Assembly: GCA_900620265.3 (NCBI GenBank)
Contig: UYNY03000046.1
Span: forward strand, 1-33,142
Length of the DNA stretch: 33,142 bases
Reading direction: 5' to 3'
DNA from: Nitrosopumilaceae archaeon
Lineage (GTDB): Archaea > Thermoproteota > Nitrososphaeria > Nitrososphaerales > Nitrosopumilaceae
Positions 1-33,142 of this stretch are shown piece after piece (positions within the stretch are counted from its first letter, which is position 1; each line of letters starts with the position of its first letter). A program made the position numbers and the translations under genes. The notes beneath the pieces are model-generated. The model ran no database searches. It was not told the origin of the DNA and saw nothing but the letters and a program-made list of their open reading frames with translations.

Positions 1-1356
1 AAACCCGACCTCACCCGGGAGGAGATCGACGAGCTGATAAAGGCAAAAAAGGAGCGCATCGGGGAGGGGTACCTCACCGACGAGGGGGCCGTCTTCCTGA
101 TAGGATCCGACCAGGGGGTCACGCTTGCAGGCAAACAGTCCTCCGAGGTGGACATCAAGGGTCTCTATGCGGGCGCAAAGGAGGTCACGCTCGAGGCCAG
201 GGTGATGGCAATATCCCCCACGAAAAAGCTGACCAGAAAGGACGGCACGCCGCTGCTGCTGCGCACGATGACCGTCTTTGACGCCGAGAGGTCGGTGAGC
301 GTAAAGCTGTGGAACGAAAAGGCAGAGTCGGAGGCCGTCAACGCGCTAGAGCCCGGCGACCCCGTCCGGATCGTAAAGGCGTACGTAAAGTCGGACTTTG
401 ACGGCTCTGCGATGCTAAACGTCGGGTCGAGCTCGGAGATCGAGGCGCCCGAGGGTGAGAGCGGCATACCGACCCTCGAGTCAAAGATGGTCGACATCTC
501 GGAGGTAAAGGGCGAGGAGAAGAACATCGCCGTCTATGGATCGGCCGACGGGCAGATCACGTCCATGTCATATACGGGGTCGCGCGGCGACCAGAGGACG
601 GCGCTGCGCATGAGGCTGAGGGGAAAGGACAACAGGTCCACGAGGGTCGTGCTCTGGGGCAGGGGCGAGGAGGACATTCCAAAGATGGTCCCAAGGTCCA
701 GAAAGGTGACGCTGCTTGCGGTCAGGTCAAAGCAGGCAAACCAGGGGCTGGAGATACACGGCAACGACGCCTCGCAGATGATCGTGGAGGGGAGCCAGGA
801 GCCAGAGCCGGTCACCGTCAGGATCATCTCTGCATCAAAGCCCGAGGACAAGAGGTTCGTCCTGGCAGTCGGCGAGGACAAGCAGATCTACAGCATGGTG
901 GACCTGTCCGGCATGACCGACCAGTACGAGGAGGGCGCCGCAGTCGAGATCATACCGACCAGGAACCACGGGGGCTCTCTTACCATCGACTCAAAGTCGA
1001 TGGTGCGCAGCATCGGCGGCGAGTCCATCCCGAACGTGGACGACCTGCTCAAAAAGGTCGACGACCTGGAGATCGGCACGCGCGGCTGCCTCGACGTGAT
1101 CGTGCTAAAGCCACCCACGAGGCGCGACATACAGACAAAGGCCGGCCAGACGGTGCCGCTCTCAGAGGCGCTGGTCGAGGACTATACGGGGCAGATCTGG
1201 GTAAAGGGGTGGAGGTCGCAGGCGGACATGGTTGATACGTGCAAGCAGGGCGTCCTGGTCAGGATTACGGGCGCCGACATCAGGCCCGGCATGGAGGGCA
1301 GGAAGGAGGTCGTGCTCAACGCGTTCTCAAAGATAGCCCCAAAGCCCGGATCCTAG
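1..1356 (+). CDS. Replication protein A (ssDNA-binding, OB-fold), 5' partial
   Basis: Single-stranded DNA-binding protein of replication and repair. The frame is open from base 1 to the TAG at 1354-1356 (451 residues visible), so the true start lies upstream of the window. The first 45 or so residues (ELIKAKKERIGEGYLTDEGA) resemble the N-terminal lead-in of thaumarchaeal and euryarchaeal RPA. At least three OB-fold-like segments follow: one with KLWNE, one with VVLWGRG and one near the C-terminus with IWVKGW. The aromatic residue in each strand is typical of RPA OB folds. A GTG at 148 could be mistaken for the start but lies inside the conserved region. I see no Cys4 zinc finger between the OB folds, unlike some euryarchaeal RPAs. 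The stop overlaps that of the convergent helicase gene in a shared CTAG. Family assignment is confident; the exact paralogue is not. Confidence 0.88.
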   Translation, partial: KPDLTREEIDELIKAKKERIGEGYLTDEGAVFLIGSDQGVTLAGKQSSEVDIKGLYAGAKEVTLEARVMAISPTKKLTRKDGTPLLLRTMTVFDAERSVSVKLWNEKAESEAVNALEPGDPVRIVKAYVKSDFDGSAMLNVGSSSEIEAPEGESGIPTLESKMVDISEVKGEEKNIAVYGSADGQITSMSYTGSRGDQRTALRMRLRGKDNRSTRVVLWGRGEEDIPKMVPRSRKVTLLAVRSKQANQGLEIHGNDASQMIVEGSQEPEPVTVRIISASKPEDKRFVLAVGEDKQIYSMVDLSGMTDQYEEGAAVEIIPTRNHGGSLTIDSKSMVRSIGGESIPNVDDLLKKVDDLEIGTRGCLDVIVLKPPTRRDIQTKAGQTVPLSEALVEDYTGQIWVKGWRSQADMVDTCKQGVLVRITGADIRPGMEGRKEVVLNAFSKIAPKPGS

Positions 1357-4031
1357 TCCCAGAACCCCCTCGTCACCACGTACTGGCGCTCTGCCTCGTA
1401 TATCTGCCGCAGCAGGCGGTCGGCATCCGGCATGTCCCGGAGTATCCGGGCCGCCGTGTCAGGCCCCACCCCGTATCCTGACAGCGCCAGTATGGCGTCG
1501 CGCCCGAACTCTGCTACCAGTGAGGCGGCCTTCCAGGCCCGCGCCGCGCGGCGGTCCTCGTCGGGCTCCGTCGGCAGCCCGGCGCGCTTTTTCCTGATGA
1601 TCCCCGACAGGTCCAGGTCCGAGTGGAAGGTAGGCGAGACCTGCCTGCTGCGGCACTTTGGGCACGAGAGGCGCACAGCGTCGCGCGTCTCGACCAGGCG
1701 CTCCCACCTGCCGCACCTGGCACAGACGAGCCGGTGGCGCGTCCTCTCGAGGCGGGCGCGCACGAGATCCAGCACGCCCTTCTCCAGGCTGGCCGGCGCC
1801 GCATAGTACCTGGTGGCGTGGTCGAGGACCGGCGCGGCCAGCTTTGAGAACTTTGGTACCTCGGCCCACTTCATCCTGATGCGCCCGTCCCGGATCATCC
1901 CGATGATCCGGGCGGCTCCCTCGAGGTCGTACTTGTCGTGGAATAGCTCGCGGAGCGCCTCGTTTGATATGGCAAGCCCCGAGTACCTCTCGTGCAGCAG
2001 CCGGGCGTGGCGCCGGTCGTACACGGCGTCCTTTGACACCATCCCGAACCGCTTTGCGGCGCACCACGTCCTCCAGTTGGCGTTGTGCGTGCCGGAGACC
2101 GACGCCTCGGCGGCAGGTCGCAGGTCGTACCCGCCTGCCAGCGCGTCGGCAAGGCGCTCCTCCGTTATCCGGGATCTTGAGGAGAGCGCGATCCTGTACG
2201 CGTCCGAGCGCGCCTCGACGGACGAGCCCGTCGCGGCCGATATCACCGACGAGAGGACCGTCCCGATGGTAGAGTTTATCCGGGTGCCGAGGCACGCGTG
2301 TATTACGACGGCGCCGGCGGCCCTGTTTGACTCTGCCACGATCATGTCGTCGCAGGGGACGGGGAACCCGAGGTCCCGCACCGCCCTGTCCGGGATGTTG
2401 TCCCCGGCGGTGCGCCGCAGGCGCCCCACCTCGCTGGCCGTCCCAAAGTCGACCGGTATGCTCTCCCCCTCCCAGTACGGGACGCTGGCGCCGCCCGTGC
2501 GCACCGGCTCGACGCTCACCCGCAGCGCCTTTTCGTCGACCGCCATGACGCGCCACTGCGACCCGCGCAGCACGAATATGTTCCCCTGCTCGCCGTGGTC
2601 CCCGACGAACCTCTGGTCCAGCGTGCCGACGATCCTCTTGCCGACGCTGTCAAAGACGCGGAAGCGCAGCATGTCGGGGATCGTGGTCAGGTTCTCAAAG
2701 TGGTACCTGATGGACCGCGGGCCGCGCCGGAACGACATGGCGCCGCGGTCAAAGGAGACGAGCCGGGCGTCATCAAGCAGCTCCAGCACGCCGGCAAGCT
2801 CGTCGAGCCCGAGGTCCCGGAACGGGTAGGCGCGGCGCGCGATATTCAGCGCGCGCTCGACCTCCACCCCGCCAAGCTGCATCGACAGCCCCACCATGTG
2901 GTGCGCCAGCACGTCAAGCGGGCGCTCGTGTAGCGCCTGCGGCTCGATGGACCCGCCCCTGACGCGCCCCAGTATCGCGAGCGCCTCTAGCTCGTCGTCG
3001 GCGCTGTTGGTGATTATCAGGCCGCGCGCGGGCGCGCCGCCGGCGTGCCTGCTGCGCCCTATCCTCTGGACGAGCTTTGATGCCTGCCTCGGCGACCCGT
3101 AGTGGATAACAAGGTCCACGTCCCCGATGTCAAGCCCCAGCTCGAGCGAGGACGTGCAGACGACCACGCCGGCCGATCCGGCGCGCAGCGAGTCCTCGGC
3201 CTCCTCGCGCGACTCCCGGGACAGGGAGCCGTGGTGCATGTCAACCGGCAGGTCCGAGCGCTCGCGCAGCAGCGACGCCATCAGCTCCGCCTCGCCGCGC
3301 GTGTTGGCAAATAGGAGGACCGGCGACCCCGGCGAGAGCTCCGAGACGCGCCCCGCTATGGCATCGGCCGCGTCGGCGGCCGTCCCCTCGACATACTCGA
3401 CTGCGACGTCGTACCCGCGCACCGACGGGTCCCGGGCCACCAGGCACCTGCGCCTTGACCCGGAGACGAACTTTGAGGCCTCGCGCCAGTTCCCCACCGT
3501 GGCGGACAGCCCGATCCTGGTCAGCGGGAGGCCCGCGTTCTCGGCCAGGCGCTCGAGCGTCAGGGACAGCTGCGAGCCGCGCTTGCTGGACAGCAGCTCG
3601 TGCACCTCGTCGATGACGACCCACTCGAGGTGAGAGAACGCGGCGAGCATCTTTGGCTGGACGAGCAGCGCGACGAGCGCCTCTGGGGTCGTGACGAGCA
3701 CGTCCGGCGGCGACTCTGAGATCCTCCTGCGCTCGCGCTGCGGCGTGTCGCCGTGCCTGACGCCGACCTCCAGCCCCCAGGTCCGCGCGTACCCTGTGAT
3801 CCTGCGCAGCACGTCCCTGTTGAGCGCGCGCAGCGGCGTCACGTAGATGGCGCGTATGCCGGGCCTGTGCGCGCGCAGGAGCTCGAATATCGGCACGACG
3901 GCGCACTCCGTCTTGCCGGAGCCGGTGGGCGCGATCACGAGGCAGTCCTTCTTTTGGAAGATGACGGGGGACGCTATCCGCTGGATGACGGTCGGGCGCT
4001 CGAGCCCGGCCCTCCCGAACGCCTCAAGAAG
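1353..4031 (-). CDS. Lhr-type superfamily 2 DNA helicase; no canonical start codon
   Basis: ATP-dependent helicase of the archaeal Lhr (large helicase-related) group, implicated in repair and replication restart. Motifs in order: Q-motif-like PTVIQ, Walker A APTGSGKT (about 3912-3935), DEVH, SAT, HHGSLSRE, and motif VI QRIGRSRHAGG, followed by the Lhr winged-helix and beta regions. The C-terminus has a CxxC...CxxC zinc ribbon (CARCGRW...CPKC) and an HhH-like tail. Conserved sequence starts near 4031 (LLEAFGRAG). The frame is open to 4091, but none of its codons between 4091 and 3939 is ATG, GTG or TTG. The first standard start, GTG at 3936-3938, falls just before Walker A and would remove the Q motif. 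The 5' end therefore overlaps or abuts the small membrane-protein gene, whose TGA is at 4024-4026. A non-standard start, a frameshift relative to upstream, or a sequence error would each explain this. Confidence 0.88.
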   Translation of the reverse strand, partial: LLEAFGRAGLERPTVIQRIASPVIFQKKDCLVIAPTGSGKTECAVVPIFELLRAHRPGIRAIYVTPLRALNRDVLRRITGYARTWGLEVGVRHGDTPQRERRRISESPPDVLVTTPEALVALLVQPKMLAAFSHLEWVVIDEVHELLSSKRGSQLSLTLERLAENAGLPLTRIGLSATVGNWREASKFVSGSRRRCLVARDPSVRGYDVAVEYVEGTAADAADAIAGRVSELSPGSPVLLFANTRGEAELMASLLRERSDLPVDMHHGSLSRESREEAEDSLRAGSAGVVVCTSSLELGLDIGDVDLVIHYGSPRQASKLVQRIGRSRHAGGAPARGLIITNSADDELEALAILGRVRGGSIEPQALHERPLDVLAHHMVGLSMQLGGVEVERALNIARRAYPFRDLGLDELAGVLELLDDARLVSFDRGAMSFRRGPRSIRYHFENLTTIPDMLRFRVFDSVGKRIVGTLDQRFVGDHGEQGNIFVLRGSQWRVMAVDEKALRVSVEPVRTGGASVPYWEGESIPVDFGTASEVGRLRRTAGDNIPDRAVRDLGFPVPCDDMIVAESNRAAGAVVIHACLGTRINSTIGTVLSSVISAATGSSVEARSDAYRIALSSRSRITEERLADALAGGYDLRPAAEASVSGTHNANWRTWCAAKRFGMVSKDAVYDRRHARLLHERYSGLAISNEALRELFHDKYDLEGAARIIGMIRDGRIRMKWAEVPKFSKLAAPVLDHATRYYAAPASLEKGVLDLVRARLERTRHRLVCARCGRWERLVETRDAVRLSCPKCRSRQVSPTFHSDLDLSGIIRKKRAGLPTEPDEDRRAARAWKAASLVAEFGRDAILALSGYGVGPDTAARILRDMPDADRLLRQIYEAERQYVVTRGFWD

Positions 4032-4161
4032 GCGGCCCGTCGGCCCTGGGCTTTGGTTTCGTGGTCTTTGCCTTAGTCCACTCGTACGCCATCACCCCCG
4101 CGATCCCCAGCACGAACATCGCTATGCTGATGGCCGGTATGTAGTCGAAGATTCCCGCCAT
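4024..4161 (-). CDS. Small single-pass membrane protein (45 aa), unknown function
   Basis: A 45-residue protein beginning MAGIFDYIPAIS with one hydrophobic segment (about residues 8-27, ISIAMFVLGIAGVM) and a basic, proline-rich C-terminal tail (KAKTTKPKPR). The ATG at 4159-4161 is chosen because a TATA-like ATATTTAA lies 27 nt upstream (4185-4192), the spacing seen across this window; the longer reading frame upstream has no such support. The 3' end overlaps the open frame of the Lhr helicase, so the two are probably co-transcribed. I do not recognise a family. The tail could contact nucleic acid or acidic lipids, which is inference only. Confidence 0.6.
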   Translation of the reverse strand: MAGIFDYIPAISIAMFVLGIAGVMAYEWTKAKTTKPKPRADGPPS

Positions 4162-4184
4162 GCCCGCCGCGCGGAATAGCGCGG

Positions 4185-4192
4185 TTAAATAT
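4185..4192 (-). promoter_or_regulatory. TATA-like box for the small membrane protein / helicase transcript
   Basis: ATATTTAA on the minus strand, centred 27 nt upstream of the ATG at 4161. It overlaps the last codon and stop of the upstream RadB-like gene (stop at 4185-4187). Confidence 0.6.
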
Positions 4193-4817
4193 CTTGGGAC
4201 TCGAGGCCGCCCCCTCCTATCAGGTACCCGAACGCCGTCCCGCCGAGGGCCCACCTGGCGCTGCCCCGGAACCTCGGCTTTTTGACCCCCTGCGGGCTCA
4301 CCCGCGCAAGGTATATGCGCACGTGCGCGTGCAGGGCCGCCACGTCGTCCATCCCGTCGCGCATGCCGCGCGGCGTCGCAGTCACCACGGCGGGGATCCC
4401 CGCCGAGAGGGCCGCGCCCGCAAGCGACCTCATGTACCTGTGGAACGCCAGGCCGCCGGAGCGGGACCGGCCTTTCGGCCCGTACTCGTACGCAAAGAGG
4501 TCCGACGCGCTATCCACTGCTATCATCGCGAACCGGTCCGCGCCGTCGAGCGCCCCGGCCTGCTCTGACGAGTTGGTCGCGCGGTACACGGTGATCCTCG
4601 AGAGGTCGCCCCCCATCTGCGCGGCGCGCTCGGGGCGGAACTTGCCGGTGGTGTCCACGTACAGGACCTGGCCGGAGCGCGAGGCGCGTGCCGCCGCCTG
4701 CATCAGGAGCTGCGTCTTGCCGGATCCGGGCCCCCCGCGTATCTCCGTCACGGCGCAGTCGGGGATCCCCCCGCGCAGGCACCTGTCCAGATCCCAAAGC
4801 CCCGTCGGCACGGCCAT
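4185..4817 (-). CDS. RecA-superfamily ATPase, RadB/KaiC-like
   Basis: A 210-residue RecA-fold ATPase, probably a recombination mediator (RadB-like) or a related single-domain KaiC/RadA paralogue. From the ATG at 4815-4817, Walker A is GGPGSGKT (residues 28-35), preceded by the family lead-in TGLWDLDRCLRGGIP. Walker B is MIAVDSA near residue 100. The C-terminus lacks the helix-hairpin-helix domain of RadA, which favours RadB over RadA. The open frame extends to 5024, but that extension lies on the antisense of the Lsm gene and its promoter. A TATA-like element about 25 nt upstream supports the shorter start. The gene is divergent from Lsm-metK across a short shared promoter region. RadB versus KaiC-like cannot be settled without a tree. 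Confidence 0.8.
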   Translation of the reverse strand: MAVPTGLWDLDRCLRGGIPDCAVTEIRGGPGSGKTQLLMQAAARASRSGQVLYVDTTGKFRPERAAQMGGDLSRITVYRATNSSEQAGALDGADRFAMIAVDSASDLFAYEYGPKGRSRSGGLAFHRYMRSLAGAALSAGIPAVVTATPRGMRDGMDDVAALHAHVRIYLARVSPQGVKKPRFRGSARWALGGTAFGYLIGGGGLESQDI

Positions 4818-4836
4818 CCATATCCCGCCGGATGGT

Positions 4837-4845
4837 AAAAATTTA
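4837..4845 (-). promoter_or_regulatory. TATA-like box for the RadB-like gene
   Basis: Minus-strand TTAAATTTT about 25 nt upstream of the ATG at 4817. Together with the plus-strand box at 4862-4869 it forms a back-to-back divergent promoter of under 80 bp between start codons. Confidence 0.6.
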
Positions 4846-4861
4846 ATGTGATCTGTAAAGG

Positions 4862-4869
4862 CTTTTATT
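4862..4869 (+). promoter_or_regulatory. TATA-like box for Lsm-metK
   Basis: CTTTTATT centred about 28 nt upstream of the Lsm ATG at 4894; no Shine-Dalgarno-like sequence lies between, consistent with a leaderless mRNA. Confidence 0.6.
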
Positions 4870-4893
4870 CTAGGCGGCGGGGCCACGCCGCAT

Positions 4894-5142
4894 ATGAGTA
4901 CCGCGCAGGCGGGCGCACGGAGACCGCTTACAATCCTCCAAAAGAGCACCAAGAAGAGGGTGACGGTGCGGCTCAAGAACGAGGTCGAGTACAAGGGCAA
5001 GATCGACAGCGTGGACCAGTACATGAACCTGATAATGACCGACGCCGAGGAGTCGAGGGGCGAGAGGACGCTGGCAAACTACGGGAGGGTCATAGTGAGG
5101 GGGAACAACGTCCTCTTCATCAGGCTCGAGAGAGAGCTCTGA
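4894..5142 (+). CDS. Sm-like archaeal protein (SmAP/Lsm)
   Basis: An 82-residue RNA-binding protein expected to form a homomeric (usually seven-membered) Sm ring that binds U-rich RNA. The Sm1 motif is visible as residues around [15 protein letters not shown] and the Sm2 motif as [11 protein letters not shown] near the C-terminus, with [12 protein letters not shown] as the first strands. The N-terminal 12 residues (STAQAGARR) are variable. The ATG at 4894 is supported by promoter spacing. The TGA is followed after one base by the metK ATG, so the two form an operon. Linkage of an Lsm gene to S-adenosylmethionine synthesis has no evident mechanistic meaning and may reflect expression level. 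Confidence 0.92.
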
Positions 5143-5143
5143 C

Positions 5144-6301
5144 ATGGCGGGCAGGCACCTCTTCACGTCAGAGTCCGTCACGGAGGGCCACCCCGACAAG
5201 GTCTGCGACCGGATATCCGACTCGATCCTCGACGAGTACATCAGGCAGGATCCCGACTCTAGGGTGGCGGCCGAGGCGATGGTCACGACCGACTTTGCGG
5301 CCGTCGCAGGCGAGGTGACCTCGAGGGCCGACTTTGGAAGGGAAAGGCAGGAGGAGATAGTCCGCGGCGCAATCCGGGAGATAGGGTACGTGGGTGACAA
5401 GATGGGCTTTGATGCCGACAAGTGCACCGTGGACCTGCGCCTCCACTCGCAGAGCCCGGACATCAGCATGGGGGTCGACAGGTCCGGCGGCGAGCTTGGC
5501 GCCGGCGACCAGGGGCTCATGTTCGGTTTCGCCATAGACGAGACTGACGAGCTGATGCCGCTGCCGATACTGCTCTCGCACAGGCTTGCAGAGGAGCTGA
5601 CGCGCTCAAGGAGGGACGGGAGGCTGCCGTGGGCGCGGCCCGACGGCAAGTCGCAGGTGTCCGTCATATACGAGGACGGCAGGCCCGCCGGCATCGACAC
5701 CGTCGTGGTCTCGACGCAGCACGGGCCGGACATATCACAGGAGAAGATAAGGCGGCAGGTGATCGACGAGGTCGTGCGTCCGGTCCTCGGCGAGAGGTGG
5801 GACAACGGGATAAAGATACACGTCAACCCGACGGGCAGGTTCGAGATCGGCGGGCCGCACGGCGACGCGGGTCTCACCGGCAGGAAGATCATCGTGGACA
5901 CGTACGGCGGGTACGGGCGCCACGGCGGCGGCGCGTTCTCCGGCAAGGACCCATCAAAGGTGGACAGGTCCGCCTGCTATATGGCAAGATACATCGCAAA
6001 GAACGTGGTGGCGGCCGGCATTGCCTCAAAGTTCGAGGTGCAGCTTGCGTACGCGATCGGCGTCTCAAAGCCCGTCTCGCTGCACGCCAACACGTTTGGC
6101 ACGGGCAAGATCGCCGACGAGAAGATAGAGAGGATCATCAGCGAGGAGTTTGACACGACGCCCGCCGGGATAATCAAGGAGCTCGACCTCAAAAAGCCCA
6201 TCTACAAGGCGACGTCCGCCTACGGGCACTTTGGGCGCAAGGAGTTCTCGTGGGAGAGGACCGACAGGGCGGGCGCCCTACAGGCGGCGGCCGGCCTCTA
6301 G
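5144..6301 (+). CDS. metK: S-adenosylmethionine synthetase, bacterial/eukaryotic type
   Basis: Makes S-adenosylmethionine from ATP and methionine. The 385-residue length and motifs are those of the classical MetK: GHPDK at residues 15-19, GAGDQG at 119-124, [11 protein letters not shown] at about 238-248 and [17 protein letters not shown] at 261-277 (P-loop-like, metal and phosphate ligands). This is the bacterial/eukaryotic fold family rather than the divergent archaeal MAT found in most Euryarchaeota and Crenarchaeota. Thaumarchaeota are known to carry this type, so it supports the taxonomic guess. It is the second gene of an operon with Lsm, one base apart. Its product feeds several methyltransferases encoded nearby (CbiD, FkbM-like). 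The last 24 bp overlap the convergent epimerase gene. Confidence 0.96.
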
Positions 6302-7120
6302 CAGCCGCACCACGCGCCTGAACGGGGCCCCGTGCAGGCCCGCAAGGGTCCCGTGGTCGCCGGTTATCCCAGATACCATGATGGAGAGGTCGTCCACGCC
6401 CGGGTCGCCGCCTGCCACGGCGTCCCGGAGCGCCCCCTCGAGCGGGACCGACTCGATCCGCGCCCCCGGGCAGAAGAGGGCCGCATACCTGCGGAACGAT
6501 ATCCTGTCGGGCCCGACCAGGTCCAGCGTGCGGCCGCCGTACCTTGCAGAGGTGGCCGCGTCGGCCAGTATCCGCGCGGCATCGTCCACGTGGATGGGCT
6601 GGAGGGGCCACCTGCCGGATCCCGGGATCACGAGGCGGCCGCTGCGCGCGCGTGCGCGCAGGTGTCGCCCGAGCGGGTCGCCGCGCCCCACGATGTAGGA
6701 GGGCCGGAATACCACGTGGGCGACGCCGGACTCGGTGATGGCGCGCTCCCCCATGTGCTTTGATACAAAGTACGCGAGGCCGGACGTGGGCGACGCGCCA
6801 AGCCCGCTTACGTGGACGATCCTGCGGACGCGCGCCCCCTTGCACGCGCGCGCAACGTCGCGCACAAGCGCCTCGTTCACGGAGCAGAACGTCCCGTCGG
6901 CAGTCTGCCTGCCTACGCCCGCAAGGTGGACCAGCGCGTCTGCTCCGCGCAGGGCCCGCGCAAGACCTGCATAGCCGGAGACCCCCGCGACATGCTCGCC
7001 GGGGACCGGCGCCGGGTCGCCCCGCGATACGAGGACCACCTCGTCGCCGCGCCGCGCAAGGAGGCGGCGCAGGCGCCCCGCCACGAACCCGCGCGCCCCC
7101 GTAACCGCGATCCTTGCCAT
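6278..7120 (-). CDS. NAD(P)-dependent epimerase/dehydratase-like protein (atypical SDR)
   Basis: A 280-residue extended or atypical short-chain dehydrogenase/reductase. The N-terminus [15 protein letters not shown] has the Rossmann dinucleotide motif (G8, G11, G15), HLAG lies at about 65-68, and the YxxxK pair is Y117/K121. The pattern [12 protein letters not shown] after the active site is typical of NDUFA9-like and NAD-dependent epimerase proteins. The substrate is not evident: candidates are a nucleotide sugar or a quinone/complex I assembly role. The ATG at 7118-7120 is chosen over the longer frame (to 7270) because a TATA-like box lies 27 nt upstream. The 3' end overlaps metK by 24 bp. 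Confidence 0.83.
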
Positions 7121-7142
7121 ATGGTACACCGGGGCCCCTTTG

Positions 7143-7151
7143 GTTAAAAAC
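7143..7151 (-). promoter_or_regulatory. TATA-like box for the epimerase-like gene
   Basis: Minus-strand GTTTTTAAC centred 27 nt upstream of the ATG at 7120; it overlaps the stop codon of the upstream membrane-protein gene. Confidence 0.6.
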
Positions 7152-7590
7152 CGTTTGCGGGGGCCTTGTGGTACTTGTCGGATATGCCGAGCAGGAGCCA
7201 CAGGCACGCAAACGAGAAGACCAGCGTGAATATCGTGCCGGTCAGCCCGCTGGTCTGCAGCTGCACCCACCCCTGCCCTGCCGCCACGTAGAGGAGGACC
7301 GACGCCGCAGGGACGGCGCCGCCAAAGACGGCCGCGGACGCGAGCGGTGGGATCCGGGCCACCAGCGGCATGCCGTCACCTGCCACCATCCGCCGGATCC
7401 TGCCGGCCGAGTAGGCCATGATGATGAGCAGCATCACGGCGGCCATGGCGCCGGCCGACATTATCGGGACGGAGGCGGCCCCGATGCGCTCCCCGAAGAG
7501 GAGGAGCGCCGAGGCGATGCCAAGCACCGCTATCCCGGGTACCAGCGTCCCGGCCCCGAACACGGCCATCCTCAGGGCAGCCACGGCCAT
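7144..7590 (-). CDS. Four-helix integral membrane protein, unknown function
   Basis: A 148-residue hydrophobic protein. Likely membrane spans are about residues 10-31, 42-62, 82-104 and 116-135, with a short basic loop (GRIRRM) after the second and a hydrophilic C-terminal tail (SDKYHKAPANGF). I recognise no domain. The ATG at 7588-7590 is supported by a TATA-like box 27 nt upstream. It lies immediately upstream of the epimerase-like gene, but that gene has its own promoter at this gene's stop codon, so functional linkage is not implied. It is divergent from cbiD. Confidence 0.7.
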   Translation of the reverse strand: MAVAALRMAVFGAGTLVPGIAVLGIASALLLFGERIGAASVPIMSAGAMAAVMLLIIMAYSAGRIRRMVAGDGMPLVARIPPLASAAVFGGAVPAASVLLYVAAGQGWVQLQTSGLTGTIFTLVFSFACLWLLLGISDKYHKAPANGF

Positions 7591-7612
7591 CCCCGGGCCG
7601 CCTAGGGGCGCT

Positions 7613-7621
7613 CTATAAAAC
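7613..7621 (-). promoter_or_regulatory. TATA-like box for the four-helix membrane protein
   Basis: Minus-strand GTTTTATAG centred 27 nt upstream of the ATG at 7590, back to back with the cbiD promoter. Confidence 0.6.
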
Positions 7622-7637
7622 CCGTCCGCCTCAAAGA

Positions 7638-7644
7638 GTTAATA
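7638..7644 (+). promoter_or_regulatory. TATA-like box for the cobalamin operon
   Basis: GTTAATA centred 26 nt upstream of the cbiD GTG at 7667. There is no room for a riboswitch or long leader between the element and the gene. Confidence 0.55.
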
Positions 7645-7666
7645 CCGCACGGGGCCCCGGCGGGGC

Positions 7667-8746
7667 GTGAAGCTGCGCACCGGATACACGACCGGGAGCT
7701 CCGCGACGGCGGCGGCCAGGGCGGCCCTGCTGGCAGTCGAGGGGCAGGAGATCCAGGACTCCGTCGAGATACTGCTCCCAAAGGGCAAGAGGCTGAGGAT
7801 CGGGATACACGCCTGCGCGTTCGGCCGGGATCGCGCGAGCTGCACCGTCATCAAGGACGGCGGCGACGACCCCGACGTGACGCACGGGGCCGAGATAATA
7901 TCAGAGGTCTCGCCGGCCGGCGCGCCCGGCGAGGTGGTCATAGAGGGCGGCGAGGGAGTCGGGGTCGTGACAAAGCCGGGGCTGGGGCTTGAGATCGGCA
8001 GCCCGGCGATAAACCCGGTCCCGAGGAGGATGATAGAGGAGAACATCAGGGAGGCCGGCGGCGCGATGCTGGACAAGTCCGGCGTCAGGGTGGTCGTATC
8101 GGTGCCGCGCGGGAAGGAGCTTGCGCCAAAGACCGACAACCCGAGGCTGGGGATCAAGGGCGGAATATCCATACTGGGTACCAGCGGGATCGTCGTCCCG
8201 TTCTCGACGGCGTCGTTCGCGGCGGCGGTGCGCCAGGCGATCGGGGTGGCGGCCGCGATGGGCGAGAGGGAGGTCGTGCTGACGACCGGCAGCAGGAGCG
8301 AGGACGGCGCGCGCGGCACCGTCCCGCTGCCGGACCACTGCTATGTGCAGATGGGCGACTTTGCCGGGTATGCCATAAAACAGTGCGCCGAGCAGGGGAT
8401 AGGCACGGTGCGCGTGGCGGGGTTCATCGGCAAGGTGGCAAAGATGGCGGCCGGCGCCAGCCAGACGCACGTAAAGGGCTCAAAGGTCGACACCGCGTTT
8501 CTTGCCGGCCTCGCCGAGAGGGCCGGCGCCGGGGCGGACCTCGCGGGCAGGATAAGGGCGGCCAACACGGCAAGGCACGTCCTTGAGATCGTCCAAGAGG
8601 CGGGGATCGACGGGTTCTTTGGCCTGGTGGCCGCCAAGGCGGCGGGCCGCATGAGGGCCCACTCCGGCGGCAGGGTCGGCGTCGAGGTGATACTCTTCGG
8701 GTTCGACGGGGGGGTCCTAGCCAGGGAATCAGAAGGTATTTTATGA
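7667..8746 (+). CDS. cbiD: Cobalt-precorrin-5B C1-methyltransferase
   Basis: Anaerobic cobalamin pathway enzyme that methylates C1 of cobalt-precorrin-5B using S-adenosylmethionine. The 359-residue protein starts with the CbiD signature RTGYTTGSSATAAARAAL and contains TKPGLGLEIGSPAINPVPR (about 103-121), TTGSRSEDGAR and a late RANTARH segment, in family order and at family length. The start is GTG at 7667, 26 nt after a TATA-like element. It heads the operon cbiD-cbiG-orf105-cbiX-cbiC; its stop overlaps the cbiG start (ATGA, 8743-8746). Presence of CbiD, CbiG and CbiX places the route on the early-cobalt, anaerobic branch, as expected for thaumarchaeal B12 synthesis. Confidence 0.95.
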   Translation: MKLRTGYTTGSSATAAARAALLAVEGQEIQDSVEILLPKGKRLRIGIHACAFGRDRASCTVIKDGGDDPDVTHGAEIISEVSPAGAPGEVVIEGGEGVGVVTKPGLGLEIGSPAINPVPRRMIEENIREAGGAMLDKSGVRVVVSVPRGKELAPKTDNPRLGIKGGISILGTSGIVVPFSTASFAAAVRQAIGVAAAMGEREVVLTTGSRSEDGARGTVPLPDHCYVQMGDFAGYAIKQCAEQGIGTVRVAGFIGKVAKMAAGASQTHVKGSKVDTAFLAGLAERAGAGADLAGRIRAANTARHVLEIVQEAGIDGFFGLVAAKAAGRMRAHSGGRVGVEVILFGFDGGVLARESEGIL

Positions 8747-9822
8747 AACCGGGCACGCACCACGACATGGAGACGGCCGTCATCGCGATAACCAGGAACG
8801 GGATAGGCATAGGCAGCCGCCTGCTCTCAGAGTTCCCGGAATGGGACGTGCTGGCGCCGGCAAAGCTCCGGGACGGCACGCCGGGGATCACCTGGTACGA
8901 GGAGCCGACCCCGAGGATGGTCGGCGAGGCGTTCAAAAGGTACGACGCGCTCGTCTGCGTCTTTTCGCTTGGCGCCGTCATCAGGCTGGTCTCGCCGCAC
9001 CTGGTCGACAAAAAGACGGACCCGGCCGTGATGGTGATAGATGACAGGGCCGGGTTCGTCATAAGCGCGCTGTCAGGGCACATCGGGGGCGCCAACGAGC
9101 TTGCAAGGCAGGTGGCGGCCAGGCTGGGCGCCACCCCGGTAATCACGACGGCCGCCGACGTCAATGATACCATCGCAGTCGATCTTGTGGGGCGCGACCT
9201 GGGCTGGTCCATAGAGGAGGGGTGCCCCGTTACCAGCGTTAGCGCCCACATGGTCAACGGCGACCCCATAGGAATCTGGCAGGACGCGGGGAGCCGCGCG
9301 TGGCGCGCAAAGATGCCGCCAAACGTCACCATATACAAGACGCTGGAGGAGCTTGACGGGTCCGGCAGCAGCGCATGCCTCGTCATCACGGACAGGATCG
9401 TCAGTCCCGCGATCGAGTCGGTCGTGTACAGGCCGCCGAGCCTGGTGGTCGGCGTCGGGGTGCACGGGGACACCCCGGCGGAAAAGATCACGTCAAAGAT
9501 AGCAGAGGTGCTCGAGGGGCACGGCCTGAGCCCCCGGTCCATATCCGCCATAGCGTCCATCAAAAAGCCCGCCGAGGTGCGGGGGCTGGCAGAGGCTGCC
9601 GGGCGGCTGGACGTGGACCTGGTGCACGTCGATCGGGAGAGGCTGGCAGAGGTCAGGGCCCCGAACCCGTCAGATACGGTGATGGCCTACGAGGGGACGG
9701 CGAGCGTCTCTGAGGCGGCGGCCATCCTAGTGTCCGGAGGCGGCCTGGTGGTGGAAAAGCAGAAATTCCCGCCGGATCTGACGGTGGCCGTGGCAAGGAT
9801 ACCCTCAGAGGGGGCCGGCTAG
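8743..9822 (+). CDS. cbiG: Cobalt-precorrin-5A hydrolase
   Basis: Opens the delta-lactone of cobalt-precorrin-5A, releasing acetaldehyde, directly before the CbiD step. The 359 residues show the N-terminal domain (VFSLGAVIRLVSPHLVDK near residue 70, then DDRAGFVISALSGHIGGANELA), a variable middle domain, and the C-terminal CbiG domain (LVVGVGVHGDTPAEKI, then ASIKKPAEVRGLAEAA and NPSDTVMAYEGTASVSEAAA). The start ATG overlaps the cbiD stop by four bases. An in-frame ATG nine codons on (at 8767) is an alternative and would give a more family-typical N-terminus. The TAG at 9820-9822 is followed at once by the ATG of orf105. Confidence 0.95.
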   Translation: MKPGTHHDMETAVIAITRNGIGIGSRLLSEFPEWDVLAPAKLRDGTPGITWYEEPTPRMVGEAFKRYDALVCVFSLGAVIRLVSPHLVDKKTDPAVMVIDDRAGFVISALSGHIGGANELARQVAARLGATPVITTAADVNDTIAVDLVGRDLGWSIEEGCPVTSVSAHMVNGDPIGIWQDAGSRAWRAKMPPNVTIYKTLEELDGSGSSACLVITDRIVSPAIESVVYRPPSLVVGVGVHGDTPAEKITSKIAEVLEGHGLSPRSISAIASIKKPAEVRGLAEAAGRLDVDLVHVDRERLAEVRAPNPSDTVMAYEGTASVSEAAAILVSGGGLVVEKQKFPPDLTVAVARIPSEGAG

Positions 9823-10140
9823 ATGACCCATACGGAATTGGATAATCTGATAGATGCATGGCAGAGACGTATGAGAACCAATAGTAAAGAGCCTGCAAGG
9901 CTTGTAGATCTAGAGGAGCTGGCTAGGGCAACGATTAAAACAATCAACCAAGGGCATAATGGTAACATAGAAGTTCTCGTCAATCAAATCAATATGGTGT
10001 TTTCAGGGTTGAATGCCAGAATCAGCAAAATCGAAGAAAAAATAGACCCGGAAACGGACATAGGTGCTGAGATTAAAGGTATAAAAAAGGAAATGACGGA
10101 TCTCAAGGAGATGACGGGGAGGCTGGGACAGCCGGAATGA
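9823..10140 (+). CDS. AT-rich 105-aa protein inside the cobalamin operon, unknown function
   Basis: A 105-residue hydrophilic protein I do not recognise. The first half (TELDNLIDAWQRRMRT, then EELARATIKTINQG) looks helical. The second half, LNARISKIEEKIDPE through IKGIKKEMTDLKEMTGRL, has hydrophobic spacing suggesting a short coiled coil; no cysteine, no signal peptide and no membrane segment are present. Its ATG follows the cbiG stop directly and its TGA overlaps the cbiX ATG (ATGA, 10137-10140), so it is fully embedded in the operon. Its base composition is unlike its neighbours: about 41% GC over 9841-10080 by hand count, against well above 60% for cbiG and cbiX, with many codons (AAT, ATA, AGA, GTT) that its neighbours avoid. 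Recent transfer, or a partner protein of a cobalamin enzyme, are both possible. Confidence 0.75.
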   Translation: MTHTELDNLIDAWQRRMRTNSKEPARLVDLEELARATIKTINQGHNGNIEVLVNQINMVFSGLNARISKIEEKIDPETDIGAEIKGIKKEMTDLKEMTGRLGQPE

Positions 10141-10892
10141 CCAGGCGCGGCATGCTCATCATAGACAGGGGTAGCAGGGAGCGCGAGGCCTCGGAGGAGC
10201 TGGAGAACATCTGCGAGATGATCCAGGCCGGGGGCAGGTACGCCTCGGTCCGGTTCTGCTTTCTGGAGGTGGTCCCCCCGTACATCGACGACGGGATCGC
10301 CGCCTGCCTCAAGGACGGCCTTGACACCCTGACCATCGTGCCGTACTTTTTGTACCCCGGAAAAAAGACAAAGAACGCCGTCACCGACGTGATGAGGATG
10401 CAGGCCGACACGGACGTAAAGTTCCGCGTCACAAAGCAGATGAGCATGCACCCGGCGATGGTCGAGATCGTCGAGAGCAGGATAACTGCCGCCCTCGAGG
10501 AGGGCGGGGTCGACCTCCCAAGGGAAAAGGTCGACGTGATGATAGTGGGGCACGGCAGCGTCGACCCCAACGCCAAGAGGTCGCTCGACTACGTGGTCAA
10601 CGCGCTGGCCCCGTCCTACAGGAACGTGAGCAGGTGCTGGCTCGAGATAGAGCAGCCTGACATCGCGGCCGGCGTGGCAACGTGCGAAAGGGACGACCCC
10701 GAGGTGCTCGTCATTGTCTTTTACTTTTTGCACGAGGGGGCGCACGTAAAGCTCGACGTCAACGCGGACCTAAAGCCGGCGCTCGAGAGATCCTCGATAA
10801 GGAGGGCGCTCCTCACAAAGCACATAGGGGCCGACGACAGGATGGTGAACCTGGTACTAGAGAGGGCAAAGGAGGTGGAGGATGCAGACTGA
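10137..10892 (+). CDS. cbiX: Sirohydrochlorin cobaltochelatase, two-domain form
   Basis: Inserts cobalt into sirohydrochlorin at the start of the anaerobic B12 route. The 251 residues comprise two similar CbiX-like halves: an N-terminal half beginning RGMLIIDRGSRER and a C-terminal half beginning VMIVGHGSVDPN. The C-terminal half keeps both expected metal or catalytic histidines (H139 in GHGS, H203 in HEGAHVK). The N-terminal half has R11 in the GHGS position and lysines in YPGKKTKN at the second position, so only one half looks catalytic. The start overlaps the orf105 stop (ATGA). The end overlaps the cbiC start by 11 bp. Sirohydrochlorin chelatases that load iron or nickel are related, but the operon argues for cobalt. 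Confidence 0.9.
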   Translation: MTRRGMLIIDRGSREREASEELENICEMIQAGGRYASVRFCFLEVVPPYIDDGIAACLKDGLDTLTIVPYFLYPGKKTKNAVTDVMRMQADTDVKFRVTKQMSMHPAMVEIVESRITAALEEGGVDLPREKVDVMIVGHGSVDPNAKRSLDYVVNALAPSYRNVSRCWLEIEQPDIAAGVATCERDDPEVLVIVFYFLHEGAHVKLDVNADLKPALERSSIRRALLTKHIGADDRMVNLVLERAKEVEDAD

Positions 10893-11514
10893 AAAGGGCC
10901 AGTCCATCGAGGATGAGAGCATGCGTATAATCGACGAGGAGGCAGGCGGCCACCCCTACAAGGGCGGCGAGTGGCAGGTGACCCGGCGGATAATCCACGC
11001 GACTGCGGACTTTGACTTTGCCGGCAGGAACGCCATGATATTCAGCAGCGGCGCCGTCGAGGCCGGCTCTGCCGCGCTCGCGCGCGGGTGCGGCATCGTG
11101 GCCGACGTGAACGGGGTGGTCGGCGGCCTCAACAAGCAGAACCTCAGGGACTTTGGGAACACAGTCGCGTGCCGCATATCAGAGCCGGGCATGATGGAGG
11201 CGGCCAGGGCGTCGGGCAGGACCAGGGCCCAGGAGTCGATGAGGGCGTCGGCCGCCGAGATGGACGGCGGCGTCGTCGTGGTCGGCAACGCGCCGACGGC
11301 GCTCGAGGAGGTCATCAAGATGGCCGCCGAGGGCGCCGCCTCGCCGGCGCTCGTGGTCGGCATCCCGGTCGGCTTTGTCTGCGCCGCAGAGTCAAAGGAG
11401 GAGCTTGCGGGGTCGGGGCTGCCGCACATTACGAACTCCGGGCGCAAGGGGGGGAGCCCGGCCGCGTCGGCCGTCATCAACGCGCTATTCAAGATCGCAA
11501 GGTCACCTGCGTGA
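10882..11514 (+). CDS. cbiC: Cobalt-precorrin-8 methylmutase
   Basis: Moves the C11 methyl to C12 to yield cobyrinate. The 210-residue protein shows the family lead-in SMRIIDEEAGG, the active-site histidine segment RRIIHATADFDF (about residues 35-46), the GNAPTALEEV segment and a C-terminal VGIPVGFVCAAESKEELA. These match CbiC/CobH at normal length. The ATG at 10882 overlaps cbiX by 11 bp, and the stop overlaps the convergent cbiA by 12 bp. It precedes CbiA in the pathway, and CbiA is encoded directly opposite. Confidence 0.95.
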   Translation: MQTEKGQSIEDESMRIIDEEAGGHPYKGGEWQVTRRIIHATADFDFAGRNAMIFSSGAVEAGSAALARGCGIVADVNGVVGGLNKQNLRDFGNTVACRISEPGMMEAARASGRTRAQESMRASAAEMDGGVVVVGNAPTALEEVIKMAAEGAASPALVVGIPVGFVCAAESKEELAGSGLPHITNSGRKGGSPAASAVINALFKIARSPA

Positions 11515-12849
11515 GTACCTGGCGCACGACCCCACGAACGATCCGGCAAAGCCCGGCGTAAAGCAGAGGTGGCCGTACGAGGCGAGCGTCTGGTACATGA
11601 CGAGCCCGTCGCGCCCATTTGATATCCCCGCCCCCCTGTCCAGCTCGTATGCCAGCCGCGAGTCGCGCGGCAGCGACTCTACCCGCGAGTAGTGGAACTC
11701 GTGCCCGCGGAACCGGCGCCCGCCGGAGACGGGGGTGCCCGCCGCTATCCTGCCCGACGTGTACCCGAGGACGGGCCTGCCGGTCATCACTATATCAGCA
11801 TCGATGAGGCCTGCCATCGGGCGCCGCCCCCTCCCGTCCCGGATCCCCCGCGCCAGGTACATGAGGCCGCCGCACTCTGCATAGACGGGCATGCCGTCCT
11901 CGGCGGCGCGCCGGACGGCCCTCCTCACGGCGGCGTTCCTGGAGAGGGCGGCCGACTCTACCTCTGGGAACCCGCCGCCGATGTACAGCCCGTCGCACCT
12001 CGGGAGCCGCGCGGCCGATGCCGGGCTGAAGAACCGGAGGGACGCGCCCGCCTCTTGGAGCGACTCGAGGTTCTCCTGGTAGTAAAAGTTGAACGACCTG
12101 TCCAGCGCGACTGCGATGGTGGCGCGGCGCCGCGCGGTGCGCCGCGGGGCCGGGCGCGGCAGCGGGGGGGCGCGGCGCATTATCCGCAATATGGCGTCCA
12201 CGTCAAGGTGGCCCGCCAGCGACCGCGCGACGCGCCTTGCCGCCCCCGAGACGGCCCTGTTGCCGCCTGCCGGCACCAGCCCGAGGTGCCTCGAGCCCAG
12301 CTCTTCCGCCCCCTTTGGCAGGGCGCCCACGACGGGGACCCCGGCGCCGGCGAGCGCCGTCCTGCACATCTCCTCGTGCCTCTTGCTGCCGATCCTGTTC
12401 AGTATGATGCCCGCTATGCGGCTGTTCCTGTGGAACCTCTGGAATCCGAGCGCCGTCGCGGCTATCGAGCGGGCGCTCCCGCCGGCATCGAGCACCAGCA
12501 GCACGGGCGACCTCGTGATCGACGCGACATGGCGCGTGCTGGCAGTATCCGAGGATCCCCCGAGCCCGTCATAGTATCCCATCACCCCCTCGATGACAGA
12601 CGCGCCAAGGTCCGAGTGGCGCGCAAAGCTCTCCAGCAGGCGCCCGGCGCCCATCAGCCAGACGTCCAGGTTGTACGGGGCGGCGCCCGAGACGGCGGAG
12701 AGGTGGCCGGGGTCGATATAGTCGGGCCCCGCCTTGAAGGGGCGCGCCCTGACGCCGCGGCCCGCCAGGGCGGCAAGCAGGGCGCAGGCGGCCGTCGTCT
12801 TGCCAGAGCCGCTTGACGCGCCGGCCACCACCACGCGTGGGATCCTCAA
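11503..12849 (-). CDS. cbiA: Cobyrinate a,c-diamide synthase
   Basis: ATP- and glutamine-dependent amidation of the a and c side chains of cobyrinate. From the TTG at 12847-12849 the protein has 448 residues: an N-terminal dethiobiotin-synthetase-like ATPase domain with Walker A ASSGSGKTT (residues 11-19), KAGPDYIDPGHLS and EGVMGYYDG, and a C-terminal class I amidotransferase domain with the nucleophile in YAECGGLMYL and histidine in GHEFHYS. A linker rich in Arg and Pro (about residues 240-262) joins the two. The frame extends upstream to 13416 through the antisense of cobO, which I regard as spurious. The TTG is chosen because the sequence begins LRIPRVVVAG, as in the family, and a TATA-like element is centred 27 nt upstream. 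Confidence 0.93.
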   Translation of the reverse strand: MRIPRVVVAGASSGSGKTTAACALLAALAGRGVRARPFKAGPDYIDPGHLSAVSGAAPYNLDVWLMGAGRLLESFARHSDLGASVIEGVMGYYDGLGGSSDTASTRHVASITRSPVLLVLDAGGSARSIAATALGFQRFHRNSRIAGIILNRIGSKRHEEMCRTALAGAGVPVVGALPKGAEELGSRHLGLVPAGGNRAVSGAARRVARSLAGHLDVDAILRIMRRAPPLPRPAPRRTARRRATIAVALDRSFNFYYQENLESLQEAGASLRFFSPASAARLPRCDGLYIGGGFPEVESAALSRNAAVRRAVRRAAEDGMPVYAECGGLMYLARGIRDGRGRRPMAGLIDADIVMTGRPVLGYTSGRIAAGTPVSGGRRFRGHEFHYSRVESLPRDSRLAYELDRGAGISNGRDGLVMYQTLASYGHLCFTPGFAGSFVGSCARYSRR

Positions 12850-12872
12850 CGGGGGGCGCCGGGCGGCCCGCC

Positions 12873-12881
12873 GTAATTTGC
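12873..12881 (-). promoter_or_regulatory. TATA-like box for cbiA
   Basis: Minus-strand GCAAATTAC centred 27 nt upstream of the TTG at 12849; it decides in favour of the TTG start. Confidence 0.55.
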
Positions 12882-12898
12882 GTTGCGGCGCCCCCAAT

Positions 12899-12907
12899 GC
12901 TTTTAGC
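12899..12907 (+). promoter_or_regulatory. TATA-like box for cobO
   Basis: GCTTTTAGC centred 28 nt upstream of the ATG at 12931, supporting that ATG over the in-frame GTG at 12922. Confidence 0.55.
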
Positions 12908-12930
12908 ACGGGGGGAGCCGCGTGCGCGGC

Positions 12931-13461
12931 ATGGGGGACGGGCTGCTGATAGTATACACGGGGGGCGGCAAGGGCAAGACGACGGCGGCGCTCGGGCTCG
13001 CCCTGCGCGCGGCCGGATACGGCAGGAGGATCTGCATGGTCCAGTTCATCAAGGGGTCGTGGCACAGCGGTGAGATCGACTCGCACAAGAGGCTCATGCC
13101 AGAGTTTGAGATCGTGCGGGGCGGCGAGGGGTTCGTAGGCATAATAGACGACAAGAGCCCGAGGGAGGACCACGAGAGGGCCGCGCGGGCGACCCTCGAG
13201 GAGGCCGCCTCCCGGATCCGGTCCGGAAAATACGACGTCGTCATCCTCGATGAGATCAACTATGCGGCGCAGATGGGGCTGGTCTCCGTGCAGGACGTGC
13301 TGGACCTGGCGGGGCAGAGGCGGCCCGGGACGGACCTCGTTCTGACGGGGAACCACGCGGCGCCCGAGGTGGTCGAGGCGGCCGACCTTGTCACCGAGAT
13401 GAGGGAGGTAAAGCACCCGTTTCAGAGGGGGATCCCGGCCCGCAAGGGCATCGACTTTTAG
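12931..13461 (+). CDS. cobO: Cob(I)alamin/corrinoid adenosyltransferase, CobO/BtuR type
   Basis: Transfers the adenosyl group of ATP to reduced corrinoid to make the coenzyme form. The 176-residue protein begins GLLIVYTGGGKGKTTAALGLALRAAGYG, with the phosphate-binding loop at residues 11-18. It then shows MVQFIKG, the Walker-B-like VILDEINYAAQ and LTGNHAAPEVVEAADLVTEM, all CobO/BtuR hallmarks. The C-terminus HPFQRGIPARKGIDF is the conserved end that closes over the active site. It is divergent from cbiA and separated from the cbiD-cbiC operon, but belongs to the same biosynthetic block. A GTG at 12922 would add three residues; promoter spacing favours ATG at 12931. Confidence 0.95.
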   Translation: MGDGLLIVYTGGGKGKTTAALGLALRAAGYGRRICMVQFIKGSWHSGEIDSHKRLMPEFEIVRGGEGFVGIIDDKSPREDHERAARATLEEAASRIRSGKYDVVILDEINYAAQMGLVSVQDVLDLAGQRRPGTDLVLTGNHAAPEVVEAADLVTEMREVKHPFQRGIPARKGIDF

Positions 13462-13466
13462 ACAAC

Positions 13467-13475
13467 GTTAATTTA
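13467..13475 (+). promoter_or_regulatory. TATA-like box for the aIF2-alpha / Nop10 operon
   Basis: GTTAATTTA centred 27 nt upstream of the ATG at 13498, lying six bases past the cobO stop. Confidence 0.65.
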
Positions 13476-13497
13476 CGCGCCCCCGGGGCCGCCCCGC

Positions 13498-14289
13498 ATG
13501 GCAGAGGTCGAGATGCCGGAGCAGGGGGAGATCGTCCTTGCCACCGTCTCAAAGGTGATGGACCAGGGGGCGTACGTGGAGCTCGACGAGTACGGCGGGA
13601 TCAAGGGGTTCCTCCACATATCCGAGATAGCCCCAGGCTGGATAAGGTCCATCAGCAAGTACGTCAGGAACGGCGAGAAGAAGGTGCTGCTGGTAAAAAA
13701 GACGAACCGGGACAGGGGCGACGTGGACCTCTCGTTAAAGCAGGTCTCAAAGGACCAGCAAAAGCAAAAGCTAAAGGAGGTCAAAAAGTTCGAAAAGGGG
13801 AGGACGCTCCTGCAGGGCGTCAGGGAGAGGGCGGGCATCACCGAGGAGGAGGCCGACAGGCTCGAGGACGAGCTGTGTTCAAAGTATGACACCGTCTATG
13901 ACGCGTTCATCGAGATCGGCAGGTCCGGCATCGGGTCGTCAAAGGTAAAGATGGCGAAAAAGACGGCCGACGCCGTCGCGGAGATCTGCTCCAAGATAAA
14001 GATCCCGTCAGTCGAGATACGCGGCATGATGGAGATAACGAGCCCGCGCAGCGACGGGGTCGAGATAATAAAAAAGTCCCTGCTCGGCGCGCTCAAGAAG
14101 AGCCCGTCGGTCGGCGTCACGTACCTCGGGGCCCCTAGGTACAGGCTGTCGGTCACCAGCGACAACTTCAAGGACGCCGAAAAGACGCTAAAGCCGGTTA
14201 TATCGGAGATACGGTCCGCGGTGGAGAAGAAGGGCGGCTCTTTCAAGTTCGAGAGGGAGGAGTCCAAGAAGACGAGGGAGCAGATGTGA
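13498..14289 (+). CDS. Translation initiation factor aIF2 subunit alpha
   Basis: Alpha subunit of the heterotrimer that delivers initiator Met-tRNA to the small ribosomal subunit. The 263 residues show the N-terminal S1/OB domain ([35 protein letters not shown], residues about 11-45), the helical middle domain ([21 protein letters not shown]) and the C-terminal alpha-beta domain that binds gamma. The eukaryotic phospho-serine loop region is present as [15 protein letters not shown]. The TGA overlaps the GTG of nop10 (GTGA), an archaeal pairing that also occurs elsewhere. The gamma subunit is encoded about 4 kb away in this window. Confidence 0.96.
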
Positions 14290-14447
14290 GGTTCCAGCTG
14301 CGCAGGTGCCGCGGGTGCGGCGCATATACGCTGAAGAAGGAGTGCCCAGAGTGCGGCGGCGAGACAAAGTCGGCGCACCCGGCAAAGTTCTCGCCCGACG
14401 ACAAGTACATGAGGTACAGGCTGGCAGAGAGGTATCAGGGCACGTAG
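14286..14447 (+). CDS. H/ACA ribonucleoprotein protein Nop10
   Basis: A 53-residue zinc-binding component of the H/ACA pseudouridylation RNP, contacting Cbf5. Cysteines form [18 protein letters not shown] (two CxxC pairs), followed by the Nop10 signature [18 protein letters not shown]. It starts with GTG at 14286-14288, overlapping the aIF2-alpha TGA in GTGA, and stops at 14445-14447. The last 13 bp overlap the convergent aglB gene. Archaeal Nop10 commonly follows aIF2-alpha, which supports the call. Confidence 0.93.
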
Positions 14448-16552
14448 TCCTTGTTGACCTCGTACAGGAAGACGCCGATTATCGGGGCGTTGTGCTCCGT
14501 GGTATAGCCGGGCGAGGCGTACGCGAGCCGGAGCGGCCCGTCCCCGTCGGCCGGCAGCTTTACCTGCTTTTCGTACAGCCCGATATAGTTGGGCACGTAG
14601 GTGGGAGACTGCTGGTTCGAGTTGGCCGGGTTCACGTAGGTGACCGGCTGGTACGGGATCATCTGGCCGAGCATCGAGTCGTTCCAGAACCTGTCAGTCC
14701 CGCTTATGCCGTCGGACTCTACAAAGTCGTTCACGTTGTACCCGCCGATCCTCATGAACCACTGCTTCTTTGACTCGTCGCCGCCGCCGCGCAGCAGGTA
14801 GTAGGGGTCCTCCGACGTGAGCTTGTGGGCCGTGATGAAGATCAAAAAGTAGTCGGCCCGCCACTCGTTCATCAGCTCCCACGACTCGTCCGGCGGCAAC
14901 ATCATCATCCGCGCCAGGTTCTTTATGTGGTGGCTCTGCGAGGTCAGGTTGTCGGCGATCGTGGTGCGCTCGCCCATCGTGCTTATCCAGTACCCATAGT
15001 CCCACCACGACGCTATCACCGCATCCTCGGGGGTGTTGTTCTTTATCCACTCGAGCGTGTCAAGCCAGTCGTTGGTGACGATCCCTATCGAGGCGCCCCC
15101 GTTCAGTATGGTGGGCGGCGCGCTGGACGAGGAGAAGAGGTCGGCGCCAACCGGGAAGAACATCGGGGTGGCCAGCATCACGGTGATGACGGCCGCGTAC
15201 GGGAGCTTTACCAGCATGCGGATGGGCCTCTTTGTATCCGTCCTGAAAAAGTACTTTGTGAGGGCCGCCAGGCCGATCGAGGCCAGTATGATCACCGATA
15301 TTGACGCGAACACCTCGAGCCGCACGAACGAGGCGCTCACGTACACGCCGGCCATCCCCAGTATCAGGGCGAACCCCAGCATGTCGTTGCTGAGGAACCC
15401 CCTCTTGTCGGTGTGGATGTGGCGTGTGACGAGCCAGACGCCGGTCCCCGCAAAGAGCATCAGCACCGAGTGGAAGAGGAACGACTGCTGCGGGGAGACG
15501 GCCGCGTGCTCTGATATCGAGCTGAGCAGCGTCCCGCTGCCGGCCAGGAACGGGTTGATGACGGTCATGTACCTGAGCGACTCCTGGAAGATCGAGTCGC
15601 CGGCGCCGGCCGCCATTATGGCCGGGCCCCCGACCAGTATCCCGCCGAGCAGGATGAGGCCGTTCCGCCTCTTGTGCGACCTGCTGACCAACTGGACCAG
15701 GATGCAGGCGACCGCTATGGCGGGGGGCGCGATCATGGCAAGGGCCCCGAGCCCGTCGAGGAAGTAGTTGACGACCCTGTAGAACGGCTGCATGGCGGCG
15801 ATCGCCGTGACCGAGTACAGCGGGATCGCCCACAGGAGGAACTTGTGGTCGGACCGGAGGAACGGGAGCGCCACCAGGAACAGCCCTATGGGTATTATGA
15901 AGAACTGGTTGCCGCCCCACGCGGAGAGAGCAAACCCGGTAAAGAGGCCCGCCGCCGCGAGCTTTGCGGCGGCGATGGGCCGGTTCTTTGACTTTAGCCC
16001 GCTGATCAAAAAGTACGCCGTCAGCACCCCGTAGAAGAGCCCGAGCGGCTCTGACTTGAACCAGCCGATGGGGCCGCGTATCAGGATCGGGAGCGATATC
16101 GAGTAGAGCATCGCCGCAAAGAGCCCCGCCGTCGTGCCGGCCATGACGCGCACGAGCGCGAACAGCACGATCCCGGTAAACGCGCCAAAGACCACCGGGA
16201 ATATGATCGTAAAGTCGTACACTGTCGTCTCGCCCCCGAAGATCCAGTATGTCACGGCGGCCGTCACGTGCAGCATTACCTGGGACGACTCGTCGACGAA
16301 CCTGCCGTCCGGGTACCAGCTCAGCGGGTCCTTCCACGCGTGGTACGCCCCGATGCCGTTCTCCACCATGTACTCCGTCGCCCGGAAGTTGAAGAACGGG
16401 TCGAACTCGTTGAGCTCGAACCCGAACTCGGCCGCCTGCGACCTTACCAGGAACGAGACGGAGAACGAGAGGGAGAGCACCCCTATTATCAGCAGGTGCT
16501 TGGGGCGCAGGGAGCGGCCCCCGATCGTGGCCAGCCGGGCGTTAGAGCGCAA
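14435..16552 (-). CDS. aglB: Oligosaccharyltransferase STT3/AglB (N-glycosylation)
   Basis: Membrane enzyme that transfers lipid-linked glycans to Asn in N-x-S/T sequons on the cell exterior. The 705 residues begin with a membrane span, then the first external-loop acidic motif [12 protein letters not shown] (D51), a DE-like [15 protein letters not shown] segment, about a dozen hydrophobic spans to near residue 475, and a soluble C-terminal domain with the invariant WWDYG at residues 516-520. It starts with TTG at 16550-16552. A TATA-like element centred 27 nt upstream and the absence of a better start support this. The C-terminal domain is short, ending soon after YGTEH-like sequence, so it is of the compact type. 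It is consistent with S-layer glycosylation in Thaumarchaeota. The 3' end overlaps nop10. Confidence 0.94.
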
Positions 16553-16574
16553 CGGCGCGCGTGCCCGGGTGTTG

Positions 16575-16583
16575 ATTTATTAG
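16575..16583 (-). promoter_or_regulatory. TATA-like box for aglB
   Basis: Minus-strand CTAATAAAT centred 27 nt upstream of the TTG at 16552; supports the TTG start. Confidence 0.6.
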
Positions 16584-16595
16584 CTTTTGTATGGG

Positions 16596-17036
16596 TCAGG
16601 GGGAGTAGCGGCCCTCGAGGCGTGCCTCGGCCAGCACGTGGCCGGACATGGCCCCCTCGATCTCGGCCCTTGTAGAGCCGGCGGGGGCACCAAGCCGGGC
16701 GTCGAGCGCGTACAGCTTGAGGACGTACGTGTGCTCCCGGTCCGGCGGGGCCGGGCCCCCGTACCCCGCGCTCCCAAAGTCGGTCGTCCCCTCCGTGCCC
16801 GGCGCAGAGCCCTCCGGGATAGATCCGGTGGACGGGTCGATGTCCCAGACCACCCAGTGGACCCAGACCTTGCCGACGGCGCCGACCGCGTCGGGATCGT
16901 CCATTATGAGCGCCAGGGACTTTGCGCCGTCCGGCACCCCCGATATATTGAGCGGCGGGCTCGTATTGCCGTTCTTGTAGCCGTACATCCGCGGGATAAC
17001 CCCGCCGTGCCCGAACGCCCCGCTCCCAAGCTCCAT
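16596..17036 (-). CDS. PEBP / YbhB-YbcL (Raf kinase inhibitor-like) family protein
   Basis: A 146-residue protein of the phosphatidylethanolamine-binding family, cytoplasmic here because no signal peptide is visible. It shows NTSPPLNISGVPDGAKSLALIMDDPDA (about 23-49), the ligand-site segment VWVHWVVWDI, and the YGGPAPPDREHTYVLKLYALD loop (the GxxxPxxxxH pattern). Its exact role in archaea and bacteria is unsettled, with small anion or lipid headgroup binding likely. The ATG at 17034-17036 has a TATA-like box 27 nt upstream that overlaps the 3' end of the FkbM-like gene. Confidence 0.9.
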   Translation of the reverse strand: MELGSGAFGHGGVIPRMYGYKNGNTSPPLNISGVPDGAKSLALIMDDPDAVGAVGKVWVHWVVWDIDPSTGSIPEGSAPGTEGTTDFGSAGYGGPAPPDREHTYVLKLYALDARLGAPAGSTRAEIEGAMSGHVLAEARLEGRYSP

Positions 17037-17059
17037 GCCCGGGGCGCGGGGGCACCCGT

Positions 17060-17067
17060 GTTAAAGC
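17060..17067 (-). promoter_or_regulatory. TATA-like box for the PEBP-like gene
   Basis: Minus-strand GCTTTAAC centred 27 nt upstream of the ATG at 17036, overlapping the stop of the upstream gene (17061). Confidence 0.6.
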
Positions 17068-17834
17068 CTTGCGGCAAAGAGCATGCCGCGCCCGGGATCG
17101 CGCGGCCCGTCCTCGAGGGCGAACCCCGCGTCCCGCAGGCGGCGCCGCGCCCCCTCGAGCCGGGCGGGGCACCGGTCGTCAAAGATGTGGTACTCCATGC
17201 AGATCCTCCGGATCCTTGATAGCGCAGAGTCCGACGCCCGCTCCAGTATGTCGTACTCGGACCCCTCGCAGTCAAGCTTTAGCACGGAGACCTCCCGCAG
17301 CCCGTTCTCCTCGATGATCCTGTCGATCGTGGTGCACAGGATCTCCTCCTCTTCGGGGCCCGACCTGACGTGGATGCTGTGCCCCTCTGGCACGTCCGGC
17401 GAGAGGAATATCCTGCCGGGCCCCTCCTCCCCGCAGACTGCGCGCCTGAACGCGCGGGCGTCAACGGAGTTGAGCCTTATGTTCTCCTCGAGCAGCGCGT
17501 GGTTTGCCGCGACCGGCTCGTAGCAGAGTATGCGCGCGTCCGACGCGGCGGCCGCGTACAGCGAGTACATCCCGATGTGCGCCCCGACGTCCACCACCGT
17601 CCCGCCGTCCGGCACGAACCCGTCCCTGCCATAGTCATCCAGCAGCCAGACGGTGGCGAACACCTGTATGTCGTTGCCGTTGTTCCGGATCCTGATCCTC
17701 GTGCCGTTCCGGAGCCGGATGACGAACGGCCCCCGCTTGAGCCCCGCGTATGCGAGCGCCAGGTCGTGCCAGTTCTCGGCCACCCGGCGCGCCCTGCGCA
17801 GGAACTCGGCCTTTGACGTCCCCTCTCTTTCCAC
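17061..17834 (-). CDS. FkbM-family S-adenosylmethionine methyltransferase
   Basis: A 257-residue SAM-dependent O-methyltransferase of the FkbM type, which often acts on glycans or other surface polymers. Seen are motif I VVDVGAHIGMYS (residues 80-91), the acidic strand-2 end CYEPVAANHALLEENI and the family motif VSVLKLDCEGSEYDIL (about 183-198). The N-terminal 60 residues form a cap with RIRNNGNDIQVFATVWLLDDYG. It starts with GTG at 17832-17834, with a TATA-like element 26-27 nt upstream. Proximity to aglB makes glycan methylation an attractive guess, but this is inference; the genes have separate promoters. Confidence 0.88.
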   Translation of the reverse strand: MEREGTSKAEFLRRARRVAENWHDLALAYAGLKRGPFVIRLRNGTRIRIRNNGNDIQVFATVWLLDDYGRDGFVPDGGTVVDVGAHIGMYSLYAAAASDARILCYEPVAANHALLEENIRLNSVDARAFRRAVCGEEGPGRIFLSPDVPEGHSIHVRSGPEEEEILCTTIDRIIEENGLREVSVLKLDCEGSEYDILERASDSALSRIRRICMEYHIFDDRCPARLEGARRRLRDAGFALEDGPRDPGRGMLFAARL

Positions 17835-17856
17835 CGCGCCGCGCGGGCGGGGGCCG

Positions 17857-17864
17857 GTATTTAG
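17857..17864 (-). promoter_or_regulatory. TATA-like box for the FkbM-like gene
   Basis: Minus-strand CTAAATAC centred 26-27 nt upstream of the GTG at 17834; it overlaps the stop of the PIN-domain gene. Confidence 0.55.
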
Positions 17865-18229
17865 TGTGTCTCGAGGACTATGCGATCCCCGTGGAAGGAC
17901 ATCACGGACCCGCCGGCCTCCCTGACCCGCCTCTTGAGGCCGCGGTCCATCGTGGCGATGATAACGCCGGACCCGGCGTGCGCCGCCAGGGCCCCGTCGG
18001 CAGTATCGCCCGGTATCTTGATCCTCTCCATCGGGGCGGCCCGCTCGAGCGCCGCCCCGGCGCCCGCCGACCTGGCCGGATCCCGCCGCAGCCCGCGCAG
18101 CTCCGAGACGACCTGCAGGGGGACTGCGAACCTGACCTGCCCCACCTCGGCCTCGAGCGAGTCGATGTTGTGTATGCGCCGCGTCGCAAGGTGGATCAGA
18201 AAGCTCGTGTCGCAGACGACCCTAGCCAA
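17861..18229 (-). CDS. PIN-domain ribonuclease (Fcf1/Utp24-like) linked to aIF2-gamma
   Basis: A 122-residue PIN-fold nuclease. The acidic active-site residues are visible: D7 in CDTSFLIHLA, E43 in VSELRGL, D78 in GDTADGALAA and D95 in IIATMDRGLKRR. The ATG at 18227-18229 overlaps the aIF2-gamma stop by 8 bp, so the two are translationally coupled. In many archaea a PIN protein related to the rRNA-processing factor Fcf1/Utp24 sits next to aIF2-gamma. That conserved neighbourhood favours a ribosome-biogenesis role over a VapC toxin. No antitoxin-like partner is present. Confidence 0.87.
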   Translation of the reverse strand: MARVVCDTSFLIHLATRRIHNIDSLEAEVGQVRFAVPLQVVSELRGLRRDPARSAGAGAALERAAPMERIKIPGDTADGALAAHAGSGVIIATMDRGLKRRVREAGGSVMSFHGDRIVLETH

Positions 18230-19475
18230 TGGTACCCGCGCCTATGAGCCGCCACCTGTCCGCTATCCGCCGGCTTATGGCCACGTTGCCGCCCTCGAAC
18301 GCGCACGCCGGCCTGCGCAGCTCCACCTCGACCTTTGGCTTTGCCTTTGAGACCTTGCCGAGCACCGGGGCCGTCCCGATGTTGAGCCGGAGCATCTCGC
18401 CGGCCGATATTGGCGCCACCTTTACGTCGCCGGCGTCGCCGACGGCAGTATCAAAGAGCTTTACTGACATCCTGATGCGCGACGAGCTCTCCGGCAGCGT
18501 GCCGGGCGGCCCTATCACCGACCCGATGAAAGAGTCGCTCCTGGTCATCGACGGGTCGAGCCCCGTCCCGATGGCTACAAGGCCGCCGGGGCGCACCACG
18601 TCCACCATGCCGGCCGACGTGCCAAGCGACGTTATCTTTGTGGCAAGCGGCTTGTAGGACCCGCCTGACGCCACGCCGGGCCGCACCTCTATCTCGTCGC
18701 CCACCTCTAGCGCCCCCTGCGTCAGGCTGCCGCCGATGACGCCCCCCTTTATCGATGCTATCTCCGTGCCGGGCCTGTTGACGTCAAAGGAGCGCAGCAC
18801 GTGCATGACGGCGTCCCTCTTCTCGTCCCTCTCCGGGGTCGATATGGACGACTCGACTGCGCCTATGAGGGCGTCCATGTTGAGCCCCGCCTGCGAGGAG
18901 ACGGGCACCACGGGCGCCTTTGCGGCCGGCGTCCCCTTTGTAAAGGAGGCGATCTCCCCGTGGTTGGCAAGGGCCTCCTCGTACGTCAGAAGGTCCACCT
19001 TGTTCTGGACCACCACCACCTGCGTTATCCCCAGCGTCTGGAGCGCCAGCATGTGCTCCTTTGTCTGGGGGCGGGGCACCTTTTCGTTGGCGGCCACCAG
19101 CAGGAGGGCCCCGTCCATCAGGGCCGATCCCGACAGCATGTTGGCCATCAGGCTCTCGTGGCCGGGGCTGTCGACAAAGCTGACGACCCTTGAGAGGCCG
19201 GCCTCCTTGCCGCAGTTGCTGCACTTTGGGGACGTCGAGTAGCAGGCCGGCTCTGCGCACTTGTCGCACTTGTAGAACGCCGCGTCCGAGTACCCGACCC
19301 GGATCGTGATCCCCCGCTTTAGCTCCTGGCTGTGGACGCTGGTCCAAGAGCCGGTGAGCGCCTGGATGAGGGTCGTCTTGCCGTGGTCCACGTGGCCGGC
19401 GGTCCCGATGTTCACGCACGGCTGGCGGCCGTGCTTTTTGACGTACCAGTCGGGCAGGGTCTCCTTCCAGTGCAT
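18222..19475 (-). CDS. Translation initiation factor aIF2 subunit gamma
   Basis: GTPase core of aIF2, binding initiator Met-tRNA and GTP. Starting at MHWKETLPDWYVKKHG (ATG at 19473-19475), the 417 residues show G1 GHVDHGKT (27-34), a Cys4 zinc knuckle (C70, C73, C85, C88), G3 DSPGHE, G4 QNKVDL and domain II/III beta-barrels ending in RWRLIGAGTIG. An in-frame ATG at 19499 would add eight Arg/Gly/Pro-rich residues. The TATA-like GTTAAGCT complement near 19502-19509 and family N-termini favour 19475. It is co-directional with eS6 upstream and coupled to the PIN-domain gene downstream, a typical archaeal translation cluster. Confidence 0.96.
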   Translation of the reverse strand: MHWKETLPDWYVKKHGRQPCVNIGTAGHVDHGKTTLIQALTGSWTSVHSQELKRGITIRVGYSDAAFYKCDKCAEPACYSTSPKCSNCGKEAGLSRVVSFVDSPGHESLMANMLSGSALMDGALLLVAANEKVPRPQTKEHMLALQTLGITQVVVVQNKVDLLTYEEALANHGEIASFTKGTPAAKAPVVPVSSQAGLNMDALIGAVESSISTPERDEKRDAVMHVLRSFDVNRPGTEIASIKGGVIGGSLTQGALEVGDEIEVRPGVASGGSYKPLATKITSLGTSAGMVDVVRPGGLVAIGTGLDPSMTRSDSFIGSVIGPPGTLPESSSRIRMSVKLFDTAVGDAGDVKVAPISAGEMLRLNIGTAPVLGKVSKAKPKVEVELRRPACAFEGGNVAISRRIADRWRLIGAGTIG

Positions 19476-19501
19476 GCGGCCACCGCCCGGGCGCCGCATA
19501 T

Positions 19502-19509
19502 GTTAAGCT
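19502..19509 (-). promoter_or_regulatory. TATA-like box for aIF2-gamma / PIN operon
   Basis: Minus-strand AGCTTAAC lies about 28-30 nt upstream of the ATG at 19475 and overlaps the eS6 stop codon (19508). It argues for the inner start rather than the ATG at 19499. Confidence 0.45.
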
Positions 19510-19885
19510 ATTCTTTTTTCTCCTCTGCGGGGGCCGCCTCTGGGAGCTTGCCGTCAAAGCGGCAGTTGACCTGGTAGATCTCCTCTGATATGGTGTTGCC
19601 GCGGACCAGCTTGCGCACCCGCTGCCCCCTCTCGGCGGCCTGCAGGCCCACGCCCCGCGACAGCAGGACGCGCTTTCTGGCTCCCCCGTGGACGTCCCTC
19701 CTCATCGGGACGCCGGACCTGTCGCTGCCCCCGGTCAGAACCAGCTTGCCCTCGAGGCCCGCGACCGCCGCGTCGGCCTCGCCGCCCAGCTCCAGGCCGA
19801 GCAGGGGCGCCGCGTCCGCGTCCTTTAGCTCCTTGGAGACGGACCTGCCGGCAGAGTCGGATATGGTCACCTTGAAGGTCGCCAT
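19508..19885 (-). CDS. Small-subunit ribosomal protein eS6
   Basis: A 125-residue ribosomal protein of the S6e family. Visible are the N-terminal strand FKVTISDSAGRSVSKEL, the basic glycine-rich core GGSDRSGVPMRRDVHGGARKRVLLSRGVG (about residues 52-80) that contacts rRNA, and GQRVRKLVRGNTISEEIYQVN. The C-terminus is an acidic Lys/Glu tail (PAEEKKE). The ATG at 19883-19885 lies 27 nt from a symmetric TATA element shared with the opposite zinc-ribbon gene. It sits directly upstream of aIF2-gamma, an arrangement common in archaea. Confidence 0.95.
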   Translation of the reverse strand: MATFKVTISDSAGRSVSKELKDADAAPLLGLELGGEADAAVAGLEGKLVLTGGSDRSGVPMRRDVHGGARKRVLLSRGVGLQAAERGQRVRKLVRGNTISEEIYQVNCRFDGKLPEAAPAEEKKE

Positions 19886-19909
19886 GCGGGGCGGCGGCCA
19901 CCGAACGAC

Positions 19910-19916
19910 TAATTAA
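19910..19916. promoter_or_regulatory. Shared bidirectional TATA element (TAATTA palindrome)
   Basis: The palindrome TAATTA at 19910-19915 is centred at 19912.5, about 27 nt from the eS6 ATG (19885, minus) and about 28 nt from the zinc-ribbon GTG (19940, plus). One symmetric box appears to serve both divergent genes, because only 54 bp separate the start codons and no other AT-rich stretch is present. Confidence 0.6.
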
Positions 19917-19939
19917 CCTTTGTCGGAGGGGGCGCCCCC

Positions 19940-20059
19940 GTGGAGGAGGTGGCCTGTCCCAGGTGCGGCGAGGGGATGCTCGACGTGCAGGCGTGCCACC
20001 TGCTGTGCCCCAGGTGCGGCAGCCACCTTGACTGCTCTGACAAGGGGAGCTACTGGTAG
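19940..20059 (+). CDS. 39-aa zinc-ribbon microprotein
   Basis: A 39-residue protein, GTG at 19940-19942 to TAG at 20057-20059. Cysteines are in two CPRCG pairs (VACPRCGEGM and LLCPRCGSHL) with further Cys/His between (QACHLL) and a tail DCSDKGSYW. This is a rubredoxin- or ribbon-like zinc site. Start choice rests on spacing from the shared TATA element. I do not recognise the family. It may be a nucleic-acid-binding or RNA-polymerase-associated small protein. It converges with another zinc-ribbon gene with one base between stops. Confidence 0.7.
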   Translation: MEEVACPRCGEGMLDVQACHLLCPRCGSHLDCSDKGSYW

Positions 20060-20060
20060 G

Positions 20061-20234
20061 TCAGATGCCCGGCCTGTCCGGGACATAGTCGGACGACATG
20101 TTGATCGCCTTTTCCTTCATTATCTCCAGATACTCCTCATAGCCGGCGTGGAACCCGCAGTGGGGGCAGTCCACGTTCTCGATCCCCTCGTCGAGCGTGG
20201 CGGCGCGTCCGCACTCGGGGCACCTTGCGTCCAT
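20061..20234 (-). CDS. 57-aa zinc-ribbon protein
   Basis: A 57-residue protein from the ATG at 20232-20234. Two CxxC pairs, CPECG (residues 5-9) and CPHCG (about 23-27), form a zinc ribbon. A helical tail follows: EEYLEIMKEKAINMSSDYVPDRPGI. The longer frame up to 20405 has no promoter support, whereas a TATA-like GGTTATATC lies 27 nt upstream of 20234. Similar short zinc-ribbon proteins are common in Thaumarchaeota, but the function is unknown to me. It converges with the 39-aa zinc-ribbon gene. Confidence 0.75.
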   Translation of the reverse strand: MDARCPECGRAATLDEGIENVDCPHCGFHAGYEEYLEIMKEKAINMSSDYVPDRPGI

Positions 20235-20258
20235 GTGGTATCGGGGGGACGGCGCCGG

Positions 20259-20265
20259 ATATAAC
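20259..20265 (-). promoter_or_regulatory. TATA-like box for the 57-aa zinc-ribbon gene
   Basis: Minus-strand GTTATATC centred 27 nt upstream of the ATG at 20234. Confidence 0.6.
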
Positions 20266-20423
20266 CGTTTGAGGGTCAGGCGGCGGGCCGCCTTTCCCGG
20301 ATGCGGGCGGGGGGACCCATGCGGGAGGGCCTGCAGGGGCACGATCAGGCCCACGCCGACCTCCGGAACCTCTGACACCAAACGGTGAAAACCGGCGCGT
20401 ATCACAGGACGCAGGAGTACTTT

Positions 20424-20433
20424 GGATAAAACG
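20424..20433 (+). promoter_or_regulatory. TATA-like element in the gene-poor region
   Basis: GGATAAAACG centred 29-30 nt before the ATG of a 32-codon frame at 20458. Strength and use are uncertain. Confidence 0.35.
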
Positions 20434-20457
20434 GAGCCGGGATGCCGGGTTTATTCC

Positions 20458-20556
20458 ATGGAAAACCAGCGCCTTAACGACGTTGCAATACGGCGGATGC
20501 GGCCGGTCTGGATCTTTTTCCCCGTCCTTATCATGAGCCGGTATAGCGCCACATGA
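20458..20556 (+). CDS. Candidate 32-aa ORF behind a TATA-like element
   Basis: A 32-codon frame (ATG at 20458, TGA at 20554-20556) encoding MENQRLNDVAIRRM, then a short hydrophobic run VWIFFPVLIM and SRYSAT. It starts about 29 nt after a TATA-like sequence, which fits the window's promoter rule. Nothing else supports coding. It could be a microprotein with a membrane-associated helix, a remnant of a longer gene, or chance. Confidence 0.25.
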   Translation: MENQRLNDVAIRRMRPVWIFFPVLIMSRYSAT

Positions 20557-20630
20557 TCCCCGCAGGATCCTACGCGGGGGACTGGCTCGCCCGCTTCAGC
20601 GTGACGGCCTTCTCCTCCCTGGTAGGCATG

Positions 20631-20646
20631 CGTGGGAGCTCCCACG
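20631..20646. repeat. Perfect 16-bp palindrome in the gene-poor region
   Basis: CGTGGGAGCTCCCACG reads identically on both strands. It could be a protein-binding site. It has no spacer for a loop, so a terminator hairpin is less likely. Confidence 0.7.
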
Positions 20647-20747
20647 GGATGCCATTCTTGATGTATAGTGCCCCGACTCGGGGGCCGGCTCGCCGCTCCC
20701 GGCGTATATGCGCTCAAACACAACCTAGTCCAGACCCCGGCCGCCCT

Positions 20748-20757
20748 CATATTTAAT
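20748..20757. promoter_or_regulatory. TATA-like element (ATATTTAAT) in the gene-poor region
   Basis: On the plus strand it lies about 29 nt before an 11-codon frame at 20781. On the minus strand it lies about 29 nt before a TTG at 20723 that opens a 90-codon frame ending at 20451. Neither frame looks conserved, so it may instead drive a non-coding RNA. Confidence 0.35.
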
Positions 20758-21197
20758 GCCGTTCTAGGCGCACAGGCATCATGACGCCTAGGCGGATCCC
20801 GTGCTTGGTGTGATACGGAATCTTTGGGCGGATCCCGGGAGCCGGACCGCGCGGGATGCCGGTATTGGCAACCGGTGTGGCGGGGAACGGTCGTCCTTCA
20901 CATCATGCATGACGGCGGGCCGGTTACCGTGTATGGGTGCCTTCCGGGCCCCGCAGGACGCAGGATCCCCCGTCGTGCCAGCAGGGGGGCGACGCCCGGG
21001 AGGGGGGGCCGAACCGCGTCCGGCGCATGACGCGGGAGGCGGCATACAGACCCCCGACCATGACGGATCCGCCCCGTTTCCATGCCGAAAGGCGGCGGGC
21101 GCGTCCGGGGGCTCGGAGTATCACGTCCCGCTAGAACGGCCTAGATGTATCTGCGGCTAGAGCCGCGCGGCCCGGTACATACCTCTATCATAGGCAC

Positions 21198-21217
21198 AAA
21201 ATACGGTAAAATACGGT
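21198..21217. repeat. 10-bp tandem repeat upstream of the Panacea gene, possible operator
   Basis: Two exact head-to-tail copies of AAAATACGGT, followed directly by an AT-rich run (ATAAAAATATAAG, 21218-21230) and then the probable TATA box. Position and direct-repeat form suit a regulator-binding site for autoregulation of the downstream pair. This is inference. Confidence 0.5.
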
Positions 21218-21231
21218 ATAAAAATATAAGT

Positions 21232-21240
21232 AGCTATATA
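21232..21240 (+). promoter_or_regulatory. TATA-like box for the Panacea / membrane-protein pair
   Basis: AGCTATATA, centred about 27 nt upstream of the ATG at 21264. A second AT-rich block at 21218-21230 could be an alternative box with a start about 20 nt earlier. Confidence 0.5.
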
Positions 21241-21250
21241 GATCGCCGGG
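21241..21250. repeat. Left copy of 10-bp direct repeat GATCGCCGGG
   Basis: Exact match to 22092-22101. The two copies bracket the Panacea / membrane-protein pair, 851 bp apart. A possible insertion scar, or chance in GC-rich DNA. Confidence 0.35.
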
Positions 21251-21263
21251 GACGTGGGACAGC

Positions 21264-21794
21264 ATGGAAGAGACCCGTCAGGAGCGGCCCGGCATGCCTA
21301 GCTATTCAGCCACCCTGCTTGCCGACTATATGATTGCAGAGGGCAACGGCAGGCTCACCCCGCTCCATGTAATAAAGCTGGTCTATATCAGTCACGGCTA
21401 CACGCTGGCCATACACAAGACGCCGCTGACGCATGACAGGATCGAGGCGTGGCGGTACGGTCCGGTGTTTCCAGTCCTGTATTACGCGCTAAAGCGTCAC
21501 GGGTCTATGCCCATATCCAACCTATATTATTGTGGGACACGGGCAGACGTGAACGGGATCAGGGATCGCGGGGACTTCTTCAATGACGTGATTAAAGAGC
21601 CGGCGCGGGACATACTGGATCGTGTCCTGCATGTATACGGCGGCCTAACCGGAAACCAGCTGTCGGCCCTCACGCACAAAAAGGACACGCCTTGGAAGCG
21701 GTACTACAAAGAGGGGCAGATGAACATAGTTATCCCAGACGAGGCGATCCAGAGCCACTATGAAAAGCTGATAAAAAATGACAAACGCATCTAA
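21264..21794 (+). CDS. Panacea-domain (DUF4065, GepA/SocA-like) protein, putative antitoxin
   Basis: A 176-residue protein with the Panacea fold. The diagnostic core is LTPLHVIKLVYISHGYTLAI (31-50), then PLTHDRIEAWRYGPVFPVLYYALKRHG (54-80), and a later GGLTGNQLSALTHKKDTPWKRYY. This family neutralises many unrelated toxins when paired with a small downstream gene. Here the downstream gene encodes a two-helix membrane protein and overlaps by 17 bp, matching PanAT architecture. The start at 21264 fits the TATA spacing. An internal ATG at 21294 (MPSYSATLLADYMI) resembles typical family N-termini and is an alternative. GC content is clearly below the window average, and the pair lies between a gene desert and a tRNA-Gly, suggesting mobility. 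Other roles of the family (phage-associated, proteolytic adaptor SocA) cannot be excluded. Confidence 0.85.
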   Translation: MEETRQERPGMPSYSATLLADYMIAEGNGRLTPLHVIKLVYISHGYTLAIHKTPLTHDRIEAWRYGPVFPVLYYALKRHGSMPISNLYYCGTRADVNGIRDRGDFFNDVIKEPARDILDRVLHVYGGLTGNQLSALTHKKDTPWKRYYKEGQMNIVIPDEAIQSHYEKLIKNDKRI

Positions 21795-22086
21795 TGAGGA
21801 GAGCCTAGAGGATACAATACGTCTTCGAGACGAATTGGGGGGCACGGATGTCGTCGAAGACCGCACGATGCAGGGCGGGCCACCGATGCAGAAAAAGACT
21901 GCGTTTTGGTACGCCATATCAATAGTATACGCGTCGTTCGCATTCATGGCCGTGGTGCTGTTTTTTAGCGGATTCCAATTCATGGGGTTTTATCTTGAGG
22001 CAAACGTCCTGATAGCGCTGATAGGCACGATAATCGGATCACAAACCATCATACTTTTGAAAAAAGTGCTGAACTATGTTTTCTAG
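21778..22086 (+). CDS. Two-helix membrane protein, putative toxin of the Panacea pair
   Basis: A 102-residue protein with a hydrophilic, acidic first 40 residues and two membrane segments: about 42-66 (FWYAISIVYASFAFMAVVLFF) and 72-94 (around NVLIALIGTIIGSQTIILL), ending LKKVLNYVF. The ATG at 21778 lies within the last codons of the Panacea gene, so translation is probably coupled. No catalytic motif is visible. By analogy with membrane-acting toxins paired with Panacea antitoxins it might permeabilise or depolarise the membrane; this is inference. Local GC is low (about 35% over 22021-22080 by hand count). It could alternatively be a membrane anchor or sensor for the Panacea protein. Confidence 0.7.
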   Translation: MTNASNEESLEDTIRLRDELGGTDVVEDRTMQGGPPMQKKTAFWYAISIVYASFAFMAVVLFFSGFQFMGFYLEANVLIALIGTIIGSQTIILLKKVLNYVF

Positions 22087-22091
22087 CAGAG

Positions 22092-22101
22092 GATCGCCGG
22101 G
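22092..22101. repeat. Right copy of 10-bp direct repeat GATCGCCGGG
   Basis: Exact match to 21241-21250, located six bases after the stop codon of the membrane-protein gene. Confidence 0.35.
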
Positions 22102-22396
22102 CTTTAACGCGGCGGCCTTTCTGGGTTCGCGGGATCCCGCTCTGGCCGCTATTTCCGATGCAGATACGGCGCCGAGATTCTAGCGCCCATCCGCATCCTC
22201 TCGGGACATCCCAAACACCGCGGCGGCCACGGGCACGATTCGGTGCCCACGGGGATGATCACAAGTCCGCGGGGCCGGCCTGGGCCCTTGGGCGGGCGCC
22301 CTCACGGGTTGAACCCAAGCCCCGGGATCCGCCGCCCCCGGGGGGCCGCAACCCCCCCCCCCGATCCGCGTGGACGCGTGGGGCCCCCTGGATCCA
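22102..22396. other. Gene-free stretch between the Panacea pair and tRNA-Gly
   Basis: About 0.3 kb with no convincing coding frame. It contains the perfect palindrome GCGGGATCCCGC (22129-22140), the inverted repeat GGGTT-G-AACCC (22306-22316) and an 11-base C run (22352-22362). No tRNA fragment or second attachment site was seen. Confidence 0.5.
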
Positions 22397-22400
22397 TTTA

Positions 22401-22408
22401 CTAAAATA
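22401..22408 (+). promoter_or_regulatory. TATA-like box for tRNA-Gly
   Basis: CTAAAATA, preceded by TTTA, centred about 29 nt upstream of the first tRNA base. Confidence 0.55.
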
Positions 22409-22433
22409 GGCCGTGTCAGGGCCCCCCGCGCAC

Positions 22434-22507
22434 GCGGAGTTAGTTTAGCCTGGTAGGACGTCAGCTTCCCAAGCTGAAGGCCGCGGGTTCAAATCCCGCA
22501 CTCCGCA
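22434..22507 (+). tRNA. tRNA-Gly (anticodon CCC)
   Basis: A complete cloverleaf of 74 nt. Acceptor GCGGAGT pairs with ACTCCGC, discriminator A. The D stem is GTTT/GGAC, the anticodon stem TCAGC/GCTGA with loop TTCCCAA giving anticodon CCC, and the T arm GCGGG-TTCAAAT-CCCGC. No intron is present and CCA is not encoded. It ends exactly one base before the stop codon of the convergent C39/TPR gene. The glycyl-tRNA synthetase that would charge it is encoded about 7.5 kb downstream. Confidence 0.95.
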
Positions 22508-23434
22508 TCAAAGCCCCCTCATCGCGGCCTCGATGGCCCCCCTGTCCGGCGCGTTCGGGAGCCGCTCAAGGTACGACGCCAGGTCACCCCTCGCCCCCGG
22601 GCCGTCCCCCCGCTTCTCCCGCAGGTACGCGCGGTTCTTGTAGACGCGCGCCGACCTCCTCGGGTTTATCCGGATCGCCTCGTCATAGCACTCCTCGGCG
22701 CCCGCAAGGTCCCCCGTCCGGAGCCTGTGGTTGCCAAGCCCCTCCCACGCGAGGAACGCCCGCGGGTTCAGCCTGGTGCACTCTTCATAGTGCCTGGCGC
22801 ACTCGTCGGAGCCGGCCCTTGCAAGCATCGAGCCGAGCAGCGCGAGCGCCGGCGGGTTCGGGCCGGCCGAGACGGCCGAGCGCAGCGCCGAGACTGCGCC
22901 GCCCGCGTCGCCGAGCGCGTCGAGCCTCTCGGCCTCGAGGAACGCCCTGTCCGGCGCAGAGTCGGCCGCGGGCAGCGAGCCGGGCGGCGCAAGGACGATC
23001 ATGAACTGCGACTCCTCGGACCACTCCCTCTCGAATATATCGCGCGGTATCGCGCCCTCCTGCTGCTCGCCGTCCCTGCCCTCCTGCACATAGTGCAGTA
23101 TGGTGCCCTCCTCGTCGTCGTATCCCGTGATCACCGACGCGTGCTGCGTGATGCCCGGCACCCCGGGCAGCAGCACCACCGGCGGCACGCCCGCGTCGAG
23201 CGCGCCCCTGAGCCCGTCCATCGACGACCGGAGCACGGCGCTCTCGAGCCCGTGGCGCCCCGCAAGGTCGAGCCCCTCCGCAAGTATCGCGCCGCCCCCC
23301 GGGTACCTGGCCGCCGCCGAGGCGGCCTCGGCGGCCGGGATGCTGACGTCCCAGTACCTTGACACGGCGTTGATGGCAAGCGGGAGGCAGGGCCCCCCGT
23401 CCTCGACGATCGGCAGCAGCAGCTCGCAGGCCAT
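22508..23434 (-). CDS. C39-like cysteine peptidase domain fused to TPR repeats
   Basis: A 308-residue protein from the ATG at 23432-23434. The N-terminal 150 residues resemble peptidase family C39-like domains: GGPCLPLAINAVSRYW gives the candidate nucleophile C16, and GITQHASVITGYDD gives H98 with a nearby Asp. The C-terminal half holds about three tetratricopeptide repeats, for example CARHYEECTRLNPRAFLAWEGLGNHRLRTGDLAGAEECYDEAIRINP. There is no signal peptide, lipobox or ABC-transporter domain, so it is not a standard bacteriocin-processing exporter. Comparable C39-TPR fusions exist in bacteria as lipoproteins; function here is unknown. A TATA-like element lies 27 nt upstream, overlapping the stop of the amidotransferase gene. 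Confidence 0.75.
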   Translation of the reverse strand: MACELLLPIVEDGGPCLPLAINAVSRYWDVSIPAAEAASAAARYPGGGAILAEGLDLAGRHGLESAVLRSSMDGLRGALDAGVPPVVLLPGVPGITQHASVITGYDDEEGTILHYVQEGRDGEQQEGAIPRDIFEREWSEESQFMIVLAPPGSLPAADSAPDRAFLEAERLDALGDAGGAVSALRSAVSAGPNPPALALLGSMLARAGSDECARHYEECTRLNPRAFLAWEGLGNHRLRTGDLAGAEECYDEAIRINPRRSARVYKNRAYLREKRGDGPGARGDLASYLERLPNAPDRGAIEAAMRGL

Positions 23435-23456
23435 GCGGGGCGCGCCGCGGCGCCTC

Positions 23457-23465
23457 ATATAAAAC
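23457..23465 (-). promoter_or_regulatory. TATA-like box for the C39/TPR gene
   Basis: Minus-strand GTTTTATAT centred 27 nt upstream of the ATG at 23434, abutting the stop codon of the amidotransferase gene (23466). Confidence 0.6.
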
Positions 23466-23996
23466 TCATAGAGAGCAGAACCGCGCCAGCAGGGCCCGCC
23501 CGTCCGGGCTCGCCTCCGGGTGGAACTGCGTCCCAAAGAGGGGCGCGGCATGGTGCCCTATCATCTCGTTGGTGCAGCCGTCCGACTCTGCCAGCGCCGA
23601 CATGCCGGCAGGGAGCCTTGCCACCTCGTAGCTGTGGCTCTCCTCCACCACGAGGGACCCGCTGCAGAGCGGGTTCTCCCGGATCACCCGGGCGGTCGCC
23701 TTGCCCCTCCGGGGCGACCCGCGCCTCCGTATGGTGCCGCCGAGCGCCAGCGCCATCACCTCTGCGCCGTAGCAGATACCTAGCAGCCTCGTGCCGCGGC
23801 GCGCGGCCTCCCGCGCGATCCTCGAGTTGACCGCGTTGGCGCGCCGGTCGTTCCTCCTCCTGCCTGACAGTATCACGTGCGAGTGGCCCAGCTCCCGCCC
23901 CGGGGCGCACTCGAGCGGCCCCGTCTTTTCAAACGCCACCCCGAGGCCGTCGAGCGCCGCCTCGATCTGCCCCGTGTACGCCGAGCCGTTGTCCAC
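23466..23996 (-). CDS. Class I glutamine amidotransferase (GMP-synthase-subunit-like)
   Basis: A 176-residue stand-alone amidotransferase. The catalytic triad is visible: C75 in LLGICYGAEVMALALGG, with H159 and E161 in FGTQFHPEAS. VVEESHSYEVARLP in the middle resembles the VxxSH segment of the GMP synthase amidotransferase subunit, the likeliest family. The usual Q after GICYG is E, and the N-terminus DNGSAYTGQIEAALDGLG is as in GuaA. The start is GTG at 23994-23996; three CTG codons separate it from the stop of the upstream UPF0182 gene, leaving only nine bases, so the two are probably co-transcribed. A different acceptor synthetase partner is possible since no ATPase subunit is nearby. Confidence 0.82.
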   Translation of the reverse strand: MDNGSAYTGQIEAALDGLGVAFEKTGPLECAPGRELGHSHVILSGRRRNDRRANAVNSRIAREAARRGTRLLGICYGAEVMALALGGTIRRRGSPRRGKATARVIRENPLCSGSLVVEESHSYEVARLPAGMSALAESDGCTNEMIGHHAAPLFGTQFHPEASPDGRALLARFCSL

Positions 23997-24005
23997 CAGC
24001 AGCAG

Positions 24006-26858
24006 CTAGCTGCCCACCTCGACCGTCACATAGTGGAGCTCGGCGAGCCCGTCGCGCACCGAGATGGTGCCAAAGTACAGCACGTCACCCTCCTGCCACA
24101 TGAGGATCCTGCCGCCGTCCCCGAGGAACTCGTCGATGAACCGCGCGAGGAACTCGTCCGTCTCGGCCCGCTCGTTCTCCGTGTAGAAGAAGTGCTCCCC
24201 CTCGTTGAACGAGAGCGGCACGCTGACGGACTCTGGCTCCTCGACGGTGATGTTGTCAAGGTCAAAGGCTGCCCGCGCTATCTCGATGCGGTCGTCCCGC
24301 GCCAGCGCGGACGATACCGAGGTCCCGTTGAGCACGGGGGCCACCCCCGACACCTTGCGCAGGTACGCCTCGAACGCCGACTCTTGCGTGTCGCCGAGCC
24401 CCACAAAGTACTCGCCGTTAAAGGCCGCGCCGACCGCCGCGATCGTCCCTATCTGGGAGACGACGCCGCCGGCGCTCGACGACGTGTAGACCGTGATAAA
24501 GTAGACGTCGTGGTCGCCGACCCGGTACAGTATGTTGTCCCCGACGCGCGGGCTCCGCAGCAGCGTCTTTAGCTGGGCGAACTCGGGGTCGCGGTCCAGC
24601 GCCTCGCTCACCGCGGTGGGGCCGATCAGCTTTGTGTCCGAGTCAAGCGGCACCTCGTAAAAGCTGAGCTCGCCGAGCCTCGGCAGGTCGTTCTCTACCA
24701 CCATGTAGCCGGCAAGGTTCCTCCCCTCCGAGCCGCGCAGCTCGAGGGAGAGCAGCCCGATGAACGAGGTCTGGTCGAACCCGGGCGGCTTTGCGTTGAC
24801 ATAGTAGGTGTCAAGGTCCCGCGGCACCTCGTAGAACTCGTTGGCCTGGATGAACGTCTCGACGTCCGTCACGTGGTACACGTTGTACATGCGCGTCTTC
24901 CAGTTGAAGAGCTCGACGGGGTACCTTATCTGCTCCTCGAGCCAGCCGGGCATCGGGACGAACTGCTCGGCGTACTGTTCCGCGAACATGTCCGTGAAAA
25001 AGTCGTCCCCGGTGCGCAGCAGGTCGATCTCGCCCGTGTACGTGTCGATGAGCGCGTACCCGACCAGCCGCAGGTACGGGTTGTTTATCGACCAGGGCAC
25101 GTCGCGCGTGTCAAAGCCGATTATCAGGGGGACCAGCCAGTACGTGTTCGTCCCGTCAGTCACCGGCAGCGCGTCAAGCTCCGAGCCGAATATGTTGTAC
25201 AAAAAGTACGGGTAGAGCACCTCCATCCTGTCCATGATGTCCTTGTACCTCATGATGTGGACCGACTCGGCCGGATAGGAGAGCAGGAAGTTGGGCTCGA
25301 ACGTCCAGCTAAGGGGCGGCGGCAGGTCCAGCCCGCCCGGCCCGTCATAGAACGCCCCGCCGAGCTCGTCGGTGGTCGACTCCGTCCTCGAGAGCGCGTA
25401 CGCCGACCAGGTCTCCCCAAAGAGGCCTGCCTCCCCGTAGTAGATGCTCCTCTGCGCGAACAGCTCCGAGCTGTCGGCTATCCGGCCCCCCGTCGCCTCG
25501 AGCGTCAGGAACCCCTCCGGCACGTGCGTGTAGACCAGGTGCTCGTTGTACCACGTGTTCTCGGCGCTGACGGAGTCCGGTATCTTGGGGGCCATCGACG
25601 CGGTCCAGTAGAGGGTGTCGTTGAACCGCAGTATGTCGTTGTCGCCGATCTCCACGTACGGGATGAGGCCTATCTCCGGCCTCAGCTTTGCGTTTGCGGC
25701 GTCCCAGTCCCAGACGCGGACCACGTCCAGCACGTCCGCGTTCCCCTCCACGTACTCGTCGATCGTGTTGGGCGAGACGGGCGCCAGCTCGACCTGGTGC
25801 GTTATCTCCCGGACGGCGTCAAGCTCGCCGATGTGCCTGTTGACCCCTATCTGCTGCGCCGTGTACGGCCCCAGATACTCGATCTTCCTTGCGTCGGCGA
25901 TGCTGTCGTTGACGGCGGCAAACCCGCCGGTCGCCACCAGTATCGCCACTATCGTGAACAGCCGGACGTAGACGTCCCTCTTGAACATGTGCGTCAGCAC
26001 GCGCGCCCGCATCCTGTCCACGACGGAGAACGCGGCGAGCGCCGATCCCGCGGCGAGCGCCCCGCCTATGATATACCTGGTGTTGTAGTTTATCTCGCTC
26101 GTAAAGAAGAGCTCGAACGCCGTCCAGAATATGCCGATGGCGGCGAGCGCCTCGAGCGTCGAGACATAGTCAAGGTACCTCGGCTTGCCCTCCCTCGAGT
26201 CCTGTATGAACGCCGTCGCCACGTGCAGTATCCTGTGGACCCCGACGTACAGGAAGAGGCGCAGCCCTATCGAGGCCAGTATCGGGGGGACCAGCACCAG
26301 GAGGGCCGGTATCATCGGGACGACCCTCTCGCCCGCGTACGCGGGGTCGGTGGGCGGCGTCACGAACGGGAGCGCAAAGAGCCCCGGCAGGCTCTCTACG
26401 CCCATCGTGTTGCCGCCGAGGAACGACATGGCCGCGAACCCGAACATGATGTTGGCAAAGAACGCCCCGAAGAGCAGCACCTTGGTCACCTGCCAGACGG
26501 CGAACTGGGTCCGCCCCATCTTGAACTCGGAGTACTTTTTCACGAGGTCGGCGGCAGACTGGGGGCCGGGCCCGATGAACCCGATCGCCGTGCCGAGCAG
26601 GTACCAGAATATCGAGGAGCGGGCCGCAAAGTTGACGCGGACCAGCGTGATGGAGGCCAGTATCAGCGTCGAGACCAGCGTGTAGAAGACGGGCTTTGAG
26701 AACTGGTCCCCGAACTCCGTAAAGTTCATCGAGAGCACGACGGCCTGCTGGCCGGCGAGCACCAGTATGGCGGCCCCCATAGCCACCACCACGGCGATCC
26801 GGACGTACTTTCCTGCGTCGGGGGGTGGGGCCTTCCTCTCCGTGGCCGCGCTATACAA
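24006..26858 (-). CDS. UPF0182-family large membrane protein
   Basis: A 950-residue protein with about seven or eight hydrophobic spans in the first 320 residues and a large, acidic, presumably external domain after that. The architecture and segments such as LYWTASMAPKIPDS, WYNEHLVYTHVPEGF, IYYGEAGLF and TYWLVPLIIGFDTRDVPW match the UPF0182 family, which is widespread in actinobacteria and cyanobacteria and present in Thaumarchaeota. Its biochemical role is unknown. The start is TTG at 26856-26858, supported by a TATA-like element centred 28 nt upstream; the next ATG is inside the first span. Several N-x-S/T sites in the C-terminal domain (such as NGT, NIT) could be AglB substrates if it is external, which is inference. 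Confidence 0.85.
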   Translation of the reverse strand: MYSAATERKAPPPDAGKYVRIAVVVAMGAAILVLAGQQAVVLSMNFTEFGDQFSKPVFYTLVSTLILASITLVRVNFAARSSIFWYLLGTAIGFIGPGPQSAADLVKKYSEFKMGRTQFAVWQVTKVLLFGAFFANIMFGFAAMSFLGGNTMGVESLPGLFALPFVTPPTDPAYAGERVVPMIPALLVLVPPILASIGLRLFLYVGVHRILHVATAFIQDSREGKPRYLDYVSTLEALAAIGIFWTAFELFFTSEINYNTRYIIGGALAAGSALAAFSVVDRMRARVLTHMFKRDVYVRLFTIVAILVATGGFAAVNDSIADARKIEYLGPYTAQQIGVNRHIGELDAVREITHQVELAPVSPNTIDEYVEGNADVLDVVRVWDWDAANAKLRPEIGLIPYVEIGDNDILRFNDTLYWTASMAPKIPDSVSAENTWYNEHLVYTHVPEGFLTLEATGGRIADSSELFAQRSIYYGEAGLFGETWSAYALSRTESTTDELGGAFYDGPGGLDLPPPLSWTFEPNFLLSYPAESVHIMRYKDIMDRMEVLYPYFLYNIFGSELDALPVTDGTNTYWLVPLIIGFDTRDVPWSINNPYLRLVGYALIDTYTGEIDLLRTGDDFFTDMFAEQYAEQFVPMPGWLEEQIRYPVELFNWKTRMYNVYHVTDVETFIQANEFYEVPRDLDTYYVNAKPPGFDQTSFIGLLSLELRGSEGRNLAGYMVVENDLPRLGELSFYEVPLDSDTKLIGPTAVSEALDRDPEFAQLKTLLRSPRVGDNILYRVGDHDVYFITVYTSSSAGGVVSQIGTIAAVGAAFNGEYFVGLGDTQESAFEAYLRKVSGVAPVLNGTSVSSALARDDRIEIARAAFDLDNITVEEPESVSVPLSFNEGEHFFYTENERAETDEFLARFIDEFLGDGGRILMWQEGDVLYFGTISVRDGLAELHYVTVEVGS

Positions 26859-26881
26859 AATCGGCGCGCGTCAAGCGCCGT

Positions 26882-26890
26882 CAAATTAAT
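26882..26890 (-). promoter_or_regulatory. TATA-like box for the UPF0182 gene
   Basis: Minus-strand ATTAATTTG centred about 28 nt upstream of the TTG at 26858; supports the TTG start. Confidence 0.6.
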
Positions 26891-26925
26891 GTCTTACCGG
26901 CACGGGGACGGGTGGGGGCACCGGT

Positions 26926-28026
26926 TCAGGCCGGATCCGAGGCCAGCCCCTTGCAGATCATATAGGCGGCGGCATAGGCGGGCACCCTGACCCGCCCGTG
27001 CTCGAACGGGCCGAACCTCGACCCCCCGAGCGCAAAGCGCACCGGGCACTCGGCGACCACCTCGCGGGGGTCGCCCCCCAGCAGGGCGGCGGCCTCGTAC
27101 GGGTCCCCCTCCCCCTCCCAGGGTATCTTTGAGAGGCCGCTCTTGCCGTTGACGGTGCCGGCGAGCCGGAATATTCGGTGGACGTCGGTGGTGACCCCGG
27201 GGTCAATCCGGGCCCCGATGACGGGGGCCGCCTCGGCAAGGCGGGCCTGCGCCAGCTGGTACCCGCCGGATTCTGCCTCTTTTTTGGCGCGGGACCTGGC
27301 GGCCTTTGAGGCGAGCGCGTGTCTTGCGTACCTGCCGGGCCACCCCGGGTTGTCCGGTTCCGCCGGCTTGGCCGGTTTCTTCTTCTCTGCGTTGCGCGGC
27401 AGCCCGACCAGCTCTGGTATCGCGCCGCGGAACGAGACATAGTCGGCTATCTCGAGGCGCTCCTTTGACCCGAGCTTGTACGTGCCGGGGTCCTCGACAT
27501 GCACATGGAACCCCTCGTTGCCCGAAAAGTACGCGATCGCGCCCGTAATCCCGAGGTCCTCCTCCAGTATCTTTAGCAGCTTTTCCACCTCGTCCCATGC
27601 CGCCTTTATGCACTTCTTGCACGGCAGGGACCTTGCCTGCGACTTTTGTGATCCGCAGTGCGGGCACTCTGCCCTTGCGTGCACCCGCGAGCACTCGCAG
27701 ACGCGCACCGCGTGCTCGGCCCTGCAGGGCAGCGCCAGGTCCTTTGCGTCCACGTCGAATATCAGGTCGGCGCCCCTCCACTCCTTCTCGCGCATCGGGA
27801 GCTCGGGGAACGCATAGTACGCGTTGGAGCAGTACACGTCGGGCGGCGCGTTCTGCGAGAGGAGGAGGCGCAGCCCCGCGTCGTCCCGCACCGATATGTG
27901 GCGGACCATCCCCGAGCCGGGCCTAAAGTACCCGAACTCGCGCTCTGGGGCGCGCGCCGGCGCCCTGATGTCTGCCAGGCGCTCAAAATAGTACCTCTTT
28001 AGCAGCGACCCTAGTATGGCGCTCAT
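26926..28026 (-). CDS. priS: DNA primase small (catalytic) subunit PriS
   Basis: Catalytic subunit of archaeal/eukaryotic-type primase. The 366 residues from the ATG at 28024-28026 begin with LLKRYYFERLADIR. Catalytic aspartates are D91 and D93 in LIFDVDAKDL. A zinc-binding region follows (C110, C112, C121, C124 and C136/C139), then the nucleotide-binding SGNEGFHVHV (168-177) and the late FRLAGTVNGKSGLSK. The upstream extension to 28122 is antisense-like sequence within priL and is not used. The start overlaps the priL stop in ATGA, so the two subunits are translationally coupled. The insertion KKKPAKPAEPDNPGWPG is species-specific and proline-rich. Confidence 0.95.
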   Translation of the reverse strand: MSAILGSLLKRYYFERLADIRAPARAPEREFGYFRPGSGMVRHISVRDDAGLRLLLSQNAPPDVYCSNAYYAFPELPMREKEWRGADLIFDVDAKDLALPCRAEHAVRVCECSRVHARAECPHCGSQKSQARSLPCKKCIKAAWDEVEKLLKILEEDLGITGAIAYFSGNEGFHVHVEDPGTYKLGSKERLEIADYVSFRGAIPELVGLPRNAEKKKPAKPAEPDNPGWPGRYARHALASKAARSRAKKEAESGGYQLAQARLAEAAPVIGARIDPGVTTDVHRIFRLAGTVNGKSGLSKIPWEGEGDPYEAAALLGGDPREVVAECPVRFALGGSRFGPFEHGRVRVPAYAAAYMICKGLASDPA

Positions 28027-29078
28027 CGGCCCCTCCCGAACTGGCCCGGGTGGGATATGCCGGCGCACTCTGCCGTCTCGTGGCAGAGGTCCTGCGTGCG
28101 CAGCTTGTCGCACGAGGGGCACGAGTACCCCGACCCCCCGGCGCCCTCCTTTAGGCTCCGCAGCTGGTACAGGGTCGTATTCTCGTTATAGTCGGGGGCC
28201 CCCTTGAAGAGCGGCGCTATCTCCTCGATCGACTTGCCGGCGTTCAGCAGGTACGTGCCGAGCATGAACCGCCCCGAGTGGGGCAGGTTCTCGCCCTTTT
28301 CGAGCACCCCGATGGCGTGCTTTATGCACGGCGGGTACTCGCCGGTATACGAGGCGGCCGGCTCGAACGCGGCGGCAAGCTCCGTGATCCTAGAGACGTA
28401 CTTTTCCAGCCCGGGCACGGAGGGCGGCGTCCTGGCAGACGTTATCCTCGACGAGATGTACGATGCCACCGCAGAGCGCAGGAGCCGGACCGCCTCGCGC
28501 GGGGTCAGCCGGACCATCCCGCCAGAGACGCGCCGGTTCACGAGCTTCCACTCGCGCTCGTGGAACCCCGTCGAGTGGAGCAGGTAGCTTGGCACCGGCA
28601 TCGTGATGTCGTCCCCGTCCCGCTCTATGTCGACCTCGAAGAGGTCGTGCATGATCCGCGCCACTACCCCCCTCGTGGCGTCCCCCATGCTCGCCCTTGT
28701 GTCGCGCCTTAGGTCCGACTCGAGGAACCTCTCGGCGCGGCGCGCCTCTGCGAGCGCGAACCTGCCGTACATGGCGCGCCTGCTTGATATCTTCAGCATG
28801 ACGACAGCCAGCAGGAACGAGTAGATCTCGACGGGGAGCTCGTCGGGCGCCCCCTTCATGAACACGCGGCCCTCGGCGGCCGCCTCGATCCTGGCGAGCG
28901 CCATGTCGCGCACCCTCCCGAACGCCGGGTCCGCCGCCAGATCCTCCAGGCTGAACCCCGTGTCCTTCATGTAGTCGCCGGCCTCGTCGAGGAACGGGTA
29001 CCTTGCCAGCTCGTCCTCCCCGACCTCCAGCTTTTTACGGCGCGGCGCCGCCGGCTCGTCCTCCCCGACCTCCAGCAT
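28023..29078 (-). CDS. priL: DNA primase large subunit PriL
   Basis: Fe-S regulatory subunit of primase. The 351 residues contain the helical N-terminal domain (ELARYPFLDEAGDYMKDTG from about residue 23) and the C-terminal Fe-S domain. Candidate cluster cysteines are one in YPPCIKHAI (about 253) and C320, C323, C332 and C338 near the C-terminus (CPSCDK, CHETAEC), five in all. The N-terminus is unusual: LEVGEDE appears twice (residues 2-8 and 17-23) because of a 45-bp in-frame tandem duplication spanning the start region. The original start probably lay directly at the second copy. The ATG at 29076-29078 is the only good start upstream of the conserved part. It is coupled to priS by ATGA overlap and divergent from the endonuclease IV gene. 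Confidence 0.93.
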   Translation of the reverse strand: MLEVGEDEPAAPRRKKLEVGEDELARYPFLDEAGDYMKDTGFSLEDLAADPAFGRVRDMALARIEAAAEGRVFMKGAPDELPVEIYSFLLAVVMLKISSRRAMYGRFALAEARRAERFLESDLRRDTRASMGDATRGVVARIMHDLFEVDIERDGDDITMPVPSYLLHSTGFHEREWKLVNRRVSGGMVRLTPREAVRLLRSAVASYISSRITSARTPPSVPGLEKYVSRITELAAAFEPAASYTGEYPPCIKHAIGVLEKGENLPHSGRFMLGTYLLNAGKSIEEIAPLFKGAPDYNENTTLYQLRSLKEGAGGSGYSCPSCDKLRTQDLCHETAECAGISHPGQFGRGR

Positions 29079-29100
29079 GGCGCGGCGCGGCGCCGCCGGC
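29007..29100. repeat. 45-bp imperfect tandem duplication across the priL start
   Basis: Two adjacent copies, each running CTCGTCCTCCCCGACCTCCAG then a variable 7-8 bases then GGCGCGGCGCCGCCGG on the plus strand. They differ mainly where one has CTTTTTACG and the other CATGGCGCG. The unit is a multiple of three, so the frame is kept. The outer copy carries the ATG. Confidence 0.8.
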
Positions 29101-29101
29101 T

Positions 29102-29109
29102 TGAAAAAC
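29102..29109 (-). promoter_or_regulatory. Weak TATA-like box for priL-priS
   Basis: Minus-strand GTTTTTCAA centred about 27 nt upstream of the ATG at 29078. It is a poorer match than others in the window. Confidence 0.4.
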
Positions 29110-29118
29110 GTTTGTCGG

Positions 29119-29127
29119 GTTTAAATT
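29119..29127 (+). promoter_or_regulatory. TATA-like box for endonuclease IV
   Basis: GTTTAAATT centred 27 nt upstream of the ATG at 29150. It argues against the in-frame TTG at 29126. Confidence 0.65.
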
Positions 29128-29149
29128 GAGGAGGGGCGGGCGCGCCCCC

Positions 29150-29989
29150 ATGAAGGTGGGCTGCCACGTCTCGATATCAGGCTCGATAGACAGGGCCGTG
29201 GACAACGCCGTGGACAGGGAGTGCACCGCGTTCCAGATATTCACGAGGAACCCCAGGGGGTGGAACGCGGCCCCCCTGGACGACGGCGTGGCCGGCGCGT
29301 TCAGGGAAAAGCTGGCAGCAAGCGGCATCGAGGAGGACGCCGTCTGCGCCCACATGCCGTACCTGCCGAACCTGGCGTCCCCAAAGGACGAGGGGTTTGC
29401 AAGGTCGGTAAGGTCGCTCGTCGAGGAGACGGAGCGGTGCGCAAAGCTCGGCATCAGGTACCTGGTGACGCACCTTGGCAGCCACCTCGGGAGCGGCGAG
29501 GAGGCCGGCATGGGGCGCCTCGTGGAGGGGCTCTCCGAGGCGGGGCGCGCAAAGAACAACGTGATGATACTGCTCGAGAACACGGCGGGGCAGAAGAACT
29601 CCGTCGGGTCGGAGTTCGGGCAGCTCGGGGAGCTGCTGCGCAAGCTAAGGCCCGCCAAAAAGTTCGGCGTCTGCCTCGACACGTGCCACGCGTTCGCCTA
29701 CGGGTACGACCTGCGCACCAAAAAGTCGGCCCGCGCCGCGTTTGACGAGTTTGACGCAAAGGTGGGGCTTGGCAACCTCCGGATCCTCCACCTCAACGAC
29801 GCAAAGGCCGGGCTCGGGAGCCGCCTTGACCGGCACTACCACCTCGGGCTCGGGGAGATAGGGGAGGAGGGGATCTCGGCGGCGGCCAGGATGGCCTCCG
29901 GCAGGGGCATACCGGTGATACTAGAGACGCCCATAGACGGGGAGAGGGACGACGCGGGCAACATCAGGAAGGCAAGGGAGCTGGCGTAG
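29150..29989 (+). CDS. nfo: Endonuclease IV (apurinic/apyrimidinic endonuclease)
   Basis: Base-excision repair enzyme cleaving 5' of abasic sites with a trinuclear zinc site. The 279 residues form the expected TIM barrel: KVGCHVSISGSIDRAVDNAV at the N-terminus, AHMPYLPNLASP, THLGSHLG, ILLENTAGQ, GVCLDTCHAFAYGYDLR, LHLNDAKAGLGSRLDRHYHLGLGEIG and the terminal ILETPID. The zinc-ligand His/Glu/Asp residues are all present in these motifs. The ATG at 29150 is selected by TATA spacing. A TTG at 29126 would add eight residues that are not family-like. It is divergent from priL and directly upstream of the glycyl-tRNA synthetase gene. Confidence 0.96.
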   Translation: MKVGCHVSISGSIDRAVDNAVDRECTAFQIFTRNPRGWNAAPLDDGVAGAFREKLAASGIEEDAVCAHMPYLPNLASPKDEGFARSVRSLVEETERCAKLGIRYLVTHLGSHLGSGEEAGMGRLVEGLSEAGRAKNNVMILLENTAGQKNSVGSEFGQLGELLRKLRPAKKFGVCLDTCHAFAYGYDLRTKKSARAAFDEFDAKVGLGNLRILHLNDAKAGLGSRLDRHYHLGLGEIGEEGISAAARMASGRGIPVILETPIDGERDDAGNIRKARELA

Positions 29990-29990
29990 G

Positions 29991-29997
29991 GTTTTAT
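29991..29997 (+). promoter_or_regulatory. TATA-like box for glycyl-tRNA synthetase
   Basis: GTTTTATT just after the nfo stop, centred 27 nt from the GTG at 30021 and 21 nt from the GTG at 30015; the spacing favours 30021. Confidence 0.55.
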
Positions 29998-30020
29998 TCC
30001 GGCGCGGCGCCGGCGTGATC

Positions 30021-31478
30021 GTGGAGTACGACGCGGTGATGAGGCTCGCGCTTGAGCGCGGGTTCTACTTTCCGAGCGGCGGCGCGTACGCCGACGCGCA
30101 CGCCGGGTTCTGGGAGTACGGGCCGGCGGGCGCCGGCCTCAAGAACCGGTTCGTCGAGCTCTGGAGGAGGGAGATGGTAAGGCGCGGCTCGATGATGGAG
30201 ATCGACGGGTCGCAGGTGATGCCGCGGTCCGTATTCGAGGCGTCGGGGCACCTTGGCGGCTTTGCCGACCCCATAACGAGGTGCCAAGAGTGCGGCGCCA
30301 CCCACCGCGCCGACAGGCTCGCCTCCGAGGCGTCCGGAAGGGACGTCCCGGAGAGGGCGGAGCCGGCAGAGATAGACAAGGCCATCGCCGAGGCGGGCGC
30401 CAGGTGCCCCGGGTGCGGCGGCGGCCTCGGGCCGGTCGAGAGGTTCAACATGATGTTCGGGGTCGGCATCGGGCCGGACGGCGGGGAGGCGTACCTCAGG
30501 CCCGAGACGTGCCAGTCGATATTCGTGGACTTTCCGAGGATCTTCAAGACGATGCGCGGAAGGCTGCCGCTCGGGATCGCGCAGGTCGGGAAGAGCTTTA
30601 GGAACGAGATAGCGCCGAGGCAGAGCCTGCTGCGCCTGCGCGAGTTCTACCAGGCCGAGATCGAGGTCTTTTGCAACCCGGCCAGGATGGGCGAGGCGCC
30701 CGACCTCGGGGAGGTGGCCGGCGTAAGGCTGAGGATCCAGGACGGGGACTCTGTCCGCGAGGTGGCGTGCGGCGAGGCCGCAGAGTCGGGGCTCGTCCCG
30801 TGCAGGCTGATAGCGTACTATATGGGGCTGCTGGCATCGTTCTATGAAAAGACGGGGATCGACCCGGGCCGGTGCAGGTTCAGGAGGCTCGGCGACAAGG
30901 AAAAGGCGTTCTATGCGGAGGCCGCGTACGACTTTGAGGTCGAGGTCTCCTCGGGGTGGCTCGAGCTGGTCGCGTGCAACTATCGCGGATCGCACGACCT
31001 TGCCGGCCACGCGTCGGGCACGGGCGAAAAGTTCGAGGTGATGGACGGCGAGGAGAGGGTACTGCCGCACGTCTTTGAGATATCGATGGGGATCGACAGG
31101 AGCCTGTACGCGATCCTGGAGCACTGCCTGAGGGAGGATCCGGACCACGAGAGGACGGTCCTCTCGCTGCCCCCGTACCTTGCGCCCGTCCAGGTCGGCG
31201 TCCTATCGCTGGTAAAGAAGGACGGCCTCCGGGAAAAGACGGACGACGTCTATTCCGGGCTCAAGAGGGGCTTTGGCGCGTTCCTTGACCACTCTGGCGC
31301 CATCGGGCGCAGGTACAGGAGGCTCGACGAGGCGGGCGCCCCGCTTGCCGTGACTGTCGACCACCAGACGCTCAAGGACGGCACCGTCACCATACGGCAG
31401 AGGGACAGCATGAAACAGGAGAGGGTCCCGCTCGAGGGCCTGGCCGGCGTGATAGGAAGGATGGTAGCGTACCCCTAG
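30021..31478 (+). CDS. glyS: Glycyl-tRNA synthetase (class IIa, dimeric type)
   Basis: Charges tRNA-Gly. The 485 residues show the archaeal/eukaryotic-like alpha2 type: ERGFYFPSGGAYADAHAGFWEYGPAGAGLKNRF at the N-terminus, a Cys zinc site (CQEC...CPGCGG, residues about 91-136), class II motif 1/2 region RFNMMFG...YLRPETCQSIFVDF and RNEIAPRQSLLRLREFYQAEIEVF, motif 3 EISMGIDRSLYAIL and the anticodon-binding domain LAPVQVGVLSL. Two GTG codons two codons apart (30015 and 30021) are possible starts, and promoter spacing favours 30021. The TAG shares a CTAG with the stop of the convergent NFACT gene. The cognate tRNA-Gly(CCC) lies in this window. Confidence 0.95.
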   Translation: MEYDAVMRLALERGFYFPSGGAYADAHAGFWEYGPAGAGLKNRFVELWRREMVRRGSMMEIDGSQVMPRSVFEASGHLGGFADPITRCQECGATHRADRLASEASGRDVPERAEPAEIDKAIAEAGARCPGCGGGLGPVERFNMMFGVGIGPDGGEAYLRPETCQSIFVDFPRIFKTMRGRLPLGIAQVGKSFRNEIAPRQSLLRLREFYQAEIEVFCNPARMGEAPDLGEVAGVRLRIQDGDSVREVACGEAAESGLVPCRLIAYYMGLLASFYEKTGIDPGRCRFRRLGDKEKAFYAEAAYDFEVEVSSGWLELVACNYRGSHDLAGHASGTGEKFEVMDGEERVLPHVFEISMGIDRSLYAILEHCLREDPDHERTVLSLPPYLAPVQVGVLSLVKKDGLREKTDDVYSGLKRGFGAFLDHSGAIGRRYRRLDEAGAPLAVTVDHQTLKDGTVTIRQRDSMKQERVPLEGLAGVIGRMVAYP

Positions 31479-33142
31479 TGGCCGGTGCCCGTCACGCGGC
31501 TCTTGCCGGGGGGCAGGGCGCGGACGTACTCGTCTATCCCCGGGACCGACGCCGCCGGGTCCATCCCCGCAAGGTCGTTGCGGATCCTCTTTGCCACGTC
31601 CGATACCTCGGAGCCGCCCGGCTCGATCACCGCGTGGCACAGGGCGGTGGCCGAGACGGCGCCCGGGGGGCCGCACGAGACGACGGGCCCCCCGTCCCCC
31701 TGGAAGACGCCGACTGCCAGCTTTAGCGCTCCGGCGGCCGCAAAGTTGCGGCTTCCCGTGATGGTGAACGACCCCTTTGGGAGGTACTCGCCGCTGGGCG
31801 CCGACCTCCTCACCTGGGACGGGTCCACCCAGAACGCGCGGACGCCGTGCAGCTGCCCCCTCCACGCCCTGCTAAAGCAGACTGTGGCGCGGGCGACCTC
31901 CTCGATGTCCTGCGCGGGCGCCGCGGCGCCCCCCTTTAGCACGAAGAACGGCGATCCAAAGATGTCCCCGTGGAAGACCGTGTCGCCGGGCGCCATCTGC
32001 TTGCGCACGACGGCCGAGTTTGACGGCGCGTCGCGCCCGCCGACGGCGAGCAGGCCGCCGGACGTGTGGAACCACCTGTACCTCTCGTACCAGGCGCGCC
32101 TGCGTATGCCGGCGACTGCGGGCGCCGCCGGCGCGCCGCCGGTGCGCGCCTCCTCGAGGCGCTTTTGCGTCGACCTGATGGCCGCCTCGATCGCCGGCGC
32201 GGCCCCCGAGTGGCGCTTTGCGGCGTCAAATATGGCCGACGCGACCGACTGGGGCGGCGCGTCGGGGTCTATCCGGATCCTCTCGCCGCCGGCCTCCACC
32301 ACGTGCGCCCCGCGCTCGGTCCCCAGCGAGGCGCCCGCCGCCGCCAGTATCGCGGCGGCCCCCGGATCCCGGATGTCAAGGCCGCGGGCGGCCAGCTCGT
32401 ACAGCGAGCCGGCGGCGCGCTTTATCGAGGCGGCCCTCTCGGCGGCCGCGACCGCCGCCTTTTGCTGCTCTTCAAGGCGCGACTCGAGCGCCGCTATCTG
32501 CTTGGCGGGCCCCTCGCCGCGCGCCTCGGTGGCGCGGTCCACGATGCCGCCCGTAAGCAGCCGGTCGAGCCCCTCCATAAAGCTGGGCACCGGCTCAAAG
32601 GGGCCCGCGCCGAGCCGGAGCGGCAGCGCGTCGCCGCCCGATATCACGGGGTCGTGCGCGCCCGACACCACGTCGCTGACCACCCTCCTTGCGGCGGCGC
32701 ACAGCCCGGATATATCGCCGCGGGACAGCGATTCCCCGGCGGCGCCCGGGTCTATCCCGGCGATCCCCAGGATCCCCTCGACGTACTTTTTTGGCAGGCC
32801 GAGCGTCCTGCCGAGCCACTTGCCGGCCGCAAGGTCCGTCGAGCCGAGCGGCGCAAAGTCGTCCTCCGATACGGACAGCACGTCGGCGCCCGCGGGCGGC
32901 GGCGCGTACTCGAGGCCGACTGACAGCTTGCGGTGGCGCACGTCTATGGACCTCTGGAGCGCCAGTATCTTGCCGCCGGAGCAGAGGATCATGTTGCCGC
33001 CGCCAAAGAACTCGGCCGCCAGCGTAAAGCTCCTTCCAAACCCCTCAAAGTCGACGTACGCGATGCGCTCGGCGCCGTCCTGGCGCACCCCGGCGACGCG
33101 GAGGCGCACGAGGTCCGAGCGCAGGCGCCGCAGGAGGCGGTT
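31475..33142 (-). CDS. NFACT / Rqc2-like ribosome quality-control protein, 5' partial
   Basis: Homologue of Rqc2/NEMF (FbpA in bacteria), which binds obstructed large ribosomal subunits carrying peptidyl-tRNA. The frame runs through the window end, so the N-terminus is missing; 555 residues are visible, and a GTG at 33107-33109 is internal. Present are the NFACT-N part (YVDFEGFGRSFTLAAEFFGGGNMILC), an HhH-like region (KWLGRTLGLPKKYVEGI), a coiled coil (ALESRLEEQQKAAVAAAERAA) and the NFACT-R core YERYRWFHTSGGLLAVGGRDA with FHGDIFGSPFFVLKG. The C-terminus SRAWRGQLHGVRAFWVDPSQVRRSAPSGEYLPKGSF is typical. It converges with glyS, the stops overlapping in CTAG. Confidence 0.9.
   Translation of the reverse strand, partial: NRLLRRLRSDLVRLRVAGVRQDGAERIAYVDFEGFGRSFTLAAEFFGGGNMILCSGGKILALQRSIDVRHRKLSVGLEYAPPPAGADVLSVSEDDFAPLGSTDLAAGKWLGRTLGLPKKYVEGILGIAGIDPGAAGESLSRGDISGLCAAARRVVSDVVSGAHDPVISGGDALPLRLGAGPFEPVPSFMEGLDRLLTGGIVDRATEARGEGPAKQIAALESRLEEQQKAAVAAAERAASIKRAAGSLYELAARGLDIRDPGAAAILAAAGASLGTERGAHVVEAGGERIRIDPDAPPQSVASAIFDAAKRHSGAAPAIEAAIRSTQKRLEEARTGGAPAAPAVAGIRRRAWYERYRWFHTSGGLLAVGGRDAPSNSAVVRKQMAPGDTVFHGDIFGSPFFVLKGGAAAPAQDIEEVARATVCFSRAWRGQLHGVRAFWVDPSQVRRSAPSGEYLPKGSFTITGSRNFAAAGALKLAVGVFQGDGGPVVSCGPPGAVSATALCHAVIEPGGSEVSDVAKRIRNDLAGMDPAASVPGIDEYVRALPPGKSRVTGTGH

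Follow-up and report, generated by a model that had tools for sequence, protein, structure and literature searches.

An AT-rich open reading frame of foreign composition, most likely acquired, at the cbiG–cbiX overlap of a Nitrosopumilaceae cobalamin operon

How does an AT-rich gene come to lie, with no spare base on either side, between two GC-rich genes of cobalamin synthesis? The question is raised by a 33,142-nucleotide stretch of a Nitrosopumilaceae archaeon genome (hereafter the window), in which an orphan ORF occupies positions 9823–10140 of the forward strand and encodes, in 105 codons, a 105-aa product that runs MTHTELDNLI...GRLGQPE and is predicted to be helical. Upstream lies cbiG (8743–9822, +), encoding cobalt-precorrin 5A hydrolase (Pfam PF11760/PF11761/PF01890), whose TAG stop at 9820–9822 is followed with zero gap by the ATG of the ORF at 9823–9825. 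Downstream lies the chelatase gene cbiX (10137–10892, +; Pfam PF01903, E 5.6e-34), whose ATG begins at 10137 and shares ATGA, a four-base overlap, with the ORF, the stop of which is the TGA at 10138–10140. Among the neighbouring genes, the Pfam search recognized CbiD (PF01888, E 1.4e-90) and CbiC (PF02570, E 1.3e-68). The coordinates confirm a sequence-only reading of the locus, which had described an AT-rich 105-aa ORF between GC-rich cbiG and cbiX, starting directly after the cbiG stop and sharing ATGA with cbiX, and had taken the neat overlaps as a mark of long-standing co-translation.

The claim of long standing was not upheld by the cbiG–cbiX spacing in relatives, a comparison that the sequence-only reading had itself proposed. 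The cbiX gene is present in 215 of the 250 family genomes searched, and at 79 of 80 distinct relative loci the ORF is absent and a direct four-base overlap joins cbiG to cbiX, the remaining locus reading TAATG. The uninterrupted loci include those of the GC-rich relatives L084, L093, and L097, and the junction is likewise uninterrupted in Nitrosopumilus H13 (L058), the closest relative by tree distance, where it reads AGGATTCCAGGTTGAAGCGC. A tree built from the four Cbi proteins resolves the branch of the window only weakly, placing it with other GC-rich genomes at a support of 0.71; the same-genus genomes include some named Nitrosopumilus. These loci point clearly to an ancestral junction that had a start–stop overlap and no gene between cbiG and cbiX, and the putative insert, of ~314 bp, is found solely in this genome. 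Since the four-base overlap is the ancestral junction, present at nearly every distinct relative locus, it was inherited by the insertion rather than evolved, and a long-standing association fails because the overlap predates the gene.

In gene order and in its ATGA/TTGA start–stop overlap, the locus resembles the Nitrosopumilaceae cbiG–cbiX junction, while it departs from it by a single additional ORF that keeps the overlap towards cbiX and abuts cbiG directly. The C-terminus of CbiG reads ARIPSEGAG* here versus ARIPG* in H13, a difference of four more codons. Smaller changes were also observed at the junctions of the GC-rich relatives: in L084 and L093, the N-terminus of CbiX is longer by about ten residues from ATGACTGCAG (MTA...), and the lengthened cbiX still overlaps the cbiG stop by ATGA; in L097, CbiG ends in a glutamine run (QQQQQQQQQ) right before cbiX, a lineage-specific change at the same junction.

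The composition of the ORF is foreign to its surroundings, with a GC content of 43.1% over 9823–10140 versus 66% in the window and 64.9% in the genome, for which 556 kb of sampled stretches of the source genome were used; 2.8% of the 318-bp windows in this sample are as low in GC. Contigs C2, C7, C60, and C65 (L165, L135, L145, and L168), which read as N throughout, do not contribute to the sample. The GC content drops at ~9820 and climbs again at ~10100, and because the ORF is already GC-rich (~60%) over its final ~40 bp, the limits of the foreign part are uncertain. This tail also contains a 13-nt near-repeat with ATGACG, which occurs twice (AAGGAAATGACGG and AAGGAGATGACGG, 10087–10117, +), a possible local duplication by which part of the tail may have grown.

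Several measures fit a coding sequence. The GC content by codon position (0.49/0.34/0.46) shows a mild coding-like pattern, and each of the five alternative frames of the real sequence contains stops. In random sequences with the ORF's own dinucleotide make-up (first-order Markov), a reading frame running uninterrupted from the left ATG to precisely this stop arose in 0.17% of trials (a chance of 0.0017). Codon usage, a comparison that the sequence-only reading had called for, gave a mean synonymous log-probability of −2.56 bits per codon under a model of the native cbi genes, −1.52 under one of AT-rich island genes, and −1.72 under that of a 35%-GC Nitrosopumilus, native genes scoring about −1.1 under the native model. 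By the first two scores, the codons of the ORF resemble those of the AT-rich islands, unlike those of its neighbours, and the earlier view that the ORF is foreign by composition is strengthened by the far better fit. The ORF looks protein-coding, and it was most likely acquired and has yet to be ameliorated, its last ~40 bases being perhaps an exception.

AT-rich DNA is not rare in this genome. A composition shared with many other genes, which the sequence-only reading had held to speak against a foreign origin, was found only in part, in the form of 24 AT-rich islands in the 556 kb sampled. Most other sampled AT-island ORFs sit hundreds of bases away from native genes, and among 18 examined by a crude gene call, the ORF described here is the sole one that is gapless on both sides; its unusual feature is this position within an operon, the islands themselves being frequent. 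A second AT-rich stretch of the window (21264–22086, +) contains a SocA/Panacea antitoxin-like gene (PF13274, E 1.4e-18) that overlaps by 17 bp the gene of a 102-aa, probably membrane-bound protein with hydrophobic stretches and no known family; the pair is likely a toxin–antitoxin cassette, with a tRNA-Gly gene (22434–22507) about 350 bases away. Elsewhere, about 6 kb of locus L160 (10235–16503) have a GC content of 31% and carry long ORFs, two on the forward strand (632 and 853 aa) and one on the reverse (593 aa). The genes of the 632- and 593-aa proteins face each other and their N-termini are very similar, features suggestive of a large foreign island that contains an inverted duplication.

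Homologues of the ORF, the search for which had also been recommended, were sought at several taxonomic depths. None was found in the 250 family genomes besides its own, and no second copy exists in its own genome. Among the 400 sampled class genomes there was a single weak match (E 0.007, 27% identity) within a 303-aa frame, of the kind that coiled coils often produce by chance. A tblastn search against phages was empty, plasmids yielded no homologue, and pattern scans of IMG/VR viral and GTDB contigs, which detect close relatives only, likewise revealed none. PHROGs returned matches of the coiled-coil type only, the best being a fibritin neck whisker family (E 0.001), and Pfam, NCBIfam, PADLOC, and PDB sequences gave coiled-coil noise or nothing. 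Neither Pfam nor NCBIfam matched the ORF to a cobalamin-pathway family, in line with the sequence-only reading, and no paper on this cbiG–cbiX insertion was found in the literature.

ORFans are short, AT-rich, lineage-specific genes that are often attributed to phages and mobile elements. The ORF resembles them in being short, AT-rich, and confined to one lineage, with no detectable homologue outside it and with the orthologous place in relatives empty, while it differs from ORFans in general in its gapless seat within a conserved biosynthetic operon. It can be regarded as a candidate ORFan of one genome, with one conserved operon as its site. The product is likely a small helical protein: AlphaFold2, run on the single sequence, predicted four helices at a mean pLDDT of 68.5, with residues 49–73 and 79–102 at about 75–85 and the rest lower, including residues 3–43, which are likewise predicted to be helical at low confidence. 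A fold search against viral structures gave no match at E ≤ 0.001 with this model, which is too uncertain to interpret.

The reading that is likely to be correct explains both neat junctions by one event. Approximately 314 bp of AT-rich foreign, probably coding DNA, resembling the other islands, would have entered the pre-existing cbiG–cbiX overlap in an ancestor of one lineage; its source was probably a mobile element or virus. At the junction before insertion, a start codon would already have stood beside a stop codon. If the ancestral cbiX of this lineage opened with ATGACC right after cbiG, duplication of these six bases would have left one copy on each side of the insert, the left (9823–9828, +) starting the ORF and the right (10137–10142, +) ending it with its TGA, starting cbiX, and leaving cbiX whole. 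Both copies are read directly and form a possible target-site duplication, of which an ATG is expected anyway and solely ACC is informative, so chance could account for it. Ribosomes on the cbi mRNA would then re-initiate at the ORF once past the cbiG stop and, having translated it, would be handed on to cbiX, as they formerly were by cbiG; the small coiled-coil-like product of the ORF most likely takes no catalytic part in B12 synthesis. Because one insertion into a start–stop overlap could give both junctions, no co-evolution would be needed.

Known element types were considered for the insert. No terminal inverted repeats were found at its ends, and an Rfam scan of the site for an intron or riboswitch returned three sub-threshold chance matches only. 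A transposon, MITE, or intron was rejected for want of inverted ends, a second copy, and a convincing Rfam match, and no second copy that would mark a mobile repeat was found in the genome. A scan for promoters and terminators of the bacterial type is ill-suited to archaea.

Other origins of the ORF deserve weighing. It might be a captured piece of a longer foreign coding sequence, such as a long coiled-coil protein, that owes its start and stop solely to the duplicated junction; both do lie within the ATGACC repeats and the only similarities are of the coiled-coil kind, but the searches found no longer parent protein and residues 3–43 are also predicted to be helical, if at low confidence, which leaves this origin unlikely. 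There is a small chance that the gene arose de novo from non-coding AT-rich DNA that was open by chance and then became translated. The absence of homologues from every collection searched and the local duplications in the tail would fit such a birth, against which stand the open-frame chance of about 0.002, codon choice matching that of the island genes, and relatives that have no intergenic DNA at the junction to serve as raw material. An assembly or binning artefact was considered as the genome is a draft, probably metagenome-assembled, in 113 contigs, and only one genome has the insertion; that both junctions match the flanking genes exactly, with flanking synteny intact, and that the insert has no second copy and lies deep within a 33-kb contig make an artefact very improbable.

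A part for the protein in cobalamin synthesis, for example, as a small helical adaptor that links CbiG to CbiX or regulates metal insertion, is suggested by the operon position, the tight junctions on both sides, and its standing as the sole gapless ORF among those of the AT-rich islands examined. Every relative, however, manages without the ORF, no pathway family resembles it, and the tight junction is ancestral, so such a part is improbable. There is a very slender probability that a foreign gene, having landed in the start–stop overlap, was recruited to serve the CbiX chelatase or the CbiG hydrolase as a new partner or regulator specific to this lineage. A passenger translated by coupling is the most likely reading.

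Many sponge-associated Thaumarchaeota are reported to have a raised GC content, seven of 11 lying at 47 to 67% (PMC7848895), and that of Ca. Cenporiarchaeum stylissum is 66.24% (PMC6697440). Published work also reports that defence against foreign DNA is enriched in them. By its composition, the source genome is probably that of a sponge symbiont. The locus suggests that perfect-looking operon overlaps can come from one insertion, with no need for prolonged co-evolution, and a tight overlap is therefore weak evidence for the pathway membership of an orphan gene. It also suggests that AT-rich foreign DNA can reside even within a core biosynthetic operon of a GC-rich archaeal genome, here probably that of a sponge symbiont.

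What the first reader, a model, noticed from the sequence alone, without database searches (positions are those of the whole stretch)
21264..22086. Candidate archaeal Panacea toxin-antitoxin pair with a membrane toxin
Seen: a DUF4065/Panacea protein (IKLVYISHGYTLAI and EAWRYGPVFPVLYYALKRHG) overlaps by 17 bp the start of a 102-aa protein with two membrane segments; the pair has lower GC than the window, lies beside a gene desert and a tRNA, and has a repeat-bearing promoter. Known: Panacea is a promiscuous antitoxin domain, and some of its bacterial partners are small membrane proteins. Inference: the membrane protein is the toxin, and this is an archaeal member of a system described mainly in bacteria and phages. 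The partner has no recognised family, so it may be a new toxin type.
Basis: partly seen in the sequence, partly recalled or inferred. Interest (0 to 1): 0.8.

Follow-up and report, generated by a model that had tools for sequence, protein, structure and literature searches.

The report
Archaeal Panacea toxin-antitoxin pair, membrane toxin
An ammonia-oxidising archaeon, possibly a sponge symbiont, carries a two-gene pair that looks like a toxin and its antidote; the small membrane toxin is of a kind already known in bacteria and phages, and the pair sits in a foreign insert beside a tRNA gene.

Summary
The pair is real. PanA (21264-21794) is a Panacea protein (E 1.4e-18). PanT (21778-22086, 102 aa) overlaps it by 17 bp and has two hydrophobic stretches. 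The toxin-antitoxin reading is supported by comparison, untested at the bench. Close PanT relatives lie directly after a PanA in 6 of 6 strong hits over 250 Nitrosopumilaceae genomes (3 independent of the query) and in 10 of 10 viral loci (2 independent). The nearest bacterial PanAs have a small membrane partner in 62 of 74 cases, against 18 of 275 control genes. "New toxin type" is not supported: an archaeal hairpin profile ranks 12 bacterial or viral PanA partners above every other ORF, and archaeal PanATs are in print. The pair lies in a ~2.15-kb insert between tRNA-Gly(CCC) and a zinc-ribbon gene, about 50 bp apart in 17 of 17 relatives with both. The genome has seven Panacea genes; some have lost the partner. 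Most likely mechanism: PanA holds PanT's N-terminal part; freed PanT depolarises the membrane, perhaps against viruses.

The parts
21264..21794 (+). panA: Panacea/DUF4065 protein, 176 aa, proposed antitoxin
   Evidence: PF13274 E 1.4e-18; phrog_1281 E 9.4e-37; modelled at pLDDT above 90 over most of its length
21778..22086 (+). panT: 102-aa two-helix membrane protein, proposed toxin; overlaps panA by 17 bp
   Evidence: relative in Nitrosopumilus sp. D6 43% identical; codon-position identity 0.59/0.65/0.27; helical hairpin in a low-confidence AlphaFold2 model
21913..21969 (+). first hydrophobic stretch of PanT (residues 46-64)
   Evidence: KD mean 2.21; helix 39-67 in the model
22003..22059 (+). 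second hydrophobic stretch of PanT (residues 76-94)
   Evidence: KD mean 2.01; helix 75-101 in the model; aligns with bacterial and phage partners
21198..21218 (+). tandem direct repeat AAAATACGGTA, two copies sharing one base, upstream of panA; possible operator (inference)
   Evidence: 2 found, 0.06 expected
21217..21230 (+). TATA-box-like stretch TATAAAAATATAAG before panA (inference from sequence)
20241..22433 (.). insert relative to relatives: everything between the zinc-ribbon gene and tRNA-Gly, with the pair and the non-coding stretches on both sides
   Evidence: tRNA and zinc-ribbon gene about 50 bp apart in 17 of 17 relatives with both, about 2.19 kb apart here
22434..22507 (+). tRNA-Gly(CCC) beside which the insert lies

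Best explanation
A PanAT toxin-antitoxin pair. Proposed working: PanA and PanT are made together from overlapping genes; PanA binds the charged N-terminal part of PanT and stops its two-helix hairpin from inserting or assembling in the membrane. When PanA is removed or titrated (cue unknown, possibly virus infection), PanT inserts, dissipates membrane potential and stops growth. Shown here by computation: the gene pair, homology of PanA to Panacea, two hydrophobic stretches, PanA next to the strong PanT relatives found, homology of the hairpin to bacterial and phage PanA partners, insertion beside a tRNA. Inferred from validated relatives in the literature: toxicity, depolarisation, direct neutralisation. 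Speculative: the anti-virus role.
For: PanA is over the Pfam cut-off. PanT as query: 6 of 6 hits below E 1e-6 in 250 family genomes lie at PanA loci, 3 of them not in the query alignment; 10 of 10 viral loci found with phage and bacterial hairpins as query have a PanA just upstream, 2 of them new. Small membrane partner after PanA: 62 of 74 bacterial loci (1 of 75 dropped) and 46 of 77 viral loci (3 of 80 dropped), against 18 of 275 control genes of 150-220 aa in these loci. Archaeal hairpin profile against 8,910 ORFs of 160 loci: the first 14 hits are all PanA partners: one in the profile, one archaeal, 12 bacterial or viral (5 below E 0.01, 3 below 0.001). Profile-profile match to ten bacterial PanA partners chosen by eye: 92.4%. 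A partner annotated as PanT in E. coli phage PhiR47_1 scores 40.6 bits against that bacterial profile. PanA stands without an intact membrane partner in 8 of 20 family loci. Published membrane PanTs disrupt or depolarise the E. coli membrane, and Panacea can neutralise directly (passages and one section each of PMC8832971 and PMC10440598). The Y of AW-x-Y-GP and the H before the PW motif are present in the window's PanA (Y65, H138); that they match Y56 and H120 of Bartonella PanA is my inference from motif position.
Against: No toxicity, complex or depolarisation measured. Of 25 pairs tested in PMC8832971, eight toxins were not toxic in E. coli and five were toxic but not rescued. Most viral loci overlap the query set, so '10 of 10' carries little independent weight. 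The PanT profile misses the more divergent partners (L002, L004, L007, L014, L213 are not among the hits), so neighbourhood was tested for close relatives only. The Y of AW-x-Y-GP is H or L in 5 of 15 AOA PanAs. The fused AlphaFold2 model says nothing on the interface and the PanT model is weak (pLDDT 66, pTM 0.36). The 20 loci were found through PanA, so intact PanA beside a broken partner is partly how they were picked, and some breaks may be assembly errors. One orphan PanT-like hairpin exists (L183).
Confidence: 0.75

Rival explanations
1. SocA-like proteolytic adaptor: PanA delivers PanT to an AAA+ protease instead of blocking it (type VI).
For: NF047745 (SocA antitoxin) matches PanA at 80.4 bits.
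Against: That is far below its cut-off of 190 bits; the partner is a membrane hairpin. That SocB is a soluble replication inhibitor and SocA works with ClpXP is partly recalled (PMC8832971 passage calls SocA proteolysis-promoting and SocB replication-inhibiting).
Confidence: 0.09
2. Cargo remnant of a mobile element: the pair is not a working toxin-antitoxin system but an unselected leftover beside the tRNA.
For: Low third-position GC, insert beside tRNA-Gly, broken partners in several relatives, PanAs without partner L003 and L006.
Against: Both frames are intact; the codon-position pattern against D6 shows protein-level constraint; window and D6 PanA pair at 100/94 support.
Confidence: 0.11
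3. Regulated membrane protein, not a toxin: PanT is a harmless small membrane protein and PanA its cytosolic partner.
For: No direct test of toxicity; Panacea has been proposed to act as a sensor (PMC10440598).
Against: Three published membrane partners of PanA are toxic in E. coli; 8 of 20 PanA loci lack an intact membrane partner, which fits loss of a toxin better than loss of a useful protein.
Confidence: 0.05

Closest known systems
PanAT systems with membrane toxins (Kurata et al. 2022, PMC8832971; Ernits et al. 2023, PMC10440598)
   Same: Panacea antitoxin first, small overlapping partner with charged N-terminal part and C-terminal membrane segments; hairpin homologous to bacterial and phage PanA partners
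   Different: Archaeal host; the partner matches no curated family; toxicity untested.
PanT of Escherichia phage PhiR47_1 (PV340566.1, as annotated)
   Same: Follows PanA and scores 40.6 bits against the bacterial hairpin profile
   Different: 182 aa; only 3.5 bits against the archaeal profile
SocAB (type VI)
   Same: SocA carries the same domain (PMC8832971)
   Different: NCBIfam SocA cut-off not met; different partner

Membership tests
PanAT toxin-antitoxin | Panacea (DUF4065/PF13274) domain above gathering score | tested here: met
   68.3 bits, cut-off 25.7
PanAT toxin-antitoxin | Two genes at most 100 nt apart, arrangement conserved across species | tested here: met
   Overlap 17 bp; related partner in the same place in D6 (L020, same locus as L210), L009 and L018
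PanAT toxin-antitoxin | Partner toxic alone, relieved by PanA | not testable with these tools
   needs expression
PanAT toxin-antitoxin | Direct PanA-PanT complex | tested here: inconclusive
   Fused model: PanT part without usable alignment, no interface read-out
Membrane PanT hairpin of bacteria and phages | Sequence homology of the C-terminal hairpin | tested here: met
   First 14 hits among 8,910 ORFs are PanA partners; hhalign 92.4% to partners chosen by eye; another partner class not matched
Membrane PanT hairpin of bacteria and phages | Membrane depolarisation | not testable with these tools
   needs assay
SocA (type VI antitoxin) | NCBIfam NF047745 cut-off | tested here: not met
   80.4 bits against 190
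SocA (type VI antitoxin) | Adaptor for an AAA+ protease | not testable with these tools
   needs biochemistry

The most novel reading that the evidence does not exclude
Ammonia-oxidising archaea of this kind run a turnover of Panacea-guarded membrane toxins: pairs arrive from the bacterial and phage pool into tRNA-side sites, serve as virus-triggered membrane-depolarising suicide systems against an ether-lipid membrane whose potential carries ammonia oxidation, then lose the toxin while PanA stays on as an orphan antitoxin that protects against incoming pairs.
Probability: 0.25. Interest if true: 0.62.

Novelty: new member of a known kind. Interest (0 to 1): 0.42.

Why it matters
In five literature searches, of whose papers I opened four and saw passages or sections, I met no report of a membrane PanAT tested in an archaeon. 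The pair gives a small, defined test of whether a bacterial-type membrane toxin works on an archaeal membrane. The seven Panacea loci of this genome, at different stages of partner loss and of GC drift, make toxin loss with antitoxin retention open to study in one organism.

Tried and rejected
New toxin family: rejected after the profile search. A second partner class of bacteria, with one membrane helix (A7): no match to the archaeal profile. Pfam and NCBIfam scans of ten bacterial hairpin partners: no family in more than one of the 10 members. Solved structures by sequence: none for the PanA profile at E 0.1, one irrelevant hit at E 0.65 for the hairpin profile. Foldseek of the fused model against the PDB: best E 0.19, nothing usable. 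Operator idea: the palindrome ACGGTA-N3-TACCGT occurs at two places in the genome, once before the PanA of L007 and once at C58:4300 before an ORF that looks like an antiporter by eye; it is not at the window's pair, so no claim. More distant Panacea-like proteins of the phylum: in 27 loci examined, 2 had a partner with one weak hydrophobic stretch; in several the Panacea ORF was assigned on a poor score, and matches without a fetched locus were not looked at. Anti-virus role: no evidence either way.

Changed on checking: the independence of the viral and archaeal PanT hits is now stated (2 of 10 and 3 of 6), and for that the confidence went from 0.77 to 0.75.

Full report
WHAT IS THERE. The window is contig C46 of a 2.0-Mb genome in 113 contigs, 96% complete. 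Named contigs with the nearest Panacea relatives are from Nitrosopumilus sp. D6, a Cenarchaeum sp. and other Nitrosopumilaceae or Thaumarchaeota. The high GC (0.61-0.73 in most bins) would fit a sponge symbiont: 'Ca. Cenporiarchaeum stylissum' has 66.24% GC (PMC6697440, passages). I did not establish the species. At 21264-21794 lies a Panacea protein with no other domain over a cut-off, and at 21778-22086 a 102-aa protein with two hydrophobic stretches. The overlap is 17 bp.

IT IS A GENE PAIR. The nearest relative, from Nitrosopumilus sp. D6 (L020; the same locus as L210), has a PanA 57% identical and a 113-aa partner 43% identical, aligned from its first residue. Codon-position identities of the partner, 0.59/0.65/0.27, are those of a coding sequence. 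Two more distant partners align over the hairpin (L009, E 5e-8; L018, E 2e-8; single comparisons).

HOW OFTEN. Panacea over the Pfam cut-off occurs in 10 of the 250 Nitrosopumilaceae genomes held, in 20 loci, seven of them in this genome. Partner state of the 20: small protein with at least one hydrophobic stretch and no break seen in 10 (window, L002, L004, L007, L009, L013, L014, L018, L210, L213); present without such a stretch in 1 (L005); broken or lost in 5 (L010, where the frame runs into an IS240-type transposase ORF; L011, L012, L019, L211); absent in 2 (L003, L006); not assessable in 1 (L017, unread base and odd contig); a weaker Panacea protein of another kind in 1 (L212). So in 8 of 20 PanA stands without an intact membrane partner. 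The loci were found through PanA, so this cannot show the reverse case, and assembly errors may explain single breaks.

PANT AS QUERY. The first profile (A5, four archaeal sequences) over 200 family genomes gave three of its own four members (the fourth's genome was not among the 200), one further hit at E 1.9e-5 and 27 weaker ones (E 0.0027 to 0.093), 17 of these with stops inside. The further hit (L183, genome G049) is a hairpin at the end of a 413-aa ORF without Pfam match; the only Panacea match of G049 is on another contig. I take it for a remnant. A broader profile (A10, 12 sequences) over all 250 gave six hits below 1e-6, all at PanA loci, three of them not in the profile (L009, L018 and the broken L019), and one at 0.0097 with stops; L183 was not among them. 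It did not find the more divergent partners of L002, L004, L007, L014 and L213, so this tests close relatives only. In 2.9 million viral contigs ten loci encode a relative of the phage and bacterial hairpin partners, and all ten have a PanA immediately upstream. Eight of the ten lie on contigs already met with PanA as query, seven of which supplied rows of the query alignment; two (L270, L274) are new.

WHAT THE PARTNER IS RELATED TO. 160 loci around the nearest PanAs in genomes and viral contigs (capped at the best 80 each) hold 8,910 ORFs of at least 45 aa. The archaeal profile ranks 14 PanA partners first; the first other ORF has E 0.61 and lies about 240 nt after a PanA. Of the 12 bacterial or viral ones only three are below 0.001 and five below 0.01, so the statement rests on the ranking more than on single E-values. 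Profile against profile gives 92.4% for ten hairpin partners that I had picked by eye, and no match for another partner class. The alignment shows a shared pattern: a helix, a short turn often with F-x-L, a second helix. A partner annotated as PanT toxin in E. coli phage PhiR47_1 scores 40.6 bits against the bacterial profile and 3.5 against the archaeal one. Among the nearest PanAs a small membrane partner follows in 62 of 74 bacterial and 46 of 77 viral loci, against 18 of 275 control genes from these loci; for the five archaeal loci it is 3 of 5. The hydropathy rule is crude but the same in all groups, and the viral loci include near-copies.

WHERE IT CAME FROM. In three relatives printed (L245, L246, L255) the order is UPF0182, an amidotransferase-like gene, the TPR gene, tRNA-Gly(CCC), S6e, eIF2-gamma (UPF0182 and amidotransferase named there by eye), with the zinc-ribbon gene between tRNA and S6e. 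Of 19 relatives' loci fetched (41 genomes searched, the window's included, 24 with a match), 17 have both the tRNA and the zinc-ribbon gene, and in all 17 these lie about 50 bp apart; here about 2.19 kb separate them. The other two are L247, with the tRNA but no zinc-ribbon match, and L252, where nothing matched. In L247's genome (G206) an ORF with a weak match to an archaeal phage integrase (PF16795, E 0.001, 19.5 bits, cut-off 27) lies on that side of the tRNA. So the pair and the 'gene desert' form one insert, probably at a site used by other elements. Third-position GC is 0.70 and 0.58 for the pair and 0.88-0.91 for three host genes; among the seven PanAs it runs from 0.37 (L002) to 0.83 (L003), as expected of arrivals of different age. 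In a tree of 89 PanAs (17 AOA rows, 72 from bacterial genomes; viral loci and doubles left out), window and D6 pair at 100/94; L003-L007 form one group at 100/96, a local expansion; 16 of the 17 AOA rows fall in one weakly supported group (89/79) with one bacterial row inside, and L012 lies outside.

HOW IT PROBABLY WORKS. Published membrane PanTs disrupt or depolarise the E. coli membrane, and in the Bartonella pair the Panacea domain itself is predicted, with mutational support, to contact the unstructured N-terminal part and the helix before the membrane segment (passages and sections read). The window's PanA has no extra domain over a cut-off, so direct neutralisation by Panacea is the likely mode. 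Its PanT has a charged N-terminal part (5 K/R and 9 D/E in residues 1-42) with a short predicted helix (10-19) before a two-helix hairpin (mean pLDDT 66). These steps are inferred. What triggers the system is unknown.

KNOWN OR NEW. Panacea proteins were reported in three archaeal phyla (PMC8832971) and predicted toxin-antitoxin pairs of the wider network in Thaumarchaeota (PMC10440598) (passages). A comparison of sponge Thaumarchaeota mentions toxin-antitoxin modules but has no occurrence of Panacea or DUF4065 in its main text (PMC7848895). Supplements could not be opened. I therefore file the pair as a new archaeal member of a known kind.

Noticed in passing
L001-L007 (own genome): Seven Panacea genes in one archaeal genome; PMC8832971 reports five taxa with more than five. 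L003 and L006 have no partner.
   Followed up: partly
L183:538-1779: PanT-like hairpin at the end of a 413-aa ORF without Pfam match, no Panacea on that contig; probably a remnant joined to another ORF.
   Followed up: partly
L263:1955-2704: Integrase-like ORF (PF16795, below cut-off) on the same side of the same tRNA-Gly in a relative.
   Followed up: partly
L007 and L004 upstream of panA; G000:C58:4300-4314: Palindrome ACGGTA-N3-TACCGT before the panA of L007, a near copy before that of L004; two perfect places in the genome.
   Followed up: partly
window 22098-22119: 22 nt just after panT are 77% complementary to the 3' part of the tRNA-Gly; could be a junction remnant or chance.
   Followed up: no
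L015:1354-2420: Panacea-like protein just below cut-off (24.8 bits, also weak winged-helix matches) followed by a 184-aa protein with three hydrophobic stretches.
   Followed up: no
window 17861-18229: PIN-domain protein (PF18477, E 6e-7) directly after the eIF2-gamma gene.
   Followed up: no
L003:1921-2832: ORF convergent with the partnerless panA, with an HGIYHA motif that recalls zinc metallopeptidases (recalled); no Pfam match at 0.01.
   Followed up: no
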